Assembly: GCF_008041935.1 (NCBI RefSeq)
Contig: NZ_VKAC01000002.1
Span: 186,001-250,000, forward strand
Direction of reading: 5' to 3'
Source: Quadrisphaera setariae
Lineage (GTDB): Bacteria > Actinomycetota > Actinomycetes > Actinomycetales > Quadrisphaeraceae
DNA: 64,000 nucleotides
Shown here: positions 1 to 64,000 of the stretch, in pieces
Layout of the letters: every line of letters starts with the position of its first letter
Position numbering within the stretch: the first letter of the stretch is position 1
Translations under genes and position numbers: made by a program
Notes under the pieces: model-generated
The model's input: only the letters and a program-made list of their open reading frames with translations
Told to the model about the DNA's origin: nothing
Database searches by the model: none

Positions 1-557
1 ACGTCCGCGGGGTGGCGGCTGAGCGCCGGCGTGCTCCAGGAGCCCGCGGTCCCCAGGCAGGCGGTGATGACGTGCCCCATCGGGTGCCCCTCGGCCTGCT
101 CGGCGCTGAGGTGGCCCTCGTCGACGAGCTGCTGCACGTAGGTGTCGTCGCGGGTGACCTGCTCCAGCACCCCGCCGAGCGGGCGGCGGTAGGCGCGGGA
201 GTCACCGATGTGGGCGAGCACGACGTCGTCGTCGGTGGCCATGAGCGCCGTCAGCGTGGTGCCCATGCCGCTGGTCTCTGGGTGGTCCGCCGCGTGGTCG
301 AGCAGTGCCGCCTGGGCCCGCGCGATCGCGGCCTCCAGGGCGGCGGCCGGGTCTTCGTCGGGGTGCTGCTCGTCGTCGCGGTCGTCGAGGGGGAGCAGCT
401 CCTCGATGACGATCGAGGAGGCCACGTCACCCGCGGCGCTTCCGCCCACGCCGTCAGCGACCAGCGCGAGGCGGCGGCCGGCGTAGCCGGAGTCCTCGTT
501 GTAGGGCCTGACGGTCCCGCGGTCCGAGCGCGCTCCGGTGACGACGGCGAGGGGCAT
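1..557 (-). CDS. PP2C-family protein serine/threonine phosphatase (partial, 3' end outside window)
   Basis: At least 185 residues of a PPM/PP2C phosphatase, expected to be Mn/Mg-dependent and to act on phospho-Ser/Thr. The metal-binding motifs are visible: R-S-D-R-G near residue 10, N-E-D at about 20, LVADGVGG at about 33-40, T-S-G-M-G-T-T at about 90 and HIGDSRAY at about 112. The ATG is preceded by GGAG at a 6-nt spacing. It is the last of a minus-strand run (MarR, methyltransferase, phosphotransferase remnant) and starts 13 bp after the remnant. The C-terminal third lies beyond position 1, so a membrane-anchored form cannot be excluded. Confidence 0.88.
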   Translation of the reverse strand, partial: MPLAVVTGARSDRGTVRPYNEDSGYAGRRLALVADGVGGSAAGDVASSIVIEELLPLDDRDDEQHPDEDPAAALEAAIARAQAALLDHAADHPETSGMGTTLTALMATDDDVVLAHIGDSRAYRRPLGGVLEQVTRDDTYVQQLVDEGHLSAEQAEGHPMGHVITACLGTAGSWSTPALSRHPAD

Positions 558-570
558 GTGCGGCTCCAGG

Positions 571-806
571 TCACTCGACGGTGCGCTCGAGGGGACGAGA
601 GATCGACACCCTGCCACGGTTCGCTGGGACCGGCGCGGGCGCCCGAGCGGATCCGGCGGGTGGACGGCGAGCCAGCTCTGCTGAAGCGGTCGCGACGAGG
701 CGCTCGCGGTTCTCGCGCAGCCAGGCGCGCTCGGCGTCGTGGCGCCTCTGCGCACCACGTGCGTGGAGAAGCCCCCGTGCAGGACCTCCTCGACGTCGTC
801 GTCCAC
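571..806 (-). pseudogene. Remnant of an aminoglycoside-phosphotransferase-like gene
   Basis: Two coding-looking pieces in different frames fill this gap. From a GTG at 806 reads V-D-D-D-V-E-E-V-L-H-G-G and on to HVVRR, like the N-terminus of phosphotransferase-family (APH) proteins. In another frame, ending with TGA at 571-573, reads DAERAWLRENRERL, like the C-terminal helix of the same family (usually ...W-x-x-x-H-R-x-x-L). The kinase core that should lie between them is absent. This reads as an internal deletion plus frameshift. The family assignment rests on short similarity recalled by eye, so confidence is low. Position between the methyltransferase and PP2C genes on the same strand fits a decayed operon member. 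Confidence 0.35.
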
Positions 807-818
807 GGCTCCTCCTCG

Positions 819-1505
819 TCAGACCGTCGACGGCTTATGGGCGGTGAGCAGGAAGCGGTGCGTCCTCACCGGCAGCGGTCCGGCCGCGCAGAGACCGCGG
901 AGGGCGTCGAGGTGGTCGGTGACGGACGTCCCGGGCAGCTGCCAGGGCACGAGCCGGAGGTGCCGGACCACCGCGCCGACGTCGTCGAAGACCATCACCG
1001 GGCGCTCCTCGACGACCCGCTCGACCACCAGTCCCGCGCGGGCCAGGGCGTCAGCAGCGACCTGCGCCGTCCACGACCCCGGCCTCCGCGGTGGTGGCAC
1101 CCCGAGGGCGTCGTCGAGGTCGGTGCAGTCCTCGCTGCCCACCTGCTGCGTCAGGAGCGCGCCGCCCGGGGCCATCACCCGCGCGACCTCGCTGGCCACC
1201 AGCCGGCCGTGGCGGTCGAGCACGAGGTCCACCGAGGCGTCCGCGAGCGGCAGGTGGTCGCTGGGTGCCTCCCGGACGACGACGCCGAGGGGCTCCAGCC
1301 GCGCCGTGGCGATGGGGATGGTGGGCGGCCAGCCCTCGGTGGCCGTGACCTCCCACCCCCGTGCAGAGGAAGCGGTGGCCCGGGCCAGCAAGCGGCTGAG
1401 CAGCTCACCTCCGCCGGTGTCGACGTCGAGCACGCGGCGGGCGCTCGCGAGCTCGTCGGCCGGGTCTCCGCCGCGGAGGCAGCCGGCGTCGGGCTGGGCT
1501 GCCAT
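819..1505 (-). CDS. Class I SAM-dependent methyltransferase
   Basis: A 228-residue protein with a short N-terminus followed by the SAM-binding motif VLDVDTGGGELLSRLL (about residues 29-44), an acidic-loop region (ATEGWPPT), a D-x-V-L-D-R-H-G stretch and a post-motif (MAPGGALLTQQVG). This matches the family of small actinobacterial methyltransferases that begin almost directly at motif I. The ATG at 1505 lies 4 bp after the stop of the MarR gene, so the two are cotranscribed and the enzyme is probably MarR-controlled. The substrate is unknown; a small-molecule or drug target would fit the MarR linkage (inference). Confidence 0.8.
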   Translation of the reverse strand: MAAQPDAGCLRGGDPADELASARRVLDVDTGGGELLSRLLARATASSARGWEVTATEGWPPTIPIATARLEPLGVVVREAPSDHLPLADASVDLVLDRHGRLVASEVARVMAPGGALLTQQVGSEDCTDLDDALGVPPPRRPGSWTAQVAADALARAGLVVERVVEERPVMVFDDVGAVVRHLRLVPWQLPGTSVTDHLDALRGLCAAGPLPVRTHRFLLTAHKPSTV

Positions 1506-1509
1506 GCGG

Positions 1510-1986
1510 TCACCCTGGGGGAGCGGGCGGTGGTGCGTCGAGCGGGTTCCCGGCCTCCAGGGCGCGGGTGCAGGTGACGAGGTCGTCGCGGAGGCGCTGC
1601 GCGCCCGCTCGGCCCAGGGAGGCGAGCATCGCGGCCTCGACGCCCGCCACGTCGCGGCTGGCGCGGGCGAGCAGTTCCTCACCGGCTGGTGTGAGGCGCG
1701 TGGGCAGGGCCCGGCCCGAGGGGGCCTGCTCCGGGCGGGTGAGCAGTCCGCGCTGCTCCAGGCCCTGCAGCGTGGTGTGCGCCGACTGCCGGGTGACGAA
1801 CGTAGCGCGGGCGAGGTCGGCGGCGGACATCCCCGGGCGGTGCGCCAGCTGCTCCAGGCACGCGTACTGCGGGACGGAGAGGTCCAGCGGGCGCAGGGCG
1901 TCGTCCATCGCCGCGCGCAGGGCGGCGGCGGCGCGCTTGAGGGCGAGCCCCACGGAGCTCTCGACGTCCACGCGTGCTTGCAACAT
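1510..1986 (-). CDS. MarR-family transcriptional regulator
   Basis: A 158-residue winged-helix repressor. The DNA-binding part reads LSVPQYACLEQLAHRPGMSA, then AADLARATFVTRQSAHTTLQ (recognition helix) and the wing L-T-R-P-E-Q-x-x-x-x-R-A-L-P. The ATG lies inside the first of two palindromes in the divergent promoter, so the protein very likely represses itself, the downstream methyltransferase and the divergent glyoxalase-fold gene. Ligands of MarR proteins are usually small phenolics or drugs; none can be named here. Confidence 0.9.
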   Translation of the reverse strand: MLQARVDVESSVGLALKRAAAALRAAMDDALRPLDLSVPQYACLEQLAHRPGMSAADLARATFVTRQSAHTTLQGLEQRGLLTRPEQAPSGRALPTRLTPAGEELLARASRDVAGVEAAMLASLGRAGAQRLRDDLVTCTRALEAGNPLDAPPPAPPG

Positions 1987-2002
1987 GTCAGGAGTCTGAC
2001 AT
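1985..2002. promoter_or_regulatory. MarR-type operator 1
   Basis: Perfect inverted repeat ATGTCAG-GAGT-CTGACAT (7-bp arms, 4-bp spacer). It covers the start codon of the MarR gene on the minus strand. Arms and position are typical of a MarR autoregulatory site. Confidence 0.65.
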
Positions 2003-2012
2003 AGAGTCGCTC

Positions 2013-2031
2013 ATGTCAGTCCAGTTGACAT
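2013..2031. promoter_or_regulatory. MarR-type operator 2
   Basis: Second copy with the same half-sites, ATGTCA-N7-TGACAT. Centres of the two sites are about 28 bp apart, close to three helical turns. It lies just before the AAGGAG ribosome site of the divergent VOC gene. Confidence 0.6.
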
Positions 2032-2045
2032 CAAGGAGCACTCCC

Positions 2046-2429
2046 ATGGCCGCCGTCTCCGGTCCCGACTTCATCGCCCTGCAGGTCAGCGACGTCGATG
2101 CGTCGGCCGAGTTCTACGGGTCCCACCTCGGGCTGCGCCGCGCGCCGGCCAGCCCGCCCGGCGCCGTCGTCTTCGCCACGTCGCCGGTCGCCTTCGCCGT
2201 GCGCCAGCCCCTGCCCGGTCTCGACCTCGGCGCCGTCAGCCCCCGCCCTGGAGCGGGTGTGGCGCTGTGGCTCGCCGCCGACGACGCGCAGGCGCTGCAC
2301 GACGACCTCGCCGCTGCCGGCGTCACCGTGCTGCAGCCGCCCTTCGACAGCCCCTTCGGACGCACCTTCACCCTCGCCGACCCCGACGGCTACGCCATCA
2401 CGGTCCACGGACCGGCTCCCACGGCGTAG
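2046..2429 (+). CDS. VOC/glyoxalase-fold protein
   Basis: A 127-residue vicinal-oxygen-chelate protein with two beta-alpha-beta-beta-beta modules: FIALQVSDVDASAEFYGSHL near the start and the second-module signature FTLADPDGYAITVHGP near the end. ATG is preceded by AAGGAG at 7 nt. It is divergent from the MarR gene across twin palindromic operators, so it probably belongs to that regulon. Members of this family serve as bleomycin/fosfomycin-type resistance binders, dioxygenases or isomerases; the exact role is open. Confidence 0.85.
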   Translation: MAAVSGPDFIALQVSDVDASAEFYGSHLGLRRAPASPPGAVVFATSPVAFAVRQPLPGLDLGAVSPRPGAGVALWLAADDAQALHDDLAAAGVTVLQPPFDSPFGRTFTLADPDGYAITVHGPAPTA

Positions 2430-2468
2430 GCCGCGACGGAGCCCTGAGCGGCAGCCCCGGGCTGCTGC

Positions 2469-3500
2469 TCAGAGGAACGTGAGCGTCGACCCGTGCGGTG
2501 CCGCGAGGGCGAGCGGCTCGTCGTCGAGGGAGACGAGGAAGCGCCCGTCGTCGGCCACGTCCGCCGCCAGCCGTTCCGCGAGGTCGGGCAGGACGGCGCG
2601 AGCCTCCAGCCCGAGGCGGTGCGCCCCTGCCCCGGAGACCACCTGGCGCACGGCGTCGCGCTCGTCGGCACCGAGGTAGGCCAGGGCGGCGCTGTGCGTC
2701 ACGACGACGGCCCCGCGCCCCGCACCCGCCACCTCGTCCAGGCGCCGACGTGCCCGCGCGAGGAGCGGGGCGAGGTCCGTGGTCATGTCACCGGCCAGCA
2801 CGGGCGGCCGGAGCCGCGCGGCGACGTCCAGGGCGGTGCGCAGCCGCTCTTCGCGCTCGACGTGCTCCGGCCACACGAGGCACTGCAGCCACCTGCGGGT
2901 GTCGGCGTCGGTCGGGTCGACGGGGGAGAGGTCCAGCCCCGTGCGCCAGGCGATGGCCGGGACGCTGGCCGGTAGCCGCAGCTGCGCATCAGCCCCGTCG
3001 ACCGCGCACGGAAGCTCCACGGCGCTGCCCACCGACCCGACGACGTGCTCGCGCCCGCCCGGCAGCGCGTACCGGTAGCGCCACGCGTCGTAGAGGAGGC
3101 AGAGACCAGCGCTCGCCCCCACCTCGACGACGGCGAGCGGACCGTCCGTGCGTGCTGCCAGCTCGGCGAGGCCCGGCAGGAGCACCGCGCACCGAGCGGC
3201 CTTGTTGGTCTGCGTCGAGCGCTCCTGGACCGTGGCGCGCACCTCGTCCCAGTGGTCCTGCAGCCAGGTCAGCGCGGTGGCCGGGTCCTCGACGGGCACG
3301 CCGTGCCAGCGCAGGGCGCCGAACAGCAGGTTCGGCTGCCGCTTGGCGGCGGGGAGTCTCGCGAGCAGGTCCAGCGCTGCGTCGTCGGCGGAGACGGCGT
3401 GAGCCAGGCGCTCGTAGACCGGTGAGGACCCTGCGGCTTCGCGCGCGGCCCACCGGCGGTACCCCGCTGCCAGGTCGCTGCTCGTGCTCGTGCGCCCCAC
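2469..3500 (-). CDS. DUF2332 family protein
   Basis: A 343-residue protein matching the usual length and layout of DUF2332: an N-terminal helical part (SPVYERLAHAVSADDAALDLL), the conserved block PNLLFGALRWHG, the VEVGASAGLCLLYD segment that resembles a SAM-type glycine loop, WPEHVERE and the late VVVTHSAALAYL. The GTG at 3500 was chosen because the family begins shortly before this helical part. The weak ribosome site makes the exact start uncertain. The VEVGASAGL loop suggests a methyltransferase-like fold, but no activity is established. Confidence 0.8.
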   Translation of the reverse strand: MGRTSTSSDLAAGYRRWAAREAAGSSPVYERLAHAVSADDAALDLLARLPAAKRQPNLLFGALRWHGVPVEDPATALTWLQDHWDEVRATVQERSTQTNKAARCAVLLPGLAELAARTDGPLAVVEVGASAGLCLLYDAWRYRYALPGGREHVVGSVGSAVELPCAVDGADAQLRLPASVPAIAWRTGLDLSPVDPTDADTRRWLQCLVWPEHVEREERLRTALDVAARLRPPVLAGDMTTDLAPLLARARRRLDEVAGAGRGAVVVTHSAALAYLGADERDAVRQVVSGAGAHRLGLEARAVLPDLAERLAADVADDGRFLVSLDDEPLALAAPHGSTLTFL

Positions 3501-3545
3501 ACCGCGGAGTAGACCAGCCCTGCCTTCACGTGGACACTCCGTCAC

Positions 3546-4220
3546 GTGCAGGAGAGCTGCTGGGCCGCGCTCGACGTCGTCGTCGACCTCGTGCGAGCGG
3601 CCGCTGACCACGGCCTCCTCGACGACGTCGGCTCGCTCAGCGAAGGGCTGGTCGCCCGCGGCTGGCGGCGCCACCGGCGCGGCGGCGCGTGGCTGCGCGA
3701 CCAGCCGGAGTCCCTCGGCGCGTGGACGTCGGTGACCCCGCCGACCGTCTCGGTGCACCTCAGCTACGAGGACGACGACGACGCCCACGCGGCACTGGCA
3801 GGCGTGGTCTCACGCATCGAGAAGCTCCTCGGCGCCGCGCCGATGCGGGATGCGAGCCACGAGCCCGACCAGTTCGCCGCCTTCTGGGGCTGTGAGGACG
3901 GCACGGGACTGCAGGTGTCCGCGACGCTCCACCCGACCACGTCGTCGATGGTCGGGCGAGCTGATGACGCCGCCCCCGTCGCGTGGCTGCAGGTCGAGGC
4001 GGTCCGGGACCGGACGGCTGGGGAGGCCGCCGAGGCCGATGCCGAGCGCGCCCGCCGCACAGCGCGCGAGGGCACGGCCGTCGAGCGCTGGTACCTGGCC
4101 GGGCAGCGCATCCTCCCGCCCGACGTCGTCACGGCGCTCGAGGACGACGACAACCCGCTCGTCGTCAGCGCCGTCCACGGCCACGCGCACATCCGCGCCT
4201 TCGTCGCGGGTCAGCACTGA
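3546..4220 (+). CDS. Hypothetical protein
   Basis: 224 residues, not recognised. It is acidic, without membrane segments or a signal peptide. Residues 15-60 are helical with a repeated G-W-R-R-H-R-R-G-G stretch. A central beta-like part (VSVHLSYEDDDDAHAALAG, then ASHEPDQFAAFWGCEDGTGL) leads to a helical Glu/Arg/Ala-rich segment and a final VVSAVHGHAHIRAF. The GTG at 3546 has no clear ribosome site. The reading frame stays open downstream of its stop into a toxin-antitoxin-like fragment. Confidence 0.6.
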   Translation: MQESCWAALDVVVDLVRAAADHGLLDDVGSLSEGLVARGWRRHRRGGAWLRDQPESLGAWTSVTPPTVSVHLSYEDDDDAHAALAGVVSRIEKLLGAAPMRDASHEPDQFAAFWGCEDGTGLQVSATLHPTTSSMVGRADDAAPVAWLQVEAVRDRTAGEAAEADAERARRTAREGTAVERWYLAGQRILPPDVVTALEDDDNPLVVSAVHGHAHIRAFVAGQH

Positions 4221-4370
4221 TGGGGCCGTGCGACGCTCTGCGGCCGAGCCCCTCCTGCCCTGCCACGTTCCTACGCCGACGCCTTCGCCGAGTGGGAAGC
4301 CTCCGGCGGGGGCGAGTGGTGGGAGGCGGTCACCGCTGACGGGTTCGACGACGCGCTCACGCCGCTCTGA
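4221..4370 (+). pseudogene. Antitoxin-like C-terminal fragment
   Basis: The frame that directly follows the stop of the preceding gene is open for 49 codons and ends in Y-A-D-A-F-A-E-W-E-A-S-G-G-G-E-W-W-E-A-V-T-A-D-G-F. This pattern (A-x-x-E-W-x-x-S-G-x-x-x-x-W-x-x-x-x-x-D-G) is common at the C-terminus of ribbon-helix-helix/VapB-type antitoxins. No start codon and no DNA-binding N-terminal half are present. It overlaps the 3' end of the opposing SnoaL-like gene by about 14 bp. Called by eye from the C-terminal pattern only. Confidence 0.3.
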
Positions 4371-4767
4371 GCGCGTCGCGGACCACGGGGAACAGGTCGC
4401 CCCAGCAACCGACGATCTTGCCGCCGGCCAGCCGGTAGAACACCAGCTCCTGCGTGCGCACCGTCCGCCCGGTGGGCGCGACCCCCTGGAACGCGCCGGT
4501 GTGCGTGCCCTGCCCGACGAGCCTCGCCGCCAGGGTGTCGCCGTCCACGACCAGCTGCTGCACCTCCCAGCGGTAGTCGGGGAAGCCGGTGACGACCGCC
4601 CGCACGCCCTCGACGTAGGCCGCGAGGCCGTCATCGGGGCCGGAGCCGCTGATCGAGCCGTCCACGAACTCGCCGAGGTCGTCCACCCGGTGCTCGTTGC
4701 AGCACTCGAGGTAGCGCTCGTAGAGGTCGACCACCTGCTCGCGGGTCATGGGGCTCTCATCGGCCAT
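4357..4767 (-). CDS. SnoaL-like / NTF2-fold protein
   Basis: 136 residues with the layout of SnoaL-like polyketide-cyclase relatives: an N-terminal helix VDLYERYLECCNEHRVDDL, then G-S-G-P-D-D-G-L-A-A-Y-V-E-G-V-R-A-V, a central DYRWEVQQLVVDGDTLAARL strand pair and the late HTGAFQGVAPTGRTV and FYRLAGGKIVGCWGD. These proteins form a small cone-shaped barrel with an internal pocket and often act as isomerases, hydrolases or cyclases. The substrate is not evident from the neighbours. Confidence 0.8.
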   Translation of the reverse strand: MADESPMTREQVVDLYERYLECCNEHRVDDLGEFVDGSISGSGPDDGLAAYVEGVRAVVTGFPDYRWEVQQLVVDGDTLAARLVGQGTHTGAFQGVAPTGRTVRTQELVFYRLAGGKIVGCWGDLFPVVRDALRAA

Positions 4768-4877
4768 GCGTGATGCTCACACCGCGGCGCTGTGAGCACC
4801 ACGCGGATGGACCGCCGAGGCGCGCCCTCCGCACGAGGGCCGTGCGGAGCCCGGGCCGGCTGGCCACCTGCCGTGCC

Positions 4878-5600
4878 TCACCAGGCGACAGGCCGCCCGT
4901 CCCGGTCGATGAACTGCAGGCCGGGCCGCCCCTGCTGCGCCTGCACGGTGTCGAGCAGCGGCGGCACGGCCTCCTCGACGGTGGACCCCGCCTGAGGGCC
5001 GCCGAGGTCGGTGCGGACCCACCCGGGCGCCAGCAGGAGCAGCGTCCGCTGCTCAGGCTGGCGCGCCGCGTAGCTGCGCATGAGCTGGTTGAGCGCCGCC
5101 TTGCTCGCCCGGTACACCTCCCAGCCGCCGCCGTGGTTGCCCGAGACGCTGCCCTGGCCGGAGGACATGACGGCGATCGTCCCCAGCGGTGCGACCAGGT
5201 GGCTGAGCTGCTCGACCACCCTCATGGGCGACAGGGCGTTGGTGACGAGCACCCGCGAGAACTCCTCGGTGCTCATCGTCGCGGCGGTGAGCTGCTGGTC
5301 GTGCGTGACGCCGGCGTTGACGAGCACCAGGTCGAAGGTCCATCGCGCCAGCCGGTCTCCCAGAGCGCTGATCTGGACGGGGTCGTCGATGTCGAGCCGC
5401 TCGACCAGCAGCCGTCCGGCTGCGCCGTCGGCCACCTCGTGGAGCGCGGCCGGCACGTCACCGCGGACGGTGGCGACCACCCGGGTGCCGCGCCGCAGCA
5501 GCTCGGCGGTGGTCCCCAGCCCGAGGCCCCGGGAGGCACCGACGACGAGCGCGGAACCCGGGTGCGTCGCTGCGGCGCTGCTGGACGACCTGTCGCTCAT
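4878..5600 (-). CDS. Short-chain dehydrogenase/reductase
   Basis: 240 residues with a Rossmann cofactor loop G-A-S-R-G-L-G-L-G near residue 22, an NAG motif (LVLVNAGVT), catalytic Ser in VMSSGQGSV and Y-R-A-S-K as the catalytic Tyr/Lys pair. Near the C-terminus is PGWVRTDLGG. A basic residue follows the glycine loop region (RRGTRVVATVRG), which favours NADP(H), by inference. It stands alone on the minus strand, divergent from the nucleotidyltransferase gene. Substrate unknown. Confidence 0.87.
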   Translation of the reverse strand: MSDRSSSSAAATHPGSALVVGASRGLGLGTTAELLRRGTRVVATVRGDVPAALHEVADGAAGRLLVERLDIDDPVQISALGDRLARWTFDLVLVNAGVTHDQQLTAATMSTEEFSRVLVTNALSPMRVVEQLSHLVAPLGTIAVMSSGQGSVSGNHGGGWEVYRASKAALNQLMRSYAARQPEQRTLLLLAPGWVRTDLGGPQAGSTVEEAVPPLLDTVQAQQGRPGLQFIDRDGRPVAW

Positions 5601-5655
5601 GAAGGCTCCTCAGGCTCAGTGGACCCGCCGCTCCGAGGTGCGCCACCGTAGTCCT

Positions 5656-6453
5656 GTGCGAGATCCGCTGGAGGGCGTCGACGGCGACGGCTGCATCCGC
5701 ACCGGCGCCGACAGGTCGCGCGTGCCTGCGGTCTACGAGCCGGTCCTCGAAGCCCTGCTCGCCGCCTTCGCGCCGTCCGCGCCGTCGTCGCTGCTGCTCT
5801 ACGGATCGGTGGCCACCGGACAGGCCCGGCCGCCGACCTCAGACGTCGACGTCGTGGTGCTCGGCGTGCCGCCCGCAGCGACCGAGCCGGTGGCGCAGGA
5901 GCTCTCCACGCGCTTCGCCGACCTGTGCCGCGAGGTGGCCGTCGGAGCGGCCCAGGTGGAGGACCACGACGGTGACGACGACGAGGCGCACGGCAACCGC
6001 GTCTTCCTGCGGCACTACTGCGTGCTGCTGGCGGGAGAGGACGTCGCCGCGGACTGGCGCCCGTTCCCCGCGGACGCCCGGGCCGCCCGGGGGTTCAACG
6101 GTGATGTCGCGCTGCACCTGGACCGGTGGCGCGACGCCGTCCGCACCCGCGCGGGGTGGGACACGCCCTCGTCGCTGCTGGGCCGTCGCCTCGCGCGCAA
6201 GACGCTCCTGGCGGCAGCCGGTCTCGTCAGCGTCCACGACAGCACCTGGACCACCGACCGGGCCACCGGCGCCCGGCGGTGGGGAGAGGTCGACACCGTC
6301 GTCGCCGACGATCTGCGCCTGCTCCTCGCGTGGGCCGACGGCGACGCCACCGCCAGCACGACCGACATCCTCCGGGTCCTCGCGCCCGGCAGACCCGTGC
6401 AGCGGGTGGCCGAGGCGTTCCAGGCCGAGATCGGGCTCTGGAGCGTCAGCTGA
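5656..6453 (+). CDS. Nucleotidyltransferase-domain protein
   Basis: 265 residues. The polymerase-beta-type motif is clear: YGSVATGQARPPTSDVDVVV (G-S followed by D-x-D) near residue 45, so it should transfer a nucleotidyl group. The C-terminal half is helical (LLGRRLARKTLLAAAGLVS), as in aminoglycoside adenylyltransferase-like proteins. The GTG at 5656 gives the longest reading; a second in-frame GTG at 5722 begins closer to the conserved part and is an equally plausible start. Its end overlaps the opposing gene by 8 bp. Confidence 0.78.
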   Translation: MRDPLEGVDGDGCIRTGADRSRVPAVYEPVLEALLAAFAPSAPSSLLLYGSVATGQARPPTSDVDVVVLGVPPAATEPVAQELSTRFADLCREVAVGAAQVEDHDGDDDEAHGNRVFLRHYCVLLAGEDVAADWRPFPADARAARGFNGDVALHLDRWRDAVRTRAGWDTPSSLLGRRLARKTLLAAAGLVSVHDSTWTTDRATGARRWGEVDTVVADDLRLLLAWADGDATASTTDILRVLAPGRPVQRVAEAFQAEIGLWSVS

Positions 6454-7183
6454 GCGCGACGCGGTGCACCAGCGCCGACTTCGGGTAGTCGCTCGCCGGC
6501 CCGGGAGGCGCGGTCTCGAAGAGGTCGACCATGAGCTGCAGCGGGTAGGGCAAGCGCTGCGTCGAGCTGTAGACCAGCTGTCCGCCGCAGGCGACGCGCA
6601 CGCCGTCGTCGTCCCACGCAGCGGTCCAGGTGTGCCTCTCACCGCGGCCCACGGGCACCACCACCTCGGTCATGTCCGTGACGAGGCGCGGGTCGTGGTG
6701 GGCCTTCACCCCGACCCGCGCGGTGGTGGTCGCCTCACCCACGGCCTCGGCGTCGACCTCGAAGACGCACACCTCGCCGCTGTCCCGCTCGTCGAGGTGC
6801 TCGGTGCCGACGAGCCACACCGCGAGCATGCAGCCGGGGTCGGTGCTCGCCGTCACGGTGACCTCCACCTGCCCGCTGGTCGGTGCCCAGAGCACGCGCT
6901 CGGTCACCGGTGTCCGCACCACCAGGCCGTCCGGCCGGTGGCGGTGCGTGCCGCGCTCCGACCCGAGCGGGCCGGAGTACGTCGCCGTCTGCAGGTTGGA
7001 CACCCGCAGCGGTGCGTCTTCGGGGCGCCAGTCGAGCTGGTCGGCGTCGATGCGCAGCCTCAGCCCCTCACCGGTGAGGTCGTACCGCGCCACCGACCGG
7101 TCGGACGTCGTCCACTGCGGCAGGTAGTGGTCCACCCACAGCCCGCCGCCCAACCGCTCTCCGCTGAAGACCTCGACGAACAC
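6446..7183 (-). CDS. GH16-like concanavalin-fold protein with altered catalytic motif
   Basis: 245 residues resembling actinobacterial proteins annotated as glycoside hydrolase family 16: WVDHYLPQWTTSDRSVARYD, then RLRIDADQLDWRPEDAPLRV and NLQTATYSGPLGS. No signal peptide is visible. At the place where the catalytic E-x-D-x-x-E would be expected the sequence reads E-V-C-V-F-E, with Cys for the central Asp. Hydrolase activity is therefore doubtful, and a carbohydrate-binding role may fit better (inference). Confidence 0.7.
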   Translation of the reverse strand: MFVEVFSGERLGGGLWVDHYLPQWTTSDRSVARYDLTGEGLRLRIDADQLDWRPEDAPLRVSNLQTATYSGPLGSERGTHRHRPDGLVVRTPVTERVLWAPTSGQVEVTVTASTDPGCMLAVWLVGTEHLDERDSGEVCVFEVDAEAVGEATTTARVGVKAHHDPRLVTDMTEVVVPVGRGERHTWTAAWDDDGVRVACGGQLVYSSTQRLPYPLQLMVDLFETAPPGPASDYPKSALVHRVALS

Positions 7184-7192
7184 CGGCGCACG

Positions 7193-7768
7193 CTACCCGG
7201 CTGCTGCCACCCTCGGCGCCGCGTGGAGAGCGGCGAACCCGGGAGCGCCCGTGGTCCGCTGCCCCGTGGGCGCCGCCGGCTGGGCGCGCGTGCGGCGCTC
7301 ACGCCCGGCCGCGCGCGTCAGCGGCTGCGCGCTGTGGGCCAGGGTGAACCAGACGACGTGGCGCTCGCTGCGAGCAGCGCCGTCGGGGTCGTCGTCCTCC
7401 TCGACCTGCTCCAGCTGGCTGCCCCACCCGTCCGACAGCAGCCCGTACAGCGGCAGCCCGCGACCCCCCAGGTGGCAGGTCGTCGGCATGCGGCTGCCCT
7501 GGCAGCGTGACGGCGGCAGCGGCGACGTCCCGCCGTCGACCACCTCGATGCCCAGCTGCTCGTCGTCGTCGGCGATGCGGACCAGCACGGGGGCCTCCGG
7601 CGCGTGCCGCACCGCGTTGGTGACCGCCTCCGTGGCCAGGAGCAGCGCGGCGTGCAGCACCTGCGGGTTCCACCCCGCCCCGACAGCGGCGAGGTGAGCG
7701 CGGACGGTGCGTGCGGCGCCGTCGTCGTGGGGGAGGGCGAGGAACGACCTCGCGCACCCTGAGCCCAT
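7193..7768 (-). CDS. ATP-binding protein, anti-sigma-factor kinase type (HATPase_c_2)
   Basis: 191 residues of the RsbW/SpoIIAB-like fold: the N box ATEAVTNAVRHAPEAP, the G1 box IEVVDGG and a glycine-rich late motif GGRGLPLYGLLSDGWG. Such proteins bind ATP, hold a sigma factor or phosphorylate a STAS antagonist. A STAS protein lies about 2 kb away at 9797. ATG at 7768 was chosen because the conserved fold starts soon after it. The C-terminal 50 residues are low-complexity and Arg/Ala-rich. Confidence 0.82.
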   Translation of the reverse strand: MGSGCARSFLALPHDDGAARTVRAHLAAVGAGWNPQVLHAALLLATEAVTNAVRHAPEAPVLVRIADDDEQLGIEVVDGGTSPLPPSRCQGSRMPTTCHLGGRGLPLYGLLSDGWGSQLEQVEEDDDPDGAARSERHVVWFTLAHSAQPLTRAAGRERRTRAQPAAPTGQRTTGAPGFAALHAAPRVAAAG

Positions 7769-7821
7769 GGCGACCGCCCCCGCTGCTGCATCTGTCTCTG
7801 CTTCGAGGATGCTCGCTGTCC

Positions 7822-15455: not shown

Positions 15456-17699
15456 GTGGCGGCGTGTTCGGACGGAGCGGGCGAGCTCGCTCTCGACGTG
15501 GCCGTGCCCGCCCAGGTCCGCGCGAAGGCCGCTGCGGCGAAGGGGCGCAAGCGCGCCCCGAAGCCGCCCGAGCCGGTGGCCGAGGTCGAGCCGGTGGCGC
15601 GCGTCGTCGTCGACGTCCCCCTGCCCCACCTCGACAGGGCCTTCGAGTACGCGGTCCCCGCGTCGATGGCCGAGACCGCGCAGCCGGGTGTGCGGGTGCG
15701 CGTGCGGTTCGCGGGGCAGGACGTCGAGGGCTTCCTGCTCAGCAGGGAGTCCGTGGCGGAGCACACGGGCCGCCTCGCGCCGCTGCGCGCCGTGGTCTCC
15801 CCGGAGCCCGTGCTCGACGCCGAGCTGCTCGGCACGTGCCGGGCCGTCGCTGACAGGTGGGGCGGCACCCTCGCCGACGTGCTGCGCCTGGCGGTCCCAC
15901 GTCGCCACGCCACGACGGAGAAGACGACGGCGGAGCGCGCCGCCGCACGCGACGAGGCTGCCGTGGCCGACGGCGGCGCCGCCACACGCGTGGAGCTGCC
16001 CGCAGCACCCGACCCCCACGACCCGACCGGCCCGTGGGCGCCCTACCCCGCCGGCCCCGCGCTGCTGGAGCGGCTGGCCGCCCCCGCCGCCACCTCGGGC
16101 GTCCGGGCGGTGTGGACGGCGCTGCCCTCGCGCGCGACGTCGCAGGACTGGCCGGCCGCCCTGGCTGCTGCGGCGCAGGCCGCGCTGTCGGCTGGGCGGG
16201 GCGCGCTCATCGTCGTCCCCGACCACCGCGACGTGGCGAGGGTCGACGCCGCGCTGACCACCGCCCTGGGAGGCACCAGGTCCGCGCCGCGGCACGTGAG
16301 GCTCACCGCCGACCAGGGCCCCGCCGCCCGCTACGCCGCGTGGCTGGCGCTGCGGCGGGGACACGTCCGCGTGGCCGTCGGCACCCGCGCCGCCGCCCTC
16401 GCGCCCGTGGCCGACCCCGGGCTGCTCGCGGTCTGGGACGACGGCGACGACCTGCACGCCGAACCCCACGCTCCCTACCCGCACGTGCGCGAGGTGATGG
16501 CGCTGCGCGCCGAGCGCACCGGCGCCGCGCTGCTGGTGGGCGGCCACAGCCGCACCGCCGAGGCGCAGCGCTGGGTGGAGTCGGGCTGGGCCCGCGCCGT
16601 GGAGGCCCCCCGCGAGGTGGTGCGCACCTCCTCCCCCCGGGTGCTCCTCCCCGGCGACGACGTCGAGGCCGAGCGCGACGCCGCCGCGCGCTCCGCCCGC
16701 CTGCCCTCCCTGGCGTTCCGGACGGCGCAGTCAGCGCTCGCGGGGCGCCTGCCGGGGCAGGCGCGTCCCGGTCCGGTGCTCGTCCAGGTGCCACGCCGCG
16801 GCTACCTCCTCACCCTGCGCTGCGAGCACTGCCGGGCCCGTGCGCGCTGCCGGCGGTGCGCCGGCCCGCTGCAGCTGACGGGCGCCGACTCCCACCCCGT
16901 GTGCCGCTGGTGCAGCACGGACGACCCGACCTGGACCTGCCCCCAGTGCCGGGGCGACCGCCTGCGCTCGGCGGTGGTCGGCGCGCGCCGCACCGCCGAG
17001 GAGCTGGGACGGGCGTTCCCCGGTGTGCCCGTGAAGACCTCCGGCGGGGGAGCGGGCGTGCTCGAGACCGTCGACGGCGACGCCGCGCTCGTCATCAGCA
17101 CGCCCGGCGCGGAGCCGGTGGCCGAGGGCGGGTACGCCGCGGCGCTGCTCCTCGACGGGTGGGCCCTGCTGGAGCGCGAGGAGCTGCGGGCCGCGGAGGA
17201 GGCGCTGCGCCGCTGGTCAGCGGCCGCCGCGCTCGTGCGACCGCAGTCAGCCGGAGGCGCGGTGGTGCTGCTGGCACCGGCCGGCGTGCCGCCGGTGGAG
17301 GCGCTGGTGCGGTGGGACCCGGCCTGGCACGCCTCCCGCGAGCTGGCCGAGCGCCGCGAGCTGGGCCTGCCGCCGGGGGCGGCGTTCGCCCGGCTCGACG
17401 GGCCGGCGGTCGCCGTGGACGCGCTGCTGGCGGCGCTGCAGCGCACCGACGATTACCGGGCCGCCCTTCCCCCGCACGCCGAGGTGCTCGGACCCACGCC
17501 GCTCGAGCCCGACCGCCGCCCCAGCGCTGCCGGGGACGACGGCGGCGCTGCGACGCCACGAGCGTTCGCCCTGGTCAGGGTGCCCCTCGCCGAGCGCGCA
17601 GCGCTGGCGAAGGCGCTGCAGGGGGCTGTCGCCGTCCGCAGCGCCCGCAAGGAGGCGGGCTCCGTCAGGGTCCAGCTGGACCCCGAGCACGTCGTCTGA
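15456..17699 (+). CDS. priA: Primosomal protein N' (PriA), actinobacterial helicase-less type
   Basis: 747 residues. The N-terminal 3'-DNA-binding part is VVVDVPLPHLDRAFEYAVPA and V-R-V-R-F-A-G-Q-D-V-E-G-F. A zinc-binding region carries eight cysteines: LRCEHCRARARCRRCAG, CRWCSTD and CPQCRGDRL. No Walker A (G-x-G-K-T) is seen, and the DEAH-type motif reads V-W-D-D-G-D-D, so helicase activity is probably absent, as is usual in this phylum. The start was placed at GTG 15456, with CACAGT 7 nt upstream; GTGs at 15447 and 15426 are alternatives. The frame is continuous with the frameshifted vapC. Confidence 0.88.
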   Translation: MAACSDGAGELALDVAVPAQVRAKAAAAKGRKRAPKPPEPVAEVEPVARVVVDVPLPHLDRAFEYAVPASMAETAQPGVRVRVRFAGQDVEGFLLSRESVAEHTGRLAPLRAVVSPEPVLDAELLGTCRAVADRWGGTLADVLRLAVPRRHATTEKTTAERAAARDEAAVADGGAATRVELPAAPDPHDPTGPWAPYPAGPALLERLAAPAATSGVRAVWTALPSRATSQDWPAALAAAAQAALSAGRGALIVVPDHRDVARVDAALTTALGGTRSAPRHVRLTADQGPAARYAAWLALRRGHVRVAVGTRAAALAPVADPGLLAVWDDGDDLHAEPHAPYPHVREVMALRAERTGAALLVGGHSRTAEAQRWVESGWARAVEAPREVVRTSSPRVLLPGDDVEAERDAAARSARLPSLAFRTAQSALAGRLPGQARPGPVLVQVPRRGYLLTLRCEHCRARARCRRCAGPLQLTGADSHPVCRWCSTDDPTWTCPQCRGDRLRSAVVGARRTAEELGRAFPGVPVKTSGGGAGVLETVDGDAALVISTPGAEPVAEGGYAAALLLDGWALLEREELRAAEEALRRWSAAAALVRPQSAGGAVVLLAPAGVPPVEALVRWDPAWHASRELAERRELGLPPGAAFARLDGPAVAVDALLAALQRTDDYRAALPPHAEVLGPTPLEPDRRPSAAGDDGGAATPRAFALVRVPLAERAALAKALQGAVAVRSARKEAGSVRVQLDPEHVV

Positions 17700-17738
17700 C
17701 CTCCGCGAGCGAGCAGCCCTCCGCGCTGCTCGGAGCTG

Positions 17739-19295
17739 TCAGCGCGCGTCCTCCCGCGCGGTGAAGGCGCTGGCCATGGCGGCCTGCTCCTCCAGCACCG
17801 CGGTCATCTGGTTCTGCACGGCGTCCAGCCGGCCGATGGTGGCCGCCGCAGCGGCGATGCCCGAGGCCACCGAGGCCGAGGACGCCTGCATGTCACCGAC
17901 GCGCTGCGCCACGCGCTCGGTCGCCTCGGCGGTGGCCCGGGCCAGCTCCTTGACCTCCCCTGCGACCACCGCGAAGCCCTTGCCGGCCTCGCCGGCGCGC
18001 GCGGCCTCGATGGTGGCGTTGAGGGCCAGGAGGTTGGTCTGCTCCGCGATGCTCGTGATGACCTTGAGGATGTCGCCGATGGCGGTGGACGCACTGGCCA
18101 GCGACGCCACCTCGGCCTCCACGGCGCGCGCCTGCTCGGCGCTGCGGTCACCGACCTCCACGGCGTCCGTGGTGGCGGCGCGCAGCCGCGTGACGGTGTC
18201 CAGCAGGGCCCGCGCGGCCTCGGCGTCCGCCTCGCTGCGGTGCAGCACCTCCAGTCGCTGGGTGACCAGCTGGGCCACCTGGCGCAGCGCGGAGGTCCGC
18301 GACTCGGACAGCACCACCGTGCTCGTGGTGAAGAAGTCCATCGTGCCCACCACGCGCCCGCCGAGCACCACCGGGAAGCACACCCCCGACTTCACGCCGG
18401 CCCGCTGGGCGGCCGGCGCGCGGACGCAGTCGCTCAGCTCACCGAGGTCCTCTACGGCCACCAGGTCACGAGCGCGCCAGGCCCGTCCCGACAGGCCCAC
18501 CCCCTCGGCGAACGAGGCCGCCAGCGTCACCGCGCGGAACTCGTCCCCGGCCGAGCCGGACTCCTGCGCGAAGCGGAGCACGCCAGCCTGCTCGTCCAGG
18601 CTCCAGAAGGACCCGTAGGCCCACCCGAAGGAGCTGCGCACCTCGTCCAGCGCCGTGCGCAGCGCCTGCTCGGGCGTGTGGGCGCTGTTGAGCCGGGTGA
18701 CCACGGTGGTCACGGCCTCGCGGTCGTGGAGCGTCTCGGCGATCGCCGCGCCGGCCCGCGCCACCTCTCCGACCTGGGCCGCGATGCGGGAGATGGCCGC
18801 CCACTTGCCCTCGCGGCCGTCGAAGAACGGCAGTGGGCGGGTGGAGCGGAACTCGTGCACGGCGACCGTGCGCCCGGCGTGCACGACGGGCATGAGGCCG
18901 CCGTGCACGGCGCCCCGGGCCACGAAGGCCGCGCAGCGCTCCAGCGCCTGGGGGGTGCCCTCCTCCAGAGGCAGCTTCACCGGCCGCTTCAGGCTGGCGA
19001 ACGCCTGGCCCTGGCCCGGCCCCGCGAAGTCCGAGCTCCGCGCGCCCGCTCCCTCGCCGACACCGCTCAGCTCGCCACTGACCGCCTGCAGGACGAAGTC
19101 GCCGGAGGCGTCCGGCATCCACACGCCGGCGAAGGAGCAGGACAGCTGCTCGGCGAGGGTGCTCGAGATGCGGCGCTGGACCTCCAGCAGGTCGGAGACC
19201 GGCTCCTCGAGCGCGCGCAGCACGGCCTCGAGGGCCTCCACGTCGCGGGGTTCCGCTGCCTGGGTGGGGGGAGTCGCGCGCCGTCGCCAGACCAT
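17739..19295 (-). CDS. Soluble methyl-accepting chemotaxis protein with GAF domains
   Basis: 518 residues without membrane segments. A GAF domain at about 35-190 ([20 protein letters not shown]) is followed by a second GAF at about 200-360 ([40 protein letters not shown]) and an MCP signalling domain with the hairpin tip [20 protein letters not shown]. It should sense a small molecule in the cytoplasm and signal to a CheA/CheW array. No che genes lie in the window. ATG at 19295 begins M-V-W-R-R-R. The 229 bp upstream hold only the divergent promoter of the MFS gene. Confidence 0.88.
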
Positions 19296-19524
19296 GGGGT
19301 TCCTCGATCTCTCGTGCCGGCAGGTTCCCGGCGACACCCACCTCATCGGTCGTGCGGGAGCCGTCCTGGAGGGGCGTCTCCTGAAGTGCAGACCCTCGCT
19401 CGTGGGCGGCCGTCCGCGTGCGAGGGTGCAGGGCGAGCCGGGACCGCCGGGTGGGCAGCACCACCCGCGGCGAGGCACCCCCGCACGCGTCCCCACCCCG
19501 CGCCCCGCGAAAGGCCGCCCCACC

Positions 19525-20751
19525 GTGTACTCGCTCCTGCTGGCGATCATCTACGTCGCCTTCGTCAGCCTCGGCCTGCCGGACTCCCTCGTCGGCGCGG
19601 GCTGGCCCGTCATGCAGCGCGACCTCGGCGTCCCGGTGGCCTACGCGGGCATCGTCACCATGATCATCGCGGGCGGCACCATCGTCTCCAGCCTCGCCTC
19701 GGAACGGCTCACCCGGCGCCTCGGCACCGGCGTGGTCACCGCGCTCAGCGTCGGGCTCACCGCAGCGGCCCTCCTCGGGTTCTCCCAGTCGGGCTCCTTC
19801 TGGGTGCTCTGCCTGTGGGCCGTCCCCTACGGCCTCGGCGCGGGGGCGGTGGACGCCGCCCTCAACAACTACGTGGCCCTGCACTACGCCGCCCGCCACA
19901 TGAGCTGGCTTCACGGCTGCTGGGGGTTGGGCGCCTCGATCAGCCCGTTCGTCATGAGCCACGCCATCACCTCGGGCGCGGGGTGGCCCAGCGCCTACCT
20001 GACGATCGGGCTGGCCCAGGTGGTGCTGACCGCCGTGCTGCTCGTCAGCACGCCGCTGTGGGGCAGAGTCAACCCCGTCGCGCAGAAGGGAGGCAGCACT
20101 GGCGGCACCGGCAGCGGGGGAGCGGAGGAGCGGAGCGGCCACGTCCCCCTCGCGCAGGCGCTGCGCATCCCCGGGGTGCGGCTGGTGCTGGTGGCCTTCT
20201 TCGCCTACTGCGCCCTGGAGACCACCTCCATCGTCTGGGCCTCCACCTTCCTCGTGACCGCCCGCGACGTCGCCCCCGCCACCGCGGCCGCCTTCGCCTC
20301 GCTGTTCCTCATCGGCATCACCGCCGGGCGGTTCCTCACGGGCTTCGTCGCCGACCGGATCGGTGACCGCTGGCTCATCCGCGGTGGATTCGCCGCCGTC
20401 GGCGTCGGAGCCCTCCTGCTGCTCGTGCCGCTGGAGAGCGACGTGCTGGCGCTCGCGGGCCTGGTCGTCGCGGGCCTGGGGTGCGCACCGGTCTACCCGG
20501 CGATCATCCACTCCACGCCCGTGAACTTCGGGCGCGGCAGCTCTCAGGCGGTCATCGGCATCCAGATGGCGGCGGCGTACACCGGGTCGACGCTGGCGCC
20601 CCCGGCGTTCGGAGCGCTGTCGGCGTGGACGGGCCTGTGGGTGCTCCCGCTGTTCCTCGCCGTGCTCGCGGCCCTGGGACTGGTCATGTCCGAGCGGCTC
20701 AACCAGCTCGTCACCCGCCGCGCGCTCGTCGGTGAGCACGCCAGCGCGTGA
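19525..20751 (+). CDS. MFS transporter
   Basis: 408 residues, about twelve membrane segments, beginning [15 protein letters not shown]. Typical MFS loops are seen: [15 protein letters not shown] between helices 2 and 3 and [17 protein letters not shown] in the second half. [20 protein letters not shown] resembles the FucP/sugar-type MFS subfamily. A glycine/serine-rich loop of about 25 residues separates the halves. The GTG at 19525 comes 10 nt after AAAGG. Substrate not evident. Confidence 0.85.
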
Positions 20752-20883
20752 CGCCACCGGTCTGGGACCGGACGGTCGCGGGCAGCGGCGCAGCGCTGGC
20801 CCTGGTCGGTGCGCCGGCTGCGCCCGTCGTCGTCGCCGCGGTCGTCTTCGCAGCGGGGTCGGGGGCGGTCGCACCGCGGTCGG

Positions 20884-20889
20884 TACCGT
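20884..20889 (+). promoter_or_regulatory. -10 box of fmt
   Basis: TACCGT 6 nt before the GTG of fmt. At this distance transcription would start at or within a base or two of the start codon, giving a leaderless mRNA. Confidence 0.55.
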
Positions 20890-20895
20890 GACCTG

Positions 20896-21870
20896 GTGCG
20901 CATCGTCTTCGCCGGCACGCCCGCGGTCGCCGAGACAGCGCTGGAGGCGCTGCTCGCATCCGACCACGAGGTGGTCGGCGTCGTCTCGCGGCCCGACACC
21001 GTCGCCGGCCGCGGCCGCCGCGCCCTGCAGAGCCCCGTGGTGGTCCGCGCCCTCGCCGCGGGCCTGCCGGTGCTGCAGCCGGCGCGCGCGTCCGACCCCG
21101 AGTTCCTCGCCGGTCTCGCCGCGCTCGAGCCCGACTGCTGCCCCGTGGTCGCCTACGGCGCGCTGCTGCCGCGTCCGGTGCTCGACGTCCCGCGCCTGGG
21201 CTGGGTGAACCTGCACTTCTCGCTGCTGCCGGCCTGGCGCGGCGCCGCCCCCGTGCAGCGCGCGGTCATGGCCGGGGACGACGTCACCGGCACCACCACC
21301 TTCCTCCTCGAGGAGGGCATGGACACCGGCCCGGTGCTGGGGACGACGACGACGACCATCGGGCCCCGCGAGACCTCCGGCGAGCTGCTCGGCCGGCTCG
21401 CCGAGGACGGCGCGCGGCTGCTGGTGGCCACGCTCGACGGGCTGGAGGCCGGCGCGCTGGTGCCCGTCCCGCAGCCCGCCGAGGGCGTGAGCCTGGCGCC
21501 GAAGGTGACCGTGGAGGACGCCCGCGTGCGCTGGGACGAGCCGGCGTTCGCCGTCGACCGGCGGGTGCGCGGGGTGACCCCGGCGCCCGGCGCCTGGACG
21601 ACGGTGCAGCGCCCCGACGCCGACCCCGGCGAACCGGTGGAGCGGTTGAAGCTCGGCCCGGTGCACCCGCTGGCCCCGGTGGCGCTGGCGACGGCGTCCG
21701 GCCCGCGCCTCGCGCCGGGTGAGCTGCTCGTGCAGGGCCAGGAGGTGCTGGTCGGCACGGCGACGGTGCCCGTCCGCCTGGGCGAGGTGCAGCCCGCCGG
21801 CAAGCGCGCCATGCCCGCGGCGGCCTGGGCGCGCGGCGCCCGGCTCGACGCCGGGGAGGTGCTCGCATGA
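20896..21870 (+). CDS. fmt: Methionyl-tRNA formyltransferase
   Basis: 324 residues. [19 protein letters not shown] at the N-terminus, the catalytic Asn-x-His in [20 protein letters not shown] and the catalytic Asp in [16 protein letters not shown] identify Fmt. It formylates initiator Met-tRNA with 10-formyl-THF. The C-terminal OB-like domain (from about residue 210) is shorter and Ala/Pro-rich but complete. The GTG start is fixed by the nearby -10 box. It overlaps rsmB by 4 bp (ATGA), the usual fmt-rsmB pair. Confidence 0.95.
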
Positions 21871-23528
21871 CCCCGCCCGAGCGCGGCGGACAGCCCGGTG
21901 GTCCGCGCGGCGGACGTCCCGGTGGGCCTTCCGGCGGACGGTCGAACGGCCAGCCCGGCGGGCGGAGCGGCCCCCAGCGCGGCGGCCCCCAGCGGTCCGG
22001 CCGCCCGGGCCAGCGCGGCGGACAGGGCAGCGGACAGCCCGGCCAGCCGCGTCCCTGGACGACGACGGCGCCGTCCGCGCGCCCGCGCAGCGGCGACCCC
22101 GCCCGGCGGGTCGCCTTCGACGTCCTGCGCGCCGTGGAGGAGCAGGACGCGTACGCCAACCTCGTGCTCCCGCGCCTCCTGCGCGCCGCCCGCCTCGACG
22201 GGCGCGACGCGGCGTTCGCCACCGAGCTGGCCTACGGGGCGCTGCGGGGGCGGGGCACCTACGACGCCGTGCTCGCCGCCTGCGTCGACAGGCCGCTGGC
22301 CCAGCTCGACCCGCCCGTCCTCGACGCGCTGCGACTGGGCGCCCACCAGCTGCTCGCCACCCGCGTGGCTCCGCACGCGGCGGTGAGCGAGACCGTCGCG
22401 CTGGTGCGCGGCGCCATCGGCGCCGGCCCGTCGGGCCTGGTCAACGCCGTGCTGCGGCGGGTCTCCGAGCACGACCTGCCCACCTGGCTCGACAGGGTCG
22501 CGCCGCCGGTGGAGGGGCCGGGGGCCGACCCCACGGCCGCGCTCGCCGTGCGCGAGAGCCACCCCGCCTGGGTGGTGCGCGCGCTGCGCGAGGCGCTCGT
22601 GCTCGCTGGGCGCCCTGCGTCCGAGCTGCCCGACCTGCTGGCCGCCGACAACGCCCGCCCCCTCGTGGCGCTGGCCGCGCTGCCCGGGCTCGCCGATCCC
22701 TCCGAGCTGGTGGCGGCGGGCGCGCAGCCCGGGCGGTGGTCGCCGCTGGCCGCAGTGCTGCCGGACGGAGACCCCGGCGACCTGCCCGCTGTGCGCGAGG
22801 CTCGGGCCCGCGTGCAGGACGAGGGCAGCCAGCTCGCCGCGCTGGCGCTGCTGGCCGCTCCGCTGGCCGGTCCCAGCGGCAGGCCGGGCCGTGACGAGCG
22901 CTGGGCGGACCTGTGCGCGGGCCCCGGAGGCAAGGCCGCCCTCCTCGCTGCGAGCGCCGCGCAGCGGGGCGCCCACCTGCTGGCCGTGGAGGTGGCGCCG
23001 CACCGGGCGCAGCTCGTGGAGCAGGCGCTGGCCGGTGTCGTCGCGTCGTCCTCGTCGTCGGAGGGCCGCAGCGTCGTGGAGGTGGTGGCCGGCGACGGTC
23101 GCACCGTCGGGGCTGAGCGGCCGGGGGAGTTCGACAGGGTGCTCGTCGACGCCCCGTGCACCGGGCTGGGGGCGCTGCGCCGCCGTCCGGAGGCTCGCTG
23201 GCGGCGCACCCCCGCCGACGTGTCGGCCCTGGCGCCGCTGCAGCGCGAGCTGCTGTCCTCCGCGCTGGAGGCGGTGCGTCCGGGCGGGGTGGTCGCCTAC
23301 GTGACGTGCAGCCCGCACCCCGCGGAGACGCAGGCGGTGCTCGACGACGTCGTGCGCCGCTGGGCCAAGGACGGCGAGCAGCTGGAGGTGCTGGACGCCC
23401 CCGCGGTGCTGCGCGAGCTGGCCGGTGTGGACGCCGGCACGGGAGCCGGGTCGAACCGTGCCCAGCTGTGGCCGCACCTGCACGGCACGGACGCCATGAG
23501 CGTCAGCCTCCTGCGCCGACCCCGCTGA
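21867..23528 (+). CDS. rsmB: 16S rRNA (cytosine-967-C5)-methyltransferase RsmB with RG-rich N-terminal extension
   Basis: 553 residues. The first 60 or so are a low-complexity Gly/Arg/Pro/Gln-rich tail with repeated G-G-R/G-G-Q/R-G-G units. An NusB-like domain ([20 protein letters not shown] to [14 protein letters not shown]) follows, then the methyltransferase: [31 protein letters not shown] and the second Cys in [13 protein letters not shown]. It methylates C967 of 16S rRNA. Translationally coupled to fmt. Confidence 0.93.
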
Positions 23529-23586
23529 CGACCGGGGCGCCGCCACCCGGCCAGGGCAGGAGGAGGCGCCGGAGGCGCGGTCCCTC

Positions 23587-23592
23587 TACGGT
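23587..23592 (+). promoter_or_regulatory. -10 box of the small membrane protein gene
   Basis: TACGGT 6 nt before GTG 23599; leaderless arrangement as at fmt. Confidence 0.5.
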
Positions 23593-23598
23593 CGGGGC

Positions 23599-23835
23599 GT
23601 GGCAGCTGGCACGGGCAGGGGCGGGCGAGGCCGCAGCGGCACCGGGAGGGCGTTCCGCAGCGCGCTCGTGACGATCGGGCTGGGCGTGGTCCTCGCCGTC
23701 GTCGTCGGTGTGGTGGTGGGACTGGTGCAGGGCGACGTCGCTCGTGGTCTCGCCTCGTGGGGGAGCCCGGTCTTCTTCGTCGCCGTGGTGGTGGCGGTGT
23801 ACCTCGCGTACGTCCGCGGGGAGCGCCGCCGCTGA
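23599..23835 (+). CDS. Small two-helix membrane protein
   Basis: 78 residues: a Gly/Arg-rich N-terminal tail, then two membrane helices (LVTIGLGVVLAVVVGVVVGL and VFFVAVVVAVYLAYV) and a basic R-G-E-R-R-R end. It lies between rsmB and rpe with its own -10 box. Not recognised; possibly a conserved actinobacterial small membrane protein. Confidence 0.65.
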   Translation: MAAGTGRGGRGRSGTGRAFRSALVTIGLGVVLAVVVGVVVGLVQGDVARGLASWGSPVFFVAVVVAVYLAYVRGERRR

Positions 23836-23866
23836 GACGCCCTGAGCCGTCCACCGGCGGCCTGGG

Positions 23867-23872
23867 TAGGTT
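23867..23872 (+). promoter_or_regulatory. -10 box of rpe
   Basis: TAGGTT 6 nt before GTG 23879; leaderless arrangement. Confidence 0.5.
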
Positions 23873-23878
23873 GCGACC

Positions 23879-24532
23879 GTGGCCGTGACCATCGCCCCGA
23901 GCATCCTGTCCGCCGACTTCGCCAACCTCGAGGCCGAGCTGGGGCGCATCGCCACCGCCGACTGGGCCCACGTGGACGTCATGGACGCCCACTTCGTGCC
24001 CAACCTCACCCTCGGCCTGCCCGTGGTGCAGCGCCTGGCGCAGGTCAGCCCGGTCCCGCTCGACTGCCACCTCATGATCGCTGACCCCGACCGGTGGGCC
24101 CCCTCCTACGCCGAGGCCGGCGCCCACTCGGTCACCTTCCACGCCGAGGCCGCCGCCGCTCCCGTGCGCCTGGCCCGCGAGCTGCGCGAGCGCGGCGCCC
24201 GTGCGGGACTGGCCCTGAGCCCGGCGACCCCGGCCGAGCCGTTCCTCGACTGGCTGGGCGAGTTCGACATGGTGCTCGTCATGACCGTCGAGCCCGGCTT
24301 CGGCGGCCAGAGCTTCCTCGACGGGTGCCTGCCCAAGCTGCGACGCCTGCGCTCCGCCGTGGACGAGCACGGCCTGGAGGTGCGCCTCCAGGTGGACGGC
24401 GGCGTCTCCGCCGAGACCGTCGAGCGCTGCGCCGAGGCCGGGGCCGACGTCTTCGTGGCCGGCTCGGCGGTCTACGGCGCCGACGACCCGGCCGCCGCCA
24501 TCGCGCAGCTGCGCGGACTCGCCGGCGGGTGA
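23879..24532 (+). CDS. rpe: Ribulose-phosphate 3-epimerase
   Basis: 217 residues, a TIM barrel of normal length. Signatures: [33 protein letters not shown] (metal-binding His and catalytic Asp), [27 protein letters not shown] and [10 protein letters not shown]. It interconverts ribulose 5-phosphate and xylulose 5-phosphate in the pentose phosphate pathway. The cluster fmt-rsmB-rpe is common in actinobacteria. Confidence 0.96.
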
Positions 24533-24623
24533 GCGCAGCGTGCTGGCGGGCGGCTGGCGCCAGGGCGGGTCGCGGGCGGGTGAACCCACCCCTGGGATGA
24601 CCCGTCGCCCGGCGGTGTCCCCC

Positions 24624-24629
24624 TAGGGT
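24624..24629 (+). promoter_or_regulatory. -10 box of the flotillin gene
   Basis: TAGGGT 6 nt before GTG 24636; leaderless arrangement. A short GC hairpin at about 24580-24595 lies upstream. Confidence 0.5.
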
Positions 24630-24635
24630 CGAGCC

Positions 24636-26204
24636 GTGGACCCGACATCGGTGCTCGTGCCCGCCGTCATCATCGGCCTGGTCGTCCTGGTCGTGCTGGT
24701 GGTGGTCTTCTCCATCGCCCGGCGCTACAAGATCGCCAGCCCGTCGGAGGCGTTCATCGTCACCGGCCGCAAGGGCAAGGCGGTGACGAACCCCGAGACG
24801 GGTCAGGTCTCCACCGACCTCTCGGGCCAGCGCGTGGTCATGGGTGGCGGCGTCTTCGTCAAGCCGCTCGTCGAGCGCGTCCACGTGCTGTCGCTGAGCA
24901 GCCGCCGCATCTCCGTGAAGATCGGCGGAGCGGTGTCGAAGCAGGGCATCCGCCTCAACCTCGACGCGGTCGCCATCGTCAAGGTGGGCGGCTCCGAGGA
25001 CAACGTGCGCGCCGCCGCGCAGCGCTTCCTGCACCAGCAGGACGAGATCGAGTCGTTCACGCAGGAGGTCCTCGCGGGCTCCCTGCGCTCCATCGTCGGC
25101 ACGCTCACCGTCGACGAGATCATCCGCGACCGCGCCGCGTTCGCCGCGCAGGTGGCCGAGGAGTCCATCTCCTCGCTGAGCAACCAGGGCCTGGTCCTCG
25201 ACACCTTCCAGATCCAGGACGTCTCCGACGACACCAACTACCTGCGCGACCTCGGACGCCCCGAGGCCGCAGCCGCGGCCCGCAACGCCGCCATCGCCGA
25301 GGCCGCCGCCCGCCGGGAGGCCAGCCAGGCGCAGGCCAAGGCCGACGAGGCCATCGCCGAGAGCCAGCGCGACCTCGACCTGCGCCGCTCCGCCTTCAAG
25401 GCCGACACCGACCGCGCCGCCGCCGACGCCGAGGCCGCCGGCTCCCTGGCCAAGGCCGAGCGCGACCAGGAGGTGCTCACCAGCCAGGAGCGCGTGGCCG
25501 AGCGGCAGGCGGCCCTGACCGAGCGCCAGCTCGACACCCAGGTCCGCAAGCCCGCCGACGCCGCCCGCTACCAGGCCGAGCAGGAGGCTCAGGGCCGCCG
25601 CAACGCCGAGATCTACCAGGCCGAGGGTGCCAAGGCCACCTCGATCGCCGAGGCGCAGGCCGAGGCCGAGCGCACCCGCCTGGCCACCGCCGCCAACGCC
25701 GAGCGCGCCACCACCTTCGCCAAGGCCGACGCCGACGCCGCCCGCGTGGCCGCCGCAGCCGCTGCCGAGAAGGTGCGCCTGGAGGGCGAGGCCGAGCTGG
25801 CCCGGCGCACCGCCATCGCCAACGCCGTCCGCGCGGAGGGCGAGGCCGAGGCGGCGGCGATCCGCGCCAAGGGCGAGGCGGAGGCCGAGACCCAGCGCCT
25901 GCGCGCGGAGGCGTTCGAGCGCTACGGCCAGGCCGCCACCACGCAGATGGTGGTGGAGGCCCTGCCCAAGGTCGCCCGCGAGCTCGCGGCGCCCATGGCG
26001 GCGATCAGCGACCTCACGGTCATCTCCACCGACGGCGCCAGCGCGCTGTCCAAGGGCGTGGCCACCAACCTCACCGAGACCCTCGAGCTGGTGCGCCGCA
26101 CCACCGGCGTGGACGTCGGCGCGCTGCTGCGCCGCGCCGGCGGCACCACCCCTGCGGCGGCTCCCACCAGCGGTGATGTGGTCAGCGCCGACGGCCAGGC
26201 CTGA
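24636..26204 (+). CDS. Flotillin-like SPFH/band-7 membrane scaffold protein
   Basis: 522 residues. An N-terminal membrane anchor (VIIGLVVLVVLVVVFSIA) is followed by the SPFH domain (SPSEAFIVTGRKGKAV, VHVLSLSSRRISVKI, LDAVAIVKVGG and LRSIVGTLTVDEIIRDR). From about residue 215 to 400 there is a long Ala/Glu/Arg coiled coil, then QMVVEALPKVARELAAPM, the typical flotillin C-terminal segment. It should oligomerise on the inner leaflet and organise membrane microdomains. It heads a run with a lipoprotein, an ATP-grasp enzyme and a DUF350 protein. Confidence 0.92.
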   Translation: MDPTSVLVPAVIIGLVVLVVLVVVFSIARRYKIASPSEAFIVTGRKGKAVTNPETGQVSTDLSGQRVVMGGGVFVKPLVERVHVLSLSSRRISVKIGGAVSKQGIRLNLDAVAIVKVGGSEDNVRAAAQRFLHQQDEIESFTQEVLAGSLRSIVGTLTVDEIIRDRAAFAAQVAEESISSLSNQGLVLDTFQIQDVSDDTNYLRDLGRPEAAAAARNAAIAEAAARREASQAQAKADEAIAESQRDLDLRRSAFKADTDRAAADAEAAGSLAKAERDQEVLTSQERVAERQAALTERQLDTQVRKPADAARYQAEQEAQGRRNAEIYQAEGAKATSIAEAQAEAERTRLATAANAERATTFAKADADAARVAAAAAAEKVRLEGEAELARRTAIANAVRAEGEAEAAAIRAKGEAEAETQRLRAEAFERYGQAATTQMVVEALPKVARELAAPMAAISDLTVISTDGASALSKGVATNLTETLELVRRTTGVDVGALLRRAGGTTPAAAPTSGDVVSADGQA

Positions 26205-26209
26205 CGCCG

Positions 26210-26215
26210 TAGGGT
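26210..26215 (+). promoter_or_regulatory. -10 box upstream of the lipoprotein gene
   Basis: TAGGGT directly after the flotillin stop codon. A start about 7 nt downstream would give a leader of roughly 24 nt before GTG 26246, which has CTGGA as a weak ribosome site. Confidence 0.4.
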
Positions 26216-26245
26216 GTGGCCCCACCGATCACGCGGGGGGCTGGA

Positions 26246-26734
26246 GTGAGGAAGTCGGCAGCGGTGCCGCTCGTCATCACGTCGTCGCTGGCGCTGGCCC
26301 TGTCGGGCTGCTCCGGCAGCAGCGGTTCCGGCGGCGGTGACACCGCCTCCGACGACCTGCAGTACCAGGGCGTCTGCGTGGACCCGAACACCGGTCAGCG
26401 GGTCGACGACGACGTCTGCGACGACGACGACGGCTACCACGGGTCCGGTGGCGGAGTGGGCTCGGCCTTCCTCTGGTACTACTTCCTGCGCGGTCGCGCC
26501 TTCCCCGCCGTCGGCGCGCCGGTGAGCACGTTCCGCGAGGGCAGCGACTACGTGCGCTCGGTCCCCACGGGCAGCAGCTACGTCTCCGGAGGAGCGGACA
26601 AGGCCGGCGGCACCGTCTCGTCGTCGTCGCTCAGGACCGCCGCGCAGGCGCCCTCCGGGAGGGTCCTGTCCGCCTCGGAGTCGGGCACGACCGTGCGCGG
26701 CGGGCTCGGCAGCGGCTCGAAGGCCGGCAGCTGA
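26246..26734 (+). CDS. Lipoprotein, YjfM/DUF1190-like position
   Basis: 162 residues. Signal peptide V-R-K-S-A-A-V-P-L-V-I-T-S-S with lipobox L-A-L-A-L-S-G-C, so lipidation at Cys 24 or so is expected. The mature part is Ser/Gly/Asp-rich: CVDPNTGQRVDDDVCDDDDG, then GSAFLWYYFLRGRAFPAVG and a Ser/Gly-rich tail. It begins between the flotillin gene and an ATP-grasp gene. In E. coli the DUF1190 lipoprotein YjfM sits beside a similar ATP-grasp protein; the present protein is like it in type and position, not clearly in sequence. Confidence 0.75.
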   Translation: MRKSAAVPLVITSSLALALSGCSGSSGSGGGDTASDDLQYQGVCVDPNTGQRVDDDVCDDDDGYHGSGGGVGSAFLWYYFLRGRAFPAVGAPVSTFREGSDYVRSVPTGSSYVSGGADKAGGTVSSSSLRTAAQAPSGRVLSASESGTTVRGGLGSGSKAGS

Positions 26735-26745
26735 GTGGGGCTGCG

Positions 26746-27957
26746 ATGAGGCGCATCCGCACCACCCCGCGCCCCGGCTGGCGGGAGGCGGTGGAGTCGC
26801 AGGGACTCGTCTACCCCATGACGCCGGCGCGCTCGGGGCTCGGTGAGCAGGAGTACTGGTTCGAGCGGGCCTGCTACGTGCTCGGCAGCGACGAGGTCGA
26901 CCACCTCGAGTCCGTCACCGAGCGCGCCCACGCGATGTGCGTCGAGGCCGCCCGCTACCTCTGCAGCGGGGAGTGCGGCGACCTCGGCCTGCCGCCCGGC
27001 GCGCTCGCGGCGGCCCGCGCCTCCCTCGACGCCTCCCCGCCGTCGCTGTACGGCAGGTTCGACCTGCGCTTCGACGGCCGCGACGACACCCCCGCCAAGG
27101 TGCTCGAGTACAACGCCGACACCCCCACCGGGCTCGTCGAGGCCAGCGTCGCCCAGTGGTACTGGCTGCAGGACGTCGCCCCCGAGCTCGACCAGTGGAA
27201 CTCCCTGCACGAGCGCCTCGTCGACGGTTGGCGCGGCATCCGCGAGCGCACCGGCCTCGGCGTGCTGCACCTGGCGCACCTCGGCGCGGAGAAGAGCGGT
27301 GAGGAGGAGATGACGGTCGGGTACCTGCGGGACTGCGCCGACCAGGCCGGCTGGACCACGCGGCAGCTGCAGGTGGAGCAGCTGGGGTGGAACCCCGACG
27401 TGCAGCGGTTCATCGGTCAGGACGACGACGTCATCGACGCCCTCTTCAAGCTCTACCCCTGGGAGGACGTGCTCTGGGAGGACTTCGGCGCGCACGCGCT
27501 GACCACCCTCGAGCAGGGCTCCACGGTGTGGCTCGAGCCGCTGTGGAAGGTGGTGCTGTCCAACAAGGCGCTGCTCGTGGCGCTGTGGCGGTGCTTCCCG
27601 GGCCACGAGAACCTCCTGCCGGCCGCCTTCGAGCCGGACGGGATGGCCGAGTGGGTCAAGAAGCCCCTCCACGGCCGCGAGGGCGACAACATCGAGGTCT
27701 CCTCCCGCGACCTGTCGCTGGTCCAGCCCGGCGAGTACGGCGAGGAGGGCTTCGTCTACCAGCAGTACGTGCGCATGCCCGACTTCGAGGGCAACAAGTG
27801 CGTCGTCGGCAGCTGGGTGGTGGACGGGCAGGCCGCCGGGTGCGGCATCCGCGAGAGCGACTCGCCCGTCACCGACTACTACGCGCGCTTCGTGCCGCAC
27901 CACATCGACGGGCCGGCGCCGAGCCCGCAGCAGCGGGCCGCCTGGCTCGCCGAGTGA
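26746..27957 (+). CDS. Glutathionylspermidine-synthase-like ATP-grasp ligase (YjfC type)
   Basis: 403 residues of the GSP_synth ATP-grasp family: RTTPRPGWREAVESQGLVYP at the start, YGRFDLRFDGRDDTPAKVLE, YNADTPTGLVEASVAQWYWL, then ATP-grasp loops KKPLHGREGDNIEVSSRD and VYQQYVRMPDFEGNKCVVGS and the closing GIRESDSPVTDYYARFVPH. The enzyme should join an amine to a carboxylate with ATP. Actinobacteria normally lack glutathione, so glutathionylspermidine is unlikely as product; the substrate is unknown. It starts 11 bp after the lipoprotein gene. Confidence 0.88.
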   Translation: MRRIRTTPRPGWREAVESQGLVYPMTPARSGLGEQEYWFERACYVLGSDEVDHLESVTERAHAMCVEAARYLCSGECGDLGLPPGALAAARASLDASPPSLYGRFDLRFDGRDDTPAKVLEYNADTPTGLVEASVAQWYWLQDVAPELDQWNSLHERLVDGWRGIRERTGLGVLHLAHLGAEKSGEEEMTVGYLRDCADQAGWTTRQLQVEQLGWNPDVQRFIGQDDDVIDALFKLYPWEDVLWEDFGAHALTTLEQGSTVWLEPLWKVVLSNKALLVALWRCFPGHENLLPAAFEPDGMAEWVKKPLHGREGDNIEVSSRDLSLVQPGEYGEEGFVYQQYVRMPDFEGNKCVVGSWVVDGQAAGCGIRESDSPVTDYYARFVPHHIDGPAPSPQQRAAWLAE

Positions 27958-27994
27958 TCGACAGCGATCGAGCAGGATCGAGCAGGAGGTCCGC

Positions 27995-28432
27995 GTGGAC
28001 GGGTTGGTGATGGCGGTCGGTGCTGCCGCGGTGTACACGGCGGTGGGGCTCGGGCTGCTGCTCGCGGGCTTCTACGCCCTCGACCTCATCGTGCCGGGCA
28101 AGCTGGCCACGCGGGTCTTCCGCGACGCCGAGCCCGGAGCGGCGCTGGTCACGGCCGCCGGTGCCCTCGGCGTGGGACTGATCACCTTCACCACCATCTG
28201 GCGCAACGCGGACGCCGGCTTCGGGCCGGCCCTGCTGTGGACCGTGGTCTTCGGGCTGGTCGGGATCGTCATGCAGGCGGTCGCGCTCGTCGTGCTCGAC
28301 CTCCTCACCCCCGGCAGGCTCGGCGACCTCGTGTGCACCCACCTGCCCAGCGGCGCGATGCACCCCGCCGCGTGGGTCACCTCCGCCTTCCAGCTGGCCA
28401 TGGCCGGCGTCGTCGTCGCCTCCGTCGCCTAG
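27995..28432 (+). CDS. DUF350 membrane protein (YjfL type)
   Basis: 145 residues with four membrane segments and the DUF350 pattern: LLLAGFYALDLIVPGKLATR, ALGVGLITFTTIWRNAD and a repeat of the same layout in VALVVLDLLTPGRLGDLVC. The GTG is preceded by AGGAGGT at 5 nt. DUF350 proteins accompany YjfC-type ATP-grasp enzymes and band-7 proteins in many bacteria, which supports one functional unit. Role unknown, probably in the cell envelope. Confidence 0.85.
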   Translation: MDGLVMAVGAAAVYTAVGLGLLLAGFYALDLIVPGKLATRVFRDAEPGAALVTAAGALGVGLITFTTIWRNADAGFGPALLWTVVFGLVGIVMQAVALVVLDLLTPGRLGDLVCTHLPSGAMHPAAWVTSAFQLAMAGVVVASVA

Positions 28433-28448
28433 AGCAGCGGCACCAGGC

Positions 28449-28781
28449 GTGCTGGCGACCTGGCTGGTGACGGGGCTGGTCGACTACCTCGTCAGGGTGG
28501 CGAACACCCCGCGGCTGCTGCTCGGCTGGATCCTCGGGACCCTGCTCGCGGTGGTCTCGCCCGCGGCGCTCGCGGCCAAGCTGATCGTCGACTCCGACGC
28601 CTGGACCGACCGGGAGCAGGAGGAGGTCAAGCAGCTGCTGCGGCGGGCCGTGGCGCTGCTGGAGGAGGAGCGCGCAGAGCGCCAGCGGGCCTCCGCCGGC
28701 GGTGCGCTGGGTGGTGCCGCGGGTGACGTGGAGCACCCGCTCGGCCCCCGGGGTGGCGGAGCGGGGACCGGACGCCCCTAG
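28449..28781 (+). CDS. Hypothetical small protein
   Basis: 110 residues: an N-terminal [17 protein letters not shown] stretch, a hydrophobic helix [20 protein letters not shown], then an amphipathic Glu/Arg helix [20 protein letters not shown] and a Gly-rich tail. It starts 17 bp after the DUF350 gene, so it may belong to the same transcript. Its stop codon overlaps the hisE -10 box. Not recognised. Confidence 0.55.
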
Positions 28782-28784
28782 GCT
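28779..28784 (+). promoter_or_regulatory. -10 box of hisE
   Basis: TAGGCT 8 nt before GTG 28793. The hisF gene has the same hexamer at the same distance. Confidence 0.5.
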
Positions 28785-28792
28785 GGCCGCTC

Positions 28793-29056
28793 GTGAAGTC
28801 GTTCGAGCAGCTCTTCGCCGAGCTGTCCGCCAAGGCCGCCGAGCGCCCCGCCGGCTCCCGGACCGTCGCCGAGCTCGACGCCGGCGTCCACGCCATCGGC
28901 AAGAAGCTGGTGGAGGAGGCCGCGGAGTCGTGGATGGCCGCCGAGCACGAGACGCCGCAGCGGGCCGCTGAGGAGATCTCCCAGCTCCTGTACCACGCGC
29001 AGGTCCTCATGATCGCCAGCGGCCTGTCCCTCGACGACGTCTACGACCACCTGTGA
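28793..29056 (+). CDS. hisE: Phosphoribosyl-ATP diphosphatase
   Basis: 87 residues, an all-helical pyrophosphohydrolase: [35 protein letters not shown] and [16 protein letters not shown] carry the acidic metal-binding residues. It performs the second step of histidine synthesis (PR-ATP to PR-AMP). It overlaps hisG by 4 bp (GTGA). Confidence 0.94.
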
Positions 29057-29976
29057 GCAGCACGATGACCACGACGCTGACCAGCACCTCGACCACGGCT
29101 GAGACCCCCCAGCCCCTGCGCATCGCCGTCCCCAACAAGGGGTCGCTGTCCGAGCCGGCGGCGCAGCTGCTGCGCGAGGCCGGCTACGCCACGCGCCGCG
29201 AGGGCCGCGAGCTGGTGCTCGCCGACCCCGAGAACGGTGCGGAGTTCTTCTTCCTGCGTCCGCGCGACATCGCCGTGTACGTCGGCTCGGGCACGCTCGA
29301 CGTCGGCATCACCGGCCGTGACCTGCTCCTCGACTCCCGCGCCGAGGCCGACGAGGTCATGCAGCTGGGGTTCGGGGCGTCGACGTTCCGCTTCGCCGGG
29401 CCGGCCGCCGCCGTGAGCAGCGGGCTGGACGTGGCCGGTCTGGACGGGCAGCGCGTGGCGACCAGCTACGCGGGTCTCGTGGCCGACCACCTCGCCGCCG
29501 CTGGCGTGAGCGCCTCGGTGGTCCGGCTGGACGGCGCGGTGGAGACCGCGGTCCAGCTGGGCGTGGCCGACGCCATCGCCGACGTCGTCGAGACCGGCTC
29601 CACGCTGCGCTCGGCAGGACTGGCCGTCTTCGGCGAGCCGATCCTGCGCTCGGAGGCCGTGGTCATCACGCGCCGCGGGGCCGACGGGCCCGTGCGCCCA
29701 GCCGGCCTGGACGTGCTGCTGCGACGCATCCAGGGCGTGCTCGTGGCCCGTCAGTACGTCATGGTCGACTACGACGTGCCGCGCGAGCACCTCGACGACG
29801 CGTGCGCGCTGACCCCCGGGCTCGAGTCGCCGACCGTGGCGCCCCTGGCCGACCCGGCGTGGGCCGCGGTGCGCGCCATGGTGCCGAAGGCCAGGACCAA
29901 CAAGGTCATGGACGACCTCTACGACCTCGGCGCCCGCGCCATCCTCGTCACCACGATCCACGCGTGCCGCCTGTGA
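29053..29976 (+). CDS. hisG: ATP phosphoribosyltransferase, long form
   Basis: 307 residues. [19 protein letters not shown] at about 23, then [39 protein letters not shown] and, after about residue 220, a C-terminal regulatory domain ([40 protein letters not shown]) that marks the long, histidine-inhibited form. First step of histidine synthesis. Translationally coupled to hisE upstream and to the PH-domain gene downstream. Confidence 0.95.
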
Positions 29977-30422
29977 CGTCTCCGTCGTCGTCCTCCTCCG
30001 ACGCCGCGCGGCTGCACGCGCCGTTCCGGCCCGTGCGCGGGCGGGCGATGAGCCGTGCGCTGGGCGTCGCGGCGGTGGTCCTGTTCACGGGCCTCGCGGC
30101 GTTCGTCGTCGAGCAGACGGTGTGGGACCGGCTCGGGTTCTTCGTGGTGGGGCTCGCGGTCATGGCGTTCTGCGAGATGCAGGCGCGCGTGGTCGCCGTG
30201 CCCGACGAGCGCGGGCTGTTCGTCCGCAACCTCGTCAGGAGGCAGCGGGTGGAGTGGGCCGAGGTCGTGGGCGTCTCCTTCGGGGGCGGCCGCCCGTGGG
30301 TGCAGCTGGACCTGTCCGACGGCGACACGCTCGCCGTCATGGGCGTGCAGCGCGCCGACGGGGAGCGCGGCGCGGCCGAGGCCGACCGGCTCGCCACGCT
30401 GGTCGCCCTGCACAGCCGCTGA
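29973..30422 (+). CDS. PH-domain membrane protein
   Basis: 149 residues. A Ser-rich N-terminal tail and FRPVRGRAMSRAL precede two membrane helices (LGVAAVVLFTGLAAFVV and LGFFVVGLAVMAFCEMQA), then a bacterial PH-like domain: DERGLFVRNLVRRQRVEWAE and VSFGGGRPWVQLDLSDGD. GTGA overlap with hisG. This gene commonly follows hisG in actinobacteria; its role is unknown. Confidence 0.85.
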   Translation: MTSPSSSSSDAARLHAPFRPVRGRAMSRALGVAAVVLFTGLAAFVVEQTVWDRLGFFVVGLAVMAFCEMQARVVAVPDERGLFVRNLVRRQRVEWAEVVGVSFGGGRPWVQLDLSDGDTLAVMGVQRADGERGAAEADRLATLVALHSR

Positions 30423-30512
30423 CGCGGCCGGACCCCCAGAGCCCGGGCTCCCCCCACCCCGCGACGATCGAGGACCGACCGCGAGGGGAGGGCGGCTCCT
30501 AGGAGCGGCACG

Positions 30513-30518
30513 TACGGT
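30513..30518 (+). promoter_or_regulatory. -10 box of the RseB/LolA-like gene
   Basis: TACGGT 6 nt before GTG 30525; leaderless arrangement. Confidence 0.5.
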
Positions 30519-30524
30519 GGCGAG

Positions 30525-31724
30525 GTGCCCGCCGTCCCGCACCGACGGGCCGCCGGCCTGCGGTGGGCCGCCGTCGTGGTCGGCAGTGCGCTGCTCGTGA
30601 CCCTCGCGATGGTGGGCCGACCGGCCTGGAGCGCGACCGGCGCTGGCGGCGGACCTCAGGACGACGACGTCACCGACGTGCTCGCCCGGGCCGCTGCGTC
30701 GGCGTCCGTCCCGTTCACCGGCACCGCCACGAGCAGCGGCGCCCTGGGCCTGCCCGACCTGCCGCGCCTCGGCGACGTCGCCGCGCTCGTGGGGGAGAGC
30801 ACCCGCACCCGCACGTGGTGGGCCGACGAGCAGACCTGGCGCACCGACGTGCTCACCGCCACCGGCGAACGCGGTCAGTACGCCTCCGGCGGGCAGCTGA
30901 CCGGGTGGGACTACGAGCGCGACGCCCTGACGGTCGGCGCCCCGCTGTCCGGCGCACGGCTGCCCCGCGCCAGCGACCTGCTGCCCCCGGCGCTGGCCCG
31001 CTCGCTGCTCGCCGGCGCCACCCCGGCCGAGCTCCTCGCGCAGGGCGCCGCCCGGACCGGGGAGCGCGTGGTGGCCGGTCGTCTGGCCGACGGCGTGCGG
31101 CTGCGCCCGCCCACCGGCAGCGCAGACGACGCAGCCCTGTCCACGCTCGACCACGCCGACCTCTGGGTCGACCGGGCCACCGGGCTGCCGCTCGCCGTGG
31201 ACCTCGTCGACGTGGTGGGCGGTCCCGTCGTCGCGGCGGCCTTCGACGACATCACCGTCGGCGCACCCGACCCCGCCGCCCTCGGCGTCCCGGACCCGCC
31301 GGGCGCCAGCGTCCGCAGCGCCGAGGTCGACGTCGCCGCCGGTGCCGCGACCGCTGCGCCGTGGGTGCTGCCCGACCAGCTGGCCGGGCTGCCCGCCCTG
31401 CAGGACCCGCGCTCCACCGGTGCCGTCGCCTACGGCACCGGGCTGCTGCGCCTGGCCGTCGTCTCGCTGCCCGCCGACCAGGGCCGCCAGGCGCTGTTCG
31501 CCGCCGAGGCCGCCGGCGCGGACCCCCTCGACGAGACCCGCACCGGAGACGCCCGGACGGCGCTCGTGCGGGCCGGAGCGCTGAGCGCCGCGATCGTCGT
31601 CGTCGACGGTCGGGGAGGCCCGCGGCAGGGGCGGGCCTACCTCGTCTCAGGGGCGGTGCAGCCCGAGCTGCTCACCCGTGCCGCCGCGCAGCTGGTCACC
31701 GACCCCCCGGAGCGCCGCCCGTGA
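30525..31724 (+). CDS. Exported RseB/LolA-like protein
   Basis: 399 residues. A signal peptide or anchor (LRWAAVVVGSALLVTLAMVG, with R-P-A-W-S-A as possible cleavage region) leads to a domain with the strands VPFTGTATSSGALGLPDLPR, TRTWWADEQTWRTDVLTATG and ADLWVDRATGLPLAVDLVD. This matches the half-barrel of sigma-E regulatory RseB and lipoprotein carriers LolA. It starts a transcript with an ABC-2 ATPase and permease, so it may deliver a substrate or signal for that transporter (inference). Confidence 0.72.
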   Translation: MPAVPHRRAAGLRWAAVVVGSALLVTLAMVGRPAWSATGAGGGPQDDDVTDVLARAAASASVPFTGTATSSGALGLPDLPRLGDVAALVGESTRTRTWWADEQTWRTDVLTATGERGQYASGGQLTGWDYERDALTVGAPLSGARLPRASDLLPPALARSLLAGATPAELLAQGAARTGERVVAGRLADGVRLRPPTGSADDAALSTLDHADLWVDRATGLPLAVDLVDVVGGPVVAAAFDDITVGAPDPAALGVPDPPGASVRSAEVDVAAGAATAAPWVLPDQLAGLPALQDPRSTGAVAYGTGLLRLAVVSLPADQGRQALFAAEAAGADPLDETRTGDARTALVRAGALSAAIVVVDGRGGPRQGRAYLVSGAVQPELLTRAAAQLVTDPPERRP

Positions 31725-31731
31725 TCCACCC

Positions 31732-32706
31732 GTGAGAGGACCTGCCGCGAGCGAGCTGGCCGTCGAGACGACGGGCCTGACCAAGCGGTTCGGCAGGGTC
31801 CAGGCGGTGGCCGACGTCGACCTGCGCGTCGCCGAGGGAGACCGCTACGGCTTCCTCGGCCCGAACGGCTCGGGCAAGACGACGACCGTCCGGATGCTGC
31901 TGGGCCTGGTGCTGCCCACCGGGGGCCGGGTGCGCGTGCTGGGCGGTCGCGTCCCGCAGGACGCCGCCCGCGTGCTGCCGCAGGTCGGAGCCATGGTCGA
32001 GGGCCCGGCGGCCATCGGGCACCTGTCCGGGCGGGCCAACCTGCGCCTGCTCGACGCCGCCGTGCCCACCCCGGGCGGGCGCCGCACCCGGCGCCGCCGC
32101 GTAGACGACGCGCTGGAGGCCCTCGGCCTGGCGCAGGTGGGGCGCCGGCCGGTCCGCGCGTACTCCCTCGGCATGCGCCAGCGGCTCGGCATCGCCTCCG
32201 CGCTGGTGCGCCGCCCGCGCCTGCTCGTCCTCGACGAGCCGACCAACGGCCTCGACCCGCAGGGCATCGCCCTCGTCACCGACCTGCTGCTGCAGCTCTC
32301 GGCGCAGGGCACCACGCTGCTCGTCTCCAGCCACCTGCTCTCCGAGGTCGAGCACCTGTGCACGCGGGTCGGCGTCATGGACCGGGGCCACCTCGTGGTC
32401 CAGGACCACGTCGACGCCCTGCGCGCCCCCACCGGCAGGCTGCTCGTGACGCTCGCCGGTGGTGCTCAGGACGACGACGGCGGGCGCGTCCCAGCGGCGG
32501 CCGCTGCGCTGCTCGGGGCCCGCCTGCTGGGGGCCCCCGTCTTCGGGCCGGAGGGCGTGCGGCTCGTCGCTGCTGACTCCGGTGACGCGGTCGGCGACCT
32601 CGTCCGCGGCGGCCTCGTGGTGCGGGAGGCGGTGGTGGAGCGGCGCACGCTCACCGACGTCGTCCTCTCCCGCACCACGGCGGTCGGCGAGGGGATGGGC
32701 GCGTGA
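31732..32706 (+). CDS. ABC-2 transporter ATP-binding protein
   Basis: 324 residues. Walker A GPNGSGKTT, signature Y-S-L-G-M-R-Q-R-L (LSGGQ replaced by SLGMR, as usual in the ABC-2/CcmA branch), Walker B LLVLDEPTNGLD and H-loop LLVSSHLL. The C-terminal 90 residues form an accessory domain. GTG at 31732 was chosen; it lies 7 bp after the exported-protein gene, and the end overlaps the permease gene by 4 bp (GTGA). Confidence 0.92.
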   Translation: MRGPAASELAVETTGLTKRFGRVQAVADVDLRVAEGDRYGFLGPNGSGKTTTVRMLLGLVLPTGGRVRVLGGRVPQDAARVLPQVGAMVEGPAAIGHLSGRANLRLLDAAVPTPGGRRTRRRRVDDALEALGLAQVGRRPVRAYSLGMRQRLGIASALVRRPRLLVLDEPTNGLDPQGIALVTDLLLQLSAQGTTLLVSSHLLSEVEHLCTRVGVMDRGHLVVQDHVDALRAPTGRLLVTLAGGAQDDDGGRVPAAAAALLGARLLGAPVFGPEGVRLVAADSGDAVGDLVRGGLVVREAVVERRTLTDVVLSRTTAVGEGMGA

Positions 32707-33539
32707 AGCTGCTGGCGCTGACGGGCGTGGAGCTGCGCAAGCTGGCGCTGCGGCCCCGCACCTGGGTCTCGGTGGGGCTGCTGTGCGCGCTGCCCGTCGT
32801 CGTCGCGGCGTTCCTCGCCACGAGCGAGCTGGCGCCGCGGCCCGGGCAGGGCCCGGCGTTCCTCTCGGCCGTGCTCGGCAACGGCCAGCTCTACCCGGCG
32901 GCGGCGCTCGGCATCGTCGTCCCGATCTTCCTGCCGGTGGCGGTGTGCGTGGTCGCGGGCGACGCCGTGGCGGGGGAGGCGCAGGCCGGCACGCTGCGCT
33001 ACCTGCTCGTGCGGCCCGTCGGGCGGACCCGTCTGCTCGTGGCCAAGCTGTTCGCGGTGCTGGCGTTCACCTTCGGGGCGGTGATCGCCGTGGCGCTGGT
33101 GTCGTTCGCGGCGGGCACGCAGCTGCTGGGCACCCGGCCCGACGCCCTCGGCACGACCACCGCCTCGCTGTCGGGGACCTCGCTGTCGCCGCAGGAGCTG
33201 CTGGTGCGCACGCTGCTGGTGATGGCGTACGTGTCGGTGTCGATGCTGGGGGTGGCGGCACTGGCGCTGCTGCTGTCGACGCTGGTCGACTCGCCCCTGG
33301 TCGCCGCGCTCGGGGGGCTGGCGCTCCTCGTGGCGAGCACCGTGCTGGTCGGGCTCGACGCGGCGTCGGCCGTGCACGACCTGCTGCCCACGCGGTACTG
33401 GCTGGCGTGGGTGGACCTCTTCCGCGATCCGGTCCTGTGGACGGACGTGCGGCGCGGCGTGCTCGTGCAGCTCGGGTGGGCCGGCGTGCTGCTGGCGGCG
33501 GCCTGGGCGTCCTTCACCACCCGCGACGTCACCAGCTGA
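32703..33539 (+). CDS. ABC-2 transporter permease
   Basis: 278 residues with six membrane segments, beginning L-L-A-L-T-G-V-E-L-R-K-L-A-L-R-P-R-T. GEAQAGTLRYLLVRPVGRTR is the conserved cytoplasmic loop of ABC-2 permeases, followed by LLVAKLFAVLAFTFGAVIAV. It would form the membrane part of the exporter with the preceding ATPase. Substrate unknown. Confidence 0.9.
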   Translation: MKLLALTGVELRKLALRPRTWVSVGLLCALPVVVAAFLATSELAPRPGQGPAFLSAVLGNGQLYPAAALGIVVPIFLPVAVCVVAGDAVAGEAQAGTLRYLLVRPVGRTRLLVAKLFAVLAFTFGAVIAVALVSFAAGTQLLGTRPDALGTTTASLSGTSLSPQELLVRTLLVMAYVSVSMLGVAALALLLSTLVDSPLVAALGGLALLVASTVLVGLDAASAVHDLLPTRYWLAWVDLFRDPVLWTDVRRGVLVQLGWAGVLLAAAWASFTTRDVTS

Positions 33540-33542
33540 CCG

Positions 33543-34421
33543 CTACCCACCGGCCAGGAGCTGCCGGCCGCGGGAGGTGAGGGCGTCGCAGTCGGTGGCG
33601 GGCGGCGCGGCGTCGAGCACCGGACCGTCGAGGGCCGCGTCGACGACGCCGACGGCCAGCGCGTCCCGCACCAGCCCGCCGTGGTCGACCCTCGACGCCG
33701 AGCACACCTGCTGGAGCTCCACGTCGACGGCGCCGCGCAGCGAGGAGGCGTCCGCCGGCGGCACCACCACCTGGTCAGCGGCGGACCACACGCTGGTCCA
33801 GCGGACGCCGTCGCCAGGGGTCTCCGGCAGGGACCGCAGCAGGCTGCTCCCCGGCTCGAGCTGCTGGCACGCGAGCGGGCAGTCCTGCGGGGCGTTCACC
33901 GCCGCGAAGCGCGCCAGGTCCGTGCCCTGGTGGGGTGAGCCCAGCGTGACCACGCGGCGCACGGGCTCGTCGGCGCCGTCACCGGCCAGCCACAGCCGGG
34001 TGACCACCCCGCCGGCGGAGTAGCCGACCACGTCCACCGACGGCGCCCCGCCGGCGAGGGCCGCCTGAGCCGCGGCCTGGACGGCGGTGGCCTGCTCGGC
34101 CAGGTCGCCCGTGCCGTCCCCTGCTGCCGACACCACCCGCACCTGCCGCCCGGCGCGCTCGAGCGCCCCCGCCAGCACCTGCAGCCCGGAGGTGCTGCCG
34201 CCGTACCCCGGCACGAGCAGCACCGTGCCCTGCACCGCCTGGTCGGCCGGCCCGGCGGAGCTGGCCGCGCCGGACCCGCGCGCGTCGTCGTCCTCAGCGC
34301 CACCTGCGGACGGGCCCGCGCCGCGCAGCAGCACCGCCCCCGCCGCCACCACCAGGACGACGACGAGCGCCATCAGAGCGATCGCCAGCCGGCGCCGAGG
34401 TGCCACCCAGCGAGCGTGCAC
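33543..34421 (-). CDS. Exported alpha/beta-hydrolase lipase
   Basis: 292 residues. An N-terminal anchor or signal (LAIALMALVVVLVVAAGAVL) is followed by a Ser/Gly/Ala/Asp linker and a lipase domain: TVLLVPGYGGSTSGLQVLAG with the oxyanion Gly-Tyr-Gly, nucleophile V-V-G-Y-S-A-G-G and V-T-L-G-S-P-H-Q-G-T. The acid is probably in SAADQVVVP and the His in R-V-D-H-G-G-L. It belongs to the triacylglycerol lipase/esterase LipA-like group. It is convergent with the ABC permease gene (4 bp apart). Confidence 0.85.
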   Translation of the reverse strand: MHARWVAPRRRLAIALMALVVVLVVAAGAVLLRGAGPSAGGAEDDDARGSGAASSAGPADQAVQGTVLLVPGYGGSTSGLQVLAGALERAGRQVRVVSAAGDGTGDLAEQATAVQAAAQAALAGGAPSVDVVGYSAGGVVTRLWLAGDGADEPVRRVVTLGSPHQGTDLARFAAVNAPQDCPLACQQLEPGSSLLRSLPETPGDGVRWTSVWSAADQVVVPPADASSLRGAVDVELQQVCSASRVDHGGLVRDALAVGVVDAALDGPVLDAAPPATDCDALTSRGRQLLAGG

Positions 34422-34495
34422 GACCCCGGGATCTTCTGCGACAGTGGATGCACCGCCCGCACCACCCGCCCCGGACCCGGAGGCCCTCCCCAGCC

Positions 34496-35959
34496 ATGCT
34501 CGAAGCCTTCTACGACCTCTTCAACGGCGACGAAGCCGCTGCGACCACGCCCCTGACCGGGCTCCAAGCGCTGCAGCTCGTCGCCGTCGCGGTCGGCGCG
34601 GCGCTCGGGGCACTGGTGCTGGGGATGGTGGTGCACGCCGTCGTCCTGCGGATCGGCCGCAGGTCCGTGGTGGCGCGCACCCTCGCCGCCCGCCTCAAGG
34701 GCCCGTTCCGCTGGATCCTCGTGACGCTGGCCGCCCAGCAGGTGTTCGTCAGCTCCACCGGGAACGACGGCTGGCTCATGGCCACCCGCACCGTGCTGCT
34801 GCTCGCCGTCATCGCCTGCATCGGCTGGCTGCTGGCCAAGGTCGTGCTGGTGGTCGAGGACCTGCTGCTCGAGAAGTTCCGGGTGGACGTCGCCGACAAC
34901 CGCCACGCCCGCCGGATCCGCACCCAGATCATCTTCCTGCGGCGCATCGCGCTGCTGGTGATCGCCCTGCTGACCGTCGGTGCGATGCTCTGGACCTTCC
35001 CCGAGGCCCGCGTGGTCGGCACCGGCATCTTCGCCTCCGCCGGCCTGCTGTCCGTGGTGGCCGGCCTGGCCGCCCAGAGCTCCCTCAGCAACGTCTTCGC
35101 CGGCCTGCAGCTCGCGTTCACCGACGCCCTGCGCGTCGACGACGTCGTGGTGGTCGACGGGCTGTGGGGCCGCATCGAGGAGATCACCCTCACCTACGTG
35201 GTGGTCCACGTCTGGGACGACCGCCGCTACGTGCTGCCCTCCACCTACTTCACCTCCACCCCGTTCGAGCACTGGACCCGCAAGGACTCCCAGATCCTCG
35301 GCGTCGTGATGCTCGAGGTCGACTGGCGCACCGACTTCGACGGCATGCGCGACGAGCTGCACCGCGTGGTCGAGGCCGACGAGCTGTGGGACCGCCGCGT
35401 GGCGGTGCTGCAGGTCACCGACGCCGTCAACACCTTCGTGCAGGTCCGCATCCTCGTGTCCGCGCAGGACGGGCCCACGATCTTCGACCTGCGCTGCCAC
35501 GTGCGCGAGGCGATGGTCCGCTGGCTGGTGGCCTCCAACCCCCAGGGGCTGCCGCGCCTGCGCCTGGCCGGCTCCGACGCCGAGGAGGCCGCGCTCGCAG
35601 AGATGACCCGCGAGCAGCGCGTGCCGGCGAAGAGCGGGCACGACCCGAAGGCCCCCCGCCGGGGCGCGGGAGTGCCGACGCCGGCCACCGTCGTGCTGCC
35701 CCCCGTGGCCGCCGACCGCCAGCCCGACCGCCGCGACGACTCCCTGTTCACCGGCTCGATGGAGGCCGTCGAGAGGTCCCGGGCGTTCGCCGGGCCCAGC
35801 GAGGCCGAGCAGGCCGACCGCGTCGAGCGCCTCCTCCGTGAGGAGCGGGAGCGGGTGGAGGCCGAGGAGCGCGAGGCGGTCCGCCGCCGCTTCCGGGAGG
35901 ACCCCGACCCGGCGCTGACCACGTCCGTGATGCCCGCCGTCCCCGAGCGCCGTCGCTGA
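34496..35959 (+). CDS. MscS-family mechanosensitive channel
   Basis: 487 residues. Four membrane helices, the last two giving the pore: FASAGLLSVVAGLAAQSSL and SNVFAGLQLAFTDALRVDD, typical of MscS TM3. The beta domain VVVVDGLWGRIEEITLTYVV and YFTSTPFEHWTRK follows. After about residue 375 a cytoplasmic Pro/Arg/Glu-rich tail ends in a charged helix (RVERLLREERERVEAEEREA). It should release solutes on hypo-osmotic shock. ATG at 34496. Confidence 0.92.
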   Translation: MLEAFYDLFNGDEAAATTPLTGLQALQLVAVAVGAALGALVLGMVVHAVVLRIGRRSVVARTLAARLKGPFRWILVTLAAQQVFVSSTGNDGWLMATRTVLLLAVIACIGWLLAKVVLVVEDLLLEKFRVDVADNRHARRIRTQIIFLRRIALLVIALLTVGAMLWTFPEARVVGTGIFASAGLLSVVAGLAAQSSLSNVFAGLQLAFTDALRVDDVVVVDGLWGRIEEITLTYVVVHVWDDRRYVLPSTYFTSTPFEHWTRKDSQILGVVMLEVDWRTDFDGMRDELHRVVEADELWDRRVAVLQVTDAVNTFVQVRILVSAQDGPTIFDLRCHVREAMVRWLVASNPQGLPRLRLAGSDAEEAALAEMTREQRVPAKSGHDPKAPRRGAGVPTPATVVLPPVAADRQPDRRDDSLFTGSMEAVERSRAFAGPSEAEQADRVERLLREERERVEAEEREAVRRRFREDPDPALTTSVMPAVPERRR

Positions 35960-35997
35960 CCCACCTTCCCTCTGCCCCGGCCGTCTGCGTGACGCCG

Positions 35998-36056
35998 GAC
36001 GTGCAGAAGTCCTGACCGGAGCCCTCTGCGGCGCTACCGGGAGACTTCTGCACGTC
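35998..36056. repeat. Palindromic element, copy 1
   Basis: Arms gacgtgcagaagtc (35998-36011) and gacttctgcacgtc (36043-36056), perfect 14-bp stem with a 31-nt loop. The left arm and its upstream flank (gcgtgacgccggacgtgcag) are identical to the copy at 38576-38595. It lies between the MscS gene and the first lipoprotein gene. Confidence 0.75.
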
Positions 36057-36095
36057 GGTGATCACGGGTCGGACGACGACGGCGCGCCGCCGCTC

Positions 36096-36126
36096 TGCAA
36101 CGCACGGCGGTGCGGCAGCGTCTGAC
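36096..36126 (+). promoter_or_regulatory. ECF-sigma-type promoter of lipoprotein 1
   Basis: -35 TGCAACG (36096-36102), 16-nt spacer, -10 CGTCTGAC (36119-36126), then GTG at 36129. The same elements, spacer and distance occur before lipoprotein 2. CGTC -10 cores with AAC -35 motifs are typical of ECF sigma factors. Confidence 0.6.
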
Positions 36127-36128
36127 CG

Positions 36129-37268
36129 GTGATCGTCGCGACGAGCGACGGCGCGGTTGCGGAGGGCGGGGTCTGCGTGCGGCGTTCCAGGGCGGGATCG
36201 GTCGGTCTGACAGCAGGGGCGGCGCTCGCGGTGGGACTGGCGCTGGCTGGGTGCGGGGGCACCCCGCTGGCGCAGCCGGCGCCGGACGCCAGCAGCGCGT
36301 CGCCGTCGTCGTCCGCCTACACCGACCCCGGCCAGCTCTGGCCCGACGCGGCGCGCACGGTCGTCATCACGCCGCAGGGCCAGCGCCCGCCGATGCCTCC
36401 GCCCGACGAGGCCCAGCTGCAGGACCTCACCACCTACGCCGAGCAGGAGGGCGTGCCGGTCGAGGCGGTGGTCCGGGAGCAGGAGGACGTGACCGCCTTC
36501 CACGACTGGGTCGCCGCGACGGTCACGCCGATCCTCGGTGACCGGTTCTCCGAGGCGCGCCCGGAGATGGAGGGCGGGCCGGCGTGGATCGGGTTCACCG
36601 GCGACGTGCCGCCCGAGCTCGTCGCGGCTGCGGAGGCCTTCTACCTGCCGATGGAGCTGCGGGGCGGGGCGCTGCTCACCGCGACGGAGGCAGACCGCGT
36701 GCGGTCGGTCGGCACCGACGCCTTCGCCGCGGCAGCGCCGAGGGGCTTCGGCTGGAGCGGGAGCCTCGACACCCCCACGGCGACGTTCACCTACGGCGGC
36801 ATCCCTGCCGAGCAGTGGCAGGGCGGTGACGAGGTGAGGGCGGCCGTGGTCGCCGCTGCGGCGAAGGCGCTGGGCCGCGACGCGCCGTTCCGCGTCGAGG
36901 TCGAGCTGGACGACCGTGACCCCAAGACCACCGAGCCGGCCTTCTGGTACCTCCCCGCAGGCTGGACCGCCGACCCGAGCGCCACGAGCCTGGAGGTCGT
37001 CGTCGACGCCCCGGAGTGCGCGAGCGGGGTCAACCCGGGGGAGCGCATGGCCCCGCCGCAGGTGGAGGTCACGGACACGCAGGTCCGGATCGCGGTGTCC
37101 ACCTACATCCTGAAGGGACCGCAGACCTGCCCCGGACACGGCACGGCCCCGCTGGTGGTCGACCTCGGCCAGCCCCTGGGCGACCGGACGCTCGTGGACG
37201 TCAACGGCTCCCTCCGCGGAGACGGCGCAGGACCCGGCGGTGGGCTCCTGACGCCGCCCGCCGGATGA
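36129..37268 (+). CDS. Lipoprotein, paralogue 1
   Basis: 379 residues. A short N-tail (V-I-V-A-T-S-D-G) precedes R-R-S-R-A-G-S-V and a hydrophobic segment ending in lipobox L-A-L-A-G-C. After a Ser/Pro linker comes a domain shared with the next gene: WPDAARTVVITPQGQRPPM, W-I-G-F-T-G-D-V-P-P-E-L-V, PMELRGGALLTATEADRVR, DDRDPKTTEPAFWYLPAGW and VEVTDTQVRIAVSTYILKG. No known family is recognised. The GTG is 10 nt from the start of the -10 box, so the message is probably leaderless and ECF-controlled. Confidence 0.8.
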   Translation: MIVATSDGAVAEGGVCVRRSRAGSVGLTAGAALAVGLALAGCGGTPLAQPAPDASSASPSSSAYTDPGQLWPDAARTVVITPQGQRPPMPPPDEAQLQDLTTYAEQEGVPVEAVVREQEDVTAFHDWVAATVTPILGDRFSEARPEMEGGPAWIGFTGDVPPELVAAAEAFYLPMELRGGALLTATEADRVRSVGTDAFAAAAPRGFGWSGSLDTPTATFTYGGIPAEQWQGGDEVRAAVVAAAAKALGRDAPFRVEVELDDRDPKTTEPAFWYLPAGWTADPSATSLEVVVDAPECASGVNPGERMAPPQVEVTDTQVRIAVSTYILKGPQTCPGHGTAPLVVDLGQPLGDRTLVDVNGSLRGDGAGPGGGLLTPPAG

Positions 37269-37293
37269 GGACGACGACGACGCGGCGCCGCCC

Positions 37294-37324
37294 TGCAACG
37301 CTCGCGCCTGCGGGAGCGTCTGAC
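37294..37324 (+). promoter_or_regulatory. ECF-sigma-type promoter of lipoprotein 2
   Basis: -35 TGCAACG (37294-37300), 16-nt spacer (37301-37316), -10 CGTCTGAC (37317-37324), GTG at 37327. Element sequences and all distances equal those before lipoprotein 1. Confidence 0.6.
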
Positions 37325-37326
37325 TG

Positions 37327-38478
37327 GTGATCACTGCGCCGGTCGGTGGTGAGGCGGAGGACGGGGTGGACGTGGGACGTTCCAGGGCACGAGCGGTCGC
37401 GCTGGCAGCTGGGGCAGCGGGAGCGGTGGTGGTGCTCGCCGGGTGCGGGAGCGCGGCGCATCCGCTACCGCCCGGCGGCGCGTCGTCGTCCTCCTCCTCA
37501 CCCACCCCGCGCGCCACCTTCGCCTGGCCCGACCCTGCGCTGACGGTCGTCACGACGCCCCGCGGCGTCCGCCCGCCCCTGGACCTCACGTGGGCGACCC
37601 CGGGGTCGCTGCAGGACCAGATCGCACAGGAGGAAGGCATCTCGCTGGAGGAGGCCGCGCGGATCGTCCAGGACCAGGAGCTGGTGGGGGTCTTCACCTA
37701 CGACGTCCAGGAGCGGTTCAGGGACGCTCTCTCCACGTCACACGCGGGGGACGAGTCGTCGCAGGGCCGGCCGTGGGTCGCCTTCACCGGAACCGTGCCG
37801 CCGGAGGTCGTCACCATGGCGGAGCAGCTGCCGTTCCCCATCGAGCTGCGCGGCGGAGCGCTCGTGTCCAGCCACCGCAACGGCGTCATCATCGACGCGG
37901 CGACGACGGCGTTCGCCGCTGACCTCGGGGTGGCCGAGCAGGGGCTGGTGCTGGGCGGCCACTTCGACTCGACCACCGGCGTGGTCACCATCGACTACTC
38001 CACCGACCCGCTCACGCGGCGCCCCGATGCGGGCACGGAGGACGCGGTCATCGCCGCCGCGCAAGGCGCGCTCGGGTGGGACGCGCCGCTGTCGGTCGAC
38101 GTCCAGGCCGACGACCGGGACCCGACGACGACGAACGCCGCGACGTGGTTCCTGCCGGAAGGCTTCGTGCCCGACCCGGCGGCGACCCGCGTGGAGGTGC
38201 TGGTCGTCGAGCAGGGATGCACCGGCGGACGGGGGGCCGAGGGCAACACCGCCCCTCCGGAGGTCGAGGTCACCGGCACGCAGGTGCGCATCGCGGTGTC
38301 GACCTACATCCGCAAGGGGGCGCAGGGCTGTCCGAACCACCCGGCGGCTCCGCTCGTGGTGGATCTTGGTCAGCAGCTGGGGAACCGCGAGCTGGTGGAC
38401 GTCCACGGCCGCATCGACGACGGCGCCGGTGAGGGGATGCACCTGGGAGGCCCCGTGCAGGTGCCCGCCGCCGGCTGA
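37327..38478 (+). CDS. Lipoprotein, paralogue 2
   Basis: 383 residues, a tandem paralogue of the preceding protein. N-tail, G-R-S-R-A-R-A-V and lipobox V-V-L-A-G-C. Matching blocks: WPDPALTVVTTPRGVRPPLD, WVAFTGTVPPEVV, PIELRGGALVSSHRNG, DDRDPTTTNAATWFLPEGF, VEVTGTQVRIAVSTYIRKGA and APLVVDLGQQLGNRELVDVH. Two Cys near the end (Q-G-C-T-G-G and Q-G-C-P-N-H) are conserved in both and may form a disulfide. The family is not recognised. Confidence 0.8.
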   Translation: MITAPVGGEAEDGVDVGRSRARAVALAAGAAGAVVVLAGCGSAAHPLPPGGASSSSSSPTPRATFAWPDPALTVVTTPRGVRPPLDLTWATPGSLQDQIAQEEGISLEEAARIVQDQELVGVFTYDVQERFRDALSTSHAGDESSQGRPWVAFTGTVPPEVVTMAEQLPFPIELRGGALVSSHRNGVIIDAATTAFAADLGVAEQGLVLGGHFDSTTGVVTIDYSTDPLTRRPDAGTEDAVIAAAQGALGWDAPLSVDVQADDRDPTTTNAATWFLPEGFVPDPAATRVEVLVVEQGCTGGRGAEGNTAPPEVEVTGTQVRIAVSTYIRKGAQGCPNHPAAPLVVDLGQQLGNRELVDVHGRIDDGAGEGMHLGGPVQVPAAG

Positions 38479-38577
38479 CCCGGCACGGCGGCGTCCCCTC
38501 GGGCATGCAGGAGTACCGCCGGTGGGGTGGGGAGTCGCTCCCGAGCGACTTCTGCCCGCTGGGCGGGACGAGGGCGC

Positions 38578-38654
38578 GTGACGCCGGACGTGCAGAACCC
38601 GGCCGGAGCGCCCCGTCAGGCCCCCACGAGGAACTTCTGCACGTCCGGCGTCAC
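38578..38654. repeat. Palindromic element, copy 2
   Basis: Arms gtgacgccggacgtgcagaa (38578-38597) and ttctgcacgtccggcgtcac (38635-38654), perfect 20-bp stem with a 37-nt loop. Same family as the element at 35998-36056. It lies between convergent genes (lipoprotein 2 and the Fic gene), where it may act as a bidirectional terminator. Confidence 0.8.
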
Positions 38655-38664
38655 CGCCAGCCGG

Positions 38665-39834
38665 TCACCGGGTCGAGCGCCGCCCGGCCCGGGTCGCGAA
38701 CGCGTCCAGCGCCGCCAGCACCTCGTCGGCCTGCCACAGCCGGCCGCGATCGCGCCCCGTCGTCTCGCGCACCACGCCCGCCTCCACCAGCGGCGCCAGC
38801 GGCCGGGCAGCGTTGGCGGCCGAGACCCCCAGCTCGCGGGCGATGGTCGCGCTGTCGACCACCGGCTGCCGCAGCAACAGGTCGGCCAGGCGCCACGCGG
38901 CGGAGTCTCGGCGAGCCACCACCACGTCGTCCCACCGCGCCCGCACCGTCCGCAGTTCCGCGGCCAGCTGCCGCCCGTTGACCACCGCGGCCAGCGCGCT
39001 CCGGGACATGACCTCGACGATCGGGTCCACCTCACCGCCGCGGTACGCGGTGAGCGCGTCGAAGTACCCGCCGACGTCGGTGAGCAGCCCGGCCGACACA
39101 GGCACCGTCACTCGCCGCGCGAGCCCCCGCCCCCGCAGCAGCGCGTGCACCAGCGCCCGCCCGGTGCGGCCGTTGCCGTCCGCGAACGGGTGGATGGTCT
39201 CGAACTGCGCGTGCGCCAGCGCCGCGTGCACGAGCACCTGCACGTCACCGCGGCTGCTGAACGCGACGAGGTCGTCGATGAGGGCGGGCACATCCTCGTG
39301 GTGGGGCGGCACGAACTCCGCCCCGTGCGGCCCGTACGTGTCCCCGCCGATCCACACCTGCTCGCTGCGCCACCGCCCCGCGATCGACGGCGCGCTCGCC
39401 TCCAGCAGCGCCCGCTGCATCGCCAGCAGCCCCTCGGCGGTGAGCTCGTCGGCCAGGGCGAGCGCCGCCTGCATCGACCGCACGTTGCCGAGCACGAGCT
39501 CAGCGTTCCGGGTGGCGCTTCTCCCGAGCTCAGCCACCGCGATCGCCCGCGCCCCCGACGTCAGCCCCTCGATCTGCGACGACGACGCAGACTCGCTGCG
39601 CAGCAGCAAGAACGGCAGCGGCCCAGGGCCGCCGCCGTCGGACTCTGCGGGCGCGCTCGCCTGCTCCGCATCGAAGCGCGCCACCTCGGCGGCCGCCTCT
39701 TCCGCCAGTGCCGCTGCCACCGATGAGACCGCAGGCGTGGCTCCCGCGATGAACGGCACCACCGCCGCTGCGTACGGCCCCCGGTGGCGCTCGCGGATCG
39801 AGCGCGGCACGAGGTCGGGCGGGAGGGTCGGCAT
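38665..39834 (-). CDS. Fic-domain protein with N-terminal inhibitory motif
   Basis: 389 residues. The Fic core motif [12 protein letters not shown] (H-P-F-x-D-x-N-G-R) follows [11 protein letters not shown]; upstream lies S-S-S-Q-I-E-G, which matches the (S/T)-x-x-x-E-(G/N) inhibitory helix of class II Fic proteins. The C-terminal part is a winged helix ([20 protein letters not shown]). It would AMPylate or otherwise modify a protein and be auto-inhibited. The ATG at 39834 has GGGAGGT 6-7 nt upstream, which decides the start over a further ATG at 39900. No adjacent antitoxin gene is needed. Confidence 0.9.
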
Positions 39835-40024
39835 CCACGGCACCTCCCGGCTGCCGAGCGCCGGCCAAGCGCCGGTGTTCGCGGCTCGACCTGAAGGCAC
39901 ACTCGGACGTTACCTTCACTTCTGCCGCTGAGTGATGGTGACGACATCGCCTGTTCTCACTTCTCCCTGGCGGCGTCACGCCAACCGCTGGGCCGGACTG
40001 GCGAGGGCGTGCCAGCCCTCCGCG

Positions 40025-41113
40025 TCAGCCGAAGCGCTCCCCGGCGCGCGCCGGCACCTTCTCCCGGGCCGACGCGTCGTCCAGACCGGCCACCATGAGC
40101 AGGTCCACGGTCGCCGAGCGGACCTGCGCCAGCACCACGTCGGCCGACAACGACGAGCGCGGCACCACCACCGACGCCAGGCCCACGGCCGCCAGCGCGT
40201 CCACGGCGCCGTCCAGCGGCCGCCCCGCGCCCAGGTCCTCGGACAGGCGCAGCACCGCTGCCGCCAGCTCGTCGACCAGCGCGAGCAGCTCCTCGGGCAC
40301 CACCTCCATCCGCTCCGTGGCCACCGCCAGGCGTCGGGACAGCACGCGGACGTTGCGCACGGCCCGGTCCAGCGGCACCGCCAGGGCCTGCACGGTCTGC
40401 GCGCGCACGGCGTGGTGGCGACGGAACGGCGTCAGCCGTGCCACGTCGAGCCCCTCGGCGGCGGCGGCGCGCAGCCTGTCGAGCCGCTCCTGGGTACCGC
40501 GGGCGTGGGCGAGGGCGTCCCGGCCGCGCTCCACGTCTCCGTCGCGCGCCGCCGAGGACGCCTCCAGCAGCAGGTCCGCCACGGTGGCGAGCACCTCCTG
40601 CGCCAGCACCACCGGCCGGCGCAGCTGGCGGCGCGGCACGAGCGTGGCCAGCAGCAGCGCCACCACCCCGCCGGTGGCGGCGTCGGTCCACCGACCGACG
40701 ATCGCGCCGGTGGTGGTCTGGGCGTACAGCGTCACGAAGACGCCCTGGATCGCGATCTGGTTGATCATGAGGGTGCCGGCGCGCAACAGGATCGCCACCG
40801 ACATCCCCAGCCCGACCACGAGCGCGATCTGCCAGGCGCCGGTGCCGAACGCGCGCACCATGAGGTCACCCACGAGCACGCCGATGGCGACGCCGACCAC
40901 CACCTCGCCCACGCGCCGCAGGCGCTGCCCGTAGGAGACGCCCAGGCCCAGCACCGCGGCGATGGGCGCGAAGATCGGCTGCTCGTGGCCCAGGAGGTGC
41001 CGCGCCAGCAGGTAGGCGAGCCCAGCGCCGACGGCGCACAGCACCACGTGCGGCGCGTACGAGCGCAGCCGGTCCACGCGCGCCCGCAGCTCCAACCGGC
41101 TCACCGGCACCAT
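40025..41113 (-). CDS. FUSC/aromatic-acid-exporter-family membrane protein
   Basis: 362 residues. The N-terminal half has six membrane segments ([72 protein letters not shown] and two more), and the C-terminal half is a cytoplasmic helical domain. FAPIAAVL-x-x-x-x-x-x-x-R-L-R-R-V-G-E is typical of the FUSC/ArAE family. The substrate may be an aromatic or other organic acid; unknown here. GTG/ATG starts near 41113, 19 bp after the kinase gene, which is on the same strand. Confidence 0.85.
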
Positions 41114-41132
41114 CCTGCCCGGGAGGGGTGCC

Positions 41133-41702
41133 TCACGTGCGCAGCACGAGGTCCGCGCGGTCCCGGGTGCCCTCCGCGGTGAACAGCGCTCGCTCCTGCA
41201 CCGCCCAGCGCTCCCAGTGGGGCCGGTACGCCTCGCCGTCGCGCTCGATGCCGCGCCGCATGCGCTCGTCGTCGTCGGCCTCCACCCACACCAGGGCGGT
41301 CAGGTGCGGCGCGCACGGACGGGACCCGCACCCCACCCCCTCGACGACGACGACGTCCGCCGCGGGCACCGGCACCTGCTCCGCCCAGCGGTGCGCCACC
41401 CAGTCCCAGCGGCGGAACTGCGCCGGCGCGCCGGCGGTCAGCGGTTCGAGCACCTGGGTGGTGACCAGGCCGACGGACTCTGCGAGCCCGTCCCACCCCG
41501 GGTAGAGGTCGTCCATGTGCACCTCGGAGGTGCTCACCCCGCGCTCGCGCAGGAGCTCCGCGACGGCGCCGGCCAGGGTGGTCTTGCCGGAGCCGCTGGG
41601 GCCGTCGACGGCGAGCACGCGCACGCCGCCCGGCCCGGCGGCGCGCCCGAGCACGAGGTCGGCGGCGGCCTCGGCCGCTCCGGCGGTCAGGTGCTCCGGC
41701 AC
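41133..41702 (-). CDS. Uridine-kinase-like P-loop ATPase
   Basis: 189 residues. Walker [22 protein letters not shown] in the second strand (as in uridine kinases), [20 protein letters not shown] and [13 protein letters not shown]. The substrate is not certain. The GTG at 41702 has TAGGGT 6 nt upstream (41709-41714, minus strand). It is divergent from hisF. Confidence 0.85.
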
Positions 41703-41708
41703 CGGGCG

Positions 41709-41714
41709 ACCCTA
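41709..41714 (-). promoter_or_regulatory. -10 box of the uridine-kinase-like gene
   Basis: TAGGGT on the minus strand, 6 nt before GTG 41702; leaderless arrangement. The hisF -10 box lies 20 bp away on the other strand. Confidence 0.5.
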
Positions 41715-41733
41715 GCCGCGTGCCGGGGGCGCC

Positions 41734-41739
41734 TAGGCT
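41734..41739 (+). promoter_or_regulatory. -10 box of hisF
   Basis: TAGGCT 8 nt before GTG 41748, identical in sequence and distance to the hisE box. Confidence 0.5.
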
Positions 41740-41747
41740 GGGCCGAC

Positions 41748-42521
41748 GTGAGCCTGGCCGTGCGCGTGATCCCCTGCCTCGACGTCGACGCCGGCCGCGT
41801 GGTCAAGGGCGTCAACTTCCGCGAGCTGCGCGACGCCGGTGACCCCGTGGAGCTGGCGGCCCGCTACGACGCGCAGGGCGCTGACGAGCTGGTGTTCCTG
41901 GACGTCACCGCCTCCTCCGGGGACCGCGAGACCACCTACGACGTGGTCCGTCGCACCGCCGAGCAGGTCTTCATCCCGCTCACCGTGGGAGGCGGGGTCC
42001 GCACCCCCGACGACGTCGACAGGCTGCTGCGCGCCGGCGCCGACAAGGTGGGCGTCAACACCGCGGCCATCGCCCGCCCGGAGCTGGTGCGTGAGATCGC
42101 CCAGCGGTTCGGCAACCAGGTGCTGGTGGTGAGCCTCGACGCGCGGCGCACCCCGGAGGGCGGACCGCCCACGCCGTCGGGCTTCGAGGTCACCACGCAC
42201 GGCGGACGCCGCGGCACGGGCATCGACGCCGTCGAGTGGGCCGAGCGCGTCGCTGGGCTGGGCGCGGGCGAGCTGCTGCTCAACTCCATGGACGCCGACG
42301 GCACCAAGGCCGGTTTCGACCTGGAGATGCTGACCGCGGTGCGCGCCCGGGTCGGCGTTCCCGTCATCGCCAGCGGCGGTGCCGGTGCGGTGGAGCACTT
42401 CGCGCCGGCGGTGGCGGCCGGCGCCGACGCGGTGCTCGCCGCGAGCGTCTTCCACTTCGGGCAGATGACCGTCGGCGACGTGAAGGCGTCCCTGGCGGCA
42501 GCCGGTCACCCCGTCCGCTGA
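41748..42521 (+). CDS. hisF: Imidazole glycerol phosphate synthase subunit HisF
   Basis: 257 residues, a TIM barrel of the usual length. [19 protein letters not shown] carries the catalytic Asp near residue 11; the second Asp is in VVSLDARR. Further signatures are [38 protein letters not shown] and [13 protein letters not shown]. It forms the cyclase half of the HisF/HisH enzyme; hisH is not in the window. The GTG is fixed by the -10 box. Confidence 0.96.
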
Positions 42522-42605
42522 CACAGCGCGGTGGTCGACCACCCATGATCACGCAGGGTGATCGAGGTTGAAACGCGGGGTGACCTCTCGGTAACACGGC
42601 AGCCC

Positions 42606-42611
42606 TACGGT
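42606..42611 (+). promoter_or_regulatory. -10 box of the NCS1 permease gene
   Basis: TACGGT 8 nt before GTG 42620; leaderless arrangement. Upstream, GATCAC-N5-GTGATC at 42547-42563 forms a short palindrome that could be an operator. Confidence 0.45.
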
Positions 42612-42619
42612 CGCCGTTC

Positions 42620-44338
42620 GTGACCCAGGACACCCACCGCGCGACGGCGTCGTCCGCGCGCGTCCCCGCCCAGACGGGGGCCACGCCCACCCCCGACGGC
42701 CCCGGCGACCTCAGCGTCGCCCACGCCGCCGGCGAGACGCTGGAGGACTACACCCTCCGCTTCGCCCCGCGCTCCTACCGGCGCTGGTCCACCGGCGTCG
42801 TCGCCGTCTCGGCCCTGGGCGGCATCGCCTACCTCGCCGACTTCGCCATCGGCGCGAACATCGGCATCTCCTACGGCACCACCAACGCGCTGTGGGGGAT
42901 CGGCGTCTTCGCCCTCGTCGTGCTGGCCACCGGGTTCCCGCTGGCGTACTACGCCGCGCGCTACAACCTCGACCTCGACCTCATCACCCGCGGCTCCGGC
43001 TTCGGCTACTACGGCTCGGTGGTCACGAACGTCATCTTCGCGACGTTCACCTTCATCTTCTTCGCCCTCGAGGGCTCGATCATGGCGCAGGGCCTGCAGC
43101 TGGGCCTCGGGGTGCCGCTGTGGCTCGGGTACGCCGTCTCGACGATCGTGATCTTCCCGCTGGTGGTCTACGGCATGAAGGTGCTGAGCACCCTGCAGCT
43201 GTGGACGACGCCGCTGTGGCTCGTCCTCATGGTCGCGCCGTTCGGGTACCTCATCGTCAGCCACCCCGAGTCGGTGGGTGCGTTCTTCGAGTACCAGGGC
43301 GAGTCCGGGAACGGCACGCCCAGCTTCGGCGCCGTGATGCTCGCGGCGGGCGTCTGCCTGTCGCTCATCGCGCAGATCGCCGAGCAGATCGACTACCTGC
43401 GCTTCATGCCGCCCAAGACGGCCGAGAACCGCCGCCGCTGGTGGGCCGCGGTGCTGCTCGCCGGCCCCGGCTGGGTGCTGTTCGGCGCGGCGAAGCAGGT
43501 GGTGGGGCTCTTCCTCGCGGTCTACATCCTGGCCAGCGCGACGGACGGCGGCGCCGCCATCGCCAACCAGCCCGTGCACCAGTTCCTCGAGATCTACCGC
43601 GACTGGATGCCCGCGTGGGCCGCGGTGGCCCTCGCCGTCGTCCTCGTGGTCATCAGCCAGGTGAAGATCAACGTCACGAACGCCTACTCCGGCTCCCTGG
43701 CGTGGACCAACTCCTTCACGCGCCTCACCCGGCGCTACCCGGGGCGCCTGGTCTTCGTGGGCGTCAACCTGGCCATCGCGCTCGCGCTGATGGAGCTCAA
43801 CATGTTCGACTTCCTCAACACGATCCTCGGCTTCTACGCCAACTGCGGGATCGCGTGGATCGTCGTCGTCGCCGTGGACATCGCGGTCAACAAGTACGTG
43901 CTCGGGCTCTCGCCGAAGCAGCCGGAGTTCCGCCGCGGGATGCTCTACGACATCAACCCCGTGGGCTTCGTCTCGATGCTCGCGGCGGCCGGCGTCTCCA
44001 TCGTCTGCTTCTTCGGCGGCCTCGGTGCCGGGCTGGCACCGTTCAGCCCGCTGGTGGCCGTGGTGCTCGCCGTGGTGCTGCCCCCGGTGCTGGCCGTCGC
44101 CACGAAGGGTCGCTTCTACCTGCGGCGCTCCGACGACGGCATCGACGCTCCGATGCTCGACGACGACGGCAACCCGTCCGGCGAGGTCATGACCTGCCAC
44201 GTCTGCCACCAGGGCTTCGAGCGCCCCGACGTGGCGGCCTGTGCGGCGCACTCGGCCGTCGTCTGCTCCCTGTGCCTGTCGACGGACCGCACCGGCGAGC
44301 ACGTGCTGCCCGCCGACCCGCCGCTCGCCCGCGCCTGA
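42620..44338 (+). CDS. NCS1-family purine/cytosine permease with C-terminal Cys/His cluster
   Basis: 572 residues, about twelve membrane helices. The NCS1 layout is seen in GGIAYLADFAIGANIGISYG, LITRGSGFGYYGSVVTNVIF, QIDYLRFMPPKTAENRR and NVTNAYSGSLAWTNSF. After the last helix a cytoplasmic tail of about 70 residues carries C-H-V-C-H-Q-G-F-E, A-A-C-A-A-H-S-A-V-V and C-S-L-C-L-S-T, a likely zinc-binding module. It should import a nucleobase or related compound. GTG start close to a -10 box. Confidence 0.88.
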   Translation: MTQDTHRATASSARVPAQTGATPTPDGPGDLSVAHAAGETLEDYTLRFAPRSYRRWSTGVVAVSALGGIAYLADFAIGANIGISYGTTNALWGIGVFALVVLATGFPLAYYAARYNLDLDLITRGSGFGYYGSVVTNVIFATFTFIFFALEGSIMAQGLQLGLGVPLWLGYAVSTIVIFPLVVYGMKVLSTLQLWTTPLWLVLMVAPFGYLIVSHPESVGAFFEYQGESGNGTPSFGAVMLAAGVCLSLIAQIAEQIDYLRFMPPKTAENRRRWWAAVLLAGPGWVLFGAAKQVVGLFLAVYILASATDGGAAIANQPVHQFLEIYRDWMPAWAAVALAVVLVVISQVKINVTNAYSGSLAWTNSFTRLTRRYPGRLVFVGVNLAIALALMELNMFDFLNTILGFYANCGIAWIVVVAVDIAVNKYVLGLSPKQPEFRRGMLYDINPVGFVSMLAAAGVSIVCFFGGLGAGLAPFSPLVAVVLAVVLPPVLAVATKGRFYLRRSDDGIDAPMLDDDGNPSGEVMTCHVCHQGFERPDVAACAAHSAVVCSLCLSTDRTGEHVLPADPPLARA

Positions 44339-44354
44339 CCCCACACGACTCCAC

Positions 44355-44440
44355 ACCCGTGATCATGGGCGCTGTGTGCAGCCGTGCGCACAACGCCCAT
44401 GATCACGGGTGGTCGTGTTCGCAACTCCCATGATCACGGA
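44355..44440. repeat. CCCATGATCACGG palindromic element
   Basis: Arms acccgtgatcatgggcg (44355-44371) and cgcccatgatcacgggt (44394-44410), perfect 17-bp stem that continues inward with two mismatches. A third copy of the right arm (cccatgatcacgg) follows at 44427-44439. Lies between the convergent permease and TIGR03085 genes. A single CCATGATCACG copy also occurs at 42543-42553. Confidence 0.8.
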
Positions 44441-44449
44441 GGGGGTGGG

Positions 44450-45133
44450 TCACATCTGCTGGACCACGCCCGAGAACGCCGCCACGGCGTCCTCGGGGCC
44501 GCTGAGCTCCACCCGCGCCGCCCCGCGGCGGCCGGTGGCGTGCAGCACCAGCTCCTCGACCTCGCCGGTCACCACGACCTGGCGTTCGCGCCGCACCGCC
44601 ACGAGCTGCGGGCCCGCCGGGACGGCGAGCACCACACCCACGGAGGCGCGCCGGTAGACGAGCCGAGCGAGACCCTTGAGGCTGCGCCACAGCGCCTCGC
44701 GCTGACCGGGGCGCAGCTCCTCGGCGGCGGCCGGGTCGGACGGGTCCCAGCCCGGCGCGGCGCGGCGCACGTCCTGGCCGTGCACGTAGAACTCCAGGCC
44801 GTTGGCCAGCGCCTCGACCTGGGGCAGCGCCTGCGGCGTCCAGCGCGGTGGCCCCGACCGGAAGCGCTCCACCAGCTCGGAGAAGGGCAGCGCCCGCAGC
44901 CGGCCCTCCACGGCGTCGGCGTGCTCCACGGCGCGGCGCAGGACGGTGACGCGCTCGGCCCGTTCACCCAGGCGCTCGCCGAGCTGCCGCGGCACGAAGG
45001 CGTCGGGCCGGCCGTCGCGCACGACGAGGTGCACAGCCAGCTCTCGGGCGTTCCACCCCTCGCACAGCGTCGGCGCGTCGGGGCCGGCCTCCAGCAGCAG
45101 GTCGGCGAGGTGCGCGCGGTCGGGCCCGGTCAC
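44450..45133 (-). CDS. TIGR03085-family / maleylpyruvate-isomerase-like metal-binding protein
   Basis: 227 residues. The DinB-like N-terminal fold of mycothiol-dependent maleylpyruvate isomerases is visible: ADLLLEAGPDAPTLCEGWNA, then RELAVHLVVRDGRPDAF with the metal-binding His, and ANGLEFYVHGQDVRRAAPGW with the second His. The C-terminal half fits TIGR03085. The GTG at 45133 follows CAGGAT at 6 nt on the minus strand. Substrate unknown. Confidence 0.85.
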   Translation of the reverse strand: MTGPDRAHLADLLLEAGPDAPTLCEGWNARELAVHLVVRDGRPDAFVPRQLGERLGERAERVTVLRRAVEHADAVEGRLRALPFSELVERFRSGPPRWTPQALPQVEALANGLEFYVHGQDVRRAAPGWDPSDPAAAEELRPGQREALWRSLKGLARLVYRRASVGVVLAVPAGPQLVAVRRERQVVVTGEVEELVLHATGRRGAARVELSGPEDAVAAFSGVVQQM

Positions 45134-45209
45134 CGGATCATCCTGCCGCGACCCGCGCCCGCCGGCACCGCGGGGTGCGCCGTGCGGGCGGCTGTCGGTG
45201 GCTCGTGTT

Positions 45210-45221
45210 TCGATACATCGA
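45210..45221. promoter_or_regulatory. Palindrome in the promoter of the ABC exporter operon
   Basis: TCGAT-AC-ATCGA, perfect 5-bp arms, overlapping a -10-like GATACAT, 12 bp before the GTG of the first ABC gene. A repressor of TetR or PadR type could bind here (inference). Confidence 0.4.
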
Positions 45222-45232
45222 GTGAGTCGCCT

Positions 45233-47227
45233 GTGAGTCCCCCCGCCACACCCAGGGGCACGTTCCTGCCCGGTCTTGTGGTCCTCGCGCGCGGCGCCCG
45301 GGAGGAGCGCCGCCTCTTCGCCTGGGCGGTCCTCGGCAGCGTCGTCTACGGCGTCGGCACCGCCGGCAGCGGCTGGATGGTGGGGCGCGTCACCGAGCGC
45401 GTCGTCGTCCCCGCTCTCACCCCCGGGTCCGCGGAGCGCGTGACCACCGGTGACGTCTGGCTCGCCGGAGCGGCCCTGCTCGCCATCACCGTCGTGACGG
45501 TCGGCGGTGTGCTGGTCCGCCGCATCCTCGCCGGCGCCACCATGTACGCCCTGCAGGCCCGCTACCGCCGCGCGCTGGTCCGCCGCTACCTCGACCTCCC
45601 GCTGAGCTGGCACCACGCGCACCCCGCGGGCCGGCTGCTGGCCACCGCCGCCTCCGACGTCGAGGCGACGTGGCAGGCCATGGCCATCCTGCCGTTCGCG
45701 CTGGGCGTCGTCGTCCTCATCGCGGTGGCCGGGGCGGCGATGGTCGCCGCGGACCCGGTGCTCGGCGGCATCGGGCTGGTGGTGGTCCCGGCGCTCGTGG
45801 TGGCCAACGCCGCGTACTCGCGGGCGATGTCGCCCAAGGTGCGCCGCGTGCAGCGCCTGCGCGGAGAGGTCTCCGCGGTCGCCCACGAGAGCTTCGAGGG
45901 GGCCCTCGTGGTCAAGACCCTGGGGCTGGCCGGCGGCGAGGTCGCCCGCTTCGCCGAGGAGTCCGGGCGCCTGCGCGACGCCAACGTCGCCGCCGGACGC
46001 ACCCGCGGCGCGTTCGACCCCGTCATCGAGGCGCTGCCGCAGCTCGGCACCCTGCTCGTCCTGGCCGTCGGCGCGGCCCGCGCGGCGGGCGGCGCGGCCG
46101 ACGTCGGCGACATCGTCCAGGTCGCCTACATGCTCAGCCTGCTCGCCTTCCCGGTGCGCGCCATCGGCTGGACCCTGGCCGAGCTGCCGCGCACCGTCGC
46201 CGGCGACGCGCGCCTCCAGGCGGTCCTGCGAGAGAGCGCCGCCACCCCGTGGGGCGCGCGACGCGCCGCTCGGGTGGCCGACCCGGCCGCCCCCTCGACC
46301 AGGGGCCTGGAGCACCACCACCCGGTGCCCGTCCCCGACCCCGACGACGAGGACGACGACGCCGGCGACGCCGGCTCGGCGGCCCGGCCGGCGAGGGCTC
46401 CGCGCCCGCCCCGCCCGGTGCTCAGCGGCGTGGACCTCGACGTCACCCCCGGCACCACCACCGCGCTCGTCGGCGGCACCGGCTCCGGCAAGTCGACGCT
46501 GGCAGGACTCCTGGTCCGCCTGGTCGACCCGACGTCAGGGCAGGTGCTCCTCGACGGCGTCGACGTGCGCGAGCTCGCCGAGGGCGAGCTGGCGGGGGTC
46601 GCGGCGCTGGTGCCGCAGTCGACGTTCGTCTTCGACGACACCGTGCGCGGCAACGTCGCGCTCGGCCTGGAGGAGGGCCTCGACGCCGGCGCAGGCCCGA
46701 GCGCCGACGCGGGGGCGCCCACCTCCCGCCGGGTCAGCGACGAGGACGTCTGGGCAGCGCTGCGCCTGGCCCAGGCCGACGGCTTCGTCGCCGCGCTGCC
46801 CGAGGGGCTCGACACGCGGGTGGGGGAGCGCGGTGCGTCGCTGTCCGGAGGTCAGCGCCAGCGGCTGGCGCTCGCCCGGGCCCTCGTGCGCCGCCCGCGG
46901 CTGCTCGTCCTCGACGACGCGACCTCCGCGCTCGACCCGGCCGTCGAGCGGGCCGTCCTCGACGGGCTCGGCGCCTCCGGGCTCGGCACCACCGTGGTGG
47001 TGGTCGCCTCCCGCCCGGCGACCATCGCCCTCGCCGACGAGGTCGTCCACCTCGAGCGCGGCCGGGTGGTCGACCGGGGCACCGCGGCCGAGCTGCTCGA
47101 GCGCGACGAGGGCTACCGGGACCTCGTCTCCGCCTACGCCCGCGCCGCACGCGAGCGGGCGGCCGCCAGAAGCTCGGTCACCAGCTCGGCCAGCAGCACG
47201 GGCACCGGAGGAGGGAGCACCTCGTGA
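45233..47227 (+). CDS. Heterodimeric ABC exporter, subunit A (degenerate ATP site)
   Basis: 664 residues: six membrane helices (residues about 20-310), a Pro/Asp-rich linker, then the nucleotide-binding domain. Walker A G-G-T-G-S-G-K-S-T, signature L-S-G-G-Q-R-Q-R, but Walker B ends L-V-L-D-D-A-T-S (Asp for the catalytic Glu) and the H-loop reads V-V-V-A-S-R-P-A-T (Ser for His). Its own catalytic site is thus impaired. It overlaps the second subunit by 4 bp (GTGA). Probably a drug, lipid or peptide exporter. Confidence 0.92.
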   Translation: MSPPATPRGTFLPGLVVLARGAREERRLFAWAVLGSVVYGVGTAGSGWMVGRVTERVVVPALTPGSAERVTTGDVWLAGAALLAITVVTVGGVLVRRILAGATMYALQARYRRALVRRYLDLPLSWHHAHPAGRLLATAASDVEATWQAMAILPFALGVVVLIAVAGAAMVAADPVLGGIGLVVVPALVVANAAYSRAMSPKVRRVQRLRGEVSAVAHESFEGALVVKTLGLAGGEVARFAEESGRLRDANVAAGRTRGAFDPVIEALPQLGTLLVLAVGAARAAGGAADVGDIVQVAYMLSLLAFPVRAIGWTLAELPRTVAGDARLQAVLRESAATPWGARRAARVADPAAPSTRGLEHHHPVPVPDPDDEDDDAGDAGSAARPARAPRPPRPVLSGVDLDVTPGTTTALVGGTGSGKSTLAGLLVRLVDPTSGQVLLDGVDVRELAEGELAGVAALVPQSTFVFDDTVRGNVALGLEEGLDAGAGPSADAGAPTSRRVSDEDVWAALRLAQADGFVAALPEGLDTRVGERGASLSGGQRQRLALARALVRRPRLLVLDDATSALDPAVERAVLDGLGASGLGTTVVVVASRPATIALADEVVHLERGRVVDRGTAAELLERDEGYRDLVSAYARAARERAAARSSVTSSASSTGTGGGSTS

Positions 47228-49023
47228 GCACCGCCACCGCTCGAGTCCAGGCCGCCGCCACGACCGCGTCGAAGCCCCAGGGCGTCATCGCCCGTGCCCG
47301 CGAGCTGGCGCCCGAGGTCGCCCAGGGGCTGGGTCTGACGCTGGTCTTCGCCAGCGTCACCACCCTGGGCCGCATCGTCGTGCCCGTCGCGGTGCAGCAG
47401 ACCATCGACTCCGGCGTCCGGGCGCCCGGAGGCGTCGACGCCGGGCGCGTCGCGCTCATCACCGCGGCTGCCGCCGTCGTCGTCCTGCTGACGATGGGCA
47501 CGTCGTGGCTGGTGAACTACCGGCTCTTCCGGGCCACCGAGGCCGGGCTGGCCAGCCTGCGCACCCGGGCGTTCGCGCACGTGCACCGGCTGGCCGTGCT
47601 CACGCAGAGCGGTGAGCGGCGAGGGTCGCTCGTCAGCCGGGTGACCAGCGACGTCGACACCATCTCGACGTTCCTGCAGACCGGCATGGTGGTGCTGGTG
47701 CTCGCCGTCGGGCAGCTGCTCCTCGCGACGGTGCTGATGTTCGTCTACTCCTGGCAGCTGGCGCTGCTCGTGCTGGCGTGCTTCGTGCCGGTGCTCGTGT
47801 TCCGCTCGCGGCTGCAGCGGCCCGTCACCCGCGCCTACCAGCAGGTGCGGCTGCGCATGGGCGAGCTGCTCGGGGCGGTCTCGGAGACCGTGGTGGGCGC
47901 GGACGTCATCCGCGCGCACGCCGCCTCCGCCCGCAGCTGGCGCTCCGTCGACGCCGCCGTCGAGGCGCACCGCAGGCAGGCCGTCAGGGCGCAGGTGGCC
48001 ACCGCCTCGACCTTCTCCGTCGGCGTCTTCGTCTCCGGGCTGGTGCTCGCGCTCGTCGTGGTGGCCGGGACGCTGCTCGGGGTCGACGGCGACATCACGC
48101 TCGGCCGCCTCCTGGCCTTCCTCTTCATCATCGGGCTGTTCGTCATGCCCGTGCAGGCGGCCACCGAGGTGCTCAACGAGCTGCAGAACGCCCTCGCCGG
48201 GTGGCGGCGCGTGGTCGAGCTCATCGACACCCCCGTCGTGGTGCCCGACCCGTCGCCCTCCGACGCGGTGGAGCTGCCGGCTGGACCCGTCGAGGTGCGG
48301 CTGGAGGGCGTCGGCTACACCTACCCCGGCACCTCCCGCCGGGTGCTGTCCGACGTCGACCTCGTGCTGCCGGCCGGCTCGCGCATCGCCGTGGTGGGGG
48401 AGACGGGGTCGGGCAAGACAACGCTGGCCCGGCTGGTCACGCGCCTGGTCGACCCCGACGCCGGTCGCGTGCTGCTCTCCGGCGTCGACGCCCGCCGGGT
48501 GCCCGAGGCCTCGCTGCACCGCCGCGTGGTCGCCGTCCCGCAGGAGGGCTTCCTCTTCGACACCACCGTGGGGGAGAACATCCGCCTCGGCCGGCCCGGC
48601 GCCACCGACGCCGACGTGCGGGAGGCGCTGGCCGAGCTGGGGCTCCAGCGATGGCTGGAGCAGCTGCCGGACGGGCTCGACACCCCGGTCGGGCAGCGCG
48701 GCGAGAGGCTCAGCGCGGGGGAGCGGCAGCTGGTGGCGCTGGCGCGGGCGCACCTGGCCGACCCCGACCTGCTCGTCCTGGACGAGGCGACCTCCTCCGT
48801 CGACCCCGCCACCGAAGTGCGGCTGCAGCGCGCGCTGGAGCACGTGCTCAGCGGGCGCACGTCGGTGGCCATCGCGCACCGCCTCTCGACCGCGGAGGCG
48901 GCCGACGTCGTGGTGGTGGTCGATGCGGGACGCCTGGTCGAGGTGGGACCGGCCTCGGACCTGGCCCGTGCCGGAGGGCCGTACTCGCGGCTGCACGCCG
49001 CCTGGACCGCCCAGCACGTCTGA
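47224..49023 (+). CDS. Heterodimeric ABC exporter, subunit B (catalytic)
   Basis: 599 residues: six membrane helices followed by a nucleotide-binding domain with Walker A G-E-T-G-S-G-K-T-T, signature L-S-A-G-E-R-Q-L, canonical Walker B L-V-L-D-E-A-T-S-S and H-loop A-I-A-H-R-L-S-T. Together with subunit A it would form one competent site (this Walker A/B with LSGGQ of A) and one degenerate site (Walker A/B of A with LSAGE here). This asymmetry is known for TM287/288- and BmrCD-type exporters. Confidence 0.93.
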   Translation: MSTATARVQAAATTASKPQGVIARARELAPEVAQGLGLTLVFASVTTLGRIVVPVAVQQTIDSGVRAPGGVDAGRVALITAAAAVVVLLTMGTSWLVNYRLFRATEAGLASLRTRAFAHVHRLAVLTQSGERRGSLVSRVTSDVDTISTFLQTGMVVLVLAVGQLLLATVLMFVYSWQLALLVLACFVPVLVFRSRLQRPVTRAYQQVRLRMGELLGAVSETVVGADVIRAHAASARSWRSVDAAVEAHRRQAVRAQVATASTFSVGVFVSGLVLALVVVAGTLLGVDGDITLGRLLAFLFIIGLFVMPVQAATEVLNELQNALAGWRRVVELIDTPVVVPDPSPSDAVELPAGPVEVRLEGVGYTYPGTSRRVLSDVDLVLPAGSRIAVVGETGSGKTTLARLVTRLVDPDAGRVLLSGVDARRVPEASLHRRVVAVPQEGFLFDTTVGENIRLGRPGATDADVREALAELGLQRWLEQLPDGLDTPVGQRGERLSAGERQLVALARAHLADPDLLVLDEATSSVDPATEVRLQRALEHVLSGRTSVAIAHRLSTAEAADVVVVVDAGRLVEVGPASDLARAGGPYSRLHAAWTAQHV

Positions 49024-49068
49024 CGTCCGGCCCTCTCCGCACGTTCCTCGGCGAGCACGCTTCACGCT

Positions 49069-49100
49069 CTTGTCGCACTTGCCGCGGAGAGTGCGACAAG
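49069..49100. terminator. Hairpin 1 between convergent genes
   Basis: Stem cttgtcgcact / agtgcgacaag (11 bp, perfect), 10-nt loop TGCCGCGGAG. Core TCGCACTTGCCGCGGA is shared with the next hairpin. Confidence 0.7.
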
Positions 49101-49105
49101 AAGGA

Positions 49106-49147
49106 CCCTCCGTCTCGCACTTGCCGCGGAAAGTGCGAGACGGAGGG
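49106..49147. terminator. Hairpin 2 between convergent genes
   Basis: Stem ccctccgtctcgcactt (49106-49122) pairs perfectly with 49131-49147 (17 bp), 8-nt loop GCCGCGGA. It follows hairpin 1 by 5 bp and lies before the end of the opposing aldo/keto reductase gene, so it should stop transcription from both sides. Confidence 0.75.
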
Positions 49148-49168
49148 GCGCTCAGGCGTCGCTGGCGG

Positions 49169-50179
49169 TCAGGCGGGTCGCAGGTAGGGCGCGCTCGCCG
49201 CGGTCAGCGCCGGGTCGGAGGCCACCACGCCACCGAGCAGGTCGTCGATCTTCGTCATGACCTCGGCGGGCAGGCGCACGCCGGAGGCCTTGACGTTGTC
49301 GGTGACCTGCTCGGGGCGAGAGGCGCCGATGATCGCCGCTGCCACGTTGTCGTTCTGCAGCACCCACGCCACGGCCAGAGCGGCCATCGACAGGCCGAGG
49401 TCAGCCGCGACGGGCTTGAGCTCCTGGACGGCGGCGAGCACGTCGTCGCGCATCCAGCGCGAGATCATCTGCTGCCCGCCCTTGGTGTCGGTGGCGCGGC
49501 TGCCCTCCGGCGGCTGCTGCCCGGGCAGGTACTTGCCCGTCAGCACGCCCTGCGCGACGGGGGAGAAGACGATCTGCGACAGGCCCAGCTCGCGCGAGGT
49601 CGGCACGACCTGCCCTTCGATGACCCGGTACAGCGCCGAGTACTGCGGCTGGTTGGACACCAGGCGGAAGCCCGCCTGCGTGGCCAGCGCCTGGCCGGCG
49701 CGGATCTGGTCCGCGGTCCACTCCGAGACGCCGATGTAGAGCGCCTTGCCCGCGGCCACCACGTCCGCGAAGGCGGAGATGGTCTCCTCCAGCGGCGTCT
49801 CGTGGTCGTAGCGGTGCGCCTGGTAGAGGTCGACGTAGTCCATGCCCAGCCGCTCGAGGCTGTTGTCGATGCCCTCGAGGACGTGCTTGCGCGACAGGCC
49901 GACGTCGTTCTTCCCCTTGGGGCCGACGGGCCAGTACACCTTGGTGAAGACCTCGAGGGACTCGCGCCGCTCGCCCTTGAGCGCCTCGCCGAGCACGACC
50001 TCGGCGGCGCCGTTGGCGTACACGTCCGCGGTGTCGAAGGTCGAGATGCCCGCGTCGAGCGCGGCGCGCACGCACCGCGTGGCGACGTCGTTCTCGACCT
50101 GCGAGCCGTGGGTCAGCCAGTTGCCGTAGGTGATCTCCGAGATCTTGAGACCGCTGCGTCCGAGCTTCCTGAACTCCAT
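49169..50179 (-). CDS. Aldo/keto reductase
   Basis: 336 residues, a (beta/alpha)8 barrel. Catalytic tetrad: Asp and Tyr in FDTADVYANGAAE, Lys in VFTKVYWP and His in LYQAHRYD. Cofactor-binding C-terminal part AAAIIGASRPEQVTDNV. Closest by eye to the Kv-beta/YajO-like group (AKR with NADPH). ATG at 50179 has GGGGG upstream; an alternative ATG at 50191 adds four residues. Substrate unknown. Confidence 0.92.
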   Translation of the reverse strand: MEFRKLGRSGLKISEITYGNWLTHGSQVENDVATRCVRAALDAGISTFDTADVYANGAAEVVLGEALKGERRESLEVFTKVYWPVGPKGKNDVGLSRKHVLEGIDNSLERLGMDYVDLYQAHRYDHETPLEETISAFADVVAAGKALYIGVSEWTADQIRAGQALATQAGFRLVSNQPQYSALYRVIEGQVVPTSRELGLSQIVFSPVAQGVLTGKYLPGQQPPEGSRATDTKGGQQMISRWMRDDVLAAVQELKPVAADLGLSMAALAVAWVLQNDNVAAAIIGASRPEQVTDNVKASGVRLPAEVMTKIDDLLGGVVASDPALTAASAPYLRPA

Positions 50180-50227
50180 GCCCCCATCCAACCCCGTGAG
50201 GTGTGACGGCGCTCACCCGGTCTGATG

Positions 50228-50872
50228 TCAGGCAGGTCCGCGTGATGCGGAGAAGACCCGGCAGCTGCCGTCCGTCCCGAGGCCGACAGACCCCTCCACC
50301 ACCTGCTGGGCCGTCGCACCGGGGTCGACGCCGCTCTGGTCTGCCGACACCAGGAAGCCGCGCGAGGCCCCCGAGCCGTCGAGCACCTCCACCGTCACGT
50401 CGTACCGCACGCGGGTGTCGGTGGAGTTGGTGATGGACAGGTAGGCGGCGTAGCCGCTCGGCACCGGCGCGCAGCGGTCCACCCTGACGTCCTGCTCCGC
50501 CGGCCGGTCCGGGCCGGCGCTCGCTGCGGCCTGCTGGCGCTGCTGGAAGGCGCGTGCCTCGGACCCCACCACCACGGGGACCGCCACCACCACCCCCACC
50601 ACGGCGAGCAGCCCCAGCGCCAGCGCGGTGACGCCGGTGCCGCGACCACCGGCACCCCGGCTCGCCGCTCGCAGCACCACCACGCCGAAGACGATGGCGA
50701 CCAGTCCCGCGAGCAGGCCCAGCAGCCGCAGCGGCAGGGTCACGCCGACGACGAGGTAGCCGACGCCGGGGGCGAGCACTGCGACGACCAGCACGAGCGC
50801 GATGACCAGGGCCAGCACGCCCAGGGCGACCGCGGGCACGACGGGACCGCGGGGAGGAGGACCGGAGCTCAC
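50228..50872 (-). CDS. Membrane protein with C-terminal exported domain
   Basis: 214 residues: a Pro-rich start, membrane segments VVPAVALGVLALVIALVLVV, LLGLLAGLVAIVFGVVVL and VTALALGLLAVVGVVVAVPV, then an outer domain CAPVPSGYAAYLSITNSTDT, VTVEVLDGSGASRGFLVS and a closing G-S-C-R-V-F. It resembles DUF4190-type membrane proteins with an attached beta-sandwich. Its GTG overlaps the end of the cysteine desulfurase gene by 4 bp, so it is part of the nad operon transcript. Confidence 0.72.
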   Translation of the reverse strand: MSSGPPPRGPVVPAVALGVLALVIALVLVVAVLAPGVGYLVVGVTLPLRLLGLLAGLVAIVFGVVVLRAASRGAGGRGTGVTALALGLLAVVGVVVAVPVVVGSEARAFQQRQQAAASAGPDRPAEQDVRVDRCAPVPSGYAAYLSITNSTDTRVRYDVTVEVLDGSGASRGFLVSADQSGVDPGATAQQVVEGSVGLGTDGSCRVFSASRGPA

Positions 50873-52050
50873 AACCGCGATCGTGTCAGGGCCGTGGGCA
50901 GGGCGTCGAGGAGCGCGTCGACGTCGGCGTCGGTGGAGCTCCAGCCGAGCGTGGCACGGACCGAGGTGCGCGCGGCGTCGTCGGACAGCCCCATCGCGAG
51001 GAGCACGTGGGAGGCGTCGTCGCTGTCCGCGGAGCACGCCGACCCCGACGAGCACGCCACGCCCGCCAGGTCGAGCTCCGCCAGCACCACCTCGCCGGAC
51101 AGGCCCGGCAGCACGAACGACGCGTGCCCGGGCAGCCGCTCCGGGCCCGGTGCGGCGCCGGTCAGCCGCACGGTGACGCCCGCCTGCGACCCCACCTCCA
51201 GCACCCCGGCCACCAGCCGGTCGCGCAGCCCCGCCAGCCGCGCCACCTCGTGCTCGCGCCGCGCGGCGGCGGCGGACAGCGCCGTCGCCAGGCCCACGGC
51301 GGAGGCCACGTCCACCGTGCCCGAGCGCCGTCCCCGCTCCTGGCCGCCGCCGAGGGCCACCGGCTCCAGCGGTGTGCCGGACCGCACCGCCAGCAGGCCC
51401 GACCCGCGCAGCCCGCCCAGCTTGTGCGCCGAGACGCTCACCGCCGCCACCCCGCCGGCCGGGGCACCCAGGGACCAGAGGTCGCGCAGGTCCAGCACCC
51501 CGGCGCTCTGGACGGCGTCGACGTGCAGCGCCACCCCGCGCTCCGCGCACAGCTGCGAGACCCCGGCCAGCGGCTGCACCGTGCCGACCTCGTTGTTCGC
51601 GTGCATGACCGACACCAGCGCGGTGCGCTCGGTGACCAGCTCGGACAGGGCGGGCAGGTCGACGCGGCCCTCGCCGTCGACCCCGACGACGTCGACGCGC
51701 CACCCGCGCCGCTCCAGCTCGCGCGCCGGCTCGAGCACGGCGGAGTGCTCGACGGCGGTGGTCACGAGGTGCCGCTCGCGCCCGCGCGCCGCCACCACCG
51801 CGGGGGCGATCCCGAGCACGGCGAGCCCGTCGGACTCCGTCCCGCCGGACGTGAGGACCACCTCTCCCGGCCGGCACCCGAGGGCCGAGGCCGCGGTCGC
51901 CCGCGCGCGCTCCAGCCCCTCCTTCGCCTGCTGGCCCGGGGTGTGCACGGACGCCGGGTTGGCGGTCACCTGCACGAGGTACGGCCAGACGGCCTCGAGC
52001 ACCTCCCGCGTGGGTGGGGAGGTGGCGGCGTGGTCGAGGTAGTGCGTCAC
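50869..52050 (-). CDS. Cysteine desulfurase (NadS type)
   Basis: 393 residues of the class V aminotransferase fold. YLDHAATSPPTREVLEAVWP at the N-terminus, PLP Lys in SVSAHKLGGLRGSG, NNEVGTVQPL and the active-site Cys in GVACSSGSACSAD. It would supply sulfur for a [4Fe-4S] cluster. The position at the end of nadA-nadB-nadC suggests NadS, serving the cluster of NadA. The gene follows nadC after 23 bp. Confidence 0.9.
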   Translation of the reverse strand: MTHYLDHAATSPPTREVLEAVWPYLVQVTANPASVHTPGQQAKEGLERARATAASALGCRPGEVVLTSGGTESDGLAVLGIAPAVVAARGRERHLVTTAVEHSAVLEPARELERRGWRVDVVGVDGEGRVDLPALSELVTERTALVSVMHANNEVGTVQPLAGVSQLCAERGVALHVDAVQSAGVLDLRDLWSLGAPAGGVAAVSVSAHKLGGLRGSGLLAVRSGTPLEPVALGGGQERGRRSGTVDVASAVGLATALSAAAARREHEVARLAGLRDRLVAGVLEVGSQAGVTVRLTGAAPGPERLPGHASFVLPGLSGEVVLAELDLAGVACSSGSACSADSDDASHVLLAMGLSDDAARTSVRATLGWSSTDADVDALLDALPTALTRSRL

Positions 52051-52073
52051 CTGCGTCGTCCTGGCCGTCCGCG

Positions 52074-53024
52074 TCAGCCCGTGCGGGTGCGGACCGGGGC
52101 CACCTCGGCGTCGGCGCCGACGTCGAGCCCGACGTCGAGCGCGGCCGACGCCTGCGTGAGACCGCCCACCGACACGAGGTCGACCCCGGTCGCCGCGATG
52201 GCGCCGATGGTCTCGCGCCGCACGCCGCCGCTGGCCTCGACGAGCACCCGCCCGCCGTGGGCCCGCTCGTGCTCGCGCACCGCGGCCACGCCCGTGCGCA
52301 GGTCGTCCAGGGAGAAGTTGTCGAGCAGCACCCCGTCCACGCCGGCGGCGAGCACCGCGGGCAGCTGGTCCAGCCTGTCGACCTCCACCTCGACGAAGGT
52401 GGTGTGCGGCACCCGCGCGCGCACGGCGGCGAGCGCCGTGGTGACGTCACCGCCGACCAGTGCGAGGTGGTTGTCCTTGACCAGCACCGCGTCGGACAGC
52501 GACCACCGGTGGTTCGACCCGCCGCCGCACCGGACGGCGTGGCGCTCCAGCGCCCGCAGGCCCGGGGTGGTCTTGCGGGTGTCGGCGACGCGGGCGGCCG
52601 CGCCGGCGGCCGCGACCAGCTCCACGTGCTCGGCCGTGGCCGTCGCGATCCCCGACAGGTGCTGCACGAGGTTCAGCGCGATGCGCTCGGCGCGCAGCAC
52701 GGCCAGCGCGCTGCCCTCCGCGCGGGCGAGCACCTGCTCCGGGGCGATGCGGTCGCCGTCGGAGGCGAGGAGCTCGACGACGACGGCCCCAGGCCCGTCG
52801 TGCGGGGCGTCCACCAGGCGCGACGCCTGGGACAGGGCCTCGGCGAACGCCCCCAGGCCGGCGAGCACGCCCTCCTGGCGGGCGCGCAGCACGGCGGTCG
52901 TGGTCACCAGGCCGCCGGGACGGTCCGCGAGCAGCGACTCGCTGGTCAGGTCGCCCCAGGGAGCGTCCTCGGCGAGGGCGCGGGTGACGACGTCGGCCAG
53001 CGCGCCTGCGACCGACCCCGTCAC
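52074..53024 (-). CDS. nadC: Nicotinate-nucleotide diphosphorylase (carboxylating)
   Basis: 316 residues. ALAEDAPWGDLTSESLLADR, then RIALNLVQHLSGIATATAEH, R-V-A-D-T-R-K-T-T-P-G-L-R, HAVRCGGGSNHRWSLSDAVL and KDNHLALVGG carry the quinolinate- and PRPP-binding residues. It converts quinolinate and PRPP to NaMN. GTG start overlaps the nadB stop by 4 bp. Confidence 0.95.
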   Translation of the reverse strand: MTGSVAGALADVVTRALAEDAPWGDLTSESLLADRPGGLVTTTAVLRARQEGVLAGLGAFAEALSQASRLVDAPHDGPGAVVVELLASDGDRIAPEQVLARAEGSALAVLRAERIALNLVQHLSGIATATAEHVELVAAAGAAARVADTRKTTPGLRALERHAVRCGGGSNHRWSLSDAVLVKDNHLALVGGDVTTALAAVRARVPHTTFVEVEVDRLDQLPAVLAAGVDGVLLDNFSLDDLRTGVAAVREHERAHGGRVLVEASGGVRRETIGAIAATGVDLVSVGGLTQASAALDVGLDVGADAEVAPVRTRTG

Positions 53025-54709
53025 GCGGCACCTCCGGTGGTGGCGCGCAGCAGCACGTGCCGCGCGGGGTCGCGCCGCCCGGGGTGGTCGGAGCGGGCGT
53101 GCGCGCCGCGGCTCTCCTCGCGGGCCAGCGCACCGGCGGCGAGCAGGGCGGCGACGTCGGTGAGCGCGCGGTCCTCGAGCGCCGCGACCGAGGCGACACC
53201 GCGCCGACCGGGAGGCGCGGCCGAGCCGGGAAGGTCTCCGGGTGCCTCCGGGGTCGTCAGGTCCTCCCCGTCGGTGCGCTCGCCGGGTGCCGCAGCGCCG
53301 GCGAGGGTCTTGGTCAGCAGCTCCAGGCCAGCGCGGTCGCGCAGCAGCCCGGCGTGCTCCCAGACGTGCTCCTGCAGCTCCTCGCGCGGCAGGGTCCCCG
53401 CCGGCAGGTCGACGTCGAGGAGCACCTCGTCGGCGTCGACCGCAGCGGCGGCCGGCGCGTCCGCAGCCCCGGTCGCCCCGGCGACGATCGAGGCTGCCGC
53501 GCGCGCCCCGAAGACCGCGCCCTCCAGCAGCGAGTTCGAGGCCAGGCGGTTGGCGCCGTGCACGCCGGTCGAGGCGACCTCGCCGACCGCCCACAGGCCC
53601 GGCAGCGTGGAGCGCCCGTCGAGGTCGGTGAGCACACCGCCCATGGCGTAGTGCGCGGCGGGCGTCACCGGCACGGGCTCGCGGGTCCAGTCCAGCCCGG
53701 CGGCGCGCGTCAGGGCGTCGATGCCGGGGAACCGCGTCCGCAGCCCGTCGACGCCCCTCGCGTCGAGCAGGACGGGCGTGCCGCCCTGGGCGGCCATGGC
53801 GGCGGCGCAGGCGCGGGCGACCACGTCGCGGGGGGCCAGCTCGTCGCAGAACCGCCGCCCGGTGGCGTCGAGCAGCACCGCGCCCTCGCCGCGCACGGCC
53901 TCGGAGACGAGGAAGGTCCGGCCGTCGCGGCCCGCGCCGGCGGTGGGGTGGAACTGGACCATCTCGACGTCGCGGGCCACCGCCCCGGCGCGGACGGCGG
54001 CGGCGAGGCCGTCTCCGGTGGCGACGGCTGGCGTGGTGGTGTGCGCGTACACCTGCGCGTGCCCGCCGGTGGCGAGGACGACGGCGCGAGTGCCGACCAG
54101 CACGTCCTCGCCGCCGGGGCCGCGCAACCGGGCGCCGGTCACGGCCGTGCCCGGGCCCGCCGCGGTGGTCAGCGCCACCAGCGCCGTCCGCTCCAGCAGC
54201 GCGGCGCGCGAGGCGCGCACCGCGGCGCCGAGCGCGGCCGCGACGTGGGCGCCCGTGGTGTCCCCGCCCGCGTGGACGATCCGGGGTCGCGAGTGCGCGG
54301 CCTCCAGGCCCCGGGCGCGGGTGCCGTCGGCGCGGCGGTCGAGCACCAGCCCGTACCGCTCCAGGGCGGTGACGGCGTCCGCGCCGGCGCCGCACAGCAC
54401 GGTGACGGCGTCGGGAGCGCACAGGCCGTCGCCCGCGGCGAGCGTGTCGGCCACGTGGAGGGAGACCGCATCAGCGCCGACCGGCTGGTCGTCGGCGAGC
54501 ACCGCGGCGATGCCGCCCTGCGCCCAGCTCGTCGCGCCGTCGCCGAGCGACGCCTTGGTCGCCACGGCCACGCGAGCGCCGGGCGCCAGGCGCAGCACCT
54601 CGAGCGCCGTCGTCAGCCCGGCGATGCCCGACCCGACGACGAGCACGTCGACGTCGAGCCGCTGCTCGTCCAGCGCCGTGGGCTCGGGCGTCACCGTCGG
54701 GCTGGTCAC
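53021..54709 (-). CDS. nadB: L-aspartate oxidase
   Basis: 562 residues. FAD loop V-V-G-S-G-I-A-G-L-T-T-A, T-S-W-A-Q-G-G-I-A-A-V-L, HSRPRIVHAGGDTTGAHVAA, MVQFHPTAGAGRDG, TPAAHYAMGGVLTDLDG and GANRLASNSLLEGAVFGARA. It oxidises aspartate to iminoaspartate, the substrate of NadA. The C-terminal helical part contains a Pro/Gly/Asp-rich insert of about 25 residues. Overlaps nadA and nadC by 4 bp each. Confidence 0.95.
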   Translation of the reverse strand: MTSPTVTPEPTALDEQRLDVDVLVVGSGIAGLTTALEVLRLAPGARVAVATKASLGDGATSWAQGGIAAVLADDQPVGADAVSLHVADTLAAGDGLCAPDAVTVLCGAGADAVTALERYGLVLDRRADGTRARGLEAAHSRPRIVHAGGDTTGAHVAAALGAAVRASRAALLERTALVALTTAAGPGTAVTGARLRGPGGEDVLVGTRAVVLATGGHAQVYAHTTTPAVATGDGLAAAVRAGAVARDVEMVQFHPTAGAGRDGRTFLVSEAVRGEGAVLLDATGRRFCDELAPRDVVARACAAAMAAQGGTPVLLDARGVDGLRTRFPGIDALTRAAGLDWTREPVPVTPAAHYAMGGVLTDLDGRSTLPGLWAVGEVASTGVHGANRLASNSLLEGAVFGARAAASIVAGATGAADAPAAAAVDADEVLLDVDLPAGTLPREELQEHVWEHAGLLRDRAGLELLTKTLAGAAAPGERTDGEDLTTPEAPGDLPGSAAPPGRRGVASVAALEDRALTDVAALLAAGALAREESRGAHARSDHPGRRDPARHVLLRATTGGAA

Positions 54710-56064
54710 GGGACCACCGCCAGCATGCGCTCCAGCGCGGTGCGCGCGTGGGCGGCGGACTCGTCGTCGACCACGACGCGGTTCACGACCGGGCCCAGCT
54801 CGGCCTCGGGAATCCCGGCGGACCTCCCTCGCTCTCGCTCAGCGAGCGACTCCAGCACCCACGCGAGGTAGCCGGGGTGGATCCGGTACATCGTCGAGCA
54901 GGGGCAGATCACCGGGTCCAGGCAGGTGATGGTCTTGTCGGGGTGGGCGTCGGCGAGGCGCCGCACGAGGTTGATCTCGGTGCCGATGGCCAGCGAGGAC
55001 CCGGCCGGGGCCGCCTCCACCGCCTTGATGATGAACTCGGTGGAGCCGGCCTGGTCCGCGGCGTCGACCACGGCCTGCGGGCACTCGGGGTGCACGACCA
55101 CCTGCACGGACGGGTCGGCGGCGCGGGCGGCGTCGATCTGCGCGGTGGTGAAGCGCTGGTGCACCGAGCACCAGCCGCGCCACAGCAGCACGCGGGAGTC
55201 CACGAGGGCCTGGACGCTGTTGCCGCCCATCGGCTTGCGGGGGTCCCACAGGGGCATGAGGTCGGCCGGCACGCCCATGGCCTTCGCGGTGTTGCGGCCC
55301 AGGTGCTGGTCGGGCACGAAGAGCACCCGGCGGCCGCGGGCGAACGCCCAGGTGAGCACCGCGGTCGCGTTGGAGGAGGTGCAGACGATGCCGCCGTGCT
55401 CCCCGCAGAACGCCTTGATCGCCGCGGAGGAGTTCATGTAGGTGACGGGCACGACCTCGACCAGGCCGTCCTCGCCGGGCACGTCGAGGGGGCGGCCGAT
55501 CGCGGCCTCGAGCTGGTCCCAGCAGTCCTGCACGGAGTCGAGGTCGGCCATGTCGGCCATGGAGCAGCCCGCGGCCAGGTTGGGCAGCACCACGGCCTGG
55601 TCGAGCCGGGTGAGCAGGTCGGCGGTCTCGGCCATGAAGTGCACGCCGCAGAAGACGACGTACTTCGCCTCCGGCCGCTCCAGGCTGCGCCGCGCCAGGA
55701 GGAAGGAGTCTCCGGTGACGTCGGCGTGCTCGATGACCTCGTCGCGCTGGTAGTGGTGCCCCAGGACCACGACGGAGCTGCCGAGCTCGGCCTTGGCGGC
55801 GCGGACGCGGGCGTGGACCTCGTCGGCCTGCATGCGCCGGTAGCGCTCGGGGATCTGCTGCTGCACCGGCGTGTGCGCGGGTGCGGTGTCGACCACCGAG
55901 GCGCCCGGGCCGTACTCCGGGGCGGGCGCGGGCAGGCCGGGCATCGCGTCCAGGGCGAACGGCTCGCCGGCGAGCCGGGCGTCGCAGGAGCTCACGGATG
56001 CGCTGCTGGCGCCGGGAGCGCCGGCGGGCGCGGAGCGGCCGAGGGTGACGGCGACGGAGACCAT
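54706..56064 (-). CDS. nadA: Quinolinate synthase A
   Basis: 452 residues. VVLGHHYQRDEVIEHADVTG, FCGVHFMAETADLL, YMNSSAAIKAFCGEHGGIVC, the cluster cysteines in G-I-V-C-T-S-S-N-A, V-H-P-E-C-P-Q and VICPCSTMYRIHP. It condenses iminoaspartate with dihydroxyacetone phosphate and needs a [4Fe-4S] cluster. The N-terminal 60 residues are a low-complexity Ala/Pro/Ser extension. ATG at 56064 has GGAGG at 10 nt. It follows nrtR after 28 bp. Confidence 0.95.
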   Translation of the reverse strand: MVSVAVTLGRSAPAGAPGASSASVSSCDARLAGEPFALDAMPGLPAPAPEYGPGASVVDTAPAHTPVQQQIPERYRRMQADEVHARVRAAKAELGSSVVVLGHHYQRDEVIEHADVTGDSFLLARRSLERPEAKYVVFCGVHFMAETADLLTRLDQAVVLPNLAAGCSMADMADLDSVQDCWDQLEAAIGRPLDVPGEDGLVEVVPVTYMNSSAAIKAFCGEHGGIVCTSSNATAVLTWAFARGRRVLFVPDQHLGRNTAKAMGVPADLMPLWDPRKPMGGNSVQALVDSRVLLWRGWCSVHQRFTTAQIDAARAADPSVQVVVHPECPQAVVDAADQAGSTEFIIKAVEAAPAGSSLAIGTEINLVRRLADAHPDKTITCLDPVICPCSTMYRIHPGYLAWVLESLAERERGRSAGIPEAELGPVVNRVVVDDESAAHARTALERMLAVVP

Positions 56065-56092
56065 GTCTTCTGTTCCTCCGGACTGGGTGGGT

Positions 56093-56815
56093 TCAGCCGA
56101 GCTCGGGACGTGACTGCCAGGGCGGGTAGCCGCCGGTCGCCCCTCCGGGGGGCAGCACGGCGCGGTAGAGGCGGGCGGGGCGGTGGGCGGCGCCGGCGCG
56201 GACCTCGTCGGTGGCCTCCACGGCTCCGGAGGCGGCCACGCTGCGGCGGAAGTTGGCGGGGTCGAGGCTCTTGCCGAGCACCGCTTCGTGCACCCCGCGC
56301 AGCTCGGCGAGGGTGAACGTCTCACCGAGGAAGTGCTGGGCGATGGCGGCGTAGCCGACCTTGGTCCGCAGCCGCCACAGCGCGTAGTCGACGATCTCGG
56401 CGTGGTCGAAGGCGAGCTCGCCGACGGTCTCCGGCAGCCGGTCGGCGGGGGCCCAGCGCACGTTCTGGCCCACCTCCACCGCGGCGGCCTCGGGGGCGCG
56501 GACCAGGGCGGTGTAGACCACCGACACCACGCGTCCCGTGGGGGAGCGGTGCGGGGCACCGAACGTGTAGAGCTGCTCGATGTAGCTGGGGCGCAGCCCC
56601 GTGGTCTCGGCCAGGGTGCGGCGGGCCGCGGAGCTGAGCCGCTCGTCCGGGGTGACCCACCCGCCGGGCAGCGCCCACCGCCCGTCGAAGGGCTCACAGG
56701 TGCGCCGGACGAGGGGGAGGTGCAGCTGGGGCGTCTCGTCACCGCAGCCGGCGCTGGTGCCCGGCAGCAGCGCCAGGATCACCGTGGAGACGGCGAGGTC
56801 GAGCGACGCGCTCAC
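56093..56815 (-). CDS. nrtR: NrtR-type NUDIX transcriptional regulator of NAD synthesis
   Basis: 240 residues: an N-terminal NUDIX domain ([20 protein letters not shown]) fused to a C-terminal winged helix (IAQHFLGETFTLAELRGVHE, GKSLDPANFRRSVAASGAVE). The Nudix box reads R-R-T-L-A-E-T-T-G-L, with Thr in place of two of the catalytic Glu, so it should bind ADP-ribose or NAD without hydrolysing it. It heads the nad operon, and a candidate operator overlaps its promoter. GTG start with GAGGAGG at 6 nt. Confidence 0.9.
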   Translation of the reverse strand: MSASLDLAVSTVILALLPGTSAGCGDETPQLHLPLVRRTCEPFDGRWALPGGWVTPDERLSSAARRTLAETTGLRPSYIEQLYTFGAPHRSPTGRVVSVVYTALVRAPEAAAVEVGQNVRWAPADRLPETVGELAFDHAEIVDYALWRLRTKVGYAAIAQHFLGETFTLAELRGVHEAVLGKSLDPANFRRSVAASGAVEATDEVRAGAAHRPARLYRAVLPPGGATGGYPPWQSRPELG

Positions 56816-56837
56816 GCGCTCCTCCTCGCTGACGGCT

Positions 56838-56858
56838 TCAGGTCAGCGAGACACTAAC
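56838..56858. promoter_or_regulatory. Candidate NrtR operator
   Basis: TTAGTGTC-N5-GACCTGAA on the minus strand, an imperfect inverted repeat of the form TTnnnGTC-N5-GACnnnAA. TAGTGT inside it also fits a -10 box, which would place the operator over the nrtR-nad promoter. It lies 23 bp before the GTG of nrtR. Confidence 0.4.
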
Positions 56859-56919
56859 ACCACTTCGAGTCAGTCCCACCCGAACACGCCACCCCGGTCT
56901 CCGCGGTGGCGCGCCGACC

Positions 56920-57732
56920 TCACGGACGCACGGCACCGACCGGCACGAGCAGCTCGGCCCGGATGGCGCCGCCGGTCAGCTCGCGCACCCGGTCCAGGAA
57001 CGCCGCCGTGGCCGGCCGGGCCTCGTGGGCGGCGTGCCCGCCCTCGGCGTACTCCTCGAAGAAGACCCGGGCCAGCGGCTCGCCCTCCACCGCGTGCACC
57101 ACGTAGGTGAGCGTCCCCGGCTCGTCGGCGGCGAACCCCGGCAGCACGTCCGCCACCAGCTCGTCGAACGCCGCGAGGGCCGCTGCGTCCGGCAGGTCGA
57201 AGCGCACGGCGATCGCGCGCGCGGGAGACGCTGCGGCGTCGCGCGCCAGGGCGTCCCGCAGGACGCTCCCGTGGTCGAAGGCCAGCCGCTCGCCGCCGCG
57301 CCCGCCGTCGTCGCCCTCGGCAGCTGCGTCGCCCAGCACCTCGGCCACGGGCACCCAGGACGCCTCGGCGGCGTCGTCCCCGCCGGCCACCTCCTCCGGT
57401 GCGCTGCCCTCGGGCAGGCGCACCCACCACGCGCTGCTGACCACGCGCCCGCGCGGGTCGCGCCCGGGCGCCCCGTACACGCCCAGCTCCCGCAGCGCGA
57501 CGCCGGCGAGGTCCAGCCCCGTCTCCTCCGCCAGCTCCCGCAGGGCGGCGACCTGCGGATCCTCGTGCGCGTCCACGAACCCGCCGGGCAGCGCCCACCG
57601 CCCCGCGAAGGGCTCCGACCCGCGCCGCACCAGCAGCACCCTGTCCACCCCGCCCCAGCGGTGCAGCGCCACGACGTCCGCCGTCAGCGCGGCGTTCGGA
57701 CGGGCCGTCGGCATCTCCTGCTGCTCGCTCAC
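56920..57732 (-). CDS. NUDIX hydrolase fused to an antibiotic-biosynthesis-monooxygenase domain
   Basis: 270 residues. The N-terminal half (about 10-155) is a NUDIX domain with a complete box: [20 protein letters not shown] then E-T-G-L, so it should be active, perhaps on ADP-ribose. The C-terminal half (about 165-270) is an ABM ferredoxin-like domain: [40 protein letters not shown] and [17 protein letters not shown]. It starts divergently from hisI. The fusion is unusual to the reader. Confidence 0.85.
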
Positions 57733-57824
57733 CCGGCCACCCTGGCACCGCCGCGCGCACCCGGCCCGCTGGTCCGCGCTCCGGTGCGGACCGGGCTGCC
57801 ACGCCGGCTGGGATGATGACCCGC

Positions 57825-58211
57825 GTGAGCAGCGCCACCACCGGTGAGACCACCGGCTCCCCGCTCGACCCCGCCGTCGCCTCCCAGCTGAAGCGCGACG
57901 CCGCCGGCCTCGTGGCCGCCGTCGTCCAGGCCCACGACACCCGCGAGGTGCTCATGGTCGGCTGGATGGACGACGAGGCGCTCCACCGCACCCTCACGAC
58001 CGGCCGCAGCTGGTTCTGGAGCCGCAGCCGCTCCGAGTACTGGCGCAAGGGCGACACCTCCGGAGCCGTCCAGCGCGTGCGCAGCGTGAGCCTCGACTGC
58101 GACGGAGACGCCGTGCTCGTCACCGTCGACCAGAGCGGCGGCGCGTGCCACACCGGGGACCGCACCTGCTTCGACGCCCGCCCCCTGCTCACCGAGGAGC
58201 CGACCTCGTGA
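57825..58211 (+). CDS. hisI: Phosphoribosyl-AMP cyclohydrolase
   Basis: 128 residues from GTG 57825. [28 protein letters not shown] and [20 protein letters not shown] with metal-binding Asp and Cys residues (then G-D-R-T-C-F). It opens the ring of PR-AMP in histidine synthesis. ATGs at 57813 and 57816 are alternative starts; GATGAT 7 nt before the GTG favours a leaderless start there. Overlaps trpE by 4 bp. Confidence 0.93.
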
Positions 58212-59824
58212 CCACCGCTGAGAGCCCGACGACGACGAGCGCCACCGCCGACGAGCCCGCCGCTGCGCCCGCACCCGACCTGACGATCGGCGCCACCTGG
58301 CCCGACCTGCCGACGTTCCGCCAGCTCGCTCGCGACCGGCGCGTCATCCCCGTCGTCCGCCGCCTGCTGGCCGACGCCGAGACGCCCGTCGGGGTCTACC
58401 GCAAGCTCGCCGGCGAGCAGACCGGCACCTTCCTGCTGGAGTCCGCCGACCACGGCGGCGTCTGGTCCCGCTACTCCATCGTCGGCGCCCGCTCCGCCGC
58501 CGTCCTCACGGAGTCCGGCGGGCAGGCCCGCTGGCTCGGGACCCCGCCGGCCGGCGTCCCGCTGGACGGCGACCCGCTCGTCGCCGTCCGCGAGACCCTC
58601 GCCGCCCTGCGCACGCCCCGCCTGCCCGGCCTGCCGCCCCTGACGGGCGGACTGGTCGGCGTGCTCGGCTGGGACGTCGTGCGCCGCTGGGAGAAGCTCC
58701 CCAGCCCCCCCCGCGCGCAGGGCACCGAGCCGCCCGAGCTGGCCCTGTGCCTGGCCACCGACCTCGCCGTGGTCGACCACGCCGACTCCTCCGTGCTGCT
58801 CGTCGCCAACGCCGTCAACCTCGACGGCACCGACGAGCGCGTCGACGAGGCCTGGGCCGACGCCGTCGCCCGCCTCGACGCGATGGCCGCCAGGCTGGCC
58901 GAGCCGGCGCCCTCCACGGTCTCCACCCTCGACCCGGCCGCCGCCGCCGAGGCCGCCGCCGCTCAGCCCCGCCGCACCTCCACCGCCGCGGAGTACGAGG
59001 CCGCCGTCGACGCCGCCAAGGTCGCCATCCGCGACGGCGAGGTGTTCCAGGTGGTGCCCTCGCAGACCTTCGAGGTCGACTGCGCCGCCGACGCCCTCGA
59101 CGTCTACCGGGCGCTGCGGGCCACCAACCCCAGCCCGTACATGTACCTCTTCCGCTTCGAGGACCCGGACGGCGGCCGGTTCGACGTCGTCGGCTCCAGC
59201 CCGGAGTCCCTCGTCAAGGTCGAGGGCGGACGGGCCATGACCCACCCCATCGCCGGCACCCGCCCCCGCGGCGCCACCCCCGAGCAGGACACGGCGCTCG
59301 CGGCCGACCTCCTCGCGGACGCCAAGGAGCGCGCCGAGCACCTCATGCTCGTCGACCTCGCCCGCAACGACCTGGCCCGCGTGTGCCGGCCGGGCACGGT
59401 CGAGGTGGTCGAGTTCATGGAGGTGTGGCGCTACAGCCACGTCATGCACCTGGTCAGCACCGTCACGGGGGAGGTGCGCGAGGGGCGGACGGCGTTCGAC
59501 GTCCTCCAGTCGACCTTCCCCGCGGGCACGCTGTCCGGGGCTCCGAAGCCGCGCGCGCTGGCCCTCATCGACGAGCTCGAGCCGGTGCGCCGCGGCCTGT
59601 ACGGCGGGACGGCCGGGTACTTCGACGTCGCGGGGGACCTCGACATGGCCATCACCATCCGCAGCGCGGTGCTGCGGGACGGCGTGGCCCGCGTCCAGGC
59701 GGGCGCGGGCGTGGTGGCCGACTCGGTGCCGGCCAGCGAGGAGGCCGAGACCCGCGCCAAGGCGGCCGCGGTGCTCGCCGCCGTCGCCCGCGCCGGTGCG
59801 CTGAGGCCGCTGTCCGGTGCCTGA
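58208..59824 (+). CDS. trpE: Anthranilate synthase component I
   Basis: 538 residues. The Trp-feedback element L-L-E-S near residue 79 is intact. The catalytic half shows [61 protein letters not shown] and [20 protein letters not shown]. It makes anthranilate from chorismate with TrpG (not in the window). Its TGA lies 8 bp inside the next gene. Confidence 0.95.
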
Positions 59825-60536
59825 GGAGGCCCAGCGGCCCGTCGGGGGGCGGCCCGAGCGACCGGGCCAGCAGTCGGGCCAGCGCTCGGGTCGGCGGCGC
59901 CTGCGGGGCCGGGCGCCCGTCGTCCTGCTCGGCCTCGTGGCCGGGGGTCTCCTGCTGGCGGTGAGCACGCAGCCGTGGGTGCTGGCGTCCCTGCCCGTGG
60001 GACCCGGTGGCAGCGCCCCGGACGTTCCCGTGACCGGTCGCGCGGCAGCGGCTGCCGTGCCCGCGGTGGGTGTCGTGGCGGTGGCCGGCTCCCTCGCGCT
60101 GTCCACGCTGCGCCGTGCCGGTCGCGCCGCCGCAGGCGTCCTGCTGGTGCTGGCGGGCCTGTCCGCCGCGGCGGCCGCCGCCGCGCTGCTCCTCGACCCC
60201 GTCGGGGCGGCCGTCAGCGCGGCGCGAGCGGCCACGGGCGTGGGCGAGGTCGACGGCGCCCGCACCACCGCGTGGCCCCTGGTGGCGCTGCTCCCCGCAC
60301 TGGGCGTCGCTGCCTCCGGGGCGCTGGCCCTGGCGGCGGGGCGCTCCTGGGGCAGCTCGGAGCGCTTCGAGGCGCCCAGCGCCGCGGCCGCGCGAAGGTC
60401 CGCCGCACCGAGCCGCGCCGGCCTGTGGGACGGGCTCAGCAGGGGCGAGGACCCCACCGACGGTCCCGACCCCGACGCCGGCGGCGGGCGCGCCGACGGG
60501 TCGTCCGCCGCTGCGCGGCAGGACCGGGCAGAATGA
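59817..60536 (+). CDS. Trp-biosynthesis-associated membrane protein (TIGR02234)
   Basis: 239 residues: a basic Gly/Arg/Gln N-tail, then membrane helices VVLLGLVAGGLLLAVSTQPW, AVPAVGVVAVAGSLALS, LLVLAGLSAAAAAAALLLD and LVALLPALGVAASGALAL, and a Ser/Asp/Gly-rich tail. This layout and the place between trpE and trpC match TIGR02234. Its role is unknown. GTG start overlapping the trpE end by 8 bp. Confidence 0.85.
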   Translation: MPEEAQRPVGGRPERPGQQSGQRSGRRRLRGRAPVVLLGLVAGGLLLAVSTQPWVLASLPVGPGGSAPDVPVTGRAAAAAVPAVGVVAVAGSLALSTLRRAGRAAAGVLLVLAGLSAAAAAAALLLDPVGAAVSAARAATGVGEVDGARTTAWPLVALLPALGVAASGALALAAGRSWGSSERFEAPSAAAARRSAAPSRAGLWDGLSRGEDPTDGPDPDAGGGRADGSSAAARQDRAE

Positions 60537-60603
60537 CGGTCGACGTCCCGGACCGGAGCCGCAGCCAGCTGGCGCAGGACCCGCCCGCAGCACGAGGAGC
60601 GAG

Positions 60604-60888
60604 ATGAGCACCGACGCCGACAGCAACCCGATCGTGCAGGCCCGCCGCGAGGAGGTCGAGGAGCACATCGACCACGGCCACTCCGTCGCCGGCTGGACCG
60701 GCGCCGGCCTGGGCCTGCTCGGCTCGGCCATCGCCTCCGTCGCCATGGTCCTGGCGATGGTGTGGCTCTTCTGGGTGGGCATCGTCGTGATGCTGCTCGG
60801 GCTGCCCGTCGGCTGGGCGCTCGGCCGCGCCGGCAAGGGCCAGAAGCAGCACCCGCAGCAGCACGGCAAGCCGACCCCGGTGCGCTGA
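60604..60888 (+). CDS. HGxxPAAW-family membrane protein
   Basis: 94 residues. The family motif is present in the variant form H-G-H-S-V-A-G-W (usually H-G-x-x-P-A-A-W) after E-E-V-E-E-H-I-D. Two membrane helices (GLLGSAIASVAMVLAMVWLF and VGIVVMLLGLPVGWALGR) and a basic His/Gln-rich tail follow. ATG at 60604 with AGGAG 4-9 nt upstream. In actinobacteria it commonly lies between the TIGR02234 gene and trpC. Confidence 0.85.
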   Translation: MSTDADSNPIVQARREEVEEHIDHGHSVAGWTGAGLGLLGSAIASVAMVLAMVWLFWVGIVVMLLGLPVGWALGRAGKGQKQHPQQHGKPTPVR

Positions 60889-60904
60889 CGCGCGACCCCG
60901 CCCG

Positions 60905-60955
60905 AGCACGAGGGCCCGGTCACCAGGGAGATCCTGGTGACCGGGCCCTCGTGCT
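60905..60955. terminator. Strong bidirectional terminator
   Basis: Perfect 23-bp stem: 60905-60927 pairs with 60933-60955 over a 5-nt loop (GAGAT). Core gggcccggtcacc. It lies between the convergent HGxxPAAW and DUF4190 genes. Confidence 0.85.
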
Positions 60956-60988
60956 GCCGGGGTGGCGAAGCCGGTCCCGGGCGGGTCG

Positions 60989-61567
60989 TCAGTTGCTGGG
61001 AGCCTCCACGCCGAGCTGGTCGGCGATGCACTGCTGGACCTGCTGCTCGGACGCGCCCGAGGCGGCGAGCTGGGAGCAGTCCTGCACCTGCGAACCGATG
61101 AACGCGCCGAAGGCGACCACGGCCACGGTCAGGACGATGCCGATGGCGCCCAGGACGATCCCGGTGATGGCCATGCCCCGGTTGGTGGCCAGGCCGCGCT
61201 TGGCGCGTCCGCTGCCGATGAAGCCCAGCACGATCGCCACCAGGCCCAGCAGGCCGCCGATGACGAAGAAGCCCGTGATGATCGCGAGGATGCCGAGGAT
61301 GAGCGCGGCGATCCCGATGCCGTTCTTGGGCGCGGGCCGGTCGTAGCCGCCCTGGCCCGAGTGAGCCGGGTAGCCGCCCTGGGAGCCGGGCCCGTCCGTG
61401 TACGGAGCGGGCTGCTGGTAGCCGCCCTGCTGGGGGCCGGCGGGGTAGCCCTCACCGGACGGACCGGAGGGGGCGGACTGCTGCCACGACGGCTGCGAGC
61501 CCGACGCGGGGCTCGATCCGGTGCGCTGCGGCTGGTCCGACGTGCCGTAGGGGTCCTGGGTGCTCAC
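60989..61567 (-). CDS. DUF4190-domain membrane protein
   Basis: 192 residues. A long Gly/Gln/Ser/Tyr/Pro-rich cytoplasmic N-tail with repeated G-G-Y units, then [40 protein letters not shown] and [20 protein letters not shown], the DUF4190 helical pattern, and a short outer part with two Cys (Q-D-C-S-Q-L and Q-Q-C-I-A-D). The GTG at 61567 has GAGGAGG at 6 nt. Inserted on the opposite strand inside the trp region. Confidence 0.85.
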
Positions 61568-61743
61568 GGGGGCCTCCTCGTCTGGTGCGCGCCGCTGGCG
61601 GGCGGCCTTCCCCGGCAACCGTAGCGATCATGCGGCAGCGCGCCTCTCGATCAGCACCCGGACGAGTGCTCCCTCGAGCACCCGGTCGAGCACCTGCTCG
61701 GGGCCCCCGGGGGCGAGCGGACGGAGGTGTCTCCGACGACGAC

Positions 61744-61749
61744 TACCCT
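61744..61749 (+). promoter_or_regulatory. -10 box of trpC
   Basis: TACCCT 6 nt before GTG 61756. The short distance excludes a leader-peptide attenuator for trpC-trpB-trpA. Confidence 0.5.
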
Positions 61750-61755
61750 GGCCCT

Positions 61756-62592
61756 GTGAGCGTGCTGGAGGACATCCTCGCCGGCGTCCGGGAGGACCTG
61801 GCCGAGCGCCAGGCCGCCACGTCGCTGGACGAGCTGAAGGAAGCCGCGCGCCGTGCGCCGTCGGCGCGCAACGCCCTGGAGGCGCTGCGGCCCGGTGGTG
61901 ACGAGCGCGGGCAGGTGACCGTCATCGCCGAGGTCAAGCGGTCGAGCCCGAGCAAGGGCGCCCTGGCGCCCATCGAGGACCCTGCGGCCCTGGCCAAGGA
62001 GTACGAGGCGGGAGGGGCCAGCGCCATCAGCGTGCTGACCGAGCGCCGCCGCTTCGGTGGCAGCCTCGACGACCTGCGCGCGGTGCGCGCCGCCGTCGAC
62101 GTGCCGGTGCTCCGCAAGGACTTCGTGGTCTCGAGCTACCAGGTCTGGGAGGCCCGCGCGGCCGGTGCGGACCTGGTGCTCCTCATCGTGGCCGCCCTCG
62201 AGCAGGAGGCGCTCGTCTCCCTCGTGGAGCGGATCCACTCCCTCGGCATGTGCGCGCTGGTCGAGGCGCACGACGAGGACGAGGTCGACCGCGCCGTGGC
62301 CGCCGGGGCGAAGCTCATCGGCGTCAACGCCCGCAACCTCAAGACCCTCGAGGTCGACCCGACCACCTTCGCCCGCTGCGCGCACCGCATCCCCGACTCC
62401 GTGGTCAGCGTCGCCGAGTCCGGCGTGCGCTCCGCGCACGACGTGGTCGAGCACGCCCGCGCCGGCGCCGACGCGGTGCTCGTGGGCGAGGCCCTGGTCA
62501 CCGGTCGCGACCCCCGCACGGCCGTGGCCGACCTGGTCGCCGCCGGCTCCCACCCGTCGCTGCGCGCGGTCTCGCGCAGCGGCAAGCCGTGA
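61756..62592 (+). CDS. trpC: Indole-3-glycerol-phosphate synthase
   Basis: 278 residues, a TIM barrel. [85 protein letters not shown] and [13 protein letters not shown] hold the catalytic Lys and Glu. It closes the indole ring from CdRP. GTG start fixed by the -10 box; overlaps trpB by 4 bp. Confidence 0.96.
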
Positions 62593-63905
62593 GCGCCCCC
62601 GTGTCGGCGTCGCCGACCCCGTCGCCGGAGCAGCTGCTCTTCGAGCGCGTCGGCGACCGCGGCCCGTACTTCGGCGAGTTCGGTGGGCGCTTCGTGCCCG
62701 AGGCGCTCATCGCGGCGCTGGACGAGCTCGACGAGGAGTACTCCCGCGCCGCGGCCGACCCGGCCTTCGCGGCCGAGCTCGACCGGCTGCAGCGCGAGTA
62801 CACCGGCCGGCCGAGCATCCTCACCGAGGTGCCCCGCTTCGCGGAGCACGCGGGCGGCGCGCGCGTGCTGCTCAAGCGGGAGGACCTCAACCACACGGGC
62901 TCCCACAAGATCAACAACGTCCTCGGGCAGGCGCTGCTGACGGTCCGCATGGGCAAGAAGCGCGTCATCGCCGAGACCGGCGCGGGACAGCACGGCGTGG
63001 CCACCGCCACCGCCGCGGCGCTCATGGGCCTTGAGTGCACGGTCTACATGGGCGAGGTCGACACCCGCCGCCAGGCGCTCAACGTGGCCCGCATGCGCCT
63101 GCTGGGCGCCGAGGTGGTCCCGGTCAGCACCGGCACCGCCACCCTCAAGGACGCCCTCAACGAGGCCTTCCGCGACTGGGTCGCCCACGTCGACGACACC
63201 CACTACGTGCTCGGCACGGTGGCCGGCCCGCACCCGTTCCCGGCCATGGTCCGCGACTTCCACCGCACCATCGGCGTGGAGGCCCGCGCCCAGGTGCTCG
63301 AGCGCGTCGGGCGCCTGCCCGACCTCGTGGCGGCCTGCGTGGGCGGTGGCTCCAACGCCATCGGCATCTTCCACGCGTTCCTCGACGACCCGCAGGTCCA
63401 GCTGCTCGGGCTGGAGGCCGCGGGTGACGGCGTCGAGACCGGCCGCCACGCAGCGTCCATCACCGGTGGCGTCTCCGGCGTGCTCCACGGGGCCCGCTCG
63501 ATGATCCTCCAGGACGAGGACGGCCAGACCCTGGACAGCCACTCGATCTCCGCCGGGCTCGACTACCCCGGCGTGGGGCCCGAGCACGCCCACCTGGCCT
63601 CGATCGGGCGCGCCCGCTACGAGCCGGTCACCGACGACGAGGCCATGGAGGCGTTCCGCCTGCTGTGCCGCACCGAGGGGATCATCCCCGCCATCGAGAG
63701 CGCCCACGCCCTCGCCGGCGCCCTGCGCGCGGGCCGGGAGCTGGGCCCGGAGGGAGTCGTCCTCGTCAACCTGTCCGGCCGGGGTGACAAGGACGTGGAC
63801 ACCGCCGCCCGGTACTTCGGGCTGGTCAGCGACGCCGACCTCGTGGCCTCCGAGGCGGAGCGGGTCAGCGGGCCCGTGGAGCAGACGGAGGCGAACGGCT
63901 GGTGA
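62589..63905 (+). CDS. trpB: Tryptophan synthase beta chain
   Basis: 438 residues. [40 protein letters not shown] with the PLP Lys in [35 protein letters not shown] and [11 protein letters not shown]. It joins indole and serine. GTG start overlaps the trpC end (GTGA). Confidence 0.97.
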
Positions 63906-64000
63906 GCACCACGGACCTGCCCGCGGCGAGCGCCGGCGCTGACACCACCGCGCCCGTCCCGGCCGGCCTCAGCAGCGCCTCGGCGCTCGACGCCGCCCGC
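63902..64000 (+). CDS. trpA: Tryptophan synthase alpha chain (partial)
   Basis: The first 33 codons: [14 protein letters not shown] and on to [10 protein letters not shown]. The position after trpB with a 4-bp GTGA overlap and the normal trpC-trpB-trpA order identify it. The window ends before the conserved barrel, so the sequence itself gives little proof. Confidence 0.8.

Follow-up and report, generated by a model that had tools for sequence, protein, structure and literature searches.

Two tandem lipoprotein genes of Quadrisphaera each carry, upstream, a bipartite ECF-type promoter element with strongly conserved boxes, and in the same genomes this element precedes exactly one clade of SigE-family sigma factor genes. 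The N-terminal half of both lipoproteins is homologous to a domain that, in relatives, is found ahead of the catalytic domain of secreted S1 proteases. We suggest, with confidence and doubt about evenly balanced, that the two proteins are ECF-driven, lipid-anchored orphan pro-domains, expressed from promoters of the type that precedes the sigma gene C4:310436-310969 and acting in trans on a chymotrypsin-fold protease. Comparative evidence links a SigE-family ECF clade, so far uncharacterised, with a predicted promoter and a predicted target of two genes, and the results also point to orphan protease pro-domains on display as lipoproteins. A limited literature search found no papers on Quadrisphaera sigma factors or TIGR02983, and no description of stand-alone pro-peptides or of orphan protease pro-domains displayed by lipoproteins.

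The locus and its promoter element

The pair lies in a Quadrisphaera genome of 4.9 Mb, within the 64,000-nucleotide stretch of DNA that was analyzed (the window); same-genus relatives include Q. granulorum DSM 44889. The genes and their parts are listed in Table 1. The gene on one side, at 34400-35959, encodes an MscS-like channel and that on the other, at 38665-39900 on the minus strand, a Fic-family protein, both named by reading the sequence. Beside the locus in relatives, the MscS-like gene and a membrane-protein gene beyond Fic were each found in 5/5, and the Fic gene in 4/5, with genes outside the window called from ORFs and codon composition alone. The pair is also bracketed by an inverted repeat, GTGACGCCGGACGTGCAGAAGT...ACTTCTGCACGTC(CGGCGTCAC), at 35988-36066 and 38577-38654; its core has three matches in the window against 0.01 expected, and it is possibly a terminator or a member of an intergenic repeat family.

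Table 1. Predicted features of the lipoprotein locus, in window coordinates
Feature	Start	End	Strand	Basis or remark
Conserved block GACGACGACGGCGCGCCGCCGC before promoter A	36071	36095	+	11 aligned upstream regions; duplicated block
Counterpart of block GACGACGACGGCGCGCCGCCGC before promoter B	37269	37293		Related sequence
Promoter A: -35 TGCAACG (36096-36102), 16-nt spacer, -10 CGTCTGAC (36119-36126)	36096	36126	+	11/11 copies, best of 222 positions
Leader A, predicted untranslated	36129	36176	+	Frame test, 11 copies
Lipoprotein A, 363 aa, start GTG 36177, lipobox LAGC (Cys 26, alignment numbering of sequence 1)	36177	37268	+	
domN of lipoprotein A, serine-protease pro-region-like	36318	36899	+	HMM matches, hhalign, well-predicted part of model
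domC of lipoprotein A, two-Cys, ends PLGDR-LVD, holds VRIAVSTYI block	36915	37235	+	18-sequence alignment
Promoter B: TGCAACG, 16-nt spacer, CGTCTGAC	37294	37324	+	
Leader B, predicted untranslated	37327	37371	+	Frame test, 11 copies
Lipoprotein B, 368 aa, start GTG 37372, lipobox LAGC	37372	38478	+	
domN of lipoprotein B	37513	38109	+	
domC of lipoprotein B	38116	38430	+	

The original prediction read two copies of TGCAACG-N16-CGTCTGAC with a GTG 10 nt from the start of CGTCTGAC, and both the copies and their spacing are as claimed; the related flanks were likewise recovered, as blocks of 101 nt (74%) and 76 nt (78%). The further claim that the promoter is unchanged in both copies holds for the two boxes and fails for the 16-nt spacer, which differs. 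We compared 11 full-length lipoprotein copies from six Quadrisphaera genomes. Among these the -35 box is TGCAACG in ten and AGCAACG in one, the -10 sequence CGTCT is invariant, and the distance from AAC to CGTCT is a constant 17 nt, all 11 copies thus showing the -35 AAC core, 16-17-nt spacing and -10 CGTC of an ECF (group 4) SigE-family promoter. Averaged over pairs of copies, identity stands at 0.97 and 1.00 for the boxes, falls to 0.68 for the spacer and 0.55 for the leader, and is 0.43 farther upstream; the paired boxes rank first for conservation among the upstream positions compared. The assignment to the ECF type is further borne out by the presence of the same bipartite element before one SigE-family ECF clade in the same six genomes, and by its form, which is that of the S1-mapped sigma-E promoter of sco5358 in Streptomyces coelicolor, TGCAAC-N17-CGTCTG, or TGCAACCCTGTCCCGAGTTCCGC-CGTCTG (PMC6767563).

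Was the promoter duplicated together with its gene, as had been proposed? The tandem pair is present in five of the six genomes; in G003, the sixth, a single intact copy is accompanied, about 80 kb away, by a degenerate one that still carries TGCAACG-N17-CGTC. Gene conversion may have added to the likeness. In Q. granulorum the upstream regions of the two copies (G002a and G002b) are closest to each other, at 88%, and in the alignment G005b looks like a mosaic of the A and B types, with a B-like first half and an A-like end; together these suggest gene conversion between copies. Such conversion partly explains the unchanged promoters, yet it does not account for boxes that are better conserved than the spacer in other genomes. 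Conservation does reach upstream (GACGACGACGGCGCG) and into the spacer, which, like the Q. granulorum and G005b patterns, would fit a different regulatory element that is no sigma site at all and is alike through recent duplication and gene conversion. We nevertheless consider this explanation improbable, given the drop in identity from boxes to spacer and leader, a box spacing that is kept in all copies, and the recurrence of the element before an unrelated class of genes, those for sigma factors.

The exact motif occurs twice in the whole 4.9-Mb genome, against none for a reversed control in the pattern search; genome-wide, its forward and reverse matches were no more numerous than those of the reversed-pattern control. 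By the refutation test set with the original prediction, the exact motif is thus, taken literally, no commoner than chance genome-wide, and the idea that it marks a large regulon was rejected, with only the two genome sites and no excess over the control at one mismatch. Yet the relaxed pattern GCAACS-N15/16-CGTCT has 12 sites in the window's genome, nine of them inside predicted ORFs. Only three are non-coding, namely the promoters of the two lipoprotein genes and the site of the sigma gene, the last additionally overlapped by an implausible ORF on the opposite strand. Such a distribution suggests a regulon of very few genes more than it does chance.

One part of the original prediction, that the messages are leaderless, had to be given up. 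The GTG that follows the -10 box is in frame in 6 of the 11 copies, out of frame in four (G002a, G002b, G004b and G001b) and absent from one (G005a). The sole start common to all 11 is GTG 36177/37372, usually with a purine-rich, GGAGG-like stretch some 10-15 nt before it, and therefore leaders of about 45-50 nt are predicted. Near the expected +1 of leader A is GGTGATC, and a similar GTGATCACC follows the promoter of the sigma gene L056, where GTGATC is again found near +1 (GGTGTGATCACC); this is probably initially transcribed sequence and no start codon. In the window both upstream GTGs are in frame and placed where an ECF start is expected, but transcripts beginning there are hardly credible in view of the frame counts and of the GTGATCACC-like sequence after the L056 promoter, and because such a start would add 15-16 residues ahead of a normal signal peptide. 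Two other SigE-family sigma genes, L048 and that of L072, could start near their presumed promoters, and so leaderless starts are not impossible in the organism, though not supported for the lipoproteins.

A candidate sigma factor

The sigma set comprised 30 SigE-family (TIGR02983) genes from the six Quadrisphaera genomes. NGCAACC-N15/16-CGTCT lies upstream of ten of these, which make up exactly one clade with an orthologue in every one of the six genomes, and upstream of none of the other 20. Under random assortment the chance of this pattern is 3e-8, or 1e-3 when orthologues are hand-collapsed into 14 groups, and since the pattern was first taken from the lipoproteins, the clade test is not fully blind. 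With the ten element-bearing genes forming a single clade, the attribution of the lipoprotein promoters to one alternative sigma factor is probably right.

The best candidate for the cognate factor, as judged from sequence, is the orthologue in the window's genome, C4:310436-310969 (minus strand), with its putative promoter at C4:311015-311042; the corresponding SigE-family gene of Q. granulorum is G002:C41:4311-4844. Its upstream sequence reads GGCAAC-N17-CGTCT and has the 17-nt spacing of the lipoproteins, whereas promoters of the clade mostly have a 16-nt spacing. The flanks of the -35 box also differ at the first and seventh bases, TGCAACG in the lipoproteins versus GGCAACC in the sigma clade. 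Against the TIGR02983 model the candidate scores 140 bits, just under the cut-off of 141.55, and some relatives in the clade score above it. In the family searched, its close relatives do not extend beyond the genus, being present in 6/6 Quadrisphaera genomes and 0/7 other genomes of the family, and the lipoproteins are distributed likewise (6/6 and 0/7).

Both the promoter form, NGCAAC-N17-CGTCT, and the presence of lipoproteins among the targets recall the sigma-E regulon of S. coelicolor, which takes in lipoproteins such as sco4471 that contribute to lysozyme resistance (PMC6767563). In contrast, the predicted Quadrisphaera targets belong to another lipoprotein family, and the candidate sigma gene is followed by a gene for a predicted single-pass membrane protein.

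A second SigE-family group (L042-L045) has a conserved TGCAACC-N17-CGTA upstream together with a conserved downstream block, TGACGCTGCTGCA. The TGCAAC sequences found about 1.5 kb downstream of the sigma genes L010 and L012 were rejected as promoters, their contexts being unclear or coding.

It is unlikely, though well worth weighing, that the lipoprotein promoters are of ECF type but are used by another SigE-family sigma factor, for example that of the C4:7384-7857 group, or by several that overlap. The element before L042-L045 would fit such a reading, as would the finding that most tested sigma-E targets in S. coelicolor are only partly sigma-E dependent, from which the authors infer overlap between ECF factors (PMC6767563). 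However, the -10 sequence is CGTCT in 11/11 lipoprotein promoters and in 10/10 of the candidate clade, as against CGTA in L042-L045, and among the matches examined the L042-L045 group is found in only 4/6 genomes, compared with 6/6 for the candidate clade.

Architecture and relatives of the lipoproteins

The lipobox, the shared blocks and the two conserved cysteines (C281 and C318 of protein 1) had been correctly described, as had the divergence of the proteins, A and B being 44% identical in the alignment. By sequence pattern all 11 sequences have the LAGC-like box with an invariant Cys that marks bacterial lipoproteins. Each is built of two modules, domN (residues ~48-241) and domC (residues ~247-353). 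No match to the lipoproteins was found in Pfam up to E 10 or in NCBIfam, and a PDB sequence search with queries A1 and A2 gave nothing convincing. That no family is recognised is accordingly correct for Pfam and NCBIfam and incorrect for the N-terminal half, which has recognisable relatives.

An HMM built solely from the lipoproteins found secreted S1 proteases (L153, 1.2e-12; L154, 4.9e-11; L140, 2.9e-10; L142, 2.4e-8). DomN occurs in secreted S1 proteases that bear the motifs TAxHC and GDSGG (L153, L154, L142, L156 and L161; L140 is truncated), and it also stands alone in proteins that are lipoprotein-like or membrane-anchored (L155, L135 and L147). In one genome, G439, the stand-alone domN lipoprotein L155 and the N-terminal region of the secreted S1 protease L161 share 77% identity over 197 aa. 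When compared by hhalign with the pro-regions of streptogrisin and alpha-lytic protease, the extended domN set aligned over 120 columns with a probability of 85% and its protease-attached subset with one of 90%, the link going via protease-attached domN and resting partly on alignments that include it; the lipoprotein profile by itself gave a non-significant 6% against streptogrisin pro-regions. All controls (sigma, domC, reversed and column-shuffled) stayed at or below 0.3%. The AlphaFold model of the lipoprotein has a mean pLDDT of 77.7 and a pTM of 0.60, with domN confidently predicted, and its order of helices and strands fits the one generally known for pro-regions.

DomN thus resembles the alpha-lytic/streptogrisin pro-region (PF02983) both in profile-level homology, through the hhalign link, and in its place before the S1 protease domain in relatives. 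It differs in that the Quadrisphaera lipoproteins have no protease domain, are predicted to be lipid-anchored and are fused to domC; PF02983 (Pro_Al_protease) has no match in the lipoproteins or elsewhere in the window's genome.

DomC is undescribed. Across 18 sequences, drawn from several families of lipoproteins and membrane proteins, its two cysteines are invariant and a PLGDR-like motif is present, and no Pfam match was found in the members scanned. It is a widespread small two-Cys domain of actinobacterial lipoproteins (L031, L129-L146). In two cases it adjoins SigE-family sigma genes, G005:C55 (divergent) and G072.

Proposed function and alternatives

Pro-regions of the alpha-lytic type fold their own protease and also inhibit it tightly, even when supplied in trans. 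We suggest that the genus-specific lipoprotein pair, each gene with its own SigE-family ECF promoter (TGCAAC, 17 nt, CGTCT), would be driven at both promoters by the C4:310436-310969 sigma factor, which would relay an envelope signal. The mature proteins would be held at the membrane by a lipid anchor and a Ser-rich linker, displaying the pro-region-like domain and the small two-Cys domain, and domN, while tethered to the cell, would most likely work in the manner of these pro-regions, binding a chymotrypsin-fold protease in trans as an inhibitor or as a folding helper. A cognate protease is not evident in the window's genome, where the trypsin-family matches examined were HtrA-like or small lipoproteins. 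As no streptogrisin-type partner was found there, the target may be external; alternatively, domN may have been turned to use as a sensor.

The second of these options deserves consideration in its own right. It is possible, if doubtful, that the promoter is read correctly and that the proteins serve in envelope sensing or have a structural role as lipoproteins, domN having lost protease binding and been repurposed as an extracytoplasmic component in sigma-linked signalling. Besides the want of an evident cognate protease, what points this way is a Q. granulorum protein (G002:C19) that is predicted to cross the membrane once with domN on the outside and whose gene immediately follows one for a SigE-family sigma factor, as well as the two cases of domC beside such genes. 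However, the pair in the window is not adjacent to a sigma gene, most of the domC and domN relatives examined lack a sigma gene in the flanks fetched, and the stand-alone domN lipoprotein of G439, with its matching protease, favours pairing in trans. If the proteins do act in trans, as we prefer, they might even form an ECF-controlled surface shield, in which anchored pro-domains inhibit attacking chymotrypsin- or streptogrisin-type proteases that neighbouring bacteria secrete and the domN membrane protein beside the SigE-family sigma gene serves as the protease-sensing input, although we regard this extension as speculative and rather improbable.

A cluster in Q. granulorum (L072, 3708-5931, minus strand) combines a gene for a SigE-family sigma factor with genes for a predicted membrane protein carrying domN on the outside and for a lipoprotein, possibly an ECF system with a protease-pro-region-like sensor.
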